In this document: positions 1-48,521 of the stretch, piece by piece | How positions within the stretch are numbered: the first letter of the stretch is position 1 | Layout: each line of letters begins with the position of its first letter | Origin: Candidatus Gastranaerophilales bacterium | Lineage (GTDB): Bacteria > Cyanobacteriota > Vampirovibrionia > Gastranaerophilales > Gastranaerophilaceae | Assembly: GCA_944325085.1 (NCBI GenBank) | Contig: CALUYT010000043.1 | Coordinates: 1-48,521 of the forward strand | Reading direction: 5' to 3' | Length of the DNA stretch: 48,521 bases | Notes under the pieces: model-generated | The model's database searches: none | What the model saw: only the letters and a program-made list of their open reading frames with translations | What the model was told of the DNA's origin: nothing | Program-made: the position numbers and the translations under genes

Positions 1-96
1 TTCAAAACATTTAACGCTTAATAATTACAACAAAATACATCCGATTATCTCGGATTATATATAAATTTTCCTTTCCCTTTTTCCTATTGATTTTCC

Positions 97-125
97 AACG
101 ACTTGTAATACAGTCGTTTTTTTTA
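97..125 (+). terminator. Rho-independent terminator-like hairpin
   Basis: Arms AACGACT (97-103) and AGTCGTT (112-118) enclose an 8-nt loop and are followed on the plus strand by a run of eight T. It probably ends a plus-strand gene lying left of the window. Its T-run reaches the stop codon of the convergent minus-strand gene at 123-530. Confidence 0.6.
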
Positions 126-530
126 TATTATTCCCATACGCATTTTAATTTTATCAACAAGAGAATATAAATGCTTGTGGGTAAAGGTATTTATCATTGG
201 AAAATATTGTTTATTTTTAAAATCATAGTATTTTTTTGTTTGAGCAAAAATGCCAGAACCTTTAGGGTTTGCTATATGTATAACTCTGTTTCCGAGGCTA
301 TCGCATATGTATGATTGCATTTCATTACCATTACTTAATAGTCCTCTTTTTGCCCATATTACACCTTTTGAATCAACAGTTTGTTTTAGAATTGTTCCTG
401 ATGGTAGTTTTTTAAATATATTTGTATATCCGTCTTTTCTATTTACTGTTTTTGTCCAACCTGTTTGTTGTCCTATTTTATATGGCTTGAAGCCTAGGGA
501 TTGGTTTATTATTCCTTTTATAGATAACAT
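123..530 (-). CDS. Hypothetical protein, 135 aa
   Basis: I do not recognise this family. The start is supported by a GGAG Shine-Dalgarno 6-7 nt upstream of the ATG on the minus strand. The product is basic, with no signal peptide and no membrane segment. The central part (about residues 20-105) is rich in Gly, Lys and aromatic residues in short alternating hydrophobic/polar strands (TGWTKTV, GTILKQTVD, GVIWAKRG), which suggests a small beta-rich domain. The end (residues 115-135) looks helical and basic. It is followed by a convergent terminator and stands alone, divergent from glgC across 135 bp. No function is proposed; a lineage-specific protein is likely. Confidence 0.7.
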   Translation of the reverse strand: MLSIKGIINQSLGFKPYKIGQQTGWTKTVNRKDGYTNIFKKLPSGTILKQTVDSKGVIWAKRGLLSNGNEMQSYICDSLGNRVIHIANPKGSGIFAQTKKYYDFKNKQYFPMINTFTHKHLYSLVDKIKMRMGII

Positions 531-633
531 GTTTTATCTCCTTTTACTATTTATAATAATTATGAGCATAAAATTTTTTGCTATTATACAAAATTTAGTT
601 ATTTAGTATTAGTGCACTTTTAAAACTTTATTA

Positions 634-639
634 TATAAT
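634..639 (+). promoter_or_regulatory. Candidate -10 box of glgC
   Basis: A perfect TATAAT lies 27 bp upstream of the glgC ATG, just before an AGAGGG ribosome site. No good -35 hexamer is visible 16-19 bp upstream, so an activator or an extended element may be needed. Confidence 0.4.
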
Positions 640-665
640 TTATATATAGTGAAAGAGGGTTTTGT

Positions 666-1901
666 ATGTCTATAGATGATGCATTAGTTATGATTTTGGC
701 GGGTGGCGAAGGAAAAAGATTATATCCTTTAACTAAGGATAGAGCGAAACCTGCAGTTCCATTTGGTGGAAGATATAGAATTATTGATTTTGTGCTTAAT
801 AATTTTATAAATTCAGGATTCTATAAAATAAAAGTTTTGACTCAGTATAAGTCAGATTCCTTAAATAAACATATTACAAGGGGTTGGGCTTTGTCTCCAT
901 TTTTAAATCAGTATGTAGATTTAGCTCCGGCTCAAATGAGAACAGGAAGCGATTGGTATAGAGGCACTGCAGATGCTATTTATCAAAATATCTTTCATAT
1001 TGTAGATGAAGATCCTCGCTATGTTTGTATATTTGGCGGTGATCATATATATAAAATGCAGGTTGTTCAAATGCTTGATTTTCATAAGGAAAAAAGAGCT
1101 GATTTGTCAATTTCTGCAATTCCTATACCTATAGAAGAAGCTTCTGAATTTGGTATTATGGAGGTTGATGATAACTGGCGTTTAGTAAACTTTGTTGAAA
1201 AACCGCAAACTCCACCAAAACCTATTCCGGGAAATCCTGGTATGTGTTTAGCTTCTATGGGTAATTATATTTTCGATAAAGAAATATTGTTATCAGCATT
1301 AGATAAAGATTATGATATCCAAACTTCAAGTCATGATTTTGGAAAAGATGTTATTCCAATGCTTTTGAATGAAGGTAAAAATATATATGTTTATAATTTT
1401 GCTGAAAATTCATTCCCGGGTATGACTGATAGTGAAAGAGGTTATTGGAGAGATGTAGGAAGTATTGATGCTTATTGGCAAGCAAATATGGATTTGTTGG
1501 ATTATACTCCTGAATTGAATTTATACTCTAAAGAATGGCCATTAAGAACTTTTAATTATAACTATCCTCCTGCTAAGTTTATTTGGGAAGAGGGAGATAG
1601 AGTTGGTATGGCTACTAATTCAATGGTATCTGAAGGCTGTATAATTTCAGGTGGTGGACTTTCTCATTGTGTATTGTCTCCAAAAGTTAAAATTAATAGT
1701 TATTCAAGCGTTACTGATAGTATTTTGATGGAAAATGTTGAAGTTGGTAGATATTGTCAGATACGTAAAGCTATAATTGATAAGAATGTTGTTATTCCTC
1801 CTCATACAAAAATTGGTTTTGATAGAGAGGAAGATATCAAACACGGATTCCACGTTTCTGCGGGTGGGGTTACTGTAGTTCCTAAGGGCTCTATATTATA
1901 A
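666..1901 (+). CDS. glgC: Glucose-1-phosphate adenylyltransferase
   Basis: GlgC makes ADP-glucose and pyrophosphate from ATP and glucose-1-phosphate, the committed step of bacterial glycogen synthesis, in the cytosol. The N-terminal nucleotidyltransferase signature is clear: LAGGEGKRLYPLTKDRAKPA around residues 11-30, then WYRGTADAI near 97-105 and a VEKP substrate loop near 176. The C-terminal third (about 290-411) shows the hydrophobic hexapeptide spacing of a left-handed beta-helix (SYSSVTDS, VEVGRYCQIRKAIID). At 411 aa it is normal length. An AGAGGG ribosome site precedes the ATG. It appears monocistronic, ending in a strong terminator; malQ lies 5 kb away on the other strand. Overall it resembles cyanobacterial/plant-type AGPase. 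Confidence 0.96.
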   Translation: MSIDDALVMILAGGEGKRLYPLTKDRAKPAVPFGGRYRIIDFVLNNFINSGFYKIKVLTQYKSDSLNKHITRGWALSPFLNQYVDLAPAQMRTGSDWYRGTADAIYQNIFHIVDEDPRYVCIFGGDHIYKMQVVQMLDFHKEKRADLSISAIPIPIEEASEFGIMEVDDNWRLVNFVEKPQTPPKPIPGNPGMCLASMGNYIFDKEILLSALDKDYDIQTSSHDFGKDVIPMLLNEGKNIYVYNFAENSFPGMTDSERGYWRDVGSIDAYWQANMDLLDYTPELNLYSKEWPLRTFNYNYPPAKFIWEEGDRVGMATNSMVSEGCIISGGGLSHCVLSPKVKINSYSSVTDSILMENVEVGRYCQIRKAIIDKNVVIPPHTKIGFDREEDIKHGFHVSAGGVTVVPKGSIL

Positions 1902-1935
1902 TAATTTATAATATATGTTTTTTATTTTTTATTTT

Positions 1936-1966
1936 TGAGGTACAATTCGTTTTGTACCTCATTTTA
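1936..1966 (+). terminator. glgC terminator
   Basis: A perfect 10-bp stem (TGAGGTACAA / TTGTACCTCA) with a 6-nt loop, followed by TTTTAT, lies 35 bp after the glgC stop. Confidence 0.8.
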
Positions 1967-2049
1967 TATGTGTAAATTTTTGTGAATTACCTCATAAAAT
2001 AAAGCAATTATTAAGGTTCACGTTATTTATAGATTTGGGTAGGAATGCT

Positions 2050-2652
2050 ATGTCTATATCATCAATATCAAGTAGAATATCTAATTTCTCAAACTCTGTA
2101 ACTCAGGGGATAACTAATGTTGTACCTAAAATGACAGTTAAAGGAGAAAGAGCAAATAATGTTATTAGTTGGATTGGTGAAAAGGTTTCTTCTCCTCAAA
2201 ATAGATTGATTTTAGGCGTTTCTGCTCTTATGAGCCAACCTTTTATTGATTTAAACAATAAAAAGGTTGATGAGGATACAAGAAAAGTTTCTGCTGCACG
2301 TACGGTTGCTAAAATTATTGCAGGAACACTAACAGGTGTTGCAATTAGATCTGGTTGTATTCATGCTATTGATGCTTTTACTAAATATCCTAGTCAGATT
2401 ACACCTGATATGAAGTTTAAAAATTTAAGATCTTTATTTGCACCGTCAGAAGGTTTATTGAAAAGTTTAGACCATTATAAAAAATCATTAGGTACAATTA
2501 TTTCTTTGGTAGTAATGGTATTTACAAACTTTTTAATTGATGCACCTTTAACAAAATATTTGACTAATAAATTTGTTGATAAAATTCACCAAAAAGAGCA
2601 GATGAACAAGTCTGAAGAAAGTAATAAAACAAAGGAGGTAAAACATGAGTAA
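2050..2652 (+). CDS. Hypothetical membrane protein, first of an overlapping pair
   Basis: No known family is recognised. The ATG at 2050 is preferred over an in-frame TTG 15 nt earlier because GTAGGA sits 5 nt upstream of it; this gives 200 aa. After a Ser-rich N-terminus there are hydrophobic stretches at about residues 52-65, 83-105 and 148-165, and a highly charged Lys/Glu tail. There is no signal peptide. The stop overlaps the start of the next gene by 8 bp, and that gene's AAAGGAGG site lies inside this coding region, so the two are translationally coupled. The layout (helix, NNKK-type loop, Ala/Ile-rich helix, C-terminal hydrophobic segment before a Pro-Leu) recurs in the next gene, suggesting tandem paralogues that may form a heteromer. 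Confidence 0.75.
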   Translation: MSISSISSRISNFSNSVTQGITNVVPKMTVKGERANNVISWIGEKVSSPQNRLILGVSALMSQPFIDLNNKKVDEDTRKVSAARTVAKIIAGTLTGVAIRSGCIHAIDAFTKYPSQITPDMKFKNLRSLFAPSEGLLKSLDHYKKSLGTIISLVVMVFTNFLIDAPLTKYLTNKFVDKIHQKEQMNKSEESNKTKEVKHE

Positions 2653-3304
2653 TGCTTCTTTGTTTATGAAATTTAAGGATTTGGTTGCAAAGCATTATGG
2701 TGAAAACCCAGGTAAGATGCTTATTCATACCGGTGTTATCGGTTGGATTTTGTCAGCTGCTGCGCAGGTTGTTGCTATTGTTATAAATGATAAAATTCCA
2801 AAGGAACAAAAAATGTTTTTGGTTCCTCAGGAAATGGCTGATGCGGCTGTTAATATTGTTTCTTTTTATTTAATTACTCAAACTTTCGCTTCTGTTGCTA
2901 ATAAGTTAGTAAAAACAGGTAAATGGCTTCCTGGTGCTGTTAGAGACTTTTTTGAAAAAGGTGGTTTGGCAGATAAACTTGGTAAAAAAGGTTTTGATGT
3001 TAAACTTAATGGTAATTTGCCTGATGAATTACTAAAGAAATACGAAAAATTTGATAAAGGCATTGATGTTATAGCAACTACTGTTGGTTCTATATTATCA
3101 TGCAATATTGTTACTCCTTTAATTCGTAATGAAATTGCAGCCAACAGACAAAAAAGAAGTATAGCAAGAATGAATTCTAAAAATTCTGAAGTTAATCCTG
3201 TTGAAAAACCTTCTGTATCTCCTTCTTATCAAAAAGTTTCATTAAAAGATTTTCAGGCTTTGAGTAGCCGTGTTTATACAAGTTCTTCTAATTTAAAAGT
3301 ATAG
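2645..3304 (+). CDS. Hypothetical membrane protein, second of an overlapping pair
   Basis: This 219-aa product of unknown family starts at an ATG 5 nt after a perfect AAAGGAGG and overlaps the upstream gene by 8 bp. Hydrophobic segments lie at about residues 27-47 (VIGWILSAAAQVVAIVI), 65-85 (AAVNIVSFYLITQTF) and 138-158 (DVIATTVGSILSC). A basic KRSIAR patch and a Ser/Pro/Lys-rich tail follow, probably cytoplasmic. The 3' end overlaps the convergent anti-sigma gene by 12 bp. It is probably a partner of the preceding protein; no function is proposed. The topology is inferred by eye only. Confidence 0.75.
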   Translation: MSNASLFMKFKDLVAKHYGENPGKMLIHTGVIGWILSAAAQVVAIVINDKIPKEQKMFLVPQEMADAAVNIVSFYLITQTFASVANKLVKTGKWLPGAVRDFFEKGGLADKLGKKGFDVKLNGNLPDELLKKYEKFDKGIDVIATTVGSILSCNIVTPLIRNEIAANRQKRSIARMNSKNSEVNPVEKPSVSPSYQKVSLKDFQALSSRVYTSSSNLKV

Positions 3305-3817
3305 GTAAATGAATCCTCCTATTATTGCAGTAATTAAAAGAACAAATATTGTTGCGATTTTATAAAAGTAAGTTGTTGTGTACTCAGGATTATCTTGTAT
3401 GTTTGACATTATGTTTTTTGAATAATCATATTTTGTGTCATTTTTTGTTTTTTCGTATGCGGAGTGTATGATTTTTTTAAATTTATACATGTTCTCTAAT
3501 TCTTTTCTAATTGTTGGATTAGAAATAGTCATTTTCTTTATTTTGATATTTTCATTAGAATTTAATTCATTATCTATATAGGCTGATAGATTTCTTATGT
3601 ATTCAGGTTTTATTGCGTCACTTGTGGAAATTGTTTTTTGATTTTTTATAACTTTAAATGTTTTTAATATTTTTTGTAGATCTTCGAATTTTTTTCTGCA
3701 AACAGGGCATTTACTTAGATGAATATCTACATATTCTCTAAGACGTGGATTTAATTTCCCTTCTATATAAAAATTTATTAGTGCAGATACTTGATTACAG
3801 GTTAGGTCTTTATTCAT
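3293..3817 (-). CDS. Membrane-anchored zinc-finger anti-sigma factor
   Basis: It probably binds and inhibits the ECF sigma factor encoded 16 bp upstream. The N-terminal module (residues 1-50) carries the ZAS signature C7, H33-x3-C37-x2-C40, known to coordinate zinc in anti-sigma domains. A second module (about 72-120, beginning NLSAYIDNEL) resembles another anti-sigma domain but lacks the metal ligands. One transmembrane helix (about 152-173) ends the protein with almost nothing outside, so signal sensing would need another protein or intramembrane proteolysis. Its stop overlaps the convergent gene at 2645-3304 by 12 bp. The anti-sigma identity is well supported; the stimulus is unknown. Confidence 0.85.
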   Translation of the reverse strand: MNKDLTCNQVSALINFYIEGKLNPRLREYVDIHLSKCPVCRKKFEDLQKILKTFKVIKNQKTISTSDAIKPEYIRNLSAYIDNELNSNENIKIKKMTISNPTIRKELENMYKFKKIIHSAYEKTKNDTKYDYSKNIMSNIQDNPEYTTTYFYKIATIFVLLITAIIGGFIYLYF

Positions 3818-3833
3818 TTGTTATTCCTTTTTC

Positions 3834-4430
3834 TTATATATAATTTTTAAGTGCATCTTGGAGCCGTATTCTTGCTCTGGAAATTCTTGATTTTACTGTT
3901 CCGATACTTGAATTTGTTGTTTTGGCAATTTCTTCGTAACTTAGGCCTTGAAATTCTCTTAGTATTATTGCAATTCTAAAGGCTTCAGGTAGTTCTCTTA
4001 TTGCTGATTTTATTATTTTTTCGCATTCTGCGGTTATGCATTTTTCTATGGGTTTATTCTTTTGGTCCGGGATTTCTATTTTTAGGGCAAAATTTAATGG
4101 TTCACAGTTGCAGTCAATAGAAATTGTTTCGGGTGTTTTTTTATTTTTTCTTATATAGTCGTAGTAGGTGTTTGTTATAATTTGATTTTTCCAACTTTTA
4201 AAACATTTTGGATTTTTTAAAGTTTGTATGTTTTTTGCAATTTTTAGTAGCACTTCTTGCGTTAAATCGGATAGGTTGTCGTTATTTTTTAGAAGATAGC
4301 TTAGTGTTGCATATATTTCGCTTTGAATTCTTTTTATTATTTCTTCTAGTGCCTTATAATCTTCTTTTTGAGAAAGCACAACAAGTTCCTCTATGGTCAT
4401 TTTTTTATAGAGTAACTTATTTTCGTGCAT
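3834..4430 (-). CDS. ECF-type RNA polymerase sigma factor
   Basis: This 198-aa protein has the two-domain layout of sigma-70 family ECF factors. Region 2 (about 22-90) includes the DLTQEVLLKIAKN core-binding helix and WKNQIITNTYYDYIR for -10 recognition. Region 4 (about 135-195) includes LPEAFRIAIILREFQG and the helix-turn-helix SYEEIAKTTNSSIGTVKSRI for -35 recognition. The linker is long and has a Cys pair (CNCEP, near 107-109). It starts at an ATG with AGGAGG. The next gene encodes its likely anti-sigma factor. A 110-bp gap separates it from the TPR-NHL gene, so it may have its own, possibly autoregulated, promoter. The regulon is not evident. Confidence 0.9.
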   Translation of the reverse strand: MHENKLLYKKMTIEELVVLSQKEDYKALEEIIKRIQSEIYATLSYLLKNNDNLSDLTQEVLLKIAKNIQTLKNPKCFKSWKNQIITNTYYDYIRKNKKTPETISIDCNCEPLNFALKIEIPDQKNKPIEKCITAECEKIIKSAIRELPEAFRIAIILREFQGLSYEEIAKTTNSSIGTVKSRISRARIRLQDALKNYI

Positions 4431-4540
4431 AACAATTCCTCCTTGATATAAAAATATTAAGTGGAATTGTTTTTATTTAGTATAAGCTTATTATTAAGCT
4501 AATAGGATAATTTTTTTATACCTATAATGATAATTTTAGT

Positions 4541-5404
4541 TTATCTTGTTAATTTATATCTGATAATAGAATTGCTGCCTTGAGAGGATATAAATAATAA
4601 ATCTCCTGTTATGTGCATGCAATATGGATTTTTGATATTTGACAGAATTTCTGTAATAGCTCCATCTTTATCAACTTTAAGAATGTTATTTTTATTATAG
4701 TTTGCAATATATATATTGCTATTTGCATCAATTGCTAATCCTATTGGACCATCTATTTTTTCACTTTTTATATAAACAATCTTTTTGTTATCAGGTCCAA
4801 TTTTGTATATTGTATTATCAGAAAAACCTGCAACATAAAGGTTTCCATTCGGATCTGTTACAACTCCAGTTGGACTTGATATATCGCTATACATTCCATC
4901 AGAATTGTTTTGAGGGTTAGCCTCTATGTATGATTTAGGTTGAGTTTGTTCAGCTTTTGCTGTTGGAATATCTGTATTCATTGAATCTGCTAATTGTTTA
5001 GCTCTTTGACCAATAAGAGTATCTGTTGGTATAAGGGTTAGATACATTTTAGCTTTATCATATTCGCCTAATTTTTTACTTAGGGCTGCAGCTTTATATA
5101 CAGATTCGTAATCATCTGGCTTTCTTAATATGATTTGTTTGAATACAGCTAAAGCCGCTTCATCTTGTTTTAAATATTCTAGAATTGAACCCAAATTATA
5201 ATAAGCATTTATATAATTAGGGTCAAGCTCTATTGCTTTTTTAAAACATGATGCCGATTCTTCAAACTGACCAAGTTGATAGTAATCTATACCCTTGTTA
5301 TATTGCAATTTTGCATCCGTAGCAATAGCTCCGTAACTTATTGTGCTAGTTGTAAGAGCTATAGATATAGCTAGAAATGTTTTTAATATCTTATTGTAGT
5401 TCAT
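4541..5404 (-). CDS. Secreted TPR and NHL-repeat protein
   Basis: A 287-aa exported protein. Residues 1-25 form a Sec signal peptide (hydrophobic core FLAISIALTTSTISYG, AIA end). Residues about 29-135 contain three TPR-like helical hairpins (YNKGIDYYQLGQFEESASCF, then ALDPNYINAYYNLGSIL-type repeats). After a Gln/Asn/Pro linker, about 172-287 hold three NHL/YWTD-like beta-propeller repeats (SPTGVVTDPNGNLYVAG, GPIGLAIDANSNIYIAN and a third, degenerate). Three repeats are too few for a closed six-bladed propeller, so it may oligomerise or be truncated. Its start overlaps the end of malQ by 14 bp, which implies co-transcription. A scaffold or binding role in the envelope is inferred. Confidence 0.8.
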   Translation of the reverse strand: MNYNKILKTFLAISIALTTSTISYGAIATDAKLQYNKGIDYYQLGQFEESASCFKKAIELDPNYINAYYNLGSILEYLKQDEAALAVFKQIILRKPDDYESVYKAAALSKKLGEYDKAKMYLTLIPTDTLIGQRAKQLADSMNTDIPTAKAEQTQPKSYIEANPQNNSDGMYSDISSPTGVVTDPNGNLYVAGFSDNTIYKIGPDNKKIVYIKSEKIDGPIGLAIDANSNIYIANYNKNNILKVDKDGAITEILSNIKNPYCMHITGDLLFISSQGSNSIIRYKLTR

Positions 5405-7253
5405 CTAATTCCTCAATGATTGTTCTGTTCTTATTCGCAAAATCTGATCCTCTTGCAATGATAGCTTTTTTAAGTACCAATGGAAGATTTATTGGTTGCA
5501 TTTGCGCAAAGTTATTAGGAAGTCTTAAACTCCAGTTTTTATCACCTGATGTTCCTGGAACATTGTATGTTTCATTCATATTAAAGTAATCGGTGAAAAA
5601 TATCTGAATGTTTTCAGCTTCGCAAGCAAATAATTCAACTAATTTTGTTTCTTTTAAGAAGTTCTCATCATTAGTCATTTTTACAATTAAGGCATCTTTA
5701 TCTTGTTCTTCTTTGAATAAATCTTCAACAAGATTTTTTACGTGTAAATAACCTTCATGTGTATGGATAAGCTTTTTAGCCCATACATTTACAGGTTGGT
5801 TATCATGAGTTCCAATCATAGCCCAACATTTTGGTGTAATGTTTTTGCAGCGATATGGATCTTCTGGTTCTGTAGGTACTGTAAATTGAGTTAATCTCAT
5901 ACCTAATAATTCATATTCTTTCATTACTGCGGCAACAGGATTTGTTAATGTTCCTAAGTCTTCGCAAACGATAGAGTCTTTTGTTAATCCTTCTTCTTTT
6001 GCTGCTGCTATAACTATTTTTTCAATAAGTCTGCCATATAATCTTATTTGTTCTGAAGTTAGAGATTTAACTCTTTTTTCTTTATCAGAAGTTAGTGTTT
6101 CATCTAAATCTTCAATTTTAGCTATAGCATATTTACTTAATTCCGGGTGTTCCGGAGATGAATATAATCTGCCTGCACCTTGGTTTGGCATAGGTTTTTT
6201 ACCTGCTTTATATACCCATGGGTCTATTAAACCTACAATGTGATCAATTCTAACACCACCAGGGTTTTCGCGGAACATTTTCTTATAAAGATTTTTCATC
6301 AATATTCCAGCTTCGCCTAGTGAGCCATCAGCATTGAACATTTTATCAGGATCTATTACAGGGAATCCCCAAGCTTGTCCGTCTTTTGAAAAATAATCAG
6401 GTGGACAACCTAATGACCAACCTTCTAAGAATAATGATTGATAAGCCCAAGTATCTCTATCTGAAAAAGCTACTTGTCTATCAGCAATCATTTTTATACC
6501 TTTTGAATCTGCATATTTTTTAGTTTCTAAATTTTGTTTGTTTAATACGAATTGTATGAATTTATATTCGTCAATTTCGTTTGTATATTTTTTTGAAACT
6601 TCTTCTATACGTTTTGCATATTCTATTTTTTCGGCTTCAGTTTTTGGATTGAATAAGTTTTTATCAGTTTTATTTTTCCAATTTGGCCAAAAATCTGTAC
6701 CGTGTTCAATAGACAAAGCTTCATATAAACTGTCTTTTGCTAGCCAAATATCATTTTCTTTTTTATATGCTTCAAATTCTTGGTTTAAATTTTTGTTATT
6801 TAATTTTTTAAAGTTATTATAAGCTTCTTTCATAGCTAGTGCATATTCTTTTGTTGCATATGAATAGCTAGTTTTGTTGATTCCCTTATTAGGGTTATTT
6901 TGTACTATTTTATCAAAAGTGTTTTCAGATAAAATATTAAACCATTTATCTGTAGTTAGTTGTTTTAAATCTATAAATAATGGGTTGTTAGAAAAAATAG
7001 TTCCAGTATATGGAGAAGAATCAGATGATTTAGTTTTACCGGCAGGTCCCATTTGGATTGCGTCGAATAGCCCTGCTGCATAATCTATAAAATTCTTTCC
7101 TGCTGTTGAATTGATTGTTCCAAAACCAGTGTTTTCATTATCCAAAGCTGGAAAACTTCCATTATGCATAATAAAAACAAAATTCTTTTTACCGAGAGCT
7201 TTAAGCGCTTTTTTAACAGTAGTTATCTTATTCTTGTCCAAAGTGCAAACCAT
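5391..7253 (-). CDS. malQ: 4-alpha-glucanotransferase (amylomaltase, GH77)
   Basis: The enzyme transfers 1,4-alpha-glucan segments between maltodextrins or to glucose, in glycogen and maltodextrin metabolism. The GH77 catalytic triad is visible: nucleophile D337 in GVRIDHIVG, acid/base E431 in VCEDLGT, and D484 in GTHDNQPV. The YFSKDGQAWGFPV substrate loop (near 287-299) is typical. At 620 aa it is longer than the usual 500-aa bacterial enzyme because of an N-terminal extension and a helical region (about 130-245) whose order is atypical. It starts at ATG with AAGGGG upstream. It lies 44 nt downstream of tRNA-Lys on the same strand and overlaps the TPR-NHL gene. It works with glgC and pgi in storage-glucan turnover. 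Confidence 0.92.
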   Translation of the reverse strand: MVCTLDKNKITTVKKALKALGKKNFVFIMHNGSFPALDNENTGFGTINSTAGKNFIDYAAGLFDAIQMGPAGKTKSSDSSPYTGTIFSNNPLFIDLKQLTTDKWFNILSENTFDKIVQNNPNKGINKTSYSYATKEYALAMKEAYNNFKKLNNKNLNQEFEAYKKENDIWLAKDSLYEALSIEHGTDFWPNWKNKTDKNLFNPKTEAEKIEYAKRIEEVSKKYTNEIDEYKFIQFVLNKQNLETKKYADSKGIKMIADRQVAFSDRDTWAYQSLFLEGWSLGCPPDYFSKDGQAWGFPVIDPDKMFNADGSLGEAGILMKNLYKKMFRENPGGVRIDHIVGLIDPWVYKAGKKPMPNQGAGRLYSSPEHPELSKYAIAKIEDLDETLTSDKEKRVKSLTSEQIRLYGRLIEKIVIAAAKEEGLTKDSIVCEDLGTLTNPVAAVMKEYELLGMRLTQFTVPTEPEDPYRCKNITPKCWAMIGTHDNQPVNVWAKKLIHTHEGYLHVKNLVEDLFKEEQDKDALIVKMTNDENFLKETKLVELFACEAENIQIFFTDYFNMNETYNVPGTSGDKNWSLRLPNNFAQMQPINLPLVLKKAIIARGSDFANKNRTIIEELDELQ

Positions 7254-7297
7254 CTTTACCCCTTCTTATTAACTATAAACACAAATCCGTATAAAAA

Positions 7298-7370
<73 letters not shown>

Positions 7371-7387
7371 ATTTATAAGACAAGTTT

Positions 7388-7417
7388 ATTGTATCATAAA
7401 TAATATTTATAAGTAAA
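7388..7417 (-). promoter_or_regulatory. Candidate promoter of tRNA-Lys
   Basis: On the minus strand TTTACT (7417-7412) and TACAAT (7393-7388) are separated by 18 bp; transcription would begin about 10 nt before the tRNA. It could also serve malQ. Confidence 0.5.
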
Positions 7418-7431
7418 TACTTTTTTTAAAT

Positions 7432-7464
7432 TAAAAAAAGACCTCAAAAAATGAGGTCTTTTTA
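7432..7464 (-). terminator. glnA terminator
   Basis: A stem AAAAAGACCTC / GAGGTCTTTTT around a short AT-rich loop lies directly after the glnA stop in the direction of glnA transcription, flanked by A/T runs on both sides. Confidence 0.8.
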
Positions 7465-7468
7465 ATGT

Positions 7469-8833
7469 TTAGTATCTTTCTAAGTATCTGTCTAGTTCCC
7501 ATTTTGAAACATATGTTCTAAAAGAATCCCATTCTTTTTTCTTCGCAGTCATGAATTCTTTATATATGTGTTCTCCTAGAGCAGCTTGAGCAACAAGTGA
7601 TTTGTCTAAGTTCTCTAAAGCTTCAGAAAGGCTTCCTGGTAGAGAATCTATTCTTTGTCTTTTTCTTTCTTTAGATGTTAGTTTGTAGATGTTGCTTTCA
7701 ACTGGTGCTGGTGGATCAATTTTGTTTCTAATACCATCAAGACAAGTTTCAAGTATTGCCGCAAATGCTAGATATGGGTTGCATGATGGGTCAGGTGATC
7801 TTAATTCAACCCTTGTTGATACCCCTCTTTTTGCAGGAACTCTTAGTAGTGCACTTCTATTTGCTAAAGACCATGCTAAATATACCGGAGCTTCATAACC
7901 CGGGACTAATCTTTTGTAGCTGTTAACTGTTGGGTTGGTTATTGCTGTTATGCTTTTAACGTGTTTAAGCATACCACCTATTGAGTATTTCGCAGTTTCT
8001 GATAGTTGATATTCTGCGTCTTTATCATAAAAAGCATTTTTACCGTCTTTAAATAGAGAAATGTTACAGTGCATACCAGAACCATTAATTCCAAATATTG
8101 GTTTTGGCATAAATGTTGCATGTAAGTTATGTTTTGCTGCAATTGCTTTTACTGCAATTCTAAAGGTTGTAACATTGTCTGCCGCGGTTAGTATGTCTGT
8201 ATATCTGAAGTCTATTTCATGTTGTCCGTCTGCAACTTCGTGGTGAGAAGCTTCAATATCAAAGCCCATTTCTTGAAGTGTTAAAACAATATCAGATCTG
8301 ATATCTTCGCCTAAATCTTCAGGTCCAACATCATAGTATCCAGCTCTGTCTTGAGTTTCTGTTGTTACATTTCCATCTTTGTCTTTTGCAAATAAGAAAA
8401 ATTCTGCTTCAGGTCCGATGTTCATTGAAAAACCTAGTTTCTCTGCAGATTCCATAACTCTTTTTAAATTACATCTTGGGCAACCTTCAAATGGTGTTCC
8501 ATCAGCATTATAAATATCACAAATTAATCTTGCAGCATTAACTCCACCGTGTTCTCTCCAAGGTAATATTTGGAAACTGTTCATATCAGGATAGAAAAAC
8601 ATGTCTGATGTTTCTATACTTCTGAAACCTTTTATAGAAGATCCGTCAAGCATGATTTCATTATTTAGAATTTTGTCTATTTGTTCAGATGGTATAGAAA
8701 TATTTTTTGCTTGTCCATTTATATCTACGAATTGCAATTTGATGAATTTGATGTTGTATTGTTTAATAAGTTCCTTAATTTCATCTGGAGTAAATTGTTT
8801 TCCATCTAATCGTGCATGTGTAAATTTTGTCAT
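7469..8833 (-). CDS. glnA: Type I glutamine synthetase
   Basis: It makes glutamine from glutamate, ammonia and ATP as a cytosolic dodecamer, the main ammonia-assimilating step. Recognisable elements are DGSSIKGFRSI (near 62-72), the metal-binding GPEAEFFLF (near 141), the HHEVADGQHEIDF block, the ATP site NPTVNSYKRLVPG, the RVELRSPDPSCNPYLA region and a NIYKLT motif. At 454 aa and without the 25-residue insertion of proteobacterial GS, it belongs with the GSI-alpha (Bacillus/Clostridium) class. That class is usually controlled by feedback and protein binding rather than adenylylation. The C-terminus WELDRYLERY resembles the regulatory tail of that class. A strong promoter precedes it. Confidence 0.97.
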   Translation of the reverse strand: MTKFTHARLDGKQFTPDEIKELIKQYNIKFIKLQFVDINGQAKNISIPSEQIDKILNNEIMLDGSSIKGFRSIETSDMFFYPDMNSFQILPWREHGGVNAARLICDIYNADGTPFEGCPRCNLKRVMESAEKLGFSMNIGPEAEFFLFAKDKDGNVTTETQDRAGYYDVGPEDLGEDIRSDIVLTLQEMGFDIEASHHEVADGQHEIDFRYTDILTAADNVTTFRIAVKAIAAKHNLHATFMPKPIFGINGSGMHCNISLFKDGKNAFYDKDAEYQLSETAKYSIGGMLKHVKSITAITNPTVNSYKRLVPGYEAPVYLAWSLANRSALLRVPAKRGVSTRVELRSPDPSCNPYLAFAAILETCLDGIRNKIDPPAPVESNIYKLTSKERKRQRIDSLPGSLSEALENLDKSLVAQAALGEHIYKEFMTAKKKEWDSFRTYVSKWELDRYLERY

Positions 8834-8860
8834 ACTTAACCTCTTTCTTGGGTATCAAAA

Positions 8861-8919
8861 TCTATTCTGTTTCATAAATACTACTTTATTAGAATAGAAA
8901 CTTTATTCATAAAGGTCAA
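8861..8919 (-). promoter_or_regulatory. glnA promoter with inverted repeat
   Basis: On the minus strand TTGACC (8919-8914) and TATTCT (8896-8891) are separated by exactly 17 bp. The -10 box is part of an 8-bp perfect inverted repeat, TCTATTCT (8861-8868) and AGAATAGA (8891-8898), with a 22-bp gap. The repeat could be an operator over the -10 and start site. No NtcA box (GTA-N8-TAC) is seen. Confidence 0.6.
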
Positions 8920-9029
8920 GTTTTTTCTTATAAAGATTATATAAAGAACGATTTAAGGGGTTTTATTTTATTTAATTTCTTTTGATTTTTTTTCTAAAGA
9001 TAAATTTATTTATTGTAATTGTATGAAAA

Positions 9030-9071
9030 AATTTAACCTAAACTAATATGATTATTAATTTAGGTTAAATT
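9030..9071 (-). terminator. panD terminator
   Basis: A 13-bp perfect inverted repeat (AATTTAACCTAAA at 9030-9042, TTTAGGTTAAATT at 9059-9071) is followed on the minus strand by six T. It lies 38 bp after the panD stop. The stem is AT-rich, so strength is uncertain. Confidence 0.6.
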
Positions 9072-9108
9072 TTATTGAAATATTATTTTTTAAAAAATCT
9101 TAACAATT

Positions 9109-9465
9109 TTATTTTTTTTCAATAATTTTATTATCATCATCTACGATAACAATTGTAGGTTTAAAGTTATTTAATTCTTCTTCTTTAAATTGTCCGTATG
9201 TTACAATAATAACTTTGTCTCCAGGTTGAACTTTTCTTGCAGCTGCTCCATTTAAGCAAATTTGACCAGAATCAGCTTTACCTTTTATTACGTATGTTTG
9301 AAATCTTTCTCCATTATTAACGTCAAGAATTTCAACTTTTTGCCATTCTCTAATTTTTGCAGCTTTTAATAAAGTTTCATCTATTGTGATAGAGCCTACA
9401 TAATTAAGATTTGCATCTGTTACTGTTGCTCTATGTATTTTTGAACATAAAAATTCTAATAACAT
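9109..9465 (-). CDS. panD: Aspartate 1-decarboxylase proenzyme
   Basis: PanD decarboxylates aspartate to beta-alanine for pantothenate and coenzyme A synthesis. It is made as a proenzyme that cleaves itself between Gly24 and Ser25; this NYVGSITID site is present, leaving a pyruvoyl group on the new N-terminus. The active-site K9 (in [10 protein letters not shown]), the YVIKG strand and the [16 protein letters not shown] block match the family, and 118 aa is the standard length. A GAGGT Shine-Dalgarno precedes the ATG. No panB or panC is in the window. It looks monocistronic, between glnA and the ribbon-helix-helix gene. Confidence 0.96.
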
Positions 9466-9594
9466 AATATTTACCTCTTAATTTTATTATATAACAAATA
9501 TATTTTGATATAAGTGTTTGGTTAGAAAATAAAAGTTGATATTTTATGAGGTAATTTTATAATTATTATATTTATATAAGTTTTTGCACAACAC

Positions 9595-9622
9595 AAAAGT
9601 CCTCGAACCCTCGAGGACTTTT
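9595..9622 (-). terminator. Terminator of the ribbon-helix-helix gene
   Basis: A stem AAAAGTCCTCGA / TCGAGGACTTTT with a 4-nt loop follows the stop at 9660. It has T-runs at both ends of the stem and could act in both directions. Confidence 0.75.
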
Positions 9623-9659
9623 AAGTTTCCCAAATCTTTCGCCTTTTCCTTACCACTGA

Positions 9660-9848
9660 TTAACTCAACAACGACTCTAATAAGTTTGCATTTTGGAGAG
9701 CTCCTGTTGATTCTTTAATTTTTTGTTTGTAAATGTAAGTTCTAAGAGCTTCTCTAATCAACTCACTTCTTGAACGATTTTCGCCATCTGCAACTTGGTC
9801 AATTTTGTTCAAAAAATCTTCAGGCATTGAAATTAATACTCTCGCCAT
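9660..9848 (-). CDS. Ribbon-helix-helix (CopG/MetJ-like) regulator
   Basis: A 62-aa DNA-binding protein. The N-terminal strand ARVLISMPEDFLNKID, the DNA-contacting ribbon, is followed by the two helices of a ribbon-helix-helix dimer (RSRSELIREALRTYI). A short tail of about 15 residues (STGALQNANLLESLLS) follows. Such proteins act as dimeric repressors, often autoregulatory, and are frequent as NikR-, CopG- or antitoxin-type regulators. No toxin gene is adjacent, so an antitoxin role is not supported. It starts at ATG with AGGAG. A 10-bp perfect inverted repeat about 75-95 bp upstream is a candidate operator. Confidence 0.88.
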   Translation of the reverse strand: MARVLISMPEDFLNKIDQVADGENRSRSELIREALRTYIYKQKIKESTGALQNANLLESLLS

Positions 9849-9921
9849 ATATTCTCCTTTTTACTTATCTGGTCGCTAACTGCTTACATTATTATAAAAA
9901 ATTTTATATTTAAAAAAGTGC

Positions 9922-9943
9922 TATATTTTATGTATAAAATATA
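9922..9943. promoter_or_regulatory. Palindrome upstream of the RHH gene
   Basis: TATATTTTAT (9922-9931) and ATAAAATATA (9934-9943) form a perfect 10-bp inverted repeat with a 2-nt gap, upstream of the RHH start at 9848. It is a plausible operator, but the high A+T content makes chance palindromes common. Confidence 0.3.
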
Positions 9944-10020
9944 TACTAATTTTTAAAAGTGTTGATTTTACTATGTTTGAGGGGTTTCTTTTTCTTAATA
10001 TTTGTTAATATATTGCAACC

Positions 10021-10998
10021 TTATTCAAATATTATTGCAATAGCTATAAAAAGCATGAAATATGTTGTTATATTTCTAACCATGTAAAATCTTAGATAAA
10101 AAGATTCATTGTATGTTCCTACTATATTTTTCCAGTTATCCAGTGGGTAATTCCAAAAAGGATTTTTAGGTATTATAGTTGAATTTTTATTATAAATTTT
10201 TAGAGATTTATATAGTTCAATAACCATTGGTATAGTTATAAACGTCAATATATACAGATAGTTTTTTGAAGTATATATTGTATAAATTATTAGTAAATAG
10301 CTTAAAGTGTAGAAAATAGATATAAAATTTAGTGCGTTTTGTTTTGTTTTTAGTAATAAACACAAAGTTTTTTTATTAGTTTTTTTATCACCATCAAAGT
10401 CCATAAGCATGTGGGCATATAATACGGAATTTACAAACATAACGCAAGCTATAGATAATATAAATACTTGAAGTGAAAAATGCTTTGTCATTACATAATA
10501 TACGCCTTCAAACAGTAATGGTCCGTAGGCAATTATAACAAGTAATTCTCCAAGTCCGTTCATCGAAAATTTTGGATATAATAATGCGACTAAAAGTCCA
10601 ATTATTGCAAGATAAATAACTGCAGGGCCGGACATAAATAATAATATTAACCCTGTCAAAGCTGCAATTGCTAACATTGTTATTATAGTGTTTCTTAAGT
10701 CTTTTGTTGTGGCTTGTCCGCATCTTAGATATTCGCATTTGCAGTCTCTTCCTGCTTTAACAAAGTTTTCATCTTTACTTAAAACTTTATAGTCAACATA
10801 GTCATCTATAAGATTTGTTGCAAGGTGAGCCATGCAAATCCCTATTAGTGCTATTATCCCTGCAATAGGGTTTCCGTTATGTTTTAATGAATAAATAAAT
10901 ATGACAAGCCAGCTAAGTATTGTCATTGGTACAGAATATAATCTTGCACAGTTTAGCCAAAATAATATTTTGGAAAATATGTTTTTTAAGTATTTCAT
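10021..10998 (-). CDS. UbiA-family prenyltransferase
   Basis: An integral membrane protein (325 aa) with about eight hydrophobic segments. It has both aspartate motifs of the UbiA superfamily, which transfers prenyl chains to aromatic or other acceptors: N62-LID-D66-YVD69 and D200-FDGD204-KKTNKK. The acceptor is not obvious; MenA-like (menaquinone) is possible. A Cys-rich loop (CKCEYLRC, about 86-93) after the first motif is unusual. The ATG at 10998 was chosen; a TTG at 11010 would add four residues and overlap the upstream gene. Neither has a good ribosome site, so coupling to the upstream stop (11000) is likely. It is the last gene of the nanE-ROK operon. Confidence 0.82.
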   Translation of the reverse strand: MKYLKNIFSKILFWLNCARLYSVPMTILSWLVIFIYSLKHNGNPIAGIIALIGICMAHLATNLIDDYVDYKVLSKDENFVKAGRDCKCEYLRCGQATTKDLRNTIITMLAIAALTGLILLFMSGPAVIYLAIIGLLVALLYPKFSMNGLGELLVIIAYGPLLFEGVYYVMTKHFSLQVFILSIACVMFVNSVLYAHMLMDFDGDKKTNKKTLCLLLKTKQNALNFISIFYTLSYLLIIYTIYTSKNYLYILTFITIPMVIELYKSLKIYNKNSTIIPKNPFWNYPLDNWKNIVGTYNESFYLRFYMVRNITTYFMLFIAIAIIFE

Positions 10999-10999
10999 A

Positions 11000-11224
11000 T
11001 TAGTTTTCAAAGAGATTTTTCAGAGCTACAACAGATTCATAACTTGCGCCGGCTTCTAATATTTCTTCAGCACCAAGCCCAAACATTGTGATAAGATTTC
11101 TTGCTTCTTTAGTTTTGTTTAAGTTAAGCAATTTTGCCGTTTCTTTTATTGCATCTGCTCTTGTAATCTTGGTTATTTGGTCATTTATACCTTTTCTAAA
11201 TATTCTGGTTTTTGACTTTCCCAT
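11000..11224 (-). CDS. Small hypothetical protein, 74 aa
   Basis: Not recognised. It is basic at the N-terminus (GKSKTRIFRKG) and then helical (about 20-72), with a pattern like a short HTH or UBA-type bundle (ADAIKETAKLLNLNKTKEARNLITMFGLGAEEILEAG). The start codon abuts the ROK kinase stop (11225) with no gap, and the stop is 1 nt before the UbiA ATG, so it lies inside a tightly packed operon. Its place between a sugar kinase and a membrane prenyltransferase does not reveal its job. Confidence 0.7.
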   Translation of the reverse strand: MGKSKTRIFRKGINDQITKITRADAIKETAKLLNLNKTKEARNLITMFGLGAEEILEAGASYESVVALKNLFEN

Positions 11225-12100
11225 TTATAACTCCTTACCTAGAGCTAAAAGAGCTGCACCTATCATGCCGGAATAATTACCTGCTGAGGCTTTAAGAACT
11301 TTTGTCGGTGTAGTTACTATTTGTTCATTTACTATTTTTTCTATTTTTTCAGTATTAACAAATTCTGCCATTGAGCCTGATAAAACTACACATTCAGGGT
11401 CAAATATATTTGCCAGTCCAATAATACCATCAGTAATATCATTTTCCCATTTGTTTAGAACTGCTATCATTTTTTCATTATTAGCGTTTACGCCTTCAAT
11501 AACATCATAAGTTGTTACATTTTTATTATTTAACATTTCTTCTGCTGTAATTTTTAGCCCTGTACCTGAAGCATATATTTCAAAGCAATCCCAAGAACCA
11601 CAAGTACATTTTCTTTTTTTATCAGTGTTCATTTTAAAGTGCATTTCTCCAGCTGCACCATTTTGACCTTTTAGAAGTTTATCATTAACAATGATTCCTC
11701 CGCCAACACCTGTTCCCAGCGTAATCATAACAGATGTAGAACAACCTTTTGATGAGCCTATTTCATGTTCTGCCCAAGCTGCACAATTGGCATCATTTTC
11801 AACAAATACAGGTTTATTTGATAATTCTGTAAAAGGCATATTTGGATAGCCTGCAGCAATATTTCCTGTTGAACCTAAAATTCCTGTGTTTTGATTATTA
11901 ACGGCTCCACAAGTCGAAAATGCTATAACATCAACATTGTTTTCTTGTTCTTTTATAATGTCAATAAAAACGCGTTTTATCTCTTCAAAAGTTTTCGGAG
12001 TAGGTGTTTTTTTTATTTCACTTATGATTTCACCATTTTCATTTATTATTGCACTATAAATTTTAGTGCCTCCAACATCAAGTGCTAAAGCTTTTTTCAT
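11225..12100 (-). CDS. ROK-family sugar kinase (probable ManNAc or glucokinase type)
   Basis: Phosphorylates a hexose or N-acetyl-hexosamine with ATP. It has the ASKHA phosphate loop DVGGTK (8-13), the catalytic base D103 in ENDANCAAWAE, the ATP-binding GTGVGGGIIV (about 129-138), and the ROK zinc site H154 with C165-T-C167-G and C172. The usual GEIGH is GEMH here. At 291 aa it is normal length for a ROK kinase without a DNA-binding domain. Because nanE is upstream in the same operon, N-acetylmannosamine kinase (NanK) is a reasonable specificity, but glucokinase cannot be excluded by reading. Short gaps on both sides show co-transcription. Confidence 0.88.
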   Translation of the reverse strand: MKKALALDVGGTKIYSAIINENGEIISEIKKTPTPKTFEEIKRVFIDIIKEQENNVDVIAFSTCGAVNNQNTGILGSTGNIAAGYPNMPFTELSNKPVFVENDANCAAWAEHEIGSSKGCSTSVMITLGTGVGGGIIVNDKLLKGQNGAAGEMHFKMNTDKKRKCTCGSWDCFEIYASGTGLKITAEEMLNNKNVTTYDVIEGVNANNEKMIAVLNKWENDITDGIIGLANIFDPECVVLSGSMAEFVNTEKIEKIVNEQIVTTPTKVLKASAGNYSGMIGAALLALGKEL

Positions 12101-12114
12101 ATCAATTCCTTTTA

Positions 12115-12327
12115 TTATTTATTGCATTTGTTAAATTCATCTCTGCTTAATTGCTTCATACAATCTCTGTACATAGAATGTAGTTCTCTTCTTGAAATTT
12201 TCATATTTAAAATTTCAACTTCTTGATCTGGTACAGGTGTTTTTTTAGGTTTTGCATTTTCAATAATTTTTACAAGATTATTAAATTTATCTAAGGTTGA
12301 TAAAGGTTTTAATGGAAAAATTTTCAT
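12115..12327 (-). CDS. Small hypothetical protein, 70 aa
   Basis: Not recognised. The ATG at 12327 has AAGGAG 5 nt upstream and is clearly the start; a longer reading would run into nanE. The product is basic and helical in its second half (KISRRELHSMYRDCMKQL), with a Pro/Lys-rich middle (AKPKKTPVPDQEVEI). There is no signal peptide. It sits 11 nt after nanE and 14 nt before the ROK kinase, so it belongs to the operon. Confidence 0.65.
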   Translation of the reverse strand: MKIFPLKPLSTLDKFNNLVKIIENAKPKKTPVPDQEVEILNMKISRRELHSMYRDCMKQLSRDEFNKCNK

Positions 12328-12338
12328 AATACTCCTTG

Positions 12339-13031
12339 TTATTTTTTTCTGAACACGAATCTTTTTGTAATTAATTGTGGTCTTGTGATTGCAGAGCCAA
12401 TTACTACACAATGAGCACCTAATTCAAAAGCTTTGTTTACTTGTTCCGGTTCCCAAATTCTACCTTCAAGAACAACCGGTAAGTTTGTTTGTTCTACAAG
12501 TTGTTTTAATAATTCAAAATCTGGTTCGTTTGCCGGTGAATTAGCTGATTCTAATGTGTAACCTGCAAGGGTTGTTGATAATATATCAGCACCGGCTTCT
12601 TGTGCTTTTATCCCCTCTTCAACAGTAGAAATATCAGCCATAGCAAGTCTTTTATTTATGTGAACATATTTTATTAAATCTGATAATTTTTCGTTTTCAG
12701 GTCGTTTTCTTTGTGTACCGTCCATTGCAATTATATCTGCTCCAGCTTCGATTAATTCAAGTACATCTTTGATTGTTGGAGTTATATAAACTATTTCTTT
12801 CCAATTTTTTGGTATAATGTTTGGTTTTGTTAGTCCTATCACAGGAACATGAAATAACCTTTTGGCATTTCTAACATCTCTTGCTCCTGCAACTCTTAGT
12901 GCGCCTGCTCCACCTGTTACAACAGATTTCATCATTGCTACCATGCATTTTTCTAAGTAAAGAGGTTCAGAAGGCATGGCTTGTACTGATACAACTACGG
13001 TTCCCTTAATTTTATTTATAATATTATTCAT
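12339..13031 (-). CDS. nanE: N-acetylmannosamine-6-phosphate 2-epimerase
   Basis: NanE interconverts ManNAc-6-phosphate and GlcNAc-6-phosphate in sialic acid and ManNAc catabolism. This is a (beta/alpha)8 barrel of 230 aa, the usual length. Family features are SVQAMPSEPLY near the N-terminus, GAGALRVAG, the IGLTKPN loop, the catalytic-Lys analogue region and GADIIAMDGTQRKRP, and the phosphate-binding end LEGRIWEPEQVNKAFELGAHCVVIGSAITRP (in two parts). It is first in an operon with the ROK kinase. There is no Shine-Dalgarno; a TATAAT lies just 6 nt before the ATG, suggesting a leaderless transcript. Transport genes and nanA are not in the window. Confidence 0.94.
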   Translation of the reverse strand: MNNIINKIKGTVVVSVQAMPSEPLYLEKCMVAMMKSVVTGGAGALRVAGARDVRNAKRLFHVPVIGLTKPNIIPKNWKEIVYITPTIKDVLELIEAGADIIAMDGTQRKRPENEKLSDLIKYVHINKRLAMADISTVEEGIKAQEAGADILSTTLAGYTLESANSPANEPDFELLKQLVEQTNLPVVLEGRIWEPEQVNKAFELGAHCVVIGSAITRPQLITKRFVFRKK

Positions 13032-13037
13032 ACATGA

Positions 13038-13076
13038 ATTATATATTAAACAAAACTTTTTGCATTATGGTATAAT
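13038..13076. promoter_or_regulatory. Divergent nanE / M16 peptidase promoters
   Basis: On the minus strand TATAAT (13043-13038) ends 6 nt before the nanE ATG. On the plus strand an extended -10, TGG-TATAAT (13068-13076), precedes the M16 gene by 25 nt. The two sets lie back to back in a 70-bp gap. Confidence 0.5.
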
Positions 13077-13101
13077 AAATCTTATAAATGAGGAAATTTT
13101 T

Positions 13102-14430
13102 ATGAATAAAGAATTAGTTAAATATCCTTTTTTGACAAAGGAAGTTGAAATATATGAAAGAGAAAATGGTCATAAGATAGTTTTAGCTCATAAAGATGGT
13201 GATATGGTGCAAGTTGCTTCATGGGTTAAAACAGGTTCTATAAATGAAAATGATGAAAATAATGGTATATCACACTTTTTAGAGCATTTAATGTTTAAAG
13301 GTACCAATACATATAAGGTTGGTGAGTTTGATAGAATGCTAGAATCTAAAGGTGCAATTGTTAATGCTGCAACTTGGAAAGATTATACATTTTATTATGT
13401 AACTTTGCCTAGAGGTAAGGATAATAAAGACTTTTATCTTGCAATTGATTTGCATGCTGATATGATGATGGATCCTGTATTCCCGGCAGAAGAATTGGGA
13501 GCTCCTTTTGATATCAATGACAATACTGTCTCTGATAAAAGAGAAAGACACGTTGTAATTGAAGAAATTAGAATGCGCAAAGATCAACCTTGGACAAAAG
13601 TTTATAATGCTTGTAATCATAATATGTATTCTTCTCACCCTTACAAAAGAGATGTTATAGGTACTCCTGATATAATTTCAAGATTAACAAGGGAAGATAT
13701 TGATAATTATTATAGAAAATTTTATACTCCAGAAAATGTTACAACTATTATTGTTGGTGATTTTGATCATGATAAAGTTTTAAATATGATTTGTGATAAG
13801 TTTAATTTTCCAAATCGTTTGGTTTCAGAGCATAAAATTAATACTATTGATAAGCCTGTTTCTCAAACCAAATATGTTGAAACTTTTGGAAATGTTCAAA
13901 CTTCATACTTGATGTTTGGTTGGCTTGGTCCTAAAGCTAATGAATTGAAGCAGTCTATTTGTTTGAATTTGATTAGTATAATATTTGGAGATGGCACTAG
14001 TTCACGATTACAACAAAATCTAATTGAAAAACTCCCGGAAAAGATCTTTAATTTTGTTGATTCTGAGCATTATCAATTCAAGGACGGAAATAATTTCTTT
14101 ATACACGCTAATTTTAATTCCGAGTATAAAGATAAAGCTATTGAATTGATAAAGACAGAATTGGCTAATTTATTGAATGTTAAAATTTCTCAAGAAGAAT
14201 TAAATAAGGCTAAGAAATGTACTAAATCTAGGTTTGCATATTCTGCCGAAACAGTTTCAGAAATTGGTGAAACTATTGGTTATTATATGACAGTATGTGA
14301 TGATCTAAAATTGATTGAAGAATATTTATCAGATTTAGAAAGTATAACGGTAGAAGATTTGGAAAATACGATTAAGACTTACTTGTCTATAGATAATGCT
14401 GTAATTTCAGTGTTATCACCAGCTTCTTAG
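13102..14430 (+). CDS. M16-family zinc metallopeptidase
   Basis: A processing-peptidase-like protein of 442 aa. The inverted zinc motif H58-FLE61-H62 (HFLEHLMFKG) is intact and the distal zinc ligand is in VVIEEIRMRKD about 75-80 residues later. The second half (about 195-440) is the inactive-type M16 lobe with the SYLMFGWLGPK and GDGTSSRLQQNL elements. Residues 1-15 (MNKELVKYPFLTKEV) carry no signal peptide, so it is probably cytosolic. The ATG at 13102 has TGAGG upstream; a longer in-frame extension would overlap nanE and is rejected. It is 14 nt from the UDG gene, so they are likely co-transcribed. The natural substrate is unknown. Confidence 0.92.
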   Translation: MNKELVKYPFLTKEVEIYERENGHKIVLAHKDGDMVQVASWVKTGSINENDENNGISHFLEHLMFKGTNTYKVGEFDRMLESKGAIVNAATWKDYTFYYVTLPRGKDNKDFYLAIDLHADMMMDPVFPAEELGAPFDINDNTVSDKRERHVVIEEIRMRKDQPWTKVYNACNHNMYSSHPYKRDVIGTPDIISRLTREDIDNYYRKFYTPENVTTIIVGDFDHDKVLNMICDKFNFPNRLVSEHKINTIDKPVSQTKYVETFGNVQTSYLMFGWLGPKANELKQSICLNLISIIFGDGTSSRLQQNLIEKLPEKIFNFVDSEHYQFKDGNNFFIHANFNSEYKDKAIELIKTELANLLNVKISQEELNKAKKCTKSRFAYSAETVSEIGETIGYYMTVCDDLKLIEEYLSDLESITVEDLENTIKTYLSIDNAVISVLSPAS

Positions 14431-14444
14431 GAGTAAGTGTTTAT

Positions 14445-15035
14445 ATGCCAACGGAATTTGATGAGTCTTTAGAAAATGTTAGAGAGAAATGTTTACATTG
14501 TCAAAAGTGTGGACTCTGTAAAACTCGTACTAATATAGTGTTTTCCGGTGGTGTTCCAAATTCAAAATTGATGTTAATAGGTGAGGCTCCCGGGTATTAT
14601 GAAGATCAAAAGGGTGAACCTTTTGTTGGTAAAGCCGGACAATTGTTAGATAAAATTCTGGCATGTGTTGGTTTTTCCAGACAAAATGATTTATATATAT
14701 GTAATACTTTAAAGTGCAGACCTCCTGAAAATAGAGATCCTTTGCCGGAAGAAAAAGCTGCTTGTAGAGAATATTTAGATGCTCAAGTTGAAATCTTAAA
14801 ACCTAGAATAATTTTATTATGCGGACGGGTTGCGGTTAATTCTTTTATCGATACAAAGCTTGGAATAACCAAATTGAGGGGTAAATGGTTTGAGGGACCT
14901 TATTATTCTAAAATGATGCCTATTTTTCACCCTTCATATCTATTAAGAAATGATAGCAGGGAAAAAGGTTCTCCAAAATGGTTAATGTGGCAGGATATAA
15001 AAGAAGTTCGTAGAGTTTATGATCAAATGGACTAG
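14445..15035 (+). CDS. Type-4 uracil-DNA glycosylase (iron-sulfur)
   Basis: Excises uracil from DNA at the start of base excision repair. It has the family 4 motifs: GEAPG (46-50) followed by YEDQKGEPFVGKAG, N86-T-LKCRPPENRDP, and HPSYLLR near the C-terminus. The [4Fe-4S] ligands are suggested by Cys residues at 16, 19, 22 and 25, and C91 and C107; in this family two come from the N-terminal block and two from the later ones. At 196 aa it is the normal length. It follows the M16 peptidase by 14 bp with GGAG inside the gap. Confidence 0.93.
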   Translation: MPTEFDESLENVREKCLHCQKCGLCKTRTNIVFSGGVPNSKLMLIGEAPGYYEDQKGEPFVGKAGQLLDKILACVGFSRQNDLYICNTLKCRPPENRDPLPEEKAACREYLDAQVEILKPRIILLCGRVAVNSFIDTKLGITKLRGKWFEGPYYSKMMPIFHPSYLLRNDSREKGSPKWLMWQDIKEVRRVYDQMD

Positions 15036-15125
15036 TTTATATTGTAAAAGTTTGTGAATTTATATCAAATTTTTTTATTTTTGTTTATTATAACTACAAA
15101 ACTATTTTAGGAGGTATATAATATT

Positions 15126-15545
15126 ATGATACATCCTGTTAACTACTATAATAAGCCATTCTATATCTATAATTCTTATTTTCATTATTCTTTAAAGGCA
15201 TATGAAACTCGAGAAGAAATGGAAAGTAGGTTAAGAGAAGAACGTGCTCAAATTCAAAATGTTATTGATCAAAATAATAGTAAGCAAAGTGATTGTAATA
15301 GTAAAATATCATCTTTGGAAGGTAAAATTAGTGAAGACAAATCTGATATTGATTCAGATAGATCAAGATTGTCATCCAATAGGCAAGAGTATGAAAATAG
15401 ACGCTCAAGATTGCAAGATGAATTAAATTCGGATGAGCAAAAATTGCAAAGAGACAGGGATCAATTGGATAAAGCTCGCTCTGAGTTATCTGATCTGAAA
15501 ACTAAGCATGATAGTCTGGAAAGTAAGTTAAATAACGTAAAATAA
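15126..15545 (+). CDS. Coiled-coil protein, 139 aa
   Basis: No family is recognised. After a Tyr/Asn-rich N-terminus (about 1-25) the protein from residue 30 to the end is a continuous coiled coil rich in Glu, Arg, Ser, Asp and Gln (heptads with Leu/Ile). The predicted register includes a repeat-like SDIDSDRSRLSS segment. There is no signal peptide. A strong AGGAGG precedes the ATG by 11 nt. It is flanked by a strong terminator, so it is monocistronic. The role is unknown; a structural or scaffold protein is possible. Confidence 0.75.
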   Translation: MIHPVNYYNKPFYIYNSYFHYSLKAYETREEMESRLREERAQIQNVIDQNNSKQSDCNSKISSLEGKISEDKSDIDSDRSRLSSNRQEYENRRSRLQDELNSDEQKLQRDRDQLDKARSELSDLKTKHDSLESKLNNVK

Positions 15546-15554
15546 ATAATAATT

Positions 15555-15590
15555 AAAAGACGTGATTTCAATTTAGAAATCACGTCTTTT
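15555..15590. terminator. Bidirectional terminator between coiled-coil gene and PFOR
   Basis: A 14-15-bp near-perfect stem (AAAAGACGTGATTT / AAATCACGTCTTTT) with a short loop. It can serve both convergent genes: the plus strand continues into TTTTATAATT and the minus strand into TTTTAATTATTA. Confidence 0.85.
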
Positions 15591-15611
15591 ATAATTATGA
15601 TGATTTTATTA

Positions 15612-18600
15612 TTATTTCATCAATTCTCCAACAGCTTTGTATACAGCCATACGTTTTGCTGCATCTTCTTCTGCTTGAGCATATAATTCATCAGCGTGTT
15701 CAGGGTTAGTCTTCATAAGAGATTTATAACGACCTTCTGATTTGATGAAGTCCTGATAGCTGCCTTTTGGATCTTTAGCATCCCAAGTAAATGGAGCTTC
15801 AGGGTTAGCAGGATTGTATCTGTATAATGGGAAGTATCCTGCTTCAACTGCACGTTTTTGTTCTGTTTGAGTTTTACTCATATCGATACCGTGAGCGATA
15901 CATGGTGCGTATGCAAATATGATTGATGGTCCATCGTATGCTTCAGCTTCCTGGAATGCTTTTAGAGTTTGAGCTCTGTCAGCACCTAAAGCAACTGATG
16001 CTACGTAAACATAACCATAAGACATACTCATTAAGCCCATGTTCTTTTTGTAAGTTTTCTTACCACCTGTAGCAAACTTAGCAACTGCACCTGTTGGTGT
16101 AGATTTAGAAGCTTGACCACCAGTGTTAGAGTAAACTTCGGTATCAAGAACAAGAATGTTAACGTTTTGATTTTGTGCCAATACGTGGTCAATACCGCCG
16201 TATCCGATATCGTTAGCCCATCCGTCACCACCGATAATCCAGATTGATTTATCTGTGAAGTAATCTTGAAGTTCTCTAACTTTTGCTAAATCTGGACATT
16301 CAACGTCAGCATATTTAGCTAGAACTTCTTTTGCTTTATTTTGAGCTGCAACTGCTTCTTCAGTTTTTGAATTTTCCCAATGAGACATTGCTCCTTCTAA
16401 AGCTTCTTTTAAGTCAGCAGGAGTTTTTTCATTTTCTAATACTTTTCCAACATAAGTTTTCAAAGTGTCTCTGTTTTGGTCAACTGCCAATCTCATACCA
16501 TAACCAAATTCAGCGTTGTCTTCAAATAATGAGTTAGCCCAAGCTGGACCTCTGCCTTCTTTAGTTGTTGTATAAGGTATTGTTGGGAATGTTCCTGAAT
16601 AAATTGAAGAACATCCTGTTGCGTTTGCAACAATCATATTTTCTCCAAATAATTGAGAAACTAATTTTACATATGGAGTTTCACCACAACCAGCACAAGC
16701 GCCTGAGAATTCAAATAATGGTTTTCTCAACATTGCACCTTTGATTGTTTTTGTTGTGTTTTTACCCATTACGTTGTCTGGTAATGCATCGAAGAATTCT
16801 TCATTAACCATTTCTCCTGCTTTTTCTTCTTCTTCAATAGAAGACCAAGTAAGAGCTGCTTTTTCAGGATTCTTAGACATTGGACATTGATCGATACAAA
16901 CACCGCAACCTGTACAATCTTTGCAATATACTTGTAATTTGAATTTTTCACCATGATCGTTTGGTTTTGCATCAACTGTTTTGAATGATTCTGGTGCATC
17001 TTTCAAGTCTTCTTGTTCTGCTAATTTTGTTCTAATTGCAGCGTGAGGACAAGCTGAAGCACAGATTCCACATTGAATACAATTTTCTGGATTCCAGTGA
17101 GGAACTCTTGGAGCAATTCCACGTTTTTCTAAACAAGCTGTTCCTGTAGGAATAACACCATCTACGCTCATTGCTGAAACAGGGATATCATCACCTTTTT
17201 GTCTCATTGATGGTTCAATGATTTTCTTAGCAAATTCTGATGCGTTATCAGGAATTAATTTAACGTCTTCAGCACAAGCTACGCCGTCTAATGAAGCTGG
17301 AACTACAACTTCTTGACAAGCATCTACTGCAGCGTCAATTAATGCTAAGTTCATATTAACAACGTCGTCACCTTTTTTCTTAAAGGTTTTCTTAGTCATT
17401 TCTCTCATTCCTTCTAATGCTTGGTCAAATGGAATGATTCCTGAAACTTTGAAGTATGCAACCATCATTACTGTGTTTGCACCTTTACCACGAAGTCCAG
17501 GTTGTTGTTCGATAAGAGCTTCTGCATCTACGTTATAGAATTTGATTTTCTTATCGATAATAGTTTTTTGCATATCTCTAGTTAAGTGAGAGAATGCTTC
17601 TTCTTTTGACCATGGGCTGTTTAGTAAGAATGTACCGCCTTCTTTGATACCTTTTAATAAGTCGTATCTGCCGATGTATGCATGAGCTGAGCAAGATACG
17701 AAATCTGGTGCTGTAATTAAGTATGTTGATTTGATTTGTTTGTCACCAAATCTTAAGTGAGATACTGTAACACCAAATGATTTTTTAGAGTCATAAGCAA
17801 AGTATGCTTGAGCATCTTTGTTTGTGTATTGACCGATAATTTTGATTGAGTTTTTGTTAGCACCAACTGTACCATCTGAACCCAATCCCCAGAACATACA
17901 ATTTGTTGTTCCTTCTGGTTCTGTAACGATGTGTTCTGTAACTTTTAATGATTTATGAGTTACATCATCTTCAATACCTACTGTGAAACCGTGGAATCCA
18001 TTGTTTTCAGCATGTTTGTAGATAGCTAGAACCATTGATGGTGTGAATTCTTTTGATGATAAACCATAACGACCACCGATAATTCTGATATCTTTACCTT
18101 CTAAAGCTGCAACAACATCTAAGTATAAAGGTTCACCAATAGAACCAGGTTCTTTTGTTCTGTCTAATACAGTAACTCTTTTTACTGTTGATGGTAATGC
18201 TTCGATAAAGCGTTTTACATCAAATGGTCTGTATAATCTAACTTTTACTAAACCATATTTAGTACCACGTTTTTCATTTAAGTATTCGATTGTTTCTTCA
18301 ATAGTTTCACAACCAGAACCCATAGCCACAATTACGTCAGTTGCATCTGGAGCACCAACATAATCGAATGGATGATATTGTCTGCCAGTAAGTTTAGCAA
18401 CTTTATCCATATATTCTTGAACGATGTCAGGAACAGCATCATAGTATTTGTTAACTGTTTCACGACCTTGGAAGTAAACGTCAGTGTTTTGTGCACCAAC
18501 TTTACAAATTGGAGCTTCAGGTCTCATTGCTCTGTTTCTGAATTCTTCGATATATTTAGGTTCAACTAATTTAGCAATATCTTCATATGAAATTTCTTCG

Positions 18601-19148
18601 ATTTTGTGAACTTCGTGGGATGTTCTGAAACCATCAAAGAATTGTAAGAATGGAACTTTTGCTTTGTAAGTTGATAAGTGTGCAACTAAAGCTAAATCCA
18701 TTTCTTCTTGTACAGAGTTAGCTGCTAACATAGCAAAACCAGTGTTACGGCAGCCCATAACGTCTGTATGGTCACCAAAGATTGCTAATGATTGAGCTGC
18801 TAATGCACGAGCTGCTACGTGGAATACTGTAGGTAACATTTCACCAGCAATTTTATGCATAACCGGAATCATTAGTAATAAACCTTGAGAAGCTGTATAA
18901 GTAGAAGTTAATGAACCTGCAGCCAAAGCTCCGTGTACAGCACCTGCTGCACCTGCTTCAGATTGCATTTCGGCAACTCTTACTTCTTTGCCCCAAATGT
19001 TCTTTTTGTGTTGTGATGCCCATTCATCAATCCATTCACCCATTGTTGATGAAGGAGTGATTGGGTAGATAGCTGAAACTTCGCTCATTGCATACGCAAC
19101 GTGAGCGGCAGCGTAATTGCCATCAACTGTAATTGTTTTTCCTGGCAT
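15612..19148 (-). CDS. nifJ: Pyruvate:ferredoxin (flavodoxin) oxidoreductase
   Basis: Oxidises pyruvate to acetyl-CoA and CO2 while reducing ferredoxin or flavodoxin, the entry to anaerobic acetate and hydrogen fermentation. At 1178 aa it is the single-chain homodimer type. Visible elements are the N-terminal pyrimidine-binding domain (AYAMSEVSAIYPITPSSTMG), two 4Fe-4S ferredoxin-like motifs (CIQCGICASACPH and CKDCTGCGVCIDQCP), the C-terminal TPP-binding domain (GGDGWANDIGYGG and DTEVYSNTGGQ) and the cluster block CAGCGETPYVKL. Its GC and codon choice look richer than in the neighbours, as expected of a highly expressed gene. The start has AGGAGGG. It appears monocistronic. Confidence 0.97.
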   Translation of the reverse strand: MPGKTITVDGNYAAAHVAYAMSEVSAIYPITPSSTMGEWIDEWASQHKKNIWGKEVRVAEMQSEAGAAGAVHGALAAGSLTSTYTASQGLLLMIPVMHKIAGEMLPTVFHVAARALAAQSLAIFGDHTDVMGCRNTGFAMLAANSVQEEMDLALVAHLSTYKAKVPFLQFFDGFRTSHEVHKIEEISYEDIAKLVEPKYIEEFRNRAMRPEAPICKVGAQNTDVYFQGRETVNKYYDAVPDIVQEYMDKVAKLTGRQYHPFDYVGAPDATDVIVAMGSGCETIEETIEYLNEKRGTKYGLVKVRLYRPFDVKRFIEALPSTVKRVTVLDRTKEPGSIGEPLYLDVVAALEGKDIRIIGGRYGLSSKEFTPSMVLAIYKHAENNGFHGFTVGIEDDVTHKSLKVTEHIVTEPEGTTNCMFWGLGSDGTVGANKNSIKIIGQYTNKDAQAYFAYDSKKSFGVTVSHLRFGDKQIKSTYLITAPDFVSCSAHAYIGRYDLLKGIKEGGTFLLNSPWSKEEAFSHLTRDMQKTIIDKKIKFYNVDAEALIEQQPGLRGKGANTVMMVAYFKVSGIIPFDQALEGMREMTKKTFKKKGDDVVNMNLALIDAAVDACQEVVVPASLDGVACAEDVKLIPDNASEFAKKIIEPSMRQKGDDIPVSAMSVDGVIPTGTACLEKRGIAPRVPHWNPENCIQCGICASACPHAAIRTKLAEQEDLKDAPESFKTVDAKPNDHGEKFKLQVYCKDCTGCGVCIDQCPMSKNPEKAALTWSSIEEEEKAGEMVNEEFFDALPDNVMGKNTTKTIKGAMLRKPLFEFSGACAGCGETPYVKLVSQLFGENMIVANATGCSSIYSGTFPTIPYTTTKEGRGPAWANSLFEDNAEFGYGMRLAVDQNRDTLKTYVGKVLENEKTPADLKEALEGAMSHWENSKTEEAVAAQNKAKEVLAKYADVECPDLAKVRELQDYFTDKSIWIIGGDGWANDIGYGGIDHVLAQNQNVNILVLDTEVYSNTGGQASKSTPTGAVAKFATGGKKTYKKNMGLMSMSYGYVYVASVALGADRAQTLKAFQEAEAYDGPSIIFAYAPCIAHGIDMSKTQTEQKRAVEAGYFPLYRYNPANPEAPFTWDAKDPKGSYQDFIKSEGRYKSLMKTNPEHADELYAQAEEDAAKRMAVYKAVGELMK

Positions 19149-19205
19149 AATTAATAAACCCTCCTTATTTATATGCGCTATTTCTTAATGTAACTGTACC
19201 CCTAC

Positions 19206-19233
19206 ATGATAATACAAACATATATTTTGACAA
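19206..19233 (-). promoter_or_regulatory. Candidate PFOR promoter
   Basis: On the minus strand TTGTCA (19233-19228) and TATCAT (19211-19206) are 16 bp apart, about 60 bp upstream of the PFOR start. An overlapping TTGACA on the plus strand (19227-19232) could serve the divergent gene at 19353. Confidence 0.4.
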
Positions 19234-19352
19234 AATCTTACGGTTGTAAATTTATGTTAAGTTTAATTTATTTATAAAAATTTTACTGTAAAATTTTTTT
19301 TTCTTTTGCTTTAATTTAAGTGAACGATTATATATTTTATGAAAGGCTTTTT

Positions 19353-20546
19353 ATGATTATTAATTCAATTACCCCATTTAGTTTAAATTCTAAAAATAAA
19401 AATGTTCAATCTGCAAATAATCGTAATCGATATATTGCACCTCAGCTTGCTACATTGCAAAAAGATACAGTGTCATTTACCGCAAAACCTAGTTTGATGA
19501 AGGTAGCAGATTTTATAGAAGCTAAATTCGATGCAGATTCAGGTAGAATGAACAGAATTGCAACAACTTATTTAGACGTTTTAGAATCTGTTGCGTTTAA
19601 GCTTAAGGATATGGGATTTTCTTTTGACAGAGCATATTGTGAGCAAAATCCTGTAAAATCTGCAAAATCTTATACAAGTAAAATTGTAAGATCCGGAAAT
19701 TTTAAAGTTCCAGATGCTATTCGTGCAACATTATATTGTCGTGATCCATATGATTTATCTTTGTTAAATGATGTGTTATTGCCTGAAATGAAGAAAAGAG
19801 GATATGTTTTAGCTCAGACAGAAATGACAATTAAAGATTTGATGAAAAGAGGTTATGTTCCTACTGCGGCAGAAATGAAAGATTTGTCTAAGGAAAAATT
19901 AGTTCCGGATTTGGATATACGATTAGATGATGTTTCTGATCAAGTAACAAAACTTGCACCTAATTTAAGATACAGTATCAGTCATCCGCAAAAGTCAGGT
20001 TATGAAGATATACAAATGCGTTTTGTAAGAGATTTTGATAACAAGAGTAATCCTGTACAACATGAATTAATTATATTGTTTGGACCTAATACTTCTAAAG
20101 CTAAGCATGAGGAATCTAAATATGTTTATACGCCACTTAGAGAATTAGATGAACTTCATGTTAATTTGTCTGATAAAACTATAGGTTCTCATTCTTATAG
20201 AGCAGGCAGATATATTGACTTAATTAAGCAGATGTTTAGAGGCAAAATTTCTGAAAAATTATTCTTAAATGCTAAGAATAAAGATAAATATGAAATTCCT
20301 GATGAAATTCCTATTTCATTTAATCAAGATGATATATCATTGTTTGAAAATTATTTTTCAGGTCTATTAGATAGAGTATCTTCTATTTATAAAGAAACCA
20401 GATCAGCAGCTGATGTTACTGATAGTGTTAAAAAACAATTAACTAAAGACCTACGTCAGGATAAAGCTAAAATCAGAGCAATTCATGATAAATTAAAAGA
20501 AACTATTGATTATTACAATTATCTAAATGATTTAAAGAAAGATTAG
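19353..20546 (+). CDS. RelA/SpoT-like nucleotidyltransferase-fold protein (divergent)
   Basis: A 397-aa protein. The ATG at 19353 with GAAAGG upstream is preferred to a GTG 33 nt earlier. The N-terminus is Ser/Asn-rich with QKDTVSFTAKP (about 37-47). Further in are three blocks reminiscent of Rel/Spo-fold proteins: VPDAIRATLYCRDPYD (about 112-127, like the DIxGxR strand region), SGYEDIQMRF (about 213-222, like the GYRSIH strand) and HELIILFGPNTSKAKHEESK (about 235-254, like the EIQIRT..AxxEH helix region). The tail (about 340-397) is helical and Lys/Asp-rich. This suggests a (p)ppGpp-synthetase-like or toxin-like fold of unknown activity. The match is by eye; alternative folds remain possible. 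It overlaps convergent rlmD by 4 bp. Confidence 0.5.
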   Translation: MIINSITPFSLNSKNKNVQSANNRNRYIAPQLATLQKDTVSFTAKPSLMKVADFIEAKFDADSGRMNRIATTYLDVLESVAFKLKDMGFSFDRAYCEQNPVKSAKSYTSKIVRSGNFKVPDAIRATLYCRDPYDLSLLNDVLLPEMKKRGYVLAQTEMTIKDLMKRGYVPTAAEMKDLSKEKLVPDLDIRLDDVSDQVTKLAPNLRYSISHPQKSGYEDIQMRFVRDFDNKSNPVQHELIILFGPNTSKAKHEESKYVYTPLRELDELHVNLSDKTIGSHSYRAGRYIDLIKQMFRGKISEKLFLNAKNKDKYEIPDEIPISFNQDDISLFENYFSGLLDRVSSIYKETRSAADVTDSVKKQLTKDLRQDKAKIRAIHDKLKETIDYYNYLNDLKKD

Positions 20547-21895
20547 TTTTTTTTAATAATAGCTACATTTTCAACATGGAATGTATGACAGAACATATCA
20601 AAAGGTTGTATAGATTTAACTATACAGCCTTTTTGTATTAAATATTTTAAGTCTCTTGCTAGAGTTGCAGGATTACAACTTACATAGATTATAGAATCTT
20701 TTGATAATCTATAGGCTTCATCAAGACTTTCTTTTGTACAACCTTTTCTTGGCGGGTCAAGTATTACTGTATCAAATTTTCTGGTTTCTGTTTGGAAATA
20801 TTTAGCTGCATCCATATTATTAATTTCTAAATTATTAATATTGTTCATTTTTGCAACTTCATTAGCCAGAATGCATGAATCTTTGTTTTCTTCAACACTA
20901 ACTACTTTTTGGCAAATATCAGATATAACTATGCCAAAAGATGTTATTCCTGCATAAGCATCTAAAACAATAGGATTATTATAACTTGCTGAGATATAGT
21001 CTTTTACGTATCTAAATATATTTTCTGCACTTTGCGGATTTATTTGAAAAAATGTATTTGCACCTATCTTAAATGTTTTATCAAGTATTTTTTCTTCAAT
21101 ATAATCTTTTCCGCATAGACATTCGGTTTTATTCCCCAGTATAACGTTAGTCTTTTTAGAATTGAAATTTACGCAAACGCCTGAAACTGCATCAAACTTA
21201 TTATATATATGTTGTGCAAATTCTTTTAATTTACCAAATGTTTTTGTCGCGTTAACAACAAGTACAACCAAATTTTCTTTAGTGTGACATGAACTTCTTA
21301 TAACAACATGACGAAGTTCTCCTGTGTGATTTTTTTCTAAAAAACCTTTAATTCCAAAATTTTGTGCTTCATCTTTTATGTATTCAATTATTTTGTCACA
21401 GATTTCGGGTTGTATTGGACAGTATTTGATGTTAACAATTTCGTGAGTTTTTGGTTTGTAGTATCCTGCTAACATTCTATTAGAATTTTTAGTTCTGGAT
21501 ATTGGATATTGTATTTTGTGTCTATAATTTTTGATTTGCGGGCTTGGAATTGTTTTTGGAATATCTATATTGATATTCCCAATGGTTTTCATTGTATCAG
21601 ATACTATCTGCTGTTTTAGTTCAAGTTGGTAATCGTAATCTATAAATTGTAGCTGGCATGCTCCGCAGACTTTTTGTAGCGGACAAAATGCTTTTGTTCT
21701 GTGTTTTGAGGGAGTTATTATTTCACTGATCGTACCTGTTGCATAATTTTTATTTACTTTTGTTAGTTTTACTTTTACAACATCTCCCGGGCATGAATTT
21801 TCTACGAAAATTACAAAACCATCTTTCTTGGCAATACCTAATCCTAAGTTTGAAAAATTTTCTATATTTAATATTAATTCATCGTCGCATTTCAT
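20543..21895 (-). CDS. RNA uracil-5-methyltransferase, RlmD/TrmA/RumA type
   Basis: Methylates C5 of a uridine in 23S rRNA or tRNA using S-adenosylmethionine. It has an N-terminal TRAM beta-barrel (about 1-58), an iron-sulfur site (C71, C77, C80 and a later Cys near 157), and the Rossmann methyltransferase core with VLDAYAGITSFGI, ILDPPRKGC and the catalytic Cys in VSCNPATLARDL. At 450 aa it is typical. Which uridine is modified cannot be decided by reading; U1939 of 23S rRNA (RlmD) is one option. There is no Shine-Dalgarno; an extended -10 (TGA-TATTAT) ends 6 nt before the ATG, pointing to a leaderless mRNA. It overlaps the convergent gene by 4 bp. Confidence 0.93.
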   Translation of the reverse strand: MKCDDELILNIENFSNLGLGIAKKDGFVIFVENSCPGDVVKVKLTKVNKNYATGTISEIITPSKHRTKAFCPLQKVCGACQLQFIDYDYQLELKQQIVSDTMKTIGNINIDIPKTIPSPQIKNYRHKIQYPISRTKNSNRMLAGYYKPKTHEIVNIKYCPIQPEICDKIIEYIKDEAQNFGIKGFLEKNHTGELRHVVIRSSCHTKENLVVLVVNATKTFGKLKEFAQHIYNKFDAVSGVCVNFNSKKTNVILGNKTECLCGKDYIEEKILDKTFKIGANTFFQINPQSAENIFRYVKDYISASYNNPIVLDAYAGITSFGIVISDICQKVVSVEENKDSCILANEVAKMNNINNLEINNMDAAKYFQTETRKFDTVILDPPRKGCTKESLDEAYRLSKDSIIYVSCNPATLARDLKYLIQKGCIVKSIQPFDMFCHTFHVENVAIIKKN

Positions 21896-21901
21896 ATGAA
21901 A

Positions 21902-21910
21902 ATAATATCA
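21902..21910 (-). promoter_or_regulatory. Extended -10 of the RlmD-type gene
   Basis: On the minus strand TGA-TATTAT (21910-21902) ends 6 nt before the ATG, so the transcription start should fall at or near the start codon. No clear -35 is seen. Confidence 0.45.
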
Positions 21911-21998
21911 TAAATTTATCGTTAATTTATCTTTATAATTTAACATGTCGAGAAAATTATGTTATTATAATTTAAGTATAAATTAGGGAGAGTGTTTC

Positions 21999-22898
21999 AT
22001 GAAAAAGATTCTAATATCATTGTTATTGTTAGTCCCTTTAGTTTCAGGGTGTGCTAATGTTGATACCAGAATTAATATAAATGATGATTATTCTGCTTCT
22101 GTTGTTACTTCTCTTACTTATCAAGGAGATTTGTCAAATTCAACAGATGCTTTGGCAAGTTCTATATCATCTAATTATAAGACTTTTATAGATTCTATGT
22201 ATCAGGTAGAAAATGCATATGGAGCTAAGTTATCAACTATTACTGCAGAAAAATCTGTTGATAATTTAAGAAAAAAAGATTTAGATTTATCATCTCTTGG
22301 ATTTTCTTCAAACTTACCTAGTAAAAAGTTTATAGAAGTAAAAAAGAATTTTATAATTACTTCTTATAATATTGATTGTACTTATGATTTGCCTGCTCAA
22401 ATTAAAAAATTTGAAGCTATAAAGAAAACTTCGGAACAAGTAGCGCAAACTCAATCTACTGAAGATAATTCATCTTTGAGTCCGGAATATTATCATGAGT
22501 ATGGAGATCAAAGTGAGTTAGAGCCAGCTCAAAATAGTGAATTTGATATGGCTGCTAACATGGATGAATCTGCTAAACAATTAAGTCAGGACGACGCTGA
22601 AGAAGCTGCTTCGCAAGAAGAACAAGCTAATAAAGAAGATAAGTTTACTACAACATTTAGTATAAAAGTTCCTTCTTTTGCTTCATTTAACAATGCAGAT
22701 TCTATTTCAGGTAATGTATATACTTGGAATCTTAAAGAAGATGAACCTACTAATATAAAACTTCAATATGTACAATATAGCGCTTTTGCTATTTGGTTTG
22801 TTATCATTGTTATGATATTGTTGTTGGTTTTATTTGTGGGAAGAATTAAGAATAGAGATTCTCAAAAACGAATTGATAATATAGATAATATTGTATAA
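21999..22898 (+). CDS. Lipoprotein with C-terminal membrane helix (DUF3153/LppM-like)
   Basis: A 299-aa envelope protein. It has a type II signal with lipobox ending LVSG-C18, so it should be lipidated and exposed outside the cytoplasmic membrane. Residues about 20-130 and 215-250 form a beta-rich domain (INDDYSASVVTSLTY, FSIKVPSFASFN) resembling the LppM/DUF3153 type of cyanobacteria and actinobacteria. An acidic Gln/Glu/Ser-rich insert covers about 145-210. A C-terminal transmembrane helix (about 262-285, IWFVIIVMILLLVLFVG) is followed by a short basic tail. Starts at ATG with GGGAGAG. The function is unknown; the family assignment is tentative. Confidence 0.75.
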   Translation: MKKILISLLLLVPLVSGCANVDTRININDDYSASVVTSLTYQGDLSNSTDALASSISSNYKTFIDSMYQVENAYGAKLSTITAEKSVDNLRKKDLDLSSLGFSSNLPSKKFIEVKKNFIITSYNIDCTYDLPAQIKKFEAIKKTSEQVAQTQSTEDNSSLSPEYYHEYGDQSELEPAQNSEFDMAANMDESAKQLSQDDAEEAASQEEQANKEDKFTTTFSIKVPSFASFNNADSISGNVYTWNLKEDEPTNIKLQYVQYSAFAIWFVIIVMILLLVLFVGRIKNRDSQKRIDNIDNIV

Positions 22899-22901
22899 GT
22901 G

Positions 22902-22936
22902 AAAAAAGAGTTATCGGTTAAGATAACTCTTTTTTT
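22902..22936 (+). terminator. Terminator after the LppM-like lipoprotein gene
   Basis: A 14-bp stem AAAAAAGAGTTATC / GATAACTCTTTTTT with a 6-nt loop; the arms carry the A and T runs. The T-run also reads as A-run for the convergent pseudopilin gene. Confidence 0.85.
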
Positions 22937-22941
22937 TATTG

Positions 22942-22965
22942 TTTATTTTATTTTATTTTATTTTG
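22942..22965. repeat. Short TTTTA tandem repeat
   Basis: Four to five copies of a TTTTA unit at the 3' edge of the pseudopilin gene. It overlaps the stop codon at 22958-22960. Simple-sequence; length could vary by slippage without changing the protein. Confidence 0.7.
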
Positions 22966-23902
22966 AAACTTCGCAGCGTGTTGCTTTTGTCCAACCTAGT
23001 CTGGTTCCGGCTTGACATTTTCTATATTCCATATTTTTGTTTTTTAAAGCCCAAGCTGTACAACCTAGCCCATTTGTTTTCTTTGCTCTAGGTGTTTCTC
23101 TTAAGCAGTTATAATTGAATGAAAAATCATCACCATAAAATCCCATTGGTAAGATGTTATTATTTGAAAGGTAAAATCCAAATACATCAACTCCAAGCAT
23201 ATTTGGTATTGATTGTCCATTTACGTCAACATATATTACACCGCACAATGGTCTTTGTAATATATCAGTAGAAGGTAAAAGTCCATTACAACGAGTTGTA
23301 CCGGTTTTTAGTACTAATGAACTACCGTCAATTAATGTTACATAAGTTGAAGAATACTGAGGATTAGCTTCTTCATATAAACTTTGAGTGGTATTTGGTT
23401 GATTTTGAGGTTGGTTGTCTAAATTGTTATCAGTATTTTGAATTTCTGATTGATTATCTTGTCCCCAACCGTTTGCATCCTGATTATATACTGGAGTGTT
23501 ATTATCTTGTTCTAGAAATTTTGTTATAGGATCCATATCATCAGTTATAACATTTGTTTTAACTCCATTTAATGTTTTATATTCTTTTGAAGAAAAGCAA
23601 CCTTTTGCGCTATCACCACAAAATGACATAACTTGTAAGTTGTTCGCAATTTCTTTCATTATTGCATCAGATTTATTGCTGCTTGATTTAACGCTTGGCC
23701 AATCCATTGGTGGTAGATTATTATATTTCTGAGCTGTCATATTGAACGCATCTTGGATTCTTGATTGTGTTTTTTGTGCAGATTCTATAAGTTTGGTTGA
23801 GCCTTGTTTTTGAACAACTGTAGGAAGCATTAATGTAAATAAAAAACCTATTAGGGCCATTACAATTAATACTTCAGCTAAAGTAAAAGCTTTCTTTTTC
23901 AT
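22958..23902 (-). CDS. Type IV pilin-like protein (pseudopilin)
   Basis: A 314-aa protein with the class III signal KKKA-FTLAEVLIVMALIGF: prepilin peptidase would cut after A5, and E10 is the conserved Glu5 of the mature pilin. A long hydrophobic helix continues to about residue 28. A Gln/Asn-rich linker (about 130-165) separates the helix-rich N half from a globular C part (about 170-314). That part has many Cys residues (for example C96, C101, and several between 195 and 310) that may form disulfides. The last residues (RLGWTKATRCEVSK) resemble those of the unknown protein at 123-530 only in the short GWTK motif. It has AGGT upstream of the ATG. No assembly genes are adjacent. It may be a minor pilin or a competence/secretion pseudopilin. 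Confidence 0.88.
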   Translation of the reverse strand: MKKKAFTLAEVLIVMALIGFLFTLMLPTVVQKQGSTKLIESAQKTQSRIQDAFNMTAQKYNNLPPMDWPSVKSSSNKSDAIMKEIANNLQVMSFCGDSAKGCFSSKEYKTLNGVKTNVITDDMDPITKFLEQDNNTPVYNQDANGWGQDNQSEIQNTDNNLDNQPQNQPNTTQSLYEEANPQYSSTYVTLIDGSSLVLKTGTTRCNGLLPSTDILQRPLCGVIYVDVNGQSIPNMLGVDVFGFYLSNNNILPMGFYGDDFSFNYNCLRETPRAKKTNGLGCTAWALKNKNMEYRKCQAGTRLGWTKATRCEVSK

Positions 23903-24055
23903 ATTACCTCATATTTTTATTCGTACTTAATTATTTTATCACTTTTTTTTATATTTTTCATCATTTTATTGTACTTGTTAATAAATATTATCTCGTCTAA
24001 AAATATGGTTTTATTTAGTGTATAAATTGTTATTATTGCTAAAATAGGAGGTGTC

Positions 24056-24481
24056 ATGAAGATTAGTAAGATTCTTTTAGGTTCAGTAGTATTATTGTGT
24101 TTAAGTTTAGGTGTTAGTGCCTATGCTAATTGTCCATCTACAGCAGAATTTCAACAAAAAAACAATTATTTTCAAACTCAATCTATATCTATAATCAGTG
24201 GTAGTTTGAAAGATGACCCGGACGCAATGCTTAAAGCTGCTCAAGATTTATCAAATGAGCAAGATAACTATAATAATAGTCTGGCTCCCGGGTGTGTTGC
24301 GTATTTTAATTCTACTCAAAATCCTGATTGTCAAAGGCTAAGTGTCTTAGTTACAGGATATTTAATTATGGATAAAGAAAAGCAAACTCCAGCTTTTAAA
24401 AGCCAAGTAATTAATGCATTAAATAAAGCTGCAACATACTGTCCATACCAAGTACAAGCTGTAAAACCAATGATAAAATAG
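24056..24481 (+). CDS. Small secreted protein, 141 aa
   Basis: Has a clear Sec signal peptide (LLGSVVLLCLSLGVSAYA, cleavage near residue 24). The mature part is helical, about 117 residues, with Cys residues at C26, C82, C95 and C125 that could pair outside the cytoplasm. No family is recognised. A perfect AGGAGG precedes the ATG by 5 nt. It ends with a terminator shared with tRNA-Val, and is monocistronic. Confidence 0.75.
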   Translation: MKISKILLGSVVLLCLSLGVSAYANCPSTAEFQQKNNYFQTQSISIISGSLKDDPDAMLKAAQDLSNEQDNYNNSLAPGCVAYFNSTQNPDCQRLSVLVTGYLIMDKEKQTPAFKSQVINALNKAATYCPYQVQAVKPMIK

Positions 24482-24502
24482 GTATTAAATAAATATATAA
24501 AA

Positions 24503-24531
24503 TAAAAGAGCCAATTTAACTGGCTCTTTTA
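24503..24531. terminator. Terminator shared by the secreted-protein gene and tRNA-Val
   Basis: A stem TAAAAGAGCCA / TGGCTCTTTTA with a 7-nt loop. T-rich on both sides, so it may act in both directions. tRNA-Val (minus strand) ends at 24532. Confidence 0.8.
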
Positions 24532-24607
24532 TGGTGGGTGTTGAGGGACTTGAACCCCCGACCCTCTCCTTGTAAGGGAGACGCTCTACCAACTGAGCTA
24601 AACACCC
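24532..24607 (-). tRNA. tRNA-Val (anticodon TAC)
   Basis: Reverse complement gives acceptor GGGTGTT/AACACCC, D-arm AGCTCAGTTGGTAGAGC, anticodon loop CTTACAA (reads GUA and, by wobble, other Val codons) and T-arm GGGGGTTCAAGTCCCTC. The discriminator is A and the CCA tail is encoded (24532-24534), unlike the tRNA-Lys and tRNA-Leu genes here. Confidence 0.96.
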
Positions 24608-24672
24608 AAGTTTTATTTAATTATCATACGGGGTAACTCTTTATTAGCTTTGGAATTCCCTCCGCAAGATTT

Positions 24673-24701
24673 ATGTTATCAAGAACATATTTTAATGTCA
24701 A
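24673..24701 (-). promoter_or_regulatory. Candidate promoter of tRNA-Val
   Basis: TTGACA (24701-24696, minus strand) and TAACAT (24678-24673) are 17 bp apart. The transcript would carry about 60 nt before the tRNA. Confidence 0.55.
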
Positions 24702-24780
24702 GGATTTTGTTGAAACTTTTTTTATTAATTTTCGTCTTACCCGATAGTAGGATTTATTCTTATAGGTTGGAGGTTACAAA

Positions 24781-25707
24781 GTGAGTTTAATTTTAGAAAG
24801 TTTAGCAGGATATAAATTGAATTCCTCATTAATTAATGACGAAGATAATGATATAAAAACCTTTAATGCAATATTTCATGATGATGATATTTTGCAGACA
24901 TATTTGAAAGAAATTGGGAAATATAAGTTATTAAAAACAAATGAAGAAAAAGATTTAGGAAAGTTGATAAAAGATAAAAAGTGTAAAATTGCTAAGCGCA
25001 AGTTAATACAAGCAAATTTGCGTTTAGTAGTTAGCATTGCTAAAAAATACGTAGGTCAAGGTGTACTATTTATGGATTTAGTACAGGAAGGTTCTATTGG
25101 GTTGATAAAAGCTGCAGAAAAATTCGATTATTCAAAGAATTTCAAATTTTCAACATATGCAACATGGTGGATAAAGCAGTCAATAATTAGAGCCATTGCT
25201 AATAATTCAAAATCTATTAGGATTCCTGTACATATGGCTGATAAAATTCGCAAGTATAAGAAAAAATATACGGAATTGTTTAATTCGTTGGGTAGAGAAC
25301 CAAATGATAATGAACTTGCGCAAGGGTTGGATATTAGTATAAACAAGCTAAGACGAATAAAACAATCGATTATGCTGGAACCTGTAAGTTTAGAAACTTC
25401 TGTTACTGAAGATTTATGTTTAGGGGATTATATTGAAGATAAATCATGTAATTTACCTGAAGAGCAGTCAAAACAAAAGTTTTTAAAAGAGGGTATTCCA
25501 CAATTGCTGGATACTCTTACAGATAGAGAAAAGAAAGTTATTGTTTCAAGATTTGGTATAGATTCTACAACTCCTAAAACTCTTGCACAATTAGGCTCGA
25601 TGTTAGGATATTCCAAAGAACGAATCAGACAGATTGAGGAAGGGGCTATAACAAAGTTGAGGAATTCAGATAAAGTTAAACATTTTAAGGATTACATAAT
25701 TAATTAA
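24781..25707 (+). CDS. RNA polymerase sigma-70 factor, group 2 type
   Basis: A 308-aa sigma factor related to SigA/RpoD but lacking the long region 1.1 and the non-conserved insert, typical of the group 2 (non-essential, stress or nutrient) factors of cyanobacteria. It has region 1.2 ([17 protein letters not shown], about 36-52), region 2 with [13 protein letters not shown] and the -10 recognition [11 protein letters not shown], region 3 (about 150-225) and region 4 with the helix-turn-helix [20 protein letters not shown]. The start is GTG with GGAGG 8 nt upstream. It could also be the primary sigma in a reduced genome; length favours group 2. Confidence 0.92.
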
Positions 25708-25764
25708 ATTTATTCATCATCTTTCATTGCTGATATTGAGATATTCTTGGTATCAGTTTTTATT

Positions 25765-27414
25765 TTATGAAAGCAGTGATTTTGCAAACTCTATAGATTG
25801 CTCGTTTATTGTTCCTCCTGCGAGTTCTGCAATTGCCTTAATTTTATTATCACCTGTTAGAACATAGACTTCTACTTTGGTTTGATCTTGTTGAGATTTT
25901 CTAACGTAGAAATGTTTGTCAGATTTTGATGCTATTATTGCTTGGTGGGTAATAACAATTATTTGGTGTGATTTACTTAATTCTACCATTTCATCAGCAA
26001 CACTTTGGGTTGCTTTGCCAGAAATTCCGGTGTCTATTTCGTCAAATATAACTGTATCAATATTGTCATTTTGAGCAAAAATAGCTTTTATAGCAAGCAT
26101 TACTCTTGAAATTTCACCGCCTGATGCAACTTTTGCAAGAGGTTTTAGGTCTTCAGAAACATTTGTAGATATCATAAATTCTACACTGTCAAACCCGTTG
26201 TTTGATAATTCTTTTTGCGTAATTTGTATTTGAAATCTTGCTTTTGGAAGTTCTAAGACTGCTAATTTGTCTTGTATTAAAACTGATAATACTTGTGCAT
26301 AATTCTTTCTATGTTCACTTATTTGTTGAGCAAGTTGTTCAAGTTCTGTTTTTTGAATGTTTATTTCTTTTTCCAGATTTTCTATATTTTGTGTAGAGTA
26401 TTCAATTTGTGAAAGTTCATTTGAAAATTCGTTATAGTTTTTTATAACATCTTCTAATGTTCCACCATATTTTCTTTTTAATTTATCTAATAAGAATAGT
26501 CTTTCTTGAATATCATTAAGTCTTTGAGTGTCATTGTCTAAGTTCTGGCTGTAATCTCTTAATTCTGATGAGATATCTTTCAAGTTTTCAATAACATCAA
26601 GGTATTTGCTATTTATATCTTCCAGTGAAGAATCATAATTGCTGGCTTTTGATAAATCAATTTTTATTTTGGTCATAGCTTCTAATATAGAGCCATCATC
26701 ACCATTGATTGTCCAGTAAGCATTTCCTGTAAGTTCTTTTAATTTTTCCGCATTTTCAAGAATTTCTAATTCTTTAGATAATTCATCATCTTCTGTTTCT
26801 GATTTTATATTGGCTTCTTCTATTTCATTTATTTGAAATTTTAGAAAATCAATTTGAGATTCTGTTGCGTTAGCAGAATTTTTTGCTTCTTGAAGCTGTA
26901 GTTTTAAATTTTCATATAATTTGAATTTGTCTTTATAAGTATCAAGAATTTCCCCATATACATCTTTAGCATATGAATCAAGAAGATTTATATGATATTG
27001 CGGTTGTAAAAATGTATATGTTTGATGCTGTGAATGTATATCGACAAACAAGGCCCTTAAGTTTTTTAGTAATTCTTGGTTAACTAAGGTTCCATTTATT
27101 CTTGATCTGACTGAACTTTGTGTGATTTCTTTTGTGATTATTATTTCAGAACCAAGATTATCAATGCCATTTTCTTCAAACAATTGTGACAAGTCGTGTT
27201 TTGTGTTTTCTAATGTGATTTCTATTGAGGCTTTATCACAACCTGTTTTTATGACATCTTTTGAAACTCTTGCTGAAAATACTAAATCTATTGCATTTAA
27301 GATAATACTTTTCCCTGCGCCGGTTTCACCGGTAATTATATTTAATCCGTTATCGAAATTTGCGCATAGCTCATCTATCAATATGTAATTTTTTAGCTTC
27401 AGTTGTTTTATCAT
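25765..27414 (-). CDS. recN: DNA repair protein RecN
   Basis: An SMC-like ATPase for double-strand break repair. It has Walker A GETGAGKS (29-36), a long coiled coil (about 170-390) with the usual central hinge-like break, the ABC signature ASGGEISRVMLAIKA and Walker B VIFDEIDTGISG. At 549 aa it is full length. It has no good ribosome site and lies 22 nt downstream of the SEC-C gene, so it is probably translated as part of that operon. Confidence 0.96.
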   Translation of the reverse strand: MIKQLKLKNYILIDELCANFDNGLNIITGETGAGKSIILNAIDLVFSARVSKDVIKTGCDKASIEITLENTKHDLSQLFEENGIDNLGSEIIITKEITQSSVRSRINGTLVNQELLKNLRALFVDIHSQHQTYTFLQPQYHINLLDSYAKDVYGEILDTYKDKFKLYENLKLQLQEAKNSANATESQIDFLKFQINEIEEANIKSETEDDELSKELEILENAEKLKELTGNAYWTINGDDGSILEAMTKIKIDLSKASNYDSSLEDINSKYLDVIENLKDISSELRDYSQNLDNDTQRLNDIQERLFLLDKLKRKYGGTLEDVIKNYNEFSNELSQIEYSTQNIENLEKEINIQKTELEQLAQQISEHRKNYAQVLSVLIQDKLAVLELPKARFQIQITQKELSNNGFDSVEFMISTNVSEDLKPLAKVASGGEISRVMLAIKAIFAQNDNIDTVIFDEIDTGISGKATQSVADEMVELSKSHQIIVITHQAIIASKSDKHFYVRKSQQDQTKVEVYVLTGDNKIKAIAELAGGTINEQSIEFAKSLLS

Positions 27415-27436
27415 AATTCAATCAGATTAATAATAT

Positions 27437-28732
27437 CTATACAGCAGCTCCGCAGCATTTTTTGTATTTTTTACCGCTACCGCAAGGGCATGGATCATTT
27501 CTACCTATTTTTTGAGTTGTATCTATTTGAGGTTTATTTTCGTTATCTTCAATGATTCCTAGAGTATTTGAAAAGGCATTTGATCTATATAGAACAGTTG
27601 TTGAAGATATGATTTTATTATCAAGATATCTGCGTTTATATTTTTTTAGTAGTTCTTCAAGAGTATAGTTCTTTGCAAGTACTGCGTTAACTATTTCCAT
27701 GAAGTTTTTATGTTTGTCAGCTACCATTCTAATTAGGTTTGCTGAATATTTGTCATTTTCAAGGAAGTATTTTATACATAAGTCATAATTAACTATTTTT
27801 GTATAATCTTTTACTTCAAAAATCTTATTAAATGTGCCATAGAAAGGTATAGCATATAAACCTAGTTCTTCATCGTAAATAATCCCTACATCATATGTTT
27901 CTTTGTGAGAAGAAAATCCGCCAAGTGAGTTTTCTAAGAAATTATCATATGAATTGTTAAATTCACTTACATTGAAGAATTTGTATTCTTCAGGTTCTAC
28001 TATTAATTCTGCATAATCGCTTTTTGTACCTTCTTCAGCATAATCGTTAAAGATACCTATTAAATCATCAGCGTGTTTATTAGTTGTGATGATTTCTGTT
28101 TTTCCATTGAAAAATTCAATGAACTTTTTATAAATGTCAGCAACATCATCTTCTATTTCTTTTTGCTTTTCAGGGTTATCAAGATAAACTAATTCAGGAT
28201 TTTGAATAATTTTAGCAACTGCAAATCTATAAGCGTCATCTTTTCTTGTTGATGGAAGAACACCTGAAATTTCTAAAAGATAGTAATCACCATTGATGTT
28301 TACAATTCTTGCAATAATATAATCGCCTGAACCAAGCCCTCTAAATGCAGTCATCTTCATTAAAGATGTAATCATATATTTGCGCTCATTTACTATATTT
28401 AATAGTTCAAAGCCTGTTTTTGTTACTTTTTTAATTTCAAATACTGAAGAAATTGAATCATCAATAGCCTTTACTATTTTCTTTGTTTCTGCATCTAGCC
28501 CTTTAGTGTTTTCCAAATATAATTGAGGGATACTTTTTAGGTCTTCTCCAAGGTTACGCTCTAATATGTAGCTAAAACATGCAGTTTGTAACGGAATACC
28601 ATTTTTTGCTGTAGCACCTATTGTTTTTAAATATTCGTTAAAGTCAGTTTTAATATCTTCGTGGTTTTGTATAAATTCTGCAATGTTTTTAATTACGCCA
28701 TTAATGCTATCCATGCGTTCTTGAATATTCAT
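27437..28732 (-). CDS. SEC-C zinc-binding motif protein
   Basis: A 431-aa protein of unknown function that ends in a SEC-C zinc motif ([17 protein letters not shown], about 411-427), as found at the end of SecA and many unrelated proteins. The main part (about 15-400) is helical with no other motif that I recognise. A Glu/Lys-rich stretch lies near 185-215. The ATG at 28732 with AGGGAG upstream is chosen over a longer in-frame start. It precedes recN by 22 bp and probably shares its transcript. Confidence 0.82.
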
Positions 28733-28834
28733 AATTTCTCCCTTTATAGTCTGTAATATAATATCTAGAATATAATATTTTAAATTTAAACTCAATATAT
28801 TAAGATTTTATTGTATAAAATACAGAAAAATCAA

Positions 28835-29332
28835 TTAGTCAGTAAGTTTAAAATCACCATTCTTTTTGATATGTTCAACTAAACCGCCATCTTTTAATAG
28901 TTTAATCATTACCGGTGGAAGTGGCTCTATTTGTATAATAGTACCATTTGTATGGTTTGTGATTATTCCTTTTTCTATATCAAGTTCTAATTCATCTCCA
29001 TCATCGATAGAATCTGTGTCACATTCAATTGCCAAAAGACCTATATTTATTGCATTTCTATAAAAAATTCTGGCAAATGATTTTGCAAGTACAGCTCCAA
29101 CTCCTGCAATTTTCATAATAAGTGGAGCATGTTCTCTAGATGAGCCTAGCCCAAAATTGCTACCAGCTACAACAAAATCACCTTTTTTCATTCTTGATGC
29201 AAATGTTTCATCTGCATCTTCAAGTACATGTTTTGCAAATTCAGGTAGATTTGAACGTAGGTGGTATAATCTACCTGGTGCTATGTGGTCTGTAGATATG
29301 TTGTCTCCGAATTTAAATGCTTTTCCTCTCAT
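28835..29332 (-). CDS. leuD: 3-isopropylmalate dehydratase small subunit
   Basis: The swivel-domain subunit that completes the aconitase-type dehydratase of leucine synthesis (2-isopropylmalate to 3-isopropylmalate). It has FGDNISTDHIAPGR, the NFGLGSSREHAPL phosphate/substrate loop (about 58-70), SFARIFYRNAINIGL and a C-terminal Gly-rich end. At 165 aa it is the short archaeal/clostridial type rather than the 200-aa proteobacterial type. leuC is not adjacent, so its partner is elsewhere; related homoaconitase or citramalate-pathway subunits look similar. AAGGAG precedes the ATG. Confidence 0.93.
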   Translation of the reverse strand: MRGKAFKFGDNISTDHIAPGRLYHLRSNLPEFAKHVLEDADETFASRMKKGDFVVAGSNFGLGSSREHAPLIMKIAGVGAVLAKSFARIFYRNAINIGLLAIECDTDSIDDGDELELDIEKGIITNHTNGTIIQIEPLPPVMIKLLKDGGLVEHIKKNGDFKLTD

Positions 29333-29378
29333 CTATCTCTCCTTTTTTTTCTTTATACTACCGCAAAAACAAAAAGTA

Positions 29379-29387
29379 TGCTATAAT
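29379..29387 (+). promoter_or_regulatory. Extended -10 of the histidine-phosphatase-like gene
   Basis: TGC-TATAAT at 29379-29387 is an extended -10; the ATG is 20 nt downstream with GGTGAT between. Confidence 0.5.
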
Positions 29388-29406
29388 AAAGTAAAGGTGA
29401 TTTGTT

Positions 29407-30030
29407 ATGTATTTTAATAGAAAATGTAAAATAACTTTTGTTTGCCACGGTGCAACTATATATTCAGAAGAGGGCAGATTTTCAGATGCTGAAAATTATC
29501 CTCCATTATCGGAGTTAGGTGTTGAAGAAATGAGAGCTCTTTCTGACTTTTTGAAGGCTAGAGCTGTTAAAAATGATGTAATTTATACATCTCCTTCAGT
29601 TAGAACTGTTCAGTCAGCAATGATGATTGCTAAAATCTTTAAAAAAGATTACGTCATTGTTGATGATTTAAAAACAAGATTTTGCGGCAAGTGGAACGGT
29701 TTAACATATGAACAGATCGAAGAACAATATCCTGGAGGTTTTGATAGGATATTAACGCACCCAGGTGAGAGAACTATGGCAGATGCAGAAAGTTCTATTG
29801 AATTTATTTCGCGTATAAAGGTTGTTATAGATAGATTGGTAGCTCAAAATATTGGTAATAGGATTATTATTGTTACTCACCCTGAGGTAATTCAGGCTGC
29901 TATCTGTGCAGCTTTGGATATTCCGGCTGATAAATTGCCAAAAATATTTATTAGAACTGGTAGTGCTACTCAAATTAGTTATTATGAAAAATGGGCAAGT
30001 TTAGTTTATTCTGACTGTGTGCCTATTTAG
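29407..30030 (+). CDS. Histidine-phosphatase (RHG) superfamily protein with altered motif
   Basis: A 207-aa member of the phosphoglycerate-mutase-like superfamily. The signature RHG is CHG here (C13-H14-G15 in FVCHGAT), so the catalytic His is kept but the phosphate-binding Arg is a Cys. R66 in SPSVRTVQS and the second His, H158 in IIIVTHPE, remain. The Glu acid found in many members is not obvious; RFCGKWNG is in its place. It may therefore be a low-activity phosphatase or a non-catalytic binder. It starts with GGTGAT upstream and converges on the radical SAM gene with a 3-nt gap. Confidence 0.8.
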   Translation: MYFNRKCKITFVCHGATIYSEEGRFSDAENYPPLSELGVEEMRALSDFLKARAVKNDVIYTSPSVRTVQSAMMIAKIFKKDYVIVDDLKTRFCGKWNGLTYEQIEEQYPGGFDRILTHPGERTMADAESSIEFISRIKVVIDRLVAQNIGNRIIIVTHPEVIQAAICAALDIPADKLPKIFIRTGSATQISYYEKWASLVYSDCVPI

Positions 30031-30033
30031 GTT

Positions 30034-31578
30034 CTAATTTTCAAGTAGTTTTGTATGTTCGCTTACTAAGAATTCTTTACCAGGTTTTATGTCTATAAAA
30101 TCCCAAGGAAGCTTTTTATCTAAGCTATAGTTTTCTATTGCGTAGTAGTCTGTATTTATTTTCAAATCTTTGGCTACTTTTTTAAATGCTCCAAGTTTAC
30201 CACCATTTTTATAAACACCAATCAGGTAATCTGTTAATTTTTCATCTCCTCTTGAAAGGACTGCTTGGTAATAATCCCATTTTGGGCTGGATACGTGAAC
30301 TTGTATGCCTAGTTTATGAAGTTCTTTTTTTAAGAAATTTGCCTTTGTTGTTAGAGTTTTTTCATCTTCTCTTCCTATCCATTGAAATGGAGTGTTTGCT
30401 TTTGGAACAAATGTTGAAAACCCAAATGATATATCAAAACCTTTGTATTTTTCTTTGATTCTTTTGGAAAGGTTTATTATTTCTTGTATATCATCTTGAG
30501 TTTCTGTAGGTAGTCCTATCATTCCGTAAAATTTGATACCCTTTAGACCACAACTTTGTGCGACTTCGATTGCTTTGTATATTTGTTCTTCTTTTAGGTT
30601 TTTATTTATAACTTTTCGTAATCGCTCACTTCCGGCTTCAATTGCCAATGTTAGGTTCTTTTGTCCTGCTTTTACCAATGTGTTAACGATTTTAGGGGTA
30701 AAAGAATCTACTCTTAGTGATGAAACGCTCATTTCTATTTCGTTTCCATTATCAATTTTGTTTTCTATATATTTACAGACTTCCTTAAATCTGGGATGAG
30801 CTGTAATTTGTGCACCTAAAAGCGCAATTTTATTTGTAAATTTTAGCCCTAAATTGATTGTATCAATTATTTCTTCATATTCTACAAATCTAATAGGTAA
30901 GTTTAGGTATGATGCAAGACAAAATCCACATCTGTTTGCACAACCTCTTTCGACTTCAAGAATAAATGTATTAGGAAAGAATGCTCTTTCACTTAATATT
31001 GGTGTATATATACATTCAGATAGTTTCTTTGTAACTTTTTTTACTGATTTTTGAGTTTTTGTTGGAACATATATACCTTCAATTCTACTTAAGATTTCTA
31101 AAATTTCAGATTTCGTTTTTCCTTTATTTTCTCTACAGACTCTCGTAACTTCAAGGTTTAAATCTTCTCCATCGCCTATAATCATAAAATCGAATATGTT
31201 TTTATATGGCTCAGGGTTCGCACTAATTACAGGACCTCCAGCAAATATTAAAGGATTTTCTTCCGTACGATCTTGAGCTTTTAAGTTATACTTATTCCAT
31301 TCAAGAAACTTAAAGATTTCAAGAAAATCGGTGTCAAAAGTAAAAGAAATACCTATAAGATCTATTTTATCCCTCATAATTCTTGTGGTTTTTGTGTCGG
31401 AGTATATCCTTTCAATGTCAATTCCCTCAGTAAGGTCAATTGCTCTATACAGCCATAAATAACCTAATGAGGACATTGCAAATGACTCTGGTCCCGGGAA
31501 GAAAAACCACATATTAAAATCTGAGTTTTTGTTTAATATTTTTGAGTATAAATATGTTTCTTTATTAAGCTTGTTCAA
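30034..31578 (-). CDS. Radical SAM protein with B12-binding-like domain
   Basis: A 514-aa enzyme of unknown substrate. The N-terminal part (about 40-165) resembles a cobalamin-binding Rossmann domain (IDLIGISFTFDTDFLEIF, FAGGPVISANPEPY, FDFMIIGDGE). The radical SAM core has C213-x3-C217-x2-C220 (RGCANRCGFC), then the TNKIALLGAQIT, VSSLRVDSFTP and LAIEAGSERLRKVINKN strands. The C-terminal part (about 420-510) is specific. The chosen start is TTG at 31578 with CAGG upstream and a 14-bp overlap with the permease gene; another start lies at MWFFF, residue 23. Likely a radical-based methylation or modification. Confidence 0.85.
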   Translation of the reverse strand: MNKLNKETYLYSKILNKNSDFNMWFFFPGPESFAMSSLGYLWLYRAIDLTEGIDIERIYSDTKTTRIMRDKIDLIGISFTFDTDFLEIFKFLEWNKYNLKAQDRTEENPLIFAGGPVISANPEPYKNIFDFMIIGDGEDLNLEVTRVCRENKGKTKSEILEILSRIEGIYVPTKTQKSVKKVTKKLSECIYTPILSERAFFPNTFILEVERGCANRCGFCLASYLNLPIRFVEYEEIIDTINLGLKFTNKIALLGAQITAHPRFKEVCKYIENKIDNGNEIEMSVSSLRVDSFTPKIVNTLVKAGQKNLTLAIEAGSERLRKVINKNLKEEQIYKAIEVAQSCGLKGIKFYGMIGLPTETQDDIQEIINLSKRIKEKYKGFDISFGFSTFVPKANTPFQWIGREDEKTLTTKANFLKKELHKLGIQVHVSSPKWDYYQAVLSRGDEKLTDYLIGVYKNGGKLGAFKKVAKDLKINTDYYAIENYSLDKKLPWDFIDIKPGKEFLVSEHTKLLEN

Positions 31579-32614
31579 TTACTAAACCTGTATCTTTTTC
31601 ATTGATTGGTGTTAAATATAATTCATCTATAAGTACACAAATAGTTGCAGCTATTGCAGGTGAGAGAATAACACCCCATACACCTAAAAATTCTTCAGCT
31701 ACAAACAATGCAACCATAATAGTTATTGGGTGAAGTTTCATAAATTTTCCAAATAAGAATGGTCTTATCATATAGTTAGAAATTTGTTGAACTGCTATAA
31801 ATAATACAACTGCAAGTATTATTTTTACCCAACCTAGAGGGAATGCTATTGCAATAATAACTGCTAATGCTATTGTTGGTCCAAGTACCGGTATAATATC
31901 GCAGATACCGGCAATTAATCCAAGTAAAATAGGATATTCTATTCCCAGTATAGCAACTTCAATTGTTACCATTATACCTACTGTAATCATTGAAAGAACT
32001 TGAGCTCTTACATAATTACCAACTCTTGATGTAATGTTATATAAAATATAACTTGCTTTTTCCTTTATTTCAGGTGGGAAAAATTCAATAAACTTGTCTT
32101 TTAGGTATTGTTTATCAACAAGTATATAATATATAAACATTGTTAAAGCTAATATTAAAAATAACATTTGAGCTGCTGCCATTGTAATGTTTAAGGATTG
32201 ATTAAATACGTTTTGAGCTATATGCGTTGAAGCATTCATAATGTTATCCATAGGTATTAAGTCTGCAATTGTGTGTCCGTATAGTTTTGAATGAATAACA
32301 AAATTATATAAATTCATTGCTTTTTGAGGCATTATTGATATAAATAATTCAATTTCTTTGTAGCACATTATAACTATAGGTAGTATAAGTGCAAATAAAG
32401 CAACAATAGATGTTAAAACAATAATAGATGATGATAATGATCTGTTTTTAACTTTTGCATCAATCATATTTACAAATGGGTTTAGCGCCGCAGCTAAAAC
32501 AAATGATGCAAATAACAGCATAAGCAAACCGATTAATTTTGGAACAAAGAATAATATAGATATTATTAATATGGCAAAAATTATATTCTTTGGATTAAAT
32601 AGTCTTTTTAACAT
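31565..32614 (-). CDS. AI-2E/PerM family membrane transporter
   Basis: An integral membrane protein (349 aa) with seven to eight hydrophobic segments in the arrangement of the AI-2E (UPF0118, PerM/YdiK) family. Diagnostic are the C-terminal half elements GLIAGICDIIPVLGPTIAL, a helix with QQISNYMIRPFLFGKFMKLHP and EEFLGVWGVILSPAIAA. Members have been linked to export of autoinducer-2 or to Na+/H+ antiport, so substrate assignment is open. It starts at ATG with GGGGAG. The following radical SAM gene overlaps it by 14 bp. Confidence 0.93.
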   Translation of the reverse strand: MLKRLFNPKNIIFAILIISILFFVPKLIGLLMLLFASFVLAAALNPFVNMIDAKVKNRSLSSSIIVLTSIVALFALILPIVIMCYKEIELFISIMPQKAMNLYNFVIHSKLYGHTIADLIPMDNIMNASTHIAQNVFNQSLNITMAAAQMLFLILALTMFIYYILVDKQYLKDKFIEFFPPEIKEKASYILYNITSRVGNYVRAQVLSMITVGIMVTIEVAILGIEYPILLGLIAGICDIIPVLGPTIALAVIIAIAFPLGWVKIILAVVLFIAVQQISNYMIRPFLFGKFMKLHPITIMVALFVAEEFLGVWGVILSPAIAATICVLIDELYLTPINEKDTGLVIEQA

Positions 32615-32749
32615 AATTGAGTGCTCCCCTTTCTAAAAATTACAAAAATAATACAAGAAATCGAAAAATTTTTCAACTCGTAATTAAACCTATATATATT
32701 GATAAATATGGATTTATATAAAAAGTATATACTTTGATATTTAAGTTTA

Positions 32750-32768
32750 TTGTAACAATTCTTAACAT
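32750..32768 (+). promoter_or_regulatory. TTGTAACAA upstream element, copy 1
   Basis: TTGTAACAA, then TT, then CTTAACAT starts 99 bp upstream of the ATG at 32849. The same 9-mer lies upstream of the genes at 40136 and 40704. Likely a regulator site; unproven. Confidence 0.4.
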
Positions 32769-32848
32769 GTTTTTTATAAAAACGCAATTCTCAATTATAC
32801 AAATACTTTATATTAATACGAGGACACTAACACAAGGATACTAGAACA

Positions 32849-33439
32849 ATGGGTTTCTTATTAGGCGCATTTGGAAAATTAGCTGCGGGCAGGAGAGTTC
32901 GAGATCTCCAAGCCAGAATGATGCGTGTCCAATCTAAATTGAGACGTACGACGCGTCAGATTGAAACTATGTCCAAAATGATTGAAACTCAAAAGAAAGC
33001 AGCCTTGAATAATTTGACTTTAACCTCTCAATGGGGTGGCTTTATGGGTCAACAAACTCTACAAGCTGGTGCTATGAATGCGTTAGGTCAAGATTTGTTC
33101 TTTAAATTGTCTAATGGTGGCTTCAACGCTGCTCAAAATCTTCAATTAACTCCAGATCAACAAAATGCTTGGTTGAATTACCAAAATGGTATGACTCAAA
33201 TGAAAGCTGGTAATGAAATCAATGTTGCACAAATGAAGCAACAAATTGAAGAACAATATGAAAATATGAATGAAATGATGCTTGAACCATTAAAAATGGA
33301 AGAAGATTCACTTCAAACAGAAAAAGACTCTTTGGAATCTCAAATTCAAATTGCTCAAGAAGATTACAAAGCTTGCAAGCAAATGGAACAAGCAGATGCC
33401 AAGAACTTGGCTCCAGCATACACAGGTTCAGGAGGCTAA
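32849..33439 (+). CDS. Coiled-coil protein, lineage-specific, 196 aa
   Basis: No family is recognised. The N-terminus MGFLLGAFGKLAAGRRVRDL is mildly hydrophobic and basic. Residues about 20-55 (RMMRVQSKLRRTTRQIETMS) form a helix, the middle is Gln/Asn/Gly-rich, and about 110-185 is a Glu/Gln/Met-rich coiled coil (QQIEEQYENMNEMM, EEDSLQTEKDSLESQIQ). There is no signal peptide. It has AAGGAT upstream of the ATG and a strong terminator. A 5' region element shared with the genes at 40136 and 40704 hints at common regulation. The general style (MG-start, N-terminal helix, coiled coil) is like the 694-aa protein at 40704. Confidence 0.75.
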   Translation: MGFLLGAFGKLAAGRRVRDLQARMMRVQSKLRRTTRQIETMSKMIETQKKAALNNLTLTSQWGGFMGQQTLQAGAMNALGQDLFFKLSNGGFNAAQNLQLTPDQQNAWLNYQNGMTQMKAGNEINVAQMKQQIEEQYENMNEMMLEPLKMEEDSLQTEKDSLESQIQIAQEDYKACKQMEQADAKNLAPAYTGSGG

Positions 33440-33458
33440 TAAACAATTCGAAATATAT

Positions 33459-33490
33459 AAGCTCCCGATTTTATCGGGAGCTTTTTATTT
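33459..33490 (+). terminator. Terminator of the 32849 gene
   Basis: Perfect 11-bp stem AAGCTCCCGAT / ATCGGGAGCTT with a 3-nt loop and TTTATTTT after it. One of the more GC-rich stems in the window. Confidence 0.9.
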
Positions 33491-33498
33491 TGGGAAAT

Positions 33499-33524
33499 AA
33501 TTTTGTAAACTGATTTACAAAATT
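33499..33524. promoter_or_regulatory. Palindrome over the -35 of the TPR gene
   Basis: AATTTTGTAAA / TTTACAAAATT, 11 bp per arm with a 4-nt gap. The right arm contains the -35 TTTACA of the promoter at 33514-33542. Candidate operator. Confidence 0.5.
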
Positions 33525-33542
33525 TGATTTATAGGATAAAAT
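33514..33542 (+). promoter_or_regulatory. Promoter of the TPR/Tic20-like operon
   Basis: TTTACA (33514-33519) and TAAAAT (33537-33542) are separated by exactly 17 bp. The ATG at 33549 is 6 nt after the -10, so transcription should start at about the start codon. Confidence 0.6.
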
Positions 33543-33548
33543 GAAGAC

Positions 33549-34604
33549 ATGGAAAATACGAGTTTAAATGAGAAGATTAACGAATTAGTCGTTAAAATGG
33601 CTAAAGAGCCTAATAATATAGAAAATTATCATCAATTGTCAGAATTGTATATGCAAAAACAAGATTATGACAAGGTTATGTCTGTGTTAGATAGTTTATT
33701 GGCTATCAAACCGGATGATGTTCAAGCTCTTGTTGGTATGGGAACCATGTGGTTCTATGAAAGAGATTTTAGAAAGTCTTTATCATATTATAATAAAGCT
33801 TTGGAAGTTAATCCTAAAAATTTCTTGATTTATTATAATATTGGTAATGTTTTCGCCGAATGGAAGAATTTTTCAAAAGCTTTATTTTATTATAACAGAG
33901 CTATTGATTTGAATTCTGTTAACCCGGAAATTTACAATGCTATTGCTCTTTTGTATCAAGATATAGAAGATTATGTTGAAGCAAAAGCATATTATGAAAA
34001 GGCTTTATCTTTAGACCCTGAAAATGTTAATGCATTGATTGATATGGGTAATGTTTGTTTCAAATTGTTTGATTATGAAACAGCTTTAAAATTATTTAAA
34101 AAAGTTTTTGTTTTAAATCCTGACAATGAGTTGATTGCAGTTTGTATAGCTAATGCTTTAACTCTTATGAAGGATAAAAAGCAAGCTTATGCTTATTATG
34201 ATAAAGCTTTATCTATGACTGATGATAAGTATAAGATTTATATTTGTTATGCAATTTCTCTTACTGAATTTAAAGAGTATGAATTAGCAGAAAAAATGTA
34301 CAAGACAGCTATTGAATTTGATCCTAAATCTTCTAATGCTTATATTTTGTTGGCTAATTTGTATTCAAGTTCTAATAGAGTTAAAGAAGCTATTGATTTA
34401 TATAAAAAATCTTTACAAGTTGCGCCTAATAATCCTGAAACTTATATGTTGTTAGGTAATGCTCATTATCTTGATAATGATATTGAGCAGGCAATTGCTT
34501 CTTATAGAGCGTCAATAAGCATTGCTCCTGATAATGATGAATATAGACTAATTTATAGCCAAATTGTAGATGATTACGTTAGGTCTGTTCGCGGAGAAAA
34601 ATAA
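33549..34604 (+). CDS. Tetratricopeptide repeat protein, 351 aa
   Basis: About nine TPR repeats fill the protein from residue 18 to 345, with the W/L-G-Y-A-F-P spacing (for example YYNKALEVNPKNFLIYYNIG and AYYEKALSLDPENVNALIDM). There is no signal peptide or membrane helix, so it is a cytosolic adaptor. No Shine-Dalgarno is seen; its promoter's -10 ends 6 nt before the ATG. The stop overlaps the start of the Tic20-like gene by 1 bp (TAATG), so the two are translationally coupled and may act together, for example at the membrane. Confidence 0.9.
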   Translation: MENTSLNEKINELVVKMAKEPNNIENYHQLSELYMQKQDYDKVMSVLDSLLAIKPDDVQALVGMGTMWFYERDFRKSLSYYNKALEVNPKNFLIYYNIGNVFAEWKNFSKALFYYNRAIDLNSVNPEIYNAIALLYQDIEDYVEAKAYYEKALSLDPENVNALIDMGNVCFKLFDYETALKLFKKVFVLNPDNELIAVCIANALTLMKDKKQAYAYYDKALSMTDDKYKIYICYAISLTEFKEYELAEKMYKTAIEFDPKSSNAYILLANLYSSSNRVKEAIDLYKKSLQVAPNNPETYMLLGNAHYLDNDIEQAIASYRASISIAPDNDEYRLIYSQIVDDYVRSVRGEK

Positions 34605-35008
34605 TGTCAAAGAGTTCTGTCGTATTCTTCGATAGATTAGTTTCTTGTATTTCTTATTTGACTGCCGGTTGGGGTGGTTTGATTTATTGCGTTATTTTAT
34701 ATTTTAGAAAGCGTAAACCTTCTCATTTTCTTAGATTTAATGTATTTCAGTCTATTTTTGTATCTTTATTGTTTTTTGTTTTATCAATGGGGTTGGGGCT
34801 TATTTTAGAGTTTTTATCATATATTCCTTTTATAAACGCTTTGGTTGCTCAAATTTCTTATATTTTTAATAAACCTTTGTTTTTTGAGTATTCATTTGTA
34901 CAATTATTAGTTTTGGGTTTATTCGTTTATATGGCGCTATTCTCACTTTTTGGGAAATATCCTAGAGTTTATTGGATTTCTAAAATTATTGATAACGCAG
35001 CTTCTTAA
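34604..35008 (+). CDS. Tic20/Ycf60-like membrane protein
   Basis: A 134-aa protein with four hydrophobic segments (about 12-30, 45-68, 72-88, 98-115). Two blocks recall the cyanobacterial/plastid Tic20-Ycf60 family: SHFLRFNVFQSIFVSLLFF (about 40-58; the family has ISHFIRFNTMQA...) and GKYPRVYWISKIIDNAA near the C-terminus (the family has GKYAEIPIISDA). Tic20 is a component of the plastid inner-envelope import channel; in bacteria the role is unknown. The resemblance is by eye and only moderate in the rest of the protein. It is coupled to the TPR gene by a TAATG overlap. Confidence 0.6.
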   Translation: MSKSSVVFFDRLVSCISYLTAGWGGLIYCVILYFRKRKPSHFLRFNVFQSIFVSLLFFVLSMGLGLILEFLSYIPFINALVAQISYIFNKPLFFEYSFVQLLVLGLFVYMALFSLFGKYPRVYWISKIIDNAAS

Positions 35009-35049
35009 TTTTATTGTTTTTTTTTATTATTAATAAACTTAAAATACAG

Positions 35050-35205
35050 TTGACAATGAGCTTTGCTTGATGTTTTATTAATGTAGTATGCTAGTCGAAA
35101 TTTTCGTGCTGGATTTGACGGTTAGCAATTTAGTATAAGTCGAGACGCGAAGCCTAAGCTCTCAGTAAGACTTAAGTAGGGCAAATTGGTAAAATTAAAA
35201 GGAGA
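35050..35205 (+). promoter_or_regulatory. Structured 5' leader of rpsL-rpsG
   Basis: TTGACA (35050-35055) and a weak TTTATT (35074-35079) may form the promoter. The about 110-nt leader is more GC-rich than other gaps and can form a stem: TAAGTC (35136-35141) with GACTTA (35169-35174), extended by GAGA (35142-35145) with TCTC (35160-35163). It could be an autoregulatory ribosomal-protein binding site or a stabilising leader. The pairing is by eye only. Confidence 0.4.
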
Positions 35206-35209
35206 AATT

Positions 35210-35596
35210 ATGCCAACAATTAACCAGCTAGTACGTTCTGAACGTAAAAAGCTACAAGACAAAACAAAATCTCCAGCTTTGATGAATTGTCCTCAAAGAC
35301 GTGGAGTTTGTACTAGGGTATATACTACAACCCCTAAAAAACCAAACTCAGCACTTAGAAAAGTTGCCAGAGTTAGATTAACTAACGGATTTGAAGTTAC
35401 TTCATATATTCCGGGTATTGGTCACAACTTACAAGAACACAGTGTAGTTCTTATTCGTGGTGGTCGTGTAAAAGATTTACCAGGTGTTCGTTATCACATT
35501 GTTCGTGGTACTTTAGATACTGCAGGTGTTGCTAACAGAGCTCAAAGTAGATCAAAATATGGTGCTAAAAAAGATTCAAAGGGAGGTAAGAAGTAA
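35210..35596 (+). CDS. rpsL: 30S ribosomal protein S12
   Basis: S12 is a decoding-centre protein of the small subunit, target of streptomycin resistance mutations. At 128 aa it has the conserved core [16 protein letters not shown], the [14 protein letters not shown] loop and [14 protein letters not shown]. The ATG at 35210 with AAAGGAG is the start; a longer in-frame reading is rejected. The PNSALRK and PGVRY loops keep the usual Lys residues (K-sensitive type). It overlaps rpsG by 1 bp. Confidence 0.98.
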
Positions 35597-36066
35597 TGTC
35601 AAGACGTTCTAAACCTGCAAGAAGAATACCTTTAGCAGATCCGGTATATAATAGCGTTGATATTTCAAAATTTATTAATAGAATTATGAGACGCGGTAAG
35701 AAATCATTAGCTGAAAAGATTTTCTATGCTACAATGGAAAGAATTAAAGAAAGAACTAATGAAGATCCAATTGAAGTATTCCAAAAAGCTATGACTAATG
35801 CTACTCCATTATTGGAAGTTAAAGCTCGTCGTATCGGTGGATCTACTTACCAAGTTCCTATAGAAGTTAAAGCAGATAGAGGTTTTGCTCTTTCTTCTTC
35901 TTGGTTGATTGAATCAGCTAAGAAAAGAGGCGGAAAATCATTTATCGAAAAATTGACTAACGAATTGATTGATGCTTCAAACGGACAAGGTGCAGCTTGC
36001 AAAAAACGTGAAGATACTCACAAAATGGCTGAAGCTAACAAAGCTTTTGCTCATTACAGATACTAA
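35596..36066 (+). CDS. rpsG: 30S ribosomal protein S7
   Basis: S7 nucleates assembly of the 30S head and contacts the E-site tRNA. It is 156 aa, the usual length, with the conserved KFINRIMRRGKKSLAEKI, LEVKARRIGGSTYQVP and HKMAEANKAFAHYRY blocks. The TAATG overlap couples it to rpsL. fusA and tuf, which usually follow in the str operon, are absent: the next gene is a convergent unrelated one after a terminator. Confidence 0.98.
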   Translation: MSRRSKPARRIPLADPVYNSVDISKFINRIMRRGKKSLAEKIFYATMERIKERTNEDPIEVFQKAMTNATPLLEVKARRIGGSTYQVPIEVKADRGFALSSSWLIESAKKRGGKSFIEKLTNELIDASNGQGAACKKREDTHKMAEANKAFAHYRY

Positions 36067-36088
36067 TTTGTTAGTTCATAGTAGTATT

Positions 36089-36121
36089 GAAGACACCTGA
36101 TTATTGGGTGTCTTCTTTTTT
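36089..36121 (+). terminator. rpsG terminator
   Basis: 9-bp perfect stem GAAGACACC / GGTGTCTTC with a loop of about 9 nt and six T. Its right arm also encodes the C-terminus of the convergent HCP-like gene. Confidence 0.9.
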
Positions 36122-37723
36122 GCGTATGTTTGATAGGTCGGAAGTTATATCGGTTATTTCTTTGATTTTGTATTCTTTGCTTAGAGTTTTTGATACTGCA
36201 GGATTAATCAGCGTTGCAGGACATTTTGTCAGGTACACATTTTGAGCTTTATGTTCTTTTAAGTTGATAATATTTGCGATTGTCATAACATCGCAGGTCG
36301 TAAAGTAAAATACTATTTTATCATTTGATATTGGAAATTCTTGGAATAATTTATGGATTAAATATGTTGCAAGTGGTATGTAATTTCCAATAGGTATTGT
36401 TAAGACATTTTCTTTTTCGCTTTTGTATGAAAAACTTATTACATATTCATCTTTTTTAAGGTGTGTAAATAGTTCTTCAAAGTATTCTTTTTCTAATTGT
36501 TTTTGCGCATCTATGCCTATTATATATAATTTACTTATTGTATTTTCTTTAAGTTTTTTTATAATTTCGATAAACTTTTCATTTATAAGTTTTTCGTTGT
36601 AGCCAAGTGGAGTATCTTCTTTTATTTTCCCTTTTGAAAAGCCTTTTGCATTGAGTGCTGAGTTTATCAATTCAGAATAATCATCATTTTCAATTTTTAT
36701 TACTCCGTTTGGTACTATAAAATCATTTGAAAATAATCTTCCTCTATATAGATATTCGGTATTATTTTTCGAGTTTTTAGTTAGTAATATTGCACCCGGG
36801 AATGTTGCAAAATCAAGAATACAGTTTTCTGTCAGGTCTCCGTAGTGACCGATTAAGTGTTTATAGTTGTGAAATTTTTTCAGAGCGTGAGTTATTAATA
36901 AATTAGAATGTGTATAGATATCTATACCTTTATCTTTTGTTTGTTCCAGAATATTTAACAGGTCAAAAAAATTATTCCCAGAAACTAGTATAGCTTTTCC
37001 ACTTTTTGTTGAGTGCGAAACTTTTACATCAAAAATGCCATCAAAGGATTTTAGTAATAATTCACTTATTTTTATTTGTAAATTTGTGTTGTGTTCAGCT
37101 AACTTGGTAATTTGGTTTCGAATATTTTTTATTGATATTTTCTTATGATTAAACATATCTAAGGTCTCAAGTATATCGTGGTATATGTTTTCATCAAAAG
37201 CATTAAAATCGGCTAATTTTGCGAGATTTAAGCTTAGGCTTTTTATTATTATTTGCAAAATTACTCTGTAATTTTTTTCTTCTAAGGTTAATTTTTTATA
37301 TTTTTCAAGGAATATCTTTTCTCCAAGTGTTATAGCTTGAGAAAGAGATGTGTTTTCTTTAAAATTCTGAAATTTTTTTATATCATTTACTGGTATATTT
37401 TCTTTTTTACATATTGATTGATATGTGTTTTGGGTGTCATTTAGCAAGTAGTATTCTTTTAGAATTATTGAATATAGTTGCTTTTCGCTAAATTCGTTTA
37501 CAGAAACAAGACTTGCCAGTATATTTATAATTTCAAATTTTATGGTTTCATTATTACCGCCAAGCTTTTCAAGTTGTAGTATATAGTGGGCAAGTTGACG
37601 CAAAAAAAGCATTGCAACTTCTTGCAATGATGATATTGTTGGGGATATTGAACATGATCCTCTTGATATACATTCGTTGATATCTTGGTATGAGCTTTTA
37701 TATTCATTATTGCTGTTAGACAT
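36101..37723 (-). CDS. Hybrid-cluster protein (prismane) homologue lacking the cluster ligands
   Basis: A 540-aa member of the HCP/CODH superfamily by order of motifs: an N-terminal Cys pair (C18, C24, ISRGSC), EQTKDKGIDIYTHSNLL, HNYKHLIGHYGD, FPGAILLTKN, YRGRLFSNDFIVPNG and the C-terminal FYFTTCDVMTIANIINL and PAVSKTLSKEYKIKEIT. In known HCPs the 4Fe-2S-2O cluster is held by His244, Glu268, Cys312 and later Cys/Glu residues. Here the equivalents seem to be N250, N274 and S318 (same spacings, 24 and 44), and the later GGCDG, CGKYRF, QCND and SWYEQ motifs are not cysteine-containing. So it should not make the hybrid cluster. It lies 4 nt after a glutaredoxin gene, probably the same operon. Confident in homology, not in role. 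Confidence 0.8.
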   Translation of the reverse strand: MSNSNNEYKSSYQDINECISRGSCSISPTISSLQEVAMLFLRQLAHYILQLEKLGGNNETIKFEIINILASLVSVNEFSEKQLYSIILKEYYLLNDTQNTYQSICKKENIPVNDIKKFQNFKENTSLSQAITLGEKIFLEKYKKLTLEEKNYRVILQIIIKSLSLNLAKLADFNAFDENIYHDILETLDMFNHKKISIKNIRNQITKLAEHNTNLQIKISELLLKSFDGIFDVKVSHSTKSGKAILVSGNNFFDLLNILEQTKDKGIDIYTHSNLLITHALKKFHNYKHLIGHYGDLTENCILDFATFPGAILLTKNSKNNTEYLYRGRLFSNDFIVPNGVIKIENDDYSELINSALNAKGFSKGKIKEDTPLGYNEKLINEKFIEIIKKLKENTISKLYIIGIDAQKQLEKEYFEELFTHLKKDEYVISFSYKSEKENVLTIPIGNYIPLATYLIHKLFQEFPISNDKIVFYFTTCDVMTIANIINLKEHKAQNVYLTKCPATLINPAVSKTLSKEYKIKEITDITSDLSNIRKKEDTQ

Positions 37724-37727
37724 ATTA

Positions 37728-37967
37728 TTAATCCTTATTATAATTTTCTAAATATTTTAAAATTTCATCAGATTCATAAATCTTTTCGTTTGTATCTTCG
37801 TTATATAAAAACGGAACTTGGTCTTTTCCGCCTATTGATAATAATCTGAGTACATTATCATCATTGCTTGTATCAATGGTGTTATATTTGATTTTTTTAT
37901 TTTTGGATAAGTATTGTAAAACCTTTTGACAATATGGGCAGGTGTCAAGTATAAATAGATCTAACAT
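37728..37967 (-). CDS. Glutaredoxin-like protein
   Basis: A 79-aa thioredoxin-fold protein with the CPYC redox site (C10-C13 in LDTCPYCQKV) and cis-Pro region QVPFLY (about 49-54), and a C-terminal helix DEILKYLENY. It could reduce disulfides or glutathione-type mixed disulfides. The ATG at 37967 with AAGGAG is chosen. It ends 4 nt before the HCP-like gene, so the two are co-transcribed. Confidence 0.9.
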   Translation of the reverse strand: MLDLFILDTCPYCQKVLQYLSKNKKIKYNTIDTSNDDNVLRLLSIGGKDQVPFLYNEDTNEKIYESDEILKYLENYNKD

Positions 37968-38072
37968 TATAAATTCTCCTTTTATGATTATTATAAACAT
38001 TCCTTGATTAATTAAATTAGCTAGAAGATTAAATTATTATGTCATTTATTTTAATTGCAATTTTTTAGTTTT

Positions 38073-38078
38073 TATAAT
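38073..38078 (+). promoter_or_regulatory. -10 box of wecB
   Basis: TATAAT ends 11 nt before the ATG of wecB; no Shine-Dalgarno is present, so the leader would be only about 5 nt. Confidence 0.5.
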
Positions 38079-38089
38079 AAACTCGGGTT

Positions 38090-39214
38090 ATGAATAAGAA
38101 GAATATATTGTTTGTTTTTGGTACAAGACCAGAAGTTATAAAATTAGCACCAGTAATATTAGAATTAAAAAAATATCCGGATAAGTATAGAGTTATAATC
38201 TGTAATACTGAGCAGCAAAAAGAATTGTCAAATCAGACTTTGGCTTATTTTGGATTGAAAGCGGATATTAATTTAGATTGTATGAGAGAAAATCAAACAT
38301 TAGTTGAAGTACAATCAAGAATTTTAACATCTTTGGATAAAGTTTTTGCTGATAACAAAGTAGATGCCACAATTGTTCAAGGTGATACTATGACAGTATT
38401 ATGTGGTGCTCTTACTAGTTTTTATCGTAAAATTCCGGTATTTCATGTTGAGGCAGGTTTAAGATCTTATGATATTTATGAACCTTTCCCAGAGGAAGTT
38501 ATGCGCCAGATGACATCTCGTGTTGCAGAACTTCATTTTGCTCCAACTGAAAAAAATCGTAATGCATTGTTAAAAGAAGATATTTCAGATAATAAAATTT
38601 ATGTTACCGGTAATACTGTTATTGATGCATTATTTTGTTTGTCTGAAGATACTATGGATAAAGCTAAAGAATTTTATAAATCTCAAAATATTCCAATTGA
38701 TGAGAATTTAGTTTTAATCACTGTTCACAGAAGAGAAAATCATGGTGAACGTATTGATAGAATTTTAGATGCAATAGAGTATTTGGTAAAAACATATCCT
38801 GATCATAATTTTGTGATTCCTGTTCATCCAAACCCAAATGTTAAATGTAAGGTTTATTCAAAATTAAAAGATTATGATAATGTTCATTTATTAAATCCTT
38901 TAGATTATCCTTATTTGGTTTATTTGATGAAAAATGCAAAATTAATCCTAACAGATTCTGGAGGAATACAAGAGGAAGCTCCTTCTTTCGGTTGTCCTAC
39001 ACTTGTTATGAGATATGAAACAGAACGTCAGGAAGGTATTGATGCTGGTGTTTCTGTGCTTGTTGGTGCAGAATATAGTAAAATTACATCTTTAAGTTCA
39101 GAAATTTTATCAAAATCACGTTCTGAAACCAGATTAAAGGCTCAAAATCCATATGGTAGCGGTAAATCAGCTATTACTATTCGAGAAATTATTGACGAGT
39201 ATTTTGGTAATTAA
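38090..39214 (+). CDS. wecB: UDP-N-acetylglucosamine 2-epimerase (non-hydrolysing)
   Basis: Converts UDP-GlcNAc to UDP-ManNAc for polysaccharide or teichoic-type polymer synthesis. It is a 374-aa GT-B-fold enzyme with the family motifs GTRPEVIKLAPV at the start, VQGDTMTV, HVEAGLRS, the TVHRREN substrate loop and DSGGIQEEAP near the C-terminus. At 374 aa it has the normal length. No ribosome site is seen and the -10 lies close to the ATG. It stands alone, so the capsule or cell-wall cluster it serves is elsewhere. A minus-strand terminator follows. Confidence 0.95.
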   Translation: MNKKNILFVFGTRPEVIKLAPVILELKKYPDKYRVIICNTEQQKELSNQTLAYFGLKADINLDCMRENQTLVEVQSRILTSLDKVFADNKVDATIVQGDTMTVLCGALTSFYRKIPVFHVEAGLRSYDIYEPFPEEVMRQMTSRVAELHFAPTEKNRNALLKEDISDNKIYVTGNTVIDALFCLSEDTMDKAKEFYKSQNIPIDENLVLITVHRRENHGERIDRILDAIEYLVKTYPDHNFVIPVHPNPNVKCKVYSKLKDYDNVHLLNPLDYPYLVYLMKNAKLILTDSGGIQEEAPSFGCPTLVMRYETERQEGIDAGVSVLVGAEYSKITSLSSEILSKSRSETRLKAQNPYGSGKSAITIREIIDEYFGN

Positions 39215-39215
39215 T

Positions 39216-39243
39216 AATAAAAAAGCAAGTTTGAAACTTGCTT
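39216..39243 (-). terminator. Terminator between wecB and the convergent membrane-protein gene
   Basis: Palindrome AAGCAAGTTT / AAACTTGCTT; the minus strand continues into TTTTTTATTATT, as expected for the end of the gene at 39294. On the plus strand the downstream T-run is short, so wecB termination is weaker. Confidence 0.65.
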
Positions 39244-39293
39244 GACATAAAATGTTTTAGGGATATATTTAAGTTTTCTCGAGGTTTAAATCT

Positions 39294-39938
39294 TTATTTA
39301 ATAACGGAAGTTAATCTTTCGTCTATTTTTCTGTCTATCTTTTTGACAATGTTTCTCATTTTTAAATCTCTATTGTCTAATAGACTATTTGTTAAGACTT
39401 CACTTCTGTATTTTTTGTATAATTCAATTTCTCTATCTTTAATATCTTTCTTTATAAGAACTTTTTCATCTTCTTCAGAGATATCTTTTGAGATTTTTAA
39501 AATTACAGCGAATAAGCTAAGGACAAATATTGTCCACAATATTTTTTCGACAGGAACAGTTTCACCAACAATGGTTGGAGCACCATCAATTGGTTCCATC
39601 ATAATTGTTGAATTTTTAATGTTTTCTGCGTCAATGTGAATTTTAAGCTTGTTGTTTCCATTGTTTTCTATAACAAGTCCATCGATATTGTTTGTACCTT
39701 TATATAAAGCGTTAACAGTATCTGATGATGTTATACCTTTTAATTCTAATTCAATTTCATTATCAGTTGGAGTTTTCTTAGTTACTTTTGCAAGTTTGTC
39801 TGTTCCAAGTATTATATTATATCCTGTATTATTCTTTTCAAGCGTAATAGTATGCAAATGATTATTTGCTGCATTTGCCGCAAGATTTGTACATACAAAA
39901 GTTATTAAGAAAGTAAATATTAAAATTAATCGTTTCAA
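39294..39938 (-). CDS. Secreted protein with C-terminal membrane anchor and cytoplasmic tail
   Basis: A 214-aa protein. It has a Sec signal peptide (about 1-23, ILIFTFLITFVCTNLAANA), then a beta-rich extracellular domain (about 27-125, ITLEKNNTGYNIILGT and similar to AMIN-type strands), one transmembrane helix (about 132-148, LWTIFVLSLFAVILKI) and a charged cytoplasmic tail (about 149-214). The start codon is TTG with GGAGG and an 8-9 nt spacer. No family is firmly recognised. It could be a sensor or an adaptor between the cell surface and the cytoplasm. Confidence 0.7.
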   Translation of the reverse strand: MKRLILIFTFLITFVCTNLAANAANNHLHTITLEKNNTGYNIILGTDKLAKVTKKTPTDNEIELELKGITSSDTVNALYKGTNNIDGLVIENNGNNKLKIHIDAENIKNSTIMMEPIDGAPTIVGETVPVEKILWTIFVLSLFAVILKISKDISEEDEKVLIKKDIKDREIELYKKYRSEVLTNSLLDNRDLKMRNIVKKIDRKIDERLTSVIK

Positions 39939-40046
39939 TTTTTCCCCTCCCTAATCTACATTTCTATACTACAACTGATTTTTCGATTGTACATCAATCT
40001 ATTGGTTTAGATGACTAGTTCAAAAGTTTTAAATTCTTATTAAGAA

Positions 40047-40055
40047 TTGTAACAA
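40047..40055 (+). promoter_or_regulatory. TTGTAACAA upstream element, copy 2
   Basis: Starts 89 bp upstream of the ATG at 40136; the second half seen in the other two copies (CTTAACA) is absent. Downstream both this gene and the one at 32849 share CTTTATAT and AATACGAG. Confidence 0.35.
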
Positions 40056-40135
40056 ATAAAAACCATGCTGAAATCTCGATTTTTTTTAAACCTTTATATA
40101 AATGTAAGAAATACGAGAGATATTAGGAGACACAA

Positions 40136-40513
40136 ATGATTTTATTATTCGGTGACAAAGCTACAAAATCTTCTTCATCAAACAAAAATACTAATATTAA
40201 AAATCATCCTGTTGAAAATTCCGGTATTTTAGCAATGGGTTATTCAGAAGCAAAAAGCATGTTGTCTATGGGTGAATATGATACTTATGTGTTTTCTAAT
40301 CCTGTAGCTGTAGATTATTCAAATTATTCTGATAGTGAATATGATTCAAATTCAGGTTTTGATTCTGGCTTTATGAGCAGTTTTTCTTCAGCAATTGCAA
40401 CATTAGGTGATTGTGGTTATTCAGCAGCAGCTTCATCTTATAGCTGCGGAGTATCAGCTGGTGGATCTTATTCTGCAGGAGGTTCTTGTTCTTCTTTCTC
40501 ATCAGTTGGTTAA
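40136..40513 (+). CDS. Ser/Gly/Cys-rich small protein, 125 aa
   Basis: Not recognised. Residues 1-60 are Ser/Asn/Lys-rich with a short GILAMGYSEAKSMLSMGEYDTY block. From about 65 it becomes a low-complexity Ser/Tyr/Gly/Asp stretch, ending in a Gly/Ser tail with three Cys (GDCGYSAAASS, YSCGVSAGG, GGSCSSFSSVG). There is no signal peptide. AGGAGAC precedes the ATG. A terminator follows. It may be a structural or surface protein secreted by a non-Sec route; unproven. Confidence 0.65.
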   Translation: MILLFGDKATKSSSSNKNTNIKNHPVENSGILAMGYSEAKSMLSMGEYDTYVFSNPVAVDYSNYSDSEYDSNSGFDSGFMSSFSSAIATLGDCGYSAAASSYSCGVSAGGSYSAGGSCSSFSSVG

Positions 40514-40554
40514 TAAGATTTAAAAGTTTTATATAATAGATGGATGATAATTTT

Positions 40555-40585
40555 AAAGAGTAGAAATTTTCTACTCTTTTTTTTA
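40555..40585 (+). terminator. Terminator of the Ser/Gly-rich gene
   Basis: 11-bp stem AAAGAGTAGAA / TTCTACTCTTT with a short loop and a run of T after it. Confidence 0.85.
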
Positions 40586-40595
40586 TTTAAAAATA

Positions 40596-40616
40596 TTGTA
40601 ACAAAATCTTAACAAT
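40596..40616 (+). promoter_or_regulatory. TTGTAACAA upstream element, copy 3
   Basis: TTGTAACAA, AAT, CTTAACAAT starts 108 bp upstream of the ATG at 40704. It matches copy 1 in both halves, with a 3-nt instead of 2-nt gap. Confidence 0.4.
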
Positions 40617-40703
40617 ATCCCTTAAATTATTAAAGATTAAGGAAAATATGCCGATTTCTAAGATAAGAAAAGTTACAAGGAAATCGAAAGGACAAAGCTA
40701 ACA

Positions 40704-42788
40704 ATGGGAATGGCAGCATCACAAGCTAGATTATTAACAATCACTGCTCGTTTGGCTGATAATGAGTTGAGATCTCAAACCATTAATAATGCAAAAATGC
40801 GTTTGGCAACTCAAAGCTCTCAAGCTAGTGAAAATTATATCAATGCTCTAAATGATGCAGCTTTGAAATTCTCTAATTATGATGAAGCTGGTAACGAACA
40901 AAGTCAATTGTTAACTTTCAATTCATTAATGGCTTATAGTTCTTATAATACACAATATGGTTTAGTAAATTCTTCAGGTCAACTTTTGGTAAGTGAAGCT
41001 GAAGCAAAAATGTTTGAAGATTCAAAAGGCAACTTAAATGCTTATTTAAAAGCTCATGGTTTGGAATATACAACTACTTATTTCGATCAAATAGGTACAT
41101 ATGAAAATGCTAAATATCCTGAACCATTCAATTCTATTGAAGCAGAAACCTTGAAATCTTATTACGAACAATATAATTCATATCAAAATTCAACAGAAGT
41201 TGAACAATATAAAAATAACTATTCTGTTTTTGACAATGCAAACAAAGAGTTAATTAATGCATCAAAACAAGCTATAACAAATTATTTATTATGCAATAAT
41301 AACTCTCCTAAAATTTATGTAGATTCATCATCTAAGGAAACTATAATAAATATAACAAATGCTTCTGCCCAAGGCATTATCTCTGATATGAAAAATGCCT
41401 TTACAGGGTCTAATAATAATACATATAATATAGAAAACTTGAAAAATAATAAATTTATATCTCAAGAAATATATGATGAAATAGTTAATGAGCTTAACTC
41501 TTACCAAAATTGGTCAGGTCAACTTCCTAATTCAGGTGACTCTACTTATTATTCAGGTGTTATATATAAAGCTGAATCATCATTTTCTTATGATGCTAAT
41601 AATAAAAAATACACTATTGACGATTTAACAATTAGTGTTGATGATGCAGGTAATGTTACTGAAATCAAGGGTGCAGAAACTGTAACAGAAGATGATATTA
41701 CTTATACTTATTCATATCCTGCAGTAGATGGTACTGTATCATTAAAAGATTTTCTAAATGGCTTATCATATTGTGCATCTTCAAAAGATGAAAGTGGTAA
41801 TGATGTAAAATATTATTATCAATATTCAGCAACTACAGCTCCTGATGGATCAGTTGCAGGTGCTAATTTGGGTATGATATTAACAAATCCTAATGATGTT
41901 AAAACTGAGATGAATTCTTTAGCTGAAGCCATTGTTGAATTTATTAAGTCAGAAGCTAACTATGAAAACTTTGCTGATTTCTTATTAACAACAGATCCAA
42001 ATGATTTGAAAAATACTTATGGTATAGATGTAAATGCTAATATTGGAACATCTAATAAAACATTGAATAGTTATTTGCAAGAATATAAGGATGCAAAATC
42101 AATATTCTTAGATAATATATTTGATGCTTCTTCAATAGCTACTGTTGAACAAGATTTGAAAGATGGAGCTCAATTTACAAATGCAGATGGTGAAACATTT
42201 GTAGTTACACCTGAAAATTTAACTGATATTGACTTTGTGTTGCAGTATATCAAGGTTAAAGGTTTAAAACAATCTGAAAGCTTTAATACTGTAATTAAAG
42301 AATATTTAGTTGAAGATATGATAGCTAATTATGGTGAGCCAAAATATGCTTGGGTTGATGAAAATGATACAAGCAATAAAGGTAATGCTGATGCTAAAGC
42401 TCAATGGTACACTAATTTATTCAATAGAATGTTAAAAGGCTATAAAGCATTAGAAAATGGTTTAGCATCTTCTGCTGAATGGATTGAATACGCATTAGAA
42501 AATGGCATAATTTCAATGGAACAAGTTGATAAATCTTATAACTGGGATGGTTTAGATTATAAATCTTGTACAAAAATTACCGAAGAAACTGTTCAAGATG
42601 CAGTTACAAAGGCTGAAGCTGAATACAATAGAGCAATGAATGATATTGAAGCAAAAGACAATATCTATGATGTTGAATTGAAAAATATTGATACAGAACA
42701 TACATCACTTCAAACTGAGTATGAATCAATAAAAAGTGTAATAAGCAAAAATATTGAAAGAACATTTAAATTTAATCAAAGTGCATAA
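40704..42788 (+). CDS. Large lineage-specific protein with coiled-coil ends, 694 aa
   Basis: No function recognised. The N-terminus (about 1-60, MGMAASQARLLTITARLADN and QTINNAKMRLATQSSQASEN) is a conserved-looking helix block; the C-terminus (about 605-690, TKAEAEYNRAMNDIEAKDN and ESIKSVISKNIERTFKFN) is a coiled coil. The centre (about 65-590) is Asn/Ser/Thr/Tyr-rich with beta-type segments, for example around 280-340. Helices at both ends flanking a variable middle are reminiscent of flagellin- or hook-type proteins, but no sequence match is claimed. There is no signal peptide. AAAGGA precedes the ATG. It is monocistronic and its AT-rich coding style matches its neighbours. Confidence 0.8.
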   Translation: MGMAASQARLLTITARLADNELRSQTINNAKMRLATQSSQASENYINALNDAALKFSNYDEAGNEQSQLLTFNSLMAYSSYNTQYGLVNSSGQLLVSEAEAKMFEDSKGNLNAYLKAHGLEYTTTYFDQIGTYENAKYPEPFNSIEAETLKSYYEQYNSYQNSTEVEQYKNNYSVFDNANKELINASKQAITNYLLCNNNSPKIYVDSSSKETIINITNASAQGIISDMKNAFTGSNNNTYNIENLKNNKFISQEIYDEIVNELNSYQNWSGQLPNSGDSTYYSGVIYKAESSFSYDANNKKYTIDDLTISVDDAGNVTEIKGAETVTEDDITYTYSYPAVDGTVSLKDFLNGLSYCASSKDESGNDVKYYYQYSATTAPDGSVAGANLGMILTNPNDVKTEMNSLAEAIVEFIKSEANYENFADFLLTTDPNDLKNTYGIDVNANIGTSNKTLNSYLQEYKDAKSIFLDNIFDASSIATVEQDLKDGAQFTNADGETFVVTPENLTDIDFVLQYIKVKGLKQSESFNTVIKEYLVEDMIANYGEPKYAWVDENDTSNKGNADAKAQWYTNLFNRMLKGYKALENGLASSAEWIEYALENGIISMEQVDKSYNWDGLDYKSCTKITEETVQDAVTKAEAEYNRAMNDIEAKDNIYDVELKNIDTEHTSLQTEYESIKSVISKNIERTFKFNQSA

Positions 42789-42917
42789 TATCAGTGCTTT
42801 TAGGTAAATAATTATTAATCCTGATATATTGTTTCTTGTAATTTATATTTGATTATATACAATTATTATAATGGCACTAACGAATATAAATTATTAGGAA
42901 GGGGTATTAGGGATTCG

Positions 42918-44327
42918 ATGATTAAACTGGATTTCAAAAATGCTGACGTGACTGTTGTTGGACAAGAGCATGGGCTTAATATTTTAGAAGAATTTGCACA
43001 ATATAAAGATAGAATTGCTCAGATAATTGCAGATTTGAATAAAAGAAAAGATAAGCCGGGACAGTGGCTTCAGTGGATGAATCTAGGTTATAACGAAGAA
43101 ACTGTATGGTATGTAAAAGAGTATGCATCTATTGTTAGAGGAAGATTTGATAATATCTTAGTTTTAGGTATTGGAGGTTCAGCGCTAGGCGGACTTGCAG
43201 TTACTGAAGCATTATTAAAACCATACTGGAATTTATTAACCCCTGAACAAAGAGATAATTTCCCAAGAATATTTTTCTTAGATAATATTGACCCTGATTC
43301 AATGAATTCATTGTTAAATTTTTTGGATTTAAAAAGAACGTTGGTCAATGTTATTACAAAATCTGGCTCTACTGCTGAGACTATGTCTCAATTTATGATA
43401 GTAAAAGATAGATTAGAAAAAGAACTTGGAGAAGATGAATATAGAAAAAATGTTGTAGCGACAACTGATAAACAAACAGGAGTTTTAAGACAGATTGCAG
43501 AGCAAGAAGGTTATAAAACTTTTGTTGTTCCGGATGATGTTGGCGGAAGATTTTCCGTTTTCTCAGCAGTTGGTTTATTACCTTTTGCACTTGTAGGTAT
43601 TGATATCGATGAAATCATGAACGGTATTAAGGATATGGACTTGGCATTAAAAAATACTGATATTCATGAAAATATAGCTGCGCAGGGTGCTTTAATTCAA
43701 TACCTTATGGATGTTAAAAAAGGTAAGGATTTATCAGTAATGATGCCTTATTCAAGCAGATTAAAATACATATCTGATTGGTATGTGCAATTATGGGCTG
43801 AATCCTTAGGTAAAGATACAGATAAAGATGGTAATCATATTCATATAGGACCAACTCCAATAAAGGCTTTAGGTGCTACAGATCAACATTCCCAAATTCA
43901 ATTGTATAATGAAGGTCCGAATAACAAGATTATAACTTTTATAAGGGTTGAGGAATTTGATACAACATTAGAAATACCTCCAATATTTGAATATACAGGT
44001 ATTGGTTATTTGGGCGGAAAGACTATAAATGATTTATTAAATGCTGAAGCTGATTCTACAAGAGTTTCTCTATCTGATTATGCAAGACCTACAGTTACAA
44101 TTTCTATACCTAAAGTAGATGGGTATAATGTAGCTCAGTTATTGTATATGTTAGAAGTTCAAACTGCTATTGCAGGAGAATTATATAATATTGATGCCTT
44201 TAATCAACCTGGAGTCGAACAGGCTAAAAATTATACTTATGCTTTGATGGGTAGAGCAGGTTATGAAGATTCTGCAAGAATTTTGCAGTCAAAAATTTCA
44301 TTATCAAATCAAAATTTTAATAATTAA
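42918..44327 (+). CDS. pgi: Glucose-6-phosphate isomerase
   Basis: Interconverts glucose-6-phosphate and fructose-6-phosphate in glycolysis and gluconeogenesis. It is a 469-aa sugar isomerase with the SIS-domain motifs GIGGSALGG, TKSGSTAETMSQF, GGRFSVFSAVG, the TDQHSQIQLYNEGP region and a C-terminal VAQLLYMLEVQTAIAGELY. The ATG at 42918 with AGGG upstream is chosen; a TTG 69 nt earlier is rejected. It lies 17 nt upstream of a secreted-protein gene and may share its transcript with that gene and trxB. Confidence 0.95.
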   Translation: MIKLDFKNADVTVVGQEHGLNILEEFAQYKDRIAQIIADLNKRKDKPGQWLQWMNLGYNEETVWYVKEYASIVRGRFDNILVLGIGGSALGGLAVTEALLKPYWNLLTPEQRDNFPRIFFLDNIDPDSMNSLLNFLDLKRTLVNVITKSGSTAETMSQFMIVKDRLEKELGEDEYRKNVVATTDKQTGVLRQIAEQEGYKTFVVPDDVGGRFSVFSAVGLLPFALVGIDIDEIMNGIKDMDLALKNTDIHENIAAQGALIQYLMDVKKGKDLSVMMPYSSRLKYISDWYVQLWAESLGKDTDKDGNHIHIGPTPIKALGATDQHSQIQLYNEGPNNKIITFIRVEEFDTTLEIPPIFEYTGIGYLGGKTINDLLNAEADSTRVSLSDYARPTVTISIPKVDGYNVAQLLYMLEVQTAIAGELYNIDAFNQPGVEQAKNYTYALMGRAGYEDSARILQSKISLSNQNFNN

Positions 44328-44344
44328 GGTTTTTTGTTCATTAT

Positions 44345-44833
44345 ATGAAATTTATTAAATGGATATTAGCATTTTTTATAATATTTATTAGTACAAGTGC
44401 GGTTATGTCACAGGTTTTGAAAACCGGAATATCAATGGTTCCGAGGGCTTTTTTTGGCTCTTGGCGAGTGGTGTCTAATCTCATTGAAACAGATTCTCCA
44501 GGATTATTTAAAGATAAGGGTGTAGATTTGTGGAACATATCAAGAGAGAATGACGTCATAACATTAAGTAATCCATTTTCTGGTGCTACAGCGCAAATAA
44601 AAATTAATAGTGTTAATGAAAATAAAATTGTGTTTACCAAAAGTGGCTCTTACGATAATAAACTGCTGACAGATACTGTAAGTATAAATATTAATGGGGA
44701 TAATTTTACCGGATTTGATGTTTTAAAATTGGATACGATATCAGATGTTAGTGGTAAAATAATTAAATCAGAAACGGCAAAGTATGCAATAAAAGGTGAA
44801 AAAATTGCCGGACAGAGCGTATTAGGTAATTGA
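44345..44833 (+). CDS. Small secreted protein, 162 aa
   Basis: Not recognised. A Sec-type signal (about 1-20, WILAFFIIFISTSAVM) is followed by a compact beta-rich domain of about 140 residues (GSWRVVSNLIETD, WNISRENDVITLSNPF, KINSVNENKIVFTKSG) like a small lipocalin- or fatty-acid-binding-like barrel. There is no clear ribosome site. It lies 17 bp after pgi and 10 bp before trxB, so the three may form an operon. The function is unknown. Confidence 0.7.
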   Translation: MKFIKWILAFFIIFISTSAVMSQVLKTGISMVPRAFFGSWRVVSNLIETDSPGLFKDKGVDLWNISRENDVITLSNPFSGATAQIKINSVNENKIVFTKSGSYDNKLLTDTVSININGDNFTGFDVLKLDTISDVSGKIIKSETAKYAIKGEKIAGQSVLGN

Positions 44834-44843
44834 GGGTAGGAAT

Positions 44844-45782
44844 ATGCAAAATTTTGATTTTGATACAGTAATATTGGGTGGAGGACCTGCTGGTTTTTCT
44901 GCAGGTATATATGCAGCTAGAGGAGCTGTCTCAACAGCGATTGTTGATATAAGCATGTTAGGTGGACAACCTTCTAATTATTTGGAATTGGAAAATTATC
45001 CTGGTTTTTCATTAATTGGTGGTTATGATTTAATGGAAAAATTTGAAGAACATGCTGATAAGTTTGGTGTTAATAAGTTTCCTATGCAGGAAATCGAGTC
45101 TGTGGATTTGATTTCTAATCCTAAAGTAATTAAGACAAGTGAAGTTGAAATAAAAGCTAAAACTGTAATTATTGCAACTGGTGCTAAACCTATGAAATTA
45201 GGTGTTATTGGTGAAGATAATTTTGTTGGTAGAGGTGTTAGTTACTGTGCAGTTTGTGATGGCGCTTTTTATAAAGATAAAGTTGTTGCTGTTGTTGGTG
45301 GTGGTAATTCTGCCGTTGAAGAAGCTATGTATCTTACAAAATTTGCATCTAAAGTGTATGTTATTCATAGAAGAAATGAATTACGTGCTGATAAAATTAT
45401 TCAAGAAAGAGCATTCAAAAATGATAAGTTAGAATTTGTTTGGGATACTGTTGTTAAAGAAATAAAAGGGGCTGAACTTGTAGATTCTATTATGTGTGAA
45501 AATGTTAAAACAGGTGAAGTTTCTAAATTAGAAGTTAATGGTATTTTTCCATATATTGGAATTTTGCCGAATGTTGAAAACTTTAACGGGCAAATTGCTC
45601 AAGATAAAAAAGGATTTATTTTAACTGATGAGAATATGAAAACTTCTGTAGATGGAGTTTTTGCTGTTGGCGATGTTAGAGTTACACCTTTAAGACAAGT
45701 TATTACAGCTGCCGCAGATGGCGCAATCGGTGCTGTTAATGCTGTAAAATATGTTGAATCCTTAAAAGAAATTGCAGTTTAG
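44844..45782 (+). CDS. trxB: Thioredoxin-disulfide reductase
   Basis: An FAD- and NADPH-dependent enzyme that keeps thioredoxin reduced. It is 312 aa with the FAD motif GGGPAGFSAGIYAARG (11-27), the redox-active C135-AVC138 (YCAVCDG), the NADPH motif VVGGGNSAVEEAM and the C-terminal FAD motif GVFAVGDVR. At 312 aa it is the low-molecular-weight type. GGGTAGG precedes the ATG. It is the last gene of the pgi group and has a terminator. Confidence 0.96.
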   Translation: MQNFDFDTVILGGGPAGFSAGIYAARGAVSTAIVDISMLGGQPSNYLELENYPGFSLIGGYDLMEKFEEHADKFGVNKFPMQEIESVDLISNPKVIKTSEVEIKAKTVIIATGAKPMKLGVIGEDNFVGRGVSYCAVCDGAFYKDKVVAVVGGGNSAVEEAMYLTKFASKVYVIHRRNELRADKIIQERAFKNDKLEFVWDTVVKEIKGAELVDSIMCENVKTGEVSKLEVNGIFPYIGILPNVENFNGQIAQDKKGFILTDENMKTSVDGVFAVGDVRVTPLRQVITAAADGAIGAVNAVKYVESLKEIAV

Positions 45783-45803
45783 GTTTTGATATTAATAAAA
45801 GAT

Positions 45804-45843
45804 AAAGGTCGCATAGTTTGATACTGTGCGACTTTTGACTTTT
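45804..45843 (+). terminator. trxB terminator
   Basis: Stem of about 12 bp (AAGGTCGCATAG / CTGTGCGACTTT, with G-T pairs) with a 7-nt loop and a T-rich tail. Confidence 0.75.
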
Positions 45844-45972
45844 TGATGTAATTATTTTTTATATGAATATTAATATTTTAATTAAGATATAAAGATTATG
45901 TAAGGAAATCAAGGTTTGTGTATTTTTTAATTTATAATAATAATGTAAAGAAAATAATATGGAGAAGTGGAT

Positions 45973-46254
45973 ATGCAATCAGTAAAAGAAATGCTTTCAG
46001 AATTAGAAAATGCAGATAATATTACAAAAAATAAAATTGAAAACGAATTAGTTAGTATTGGTACTTCTGTAGTTCCTCAACTTGTTGATCAACTTCAAGT
46101 TGTTAGAGGAATTAAAAGAGGTGTTGTTGCTATGACTTTAATTCGTCTAGGTGACGTTTCTGTTAAATATTTAGAAAAAGCTGCTCATGATAATAAAGAT
46201 TTTGAATGGGTTGCTGAATATTTAATTAGAGAAATTAAAGGTTTAGCTGCTTAA
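45973..46254 (+). CDS. HEAT-repeat-like small protein
   Basis: A 93-aa helical protein. The pattern (ELVSIGTSVVPQLVDQL, then RGVVAMTLIRLGDVSVKYLEKAA) is that of one to two HEAT/PBS-lyase-like repeats. The ATG at 45973 with GGAG 8 nt upstream is preferred over a GTG 6 nt earlier. No catalytic motif. It stands alone between two terminators. A protein-protein interaction module is inferred. Confidence 0.75.
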   Translation: MQSVKEMLSELENADNITKNKIENELVSIGTSVVPQLVDQLQVVRGIKRGVVAMTLIRLGDVSVKYLEKAAHDNKDFEWVAEYLIREIKGLAA

Positions 46255-46280
46255 TAGTTTTATTTATATATACAAATTTA

Positions 46281-46315
46281 AAAAAGGACTTGTTGATTAT
46301 AGCAAGTCCTTTTTA
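46281..46315 (+). terminator. Terminator of the HEAT-like gene
   Basis: 11-bp stem AAAAGGACTTG / CAAGTCCTTTT with a 10-nt loop and a short T-run; the next gene starts 21 nt later. Confidence 0.85.
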
Positions 46316-46319
46316 CTTA

Positions 46320-46328
46320 TGTTAAAAT
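46320..46328 (+). promoter_or_regulatory. Extended -10 of the patatin-like gene
   Basis: TGT-TAAAAT ends 7 nt before the ATG at 46336; there is no Shine-Dalgarno. Leaderless transcript predicted. Confidence 0.45.
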
Positions 46329-46335
46329 TAACGTT

Positions 46336-47538
46336 ATGAGAGAGCATAATAATTTAAAATATACGTGTTTATTTGGTGGTGGTGCGATTAGAGGGGCTGC
46401 ACATGCTGGTGTTTTAAGAGCACTTGAAGCTTTAGGTATAGAGCTTACTACTTTGGGAGGTTCTTCTGTGGGTTCTATGACTGCAGCTTTATATGCTGTT
46501 GGTTATACTCCAAAAGAACTTGCTGAGATATTTTTATCTGTTAATTTTGAATTATTTAGAGATATTTCATTGGGGTTTAATAATAAATTTGCATTAAGTA
46601 AAGGTGAAGTTTTTTTAGAGTGGCTTAGAGAACTCATTGAGCGAAAATACTATGGGGCTGCTTATTTAAAAGGTCAATGTAAAAGGGTTACATTTAAAGA
46701 TATTAATAAGAATTTGGTAATAATGGCAACCAATATTAGAGATTTTACAAGCAAAGAATTTTCTAATTTTGAAACTCCGGATTTTGAAATAGCTATGGCT
46801 GTGAGAATATCATGTTGCATGCCTGGTCTTATGAGGGCTGTTACTTTAGATAATGAACTTTTAGTCGATGGCGATTTAATGAAAGGTAAACCAATGTGGT
46901 ATCTTTCAAAAAATATTCAAAATGTGACTGATAGAATTCTTGAAATTAGGTTAGAAGGCACATTTACAGGTTCTGATAGTAGTCCTATTGAATATGTTAA
47001 TGGCATGTATTCTTGCATGACAGCCTCAGAGACGAGTTTTATTAAGAGTATTTATGGTAAGCGAGATAAGTTTGATTATTTAGTGATAAATACAGGTAAT
47101 GTTGTAGTTGTTGATTTTAATTATCCGCATGAAAAACGTCAGAATATTATAGATGATGGTTACAGACAAACTATGGCTTATTTTAAGGATTATTTAATCT
47201 TAAAGAAAAAGAATATTCTGGAAATATATTCTGAGATTTTGGATAAATTAAGACAAGTACAAGGCTTTTTCCTTATAAAGAAGTATTCTGCTGCTAAAAA
47301 TGCATTAGCAGAGATGTTTATATATTTAGCTAAGGTTTCTGATATTGTTGATCTGGAACTATATAATGCTTTATATATGTTCCAAAAATTGGTTTTTACA
47401 AATGTAAAATCCGGATTGTTAGGCAGATCAAGCTGTAATAATGTTGATACAGTTACAAAAACCCTAGCAACATTGATTTTAGATCTAACAGAAAGAATAA
47501 ATGGTTTAGAAGAATATATTGAGAAATTTTCTGTTTGA
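46336..47538 (+). CDS. Patatin-like phospholipase family protein
   Basis: A 400-aa protein with the catalytic elements of patatin-like lipases: oxyanion loop GGGAIRG (14-20), the nucleophile S44 in G-S-S-V-G (42-46) and the catalytic D178 in DGD. Residues 190-290 and the C-terminal helical region (about 290-400) are specific to this protein. There is no signal peptide, so it is probably cytosolic or membrane-associated. It may act on phospholipids or acylated substrates. The -10 lies 7 nt before the ATG and there is no ribosome site. Downstream is a tRNA-Leu gene on the same strand. Confidence 0.9.
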   Translation: MREHNNLKYTCLFGGGAIRGAAHAGVLRALEALGIELTTLGGSSVGSMTAALYAVGYTPKELAEIFLSVNFELFRDISLGFNNKFALSKGEVFLEWLRELIERKYYGAAYLKGQCKRVTFKDINKNLVIMATNIRDFTSKEFSNFETPDFEIAMAVRISCCMPGLMRAVTLDNELLVDGDLMKGKPMWYLSKNIQNVTDRILEIRLEGTFTGSDSSPIEYVNGMYSCMTASETSFIKSIYGKRDKFDYLVINTGNVVVVDFNYPHEKRQNIIDDGYRQTMAYFKDYLILKKKNILEIYSEILDKLRQVQGFFLIKKYSAAKNALAEMFIYLAKVSDIVDLELYNALYMFQKLVFTNVKSGLLGRSSCNNVDTVTKTLATLILDLTERINGLEEYIEKFSV

Positions 47539-47563
47539 CAATAAGTTTTGTTTGTTATACTAT
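47535..47563 (+). promoter_or_regulatory. Promoter of tRNA-Leu
   Basis: Consensus TTGACA (47535-47540) and TACTAT (47558-47563) with a 17-bp spacer; it overlaps the stop region of the patatin-like gene. The tRNA starts about 50 nt downstream. Confidence 0.75.
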
Positions 47564-47614
47564 AACTATGCAGTCGGAAATAAATAGTTTATCGATTGTG
47601 TGACAAATAAATAG

Positions 47615-47701
47615 GCTCCAGTGGCGGAATCGGTAGACGCGTTGGACTTAAAATCCAATTGGGCGTATAACCCAGTGCCAGTTCAAGTCTGGCCTGGAGC
47701 A
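47615..47701 (+). tRNA. tRNA-Leu (anticodon TAA)
   Basis: An 87-nt class II tRNA: acceptor GCTCCAG/CTGGAGC, anticodon stem TTGGA/TCCAA with loop CTTAAAA, a long variable arm (TTGGGCGTATAACCCAG) and T-arm. The discriminator is A and CCA is not encoded. Unlike the tRNA-Leu(UAA) of many cyanobacteria, it has no group I intron. Confidence 0.97.
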
Positions 47702-47707
47702 TTTTTT

Positions 47708-47735
47708 AAAGACTCACTTATGTGAGTCTTTTTTA
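47708..47735 (+). terminator. tRNA-Leu terminator
   Basis: 10-bp stem AAAGACTCAC / GTGAGTCTTT with a 4-nt loop and TTTTT. It also stands at the 3' end of the convergent flavoprotein gene. Confidence 0.9.
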
Positions 47736-47760
47736 ATTTGTTTATATATTGGGGTTTTGA

Positions 47761-48336
47761 TTATTTATTAATCTTGTTAAGTAACCAAACAATATTTTCA
47801 CCAAGATTTACCATGTTTTGTTTTGCTTCTTCATCTTGTTGAATGTCACCTTTATCTTTACCAAATCCGAAATTCCAATATGTAGAGCCTGGTATTATCA
47901 TTTCTCTCATCAAAAACATGTGGTGTATTGTTGCTTGAATTGAGGATCCACCTTCTCTTCTTTGAGCAACAACAGCTGCTCCAATTTTGTGTTTTAAAGG
48001 GTTTCCTATGCTGCCTGCTACAACTCCGGCTCTATCAATAAAGGCTTTGAGTTCTGGGGTCATGTCTGAAAAATAAGATGGAGTTCCAAGTATTAGAGCA
48101 TCTGCAGAATAAACTTCATCTAATATGCTATTTAAAATGTCATCATTATAAGCACATTTCCCATTTTTTAATTTTGTACATGCCCAACATCCCCTGCAAC
48201 CATGTATATCAGTTCCTCCAACTTGTATCATTTTTGTTTCAATACCTGCCTTTGAGATTGTATCTAAAACTATATTTAGAAGTTGCTCGGTGTTTCCACC
48301 CTTTCTTGGGCTACCATTAATTGCTAAAACTTTCAT
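47761..48336 (-). CDS. Flavodoxin-like NAD(P)H oxidoreductase with Cys cluster
   Basis: A 191-aa flavodoxin-fold protein of the NADPH-dependent FMN reductase/iron-sulfur flavoprotein type. The N-terminal AINGSPRKGGNT binds the FMN phosphate, and GTPSYFSDMTPELKAFIDR matches the conserved FMN-edge loop. A Cys motif (GCRGCWACTKLKNGKC, about 47-62) suggests an iron-sulfur cluster or a redox disulfide. AAAGG precedes the ATG. It could reduce flavins, quinones or nitro compounds; the physiological partner is unknown. About 185 bp of intergenic sequence at the right end hold nothing I can name. Confidence 0.9.
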   Translation of the reverse strand: MKVLAINGSPRKGGNTEQLLNIVLDTISKAGIETKMIQVGGTDIHGCRGCWACTKLKNGKCAYNDDILNSILDEVYSADALILGTPSYFSDMTPELKAFIDRAGVVAGSIGNPLKHKIGAAVVAQRREGGSSIQATIHHMFLMREMIIPGSTYWNFGFGKDKGDIQQDEEAKQNMVNLGENIVWLLNKINK

Positions 48337-48521
48337 TTGTTCAACCTTTCTTTAAGTTTATATAATTAGTAAATCTTTTTACCACATATTATTATAGACT
48401 TCTCATGTCTGTTAAATCTGATTTTTATAAGTTTTTTTCTATAACGATATAAATTAATTAGTTTATTAAAAAATTTGCAGAATATAAATATTTTTTTATT
48501 TCTGAATCTAACATATTTTGA

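Follow-up and report, generated by a model that had tools for sequence, protein, structure and literature searches.

A hybrid cluster protein homologue without hybrid-cluster ligands, encoded beside a glutaredoxin in Gastranaerophilales

The window analysed here, a 48,521-nt contig of a Candidatus Gastranaerophilales bacterium (CALUYT010000043.1, assembly GCA_944325085.1), encodes a 540-aa protein that has the complete fold of hybrid cluster protein (HCP) and has lost all seven ligands of the hybrid Fe-S-O cluster. The function of HCP, a matter of long-standing debate, depends on this unique cluster. The hosts of the protein described here are gut bacteria, non-photosynthetic relatives of cyanobacteria. 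We use the label pHCP for an HCP-fold protein without hybrid-cluster ligands. Taken together, the data make pHCP look like an enzyme that was remade for a different job, probably a redox one. Our preferred reading, held with moderate confidence, is that pHCP is a repurposed class I HCP that carries a four-cysteine, probably [4Fe-4S], site in place of the hybrid cluster and does redox or thiol work linked to glutaredoxin (Grx). Text searches of a literature library found no paper on HCP in Melainabacteria or Gastranaerophilales, nor on HCP pseudoenzymes.

Results

The grx-pHCP locus

The pHCP gene is the second of a pair whose first gene encodes a 79-aa dithiol Grx with a CPYC motif (Table 1). 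The 4-nt gap between the two genes was noted correctly in a preliminary description of the window, and the coupling is kept in 79 of 80 related loci, which were drawn from GTDB contigs, many of them labelled Candidatus Gastranaerophilales or Melainabacteria. The pair is flanked by a divergent wecB gene and a convergent rpsL-rpsG pair; among the 80 loci, rpsG lies nearby in 71 and wecB in 70. An alignment-based scan of genome contigs returned 295 loci, and a scan with the single protein gave no match.

Some other genes of the window recur near the locus. A small protein with a weak, below-cut-off match to TIC20, a chloroplast import family (E = 3e-4), is found near the locus in 20 relatives. 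The window also encodes two large proteins; the first begins with MGMAASQARLL, and its type recurs beside the locus in 21 related loci.

Table 1. Positions of the features discussed in the text
Feature	Position	Strand	Remarks
pHCP ORF, 540 aa	36101..37723	-	HCP fold, hybrid-cluster ligands absent; ORF, profile, alignment and structure evidence
Grx, 79 aa, dithiol, CPYC	37728..37967	-	First gene of pair; profile match
Grx CPYC motif	37929-37940	-	
Cys18 codon	37670..37672	-	Cubane ligand kept; aligned to Cys15 of D. vulgaris HCP
Cys24 codon	37652..37654	-	Cubane ligand kept; aligned to Cys21 of D. vulgaris HCP
Cys105 codon	37409-37411	-	Cys in 123/142 pHCPs
N250	36974..36976	-	In place of hybrid-cluster His; alignment
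N274	36902..36904	-	In place of hybrid-cluster Glu; alignment
Cys301 codon	36821-36823	-	Cys in 71/142 pHCPs
S318	36770..36772	-	In place of hybrid-cluster Cys; alignment
D405	36509..36511	-	In place of persulfide Cys; alignment
Y433	36425..36427	-	In place of hybrid-cluster Cys; alignment
G446	36386..36388	-	At hybrid-cluster Cys position; gap in first alignment, G in wider one
Cys477 codon	36293..36295	-	New Cys; Tyr/Phe in true HCP
D478	36290..36292	-	In place of last hybrid-cluster Glu; alignment
Cys501 codon	36221..36223	-	New Cys; Thr/Ser/Asn in true HCP
Small protein, TIC20-like	34604-35008	+	Weak match
Large protein, first	40704-42788	+	
Large protein, second	42849-44327	+	

The HCP fold is complete

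The preliminary description had taken the 540-aa protein for an HCP homologue and had proposed a profile search and a structural comparison as checks; both bore it out, and neither of the contrary outcomes it had named, conserved ligands or a lack of significant similarity to HCP, was found. Against Pfam PF03063 (Prismane), pHCP scored 90 bits (E = 1.9e-25), well above the gathering cut-off of 27, and sequence searches matched solved HCPs at E = 2.4e-25 and weaker. Its scores against the NCBIfam hydroxylamine reductase models TIGR01703 (160 bits, equivalog cut-off 360.8) and NF003658 (175 bits, equivalog cut-off 367) were both less than half of the cut-offs. Judged by these sequence comparisons, homology to HCP is far above chance. 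The best PDB match of an AlphaFold2 model, built from an alignment of 79 window and locus sequences (pLDDT 87.8, pTM 0.88), was D. vulgaris HCP (1e1d; Z 31.9, rmsd 3.7, 509 residues); the top structural matches were exclusively HCPs, followed by CO dehydrogenases at Z 17 and below. The match over 509 residues indicates that the whole three-domain fold is present.

All hybrid-cluster ligands are replaced

In functional HCP, the hybrid cluster is held by seven ligands (His, Glu, four Cys and Glu), and four N-terminal Cys bind a cubane [4Fe-4S] cluster. We read the corresponding positions of pHCP from an alignment with intact HCPs from its own genus, which placed N250, N274 and S318 on the His, Glu and first Cys ligands with exactly the HCP spacings of 24 and 44 residues, just as had been proposed from the sequence. 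The later Cys ligands, likewise described as lost, are indeed gone, and so is the last Glu, with D405, Y433, G446 and D478 standing for Cys, Cys, Cys and Glu, so that the window pHCP keeps none of the seven. The last of these corresponds to Glu490 in M. thermolithotrophicus HCP (PMC10210160). An alignment artefact could be ruled out, as true HCPs from the genus can be aligned across the ligand sites and the first two spacings match exactly.

The loss extends to related genomes, as the preliminary description had suggested examining: among 142 pHCPs, 108 keep no ligand, 27 keep one and seven keep two, whereas 21 of 21 true HCPs keep all seven. Most replaced positions vary across pHCPs (S/N/G; N/D/E; S/E/A/F), the exceptions being Asp at the last Glu position (103/142) and Tyr at the third Cys position (97/142). 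Since none of the ligands remains, pHCP should be unable to carry out hybrid-cluster chemistry; the protein would no longer hold the Fe-S-O cluster and would not reduce NO or hydroxylamine by the known mechanism.

Four invariant cysteines

Two N-terminal Cys, C18 and C24, do remain, as the preliminary description had stated, but it had missed two new invariant Cys, C477 and C501, that could complete a four-thiolate site. Each of the four is invariant in 79 of 79 sequences. C18 and C24 form a CX5C motif and correspond to the third and fourth cubane Cys, which 122 of the 142 pHCPs keep; the first and second are missing in all 142. C477 and C501 are both present in 139 of the 142 proteins of this wider set. 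C477 lies immediately N-terminal to the former ligand position D478 and C501 one strand past it, and both are predicted in well-modelled loops of domain 3, where two adjacent strands, E470-474 and E495-498, end. Many pHCPs have Cys at the positions of C105 and C301 as well, so that all six Cys of the window pHCP occupy recurrent positions.

Covariation links the two ends of the protein. Of the 20 pHCPs without the C18..C24 pair, 17 have an extra Cys beside C501 (CC), compared with one of the 122 in which the pair is present. In the clade without C24, the other N-terminal Cys is kept as a single Cys and the extra one adjoins C501, a compensation that has one or two independent origins. From the aligned sequences, this replacement of C24 by a Cys beside C501 suggests one four-thiolate site. 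The sole pair-keeping pHCP with the extra Cys, L216, is closely related to two pHCPs without C24, as would be expected of an intermediate.

Under our preferred reading, C477 and C501 would have arisen in domain 3, next to the former active site, and together with the retained C18 and C24 they would most likely meet in a single four-thiolate site. This site would probably hold a reconstructed [4Fe-4S] cluster, by which the N-terminal tail would be fastened to domain 3. Three singletons (L064, L067 and L097), however, lack both C477 and C501 and yet keep C18 and C24, a pattern not accounted for by one obligate site with four ligands. Residues 1-24 are of low confidence and unplaced in the AlphaFold2 models of two homologues, the window pHCP and L183; such a modelled tail is compatible with ordering that depends on a cofactor, and equally with a mobile dithiol.

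A somewhat unlikely alternative is that no metal is bound at all. C18/C24, on a flexible tail, and C477/C501, within the core, would then each be a dithiol/disulfide pair, and the two pairs would relay electrons or oxidising equivalents between Grx and a substrate in the emptied HCP cavity. That the tail is unplaced in both models despite its strict sequence conservation would fit such a relay, as would the loss of C477 and C501 as a pair in the three singletons and the mostly dithiol nature of the partner: of 99 Grx, 83 have CPYC and six CPFC. Eight of the 99 have CPYS, which counts against such a relay, and the single N-terminal Cys combined with the extra Cys beside C501 in the clade without C24 fits a four-ligand site better.

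The link to glutaredoxin

The window Grx matched GST_N_3 (PF13417, E = 6.5e-12) and Glutaredoxin (PF00462, E = 2.3e-7; 31.3 bits against a cut-off of 22.9), with conserved CPYC motif and VP of the cis-Pro loop. The source genome also encodes a glutathione synthetase homologue. Grx is directly upstream of pHCP in 79 of the 80 closest loci that the search returned, the eightieth starting at a contig edge, and the two genes overlap or lie ≤16 nt apart in all of the 79 bar one (212 nt, truncated ORF). Counted before fragments were set aside, 93 of the 142 pHCPs have a Grx of this first type next to them and 16 a second type, with none detected beside the rest. The second, Grx3-like type is directly upstream of pHCP in the g41, g18, g32 and g8 lineages, and the wecB and rpsG neighbours were absent from the examined flanks of these loci.

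The adjacency could also be incidental, with a general cellular Grx and pHCP simply inherited as an operon at a fixed wecB - grx - pHCP - rpsG/rpsL locus. The locus is indeed conserved as a block, and the window Grx is the only PF00462 match in its genome. Moreover, six genomes (loci L191, L192, L193, L196, L197 and L199) cleanly lack pHCP between grx and rpsG with grx, wecB and rpsG/rpsL in place, and many other lineages have pHCP without an adjacent Grx, which is encoded elsewhere. The clean deletions rule out an obligate Grx partnership; conversely, G066 has pHCP with Grx missing at the locus. We nevertheless regard an incidental pairing as unlikely. In a separate clade, pHCP is directly preceded at a different locus by the second type of Grx, so that the pairing seems to have at least two origins, which speaks for a functional link. 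Together with the four invariant Cys, the two pairings also make a purely structural role, which the preliminary description had entertained, less likely.

Under the preferred reading, pHCP would thus be a redox or thiol protein that swaps electrons or thiol groups with the Grx encoded upstream, which may be its physical partner. Another neighbour was seen in genus g39, where, at locus L082, a gene for a TIGR03980 (HCP-associated redox-disulfide) protein lies 74 nt upstream of pHCP. We found no support for TIGR03980 as a specific partner: it is present in 16 of 16 genomes tested, three of them (G010, G012 and G198) without a pHCP profile match, and adjacent to pHCP in g39 alone.

The Gastranaerophilales hosts live in the gut and are generally assumed to be anaerobes. 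That the four invariant Cys instead bind Zn in a structural or regulatory scaffold, e.g. a ligand sensor on the HCP fold, is very unlikely: a Zn-Cys4 site would be compatible with them, and the variability of the old ligand positions save D478 and Y433 leaves no new catalytic set evident, but C18 and C24 descend from [4Fe-4S] ligands, Fe-S is available in presumed anaerobes and the Grx pairing points to thiol redox chemistry.

Distribution and selection

Of 191 genomes in the family, 182 (∼95%) contain a pHCP or HCP match, and 39 of 41 genera are covered; for the order, in a sample that comes mostly from the same family, the figure is 274 of 286 genomes. HCP profile scores are bimodal, and only 68 of 181 genomes have an intact HCP that scores above the NCBIfam cut-off, indicating that pHCP is near-core and the true enzyme accessory. 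No second intact hcp gene, for which the preliminary description had proposed a search, was found in the source genome of the contig (C43; 1.89 Mb, 96% complete). The pHCPs form one side of a single branch (SH-aLRT 100). Purifying selection is strong: 33 close pairs, among them a few of true HCPs with similar values, gave a mean dN/dS of 0.079. Intact ORFs, a dN/dS of 0.08 and near-universal presence rule out a decaying pseudogene.

Tandem pHCPs also occur, with two copies in G059 and three in G055 (L095, L096), and one L096 copy lacks the N-terminal Cys pair. From their sequences, such tandem copies suggest a division of labour.

Discussion

The family-wide pHCP clade has kept the HCP fold for long without the cluster, and it outnumbers the intact enzyme in its hosts. 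The capabilities of the HCP scaffold in the absence of its cluster can thereby be tested directly, and pHCP is a possible case of metal-site migration within one protein. The genomes that have lost pHCP and kept grx are natural lineages useful for comparing phenotypes. There is also a hazard for annotation, as profile searches alone could label pHCP genes as hydroxylamine reductase despite the ligand loss. A bolder version of the preferred reading, which we consider quite improbable, is that pHCP is an Fe-S-driven Grx oxidoreductase with its cubane rebuilt using two ligands from another domain, and that it became near-core while the ancestral HCP became dispensable; such an enzyme would in principle resemble ferredoxin:thioredoxin reductase.

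Comparison with known systems

Class I HCPs (D. vulgaris 1e1d/1e2u, M. thermolithotrophicus 8cnr) share with pHCP the whole three-domain fold (Z ∼31–32), the length, the order and spacing of the landmark segments and two of the four cubane Cys. In contrast to them, pHCP has none of the seven hybrid-cluster ligands, lacks the first two cubane Cys and has gained the invariant C477 and C501. Its neighbour is a Grx, whereas two intact HCPs of the order (L070 and L087) have a ferredoxin-like neighbour. The class II HCP of E. coli (7de4) has the same fold and is likewise encoded with a redox partner, but this is the reductase Hcr rather than Grx, and the hybrid-cluster ligands are absent from pHCP.

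Some hybrid-cluster ligands have also been lost in three degenerate HCPs, L069 and L078 (family f7) and L079 (family f6). These fall outside the pHCP clade and do not have C477 and C501 together, and a neighbouring Grx was not detected for any of them; their sequences may reflect independent HCP decay in the same order. Within the HCP/CODH superfamily, the type V CO dehydrogenase (CooS-V, 7b9a) sets a precedent, as it lacks both the usual active cluster and the usual activity (PMC10502027). Ch CODH-V, however, retains HCP-like hybrid-cluster ligands (PMC10502027), whereas the window pHCP retains none.
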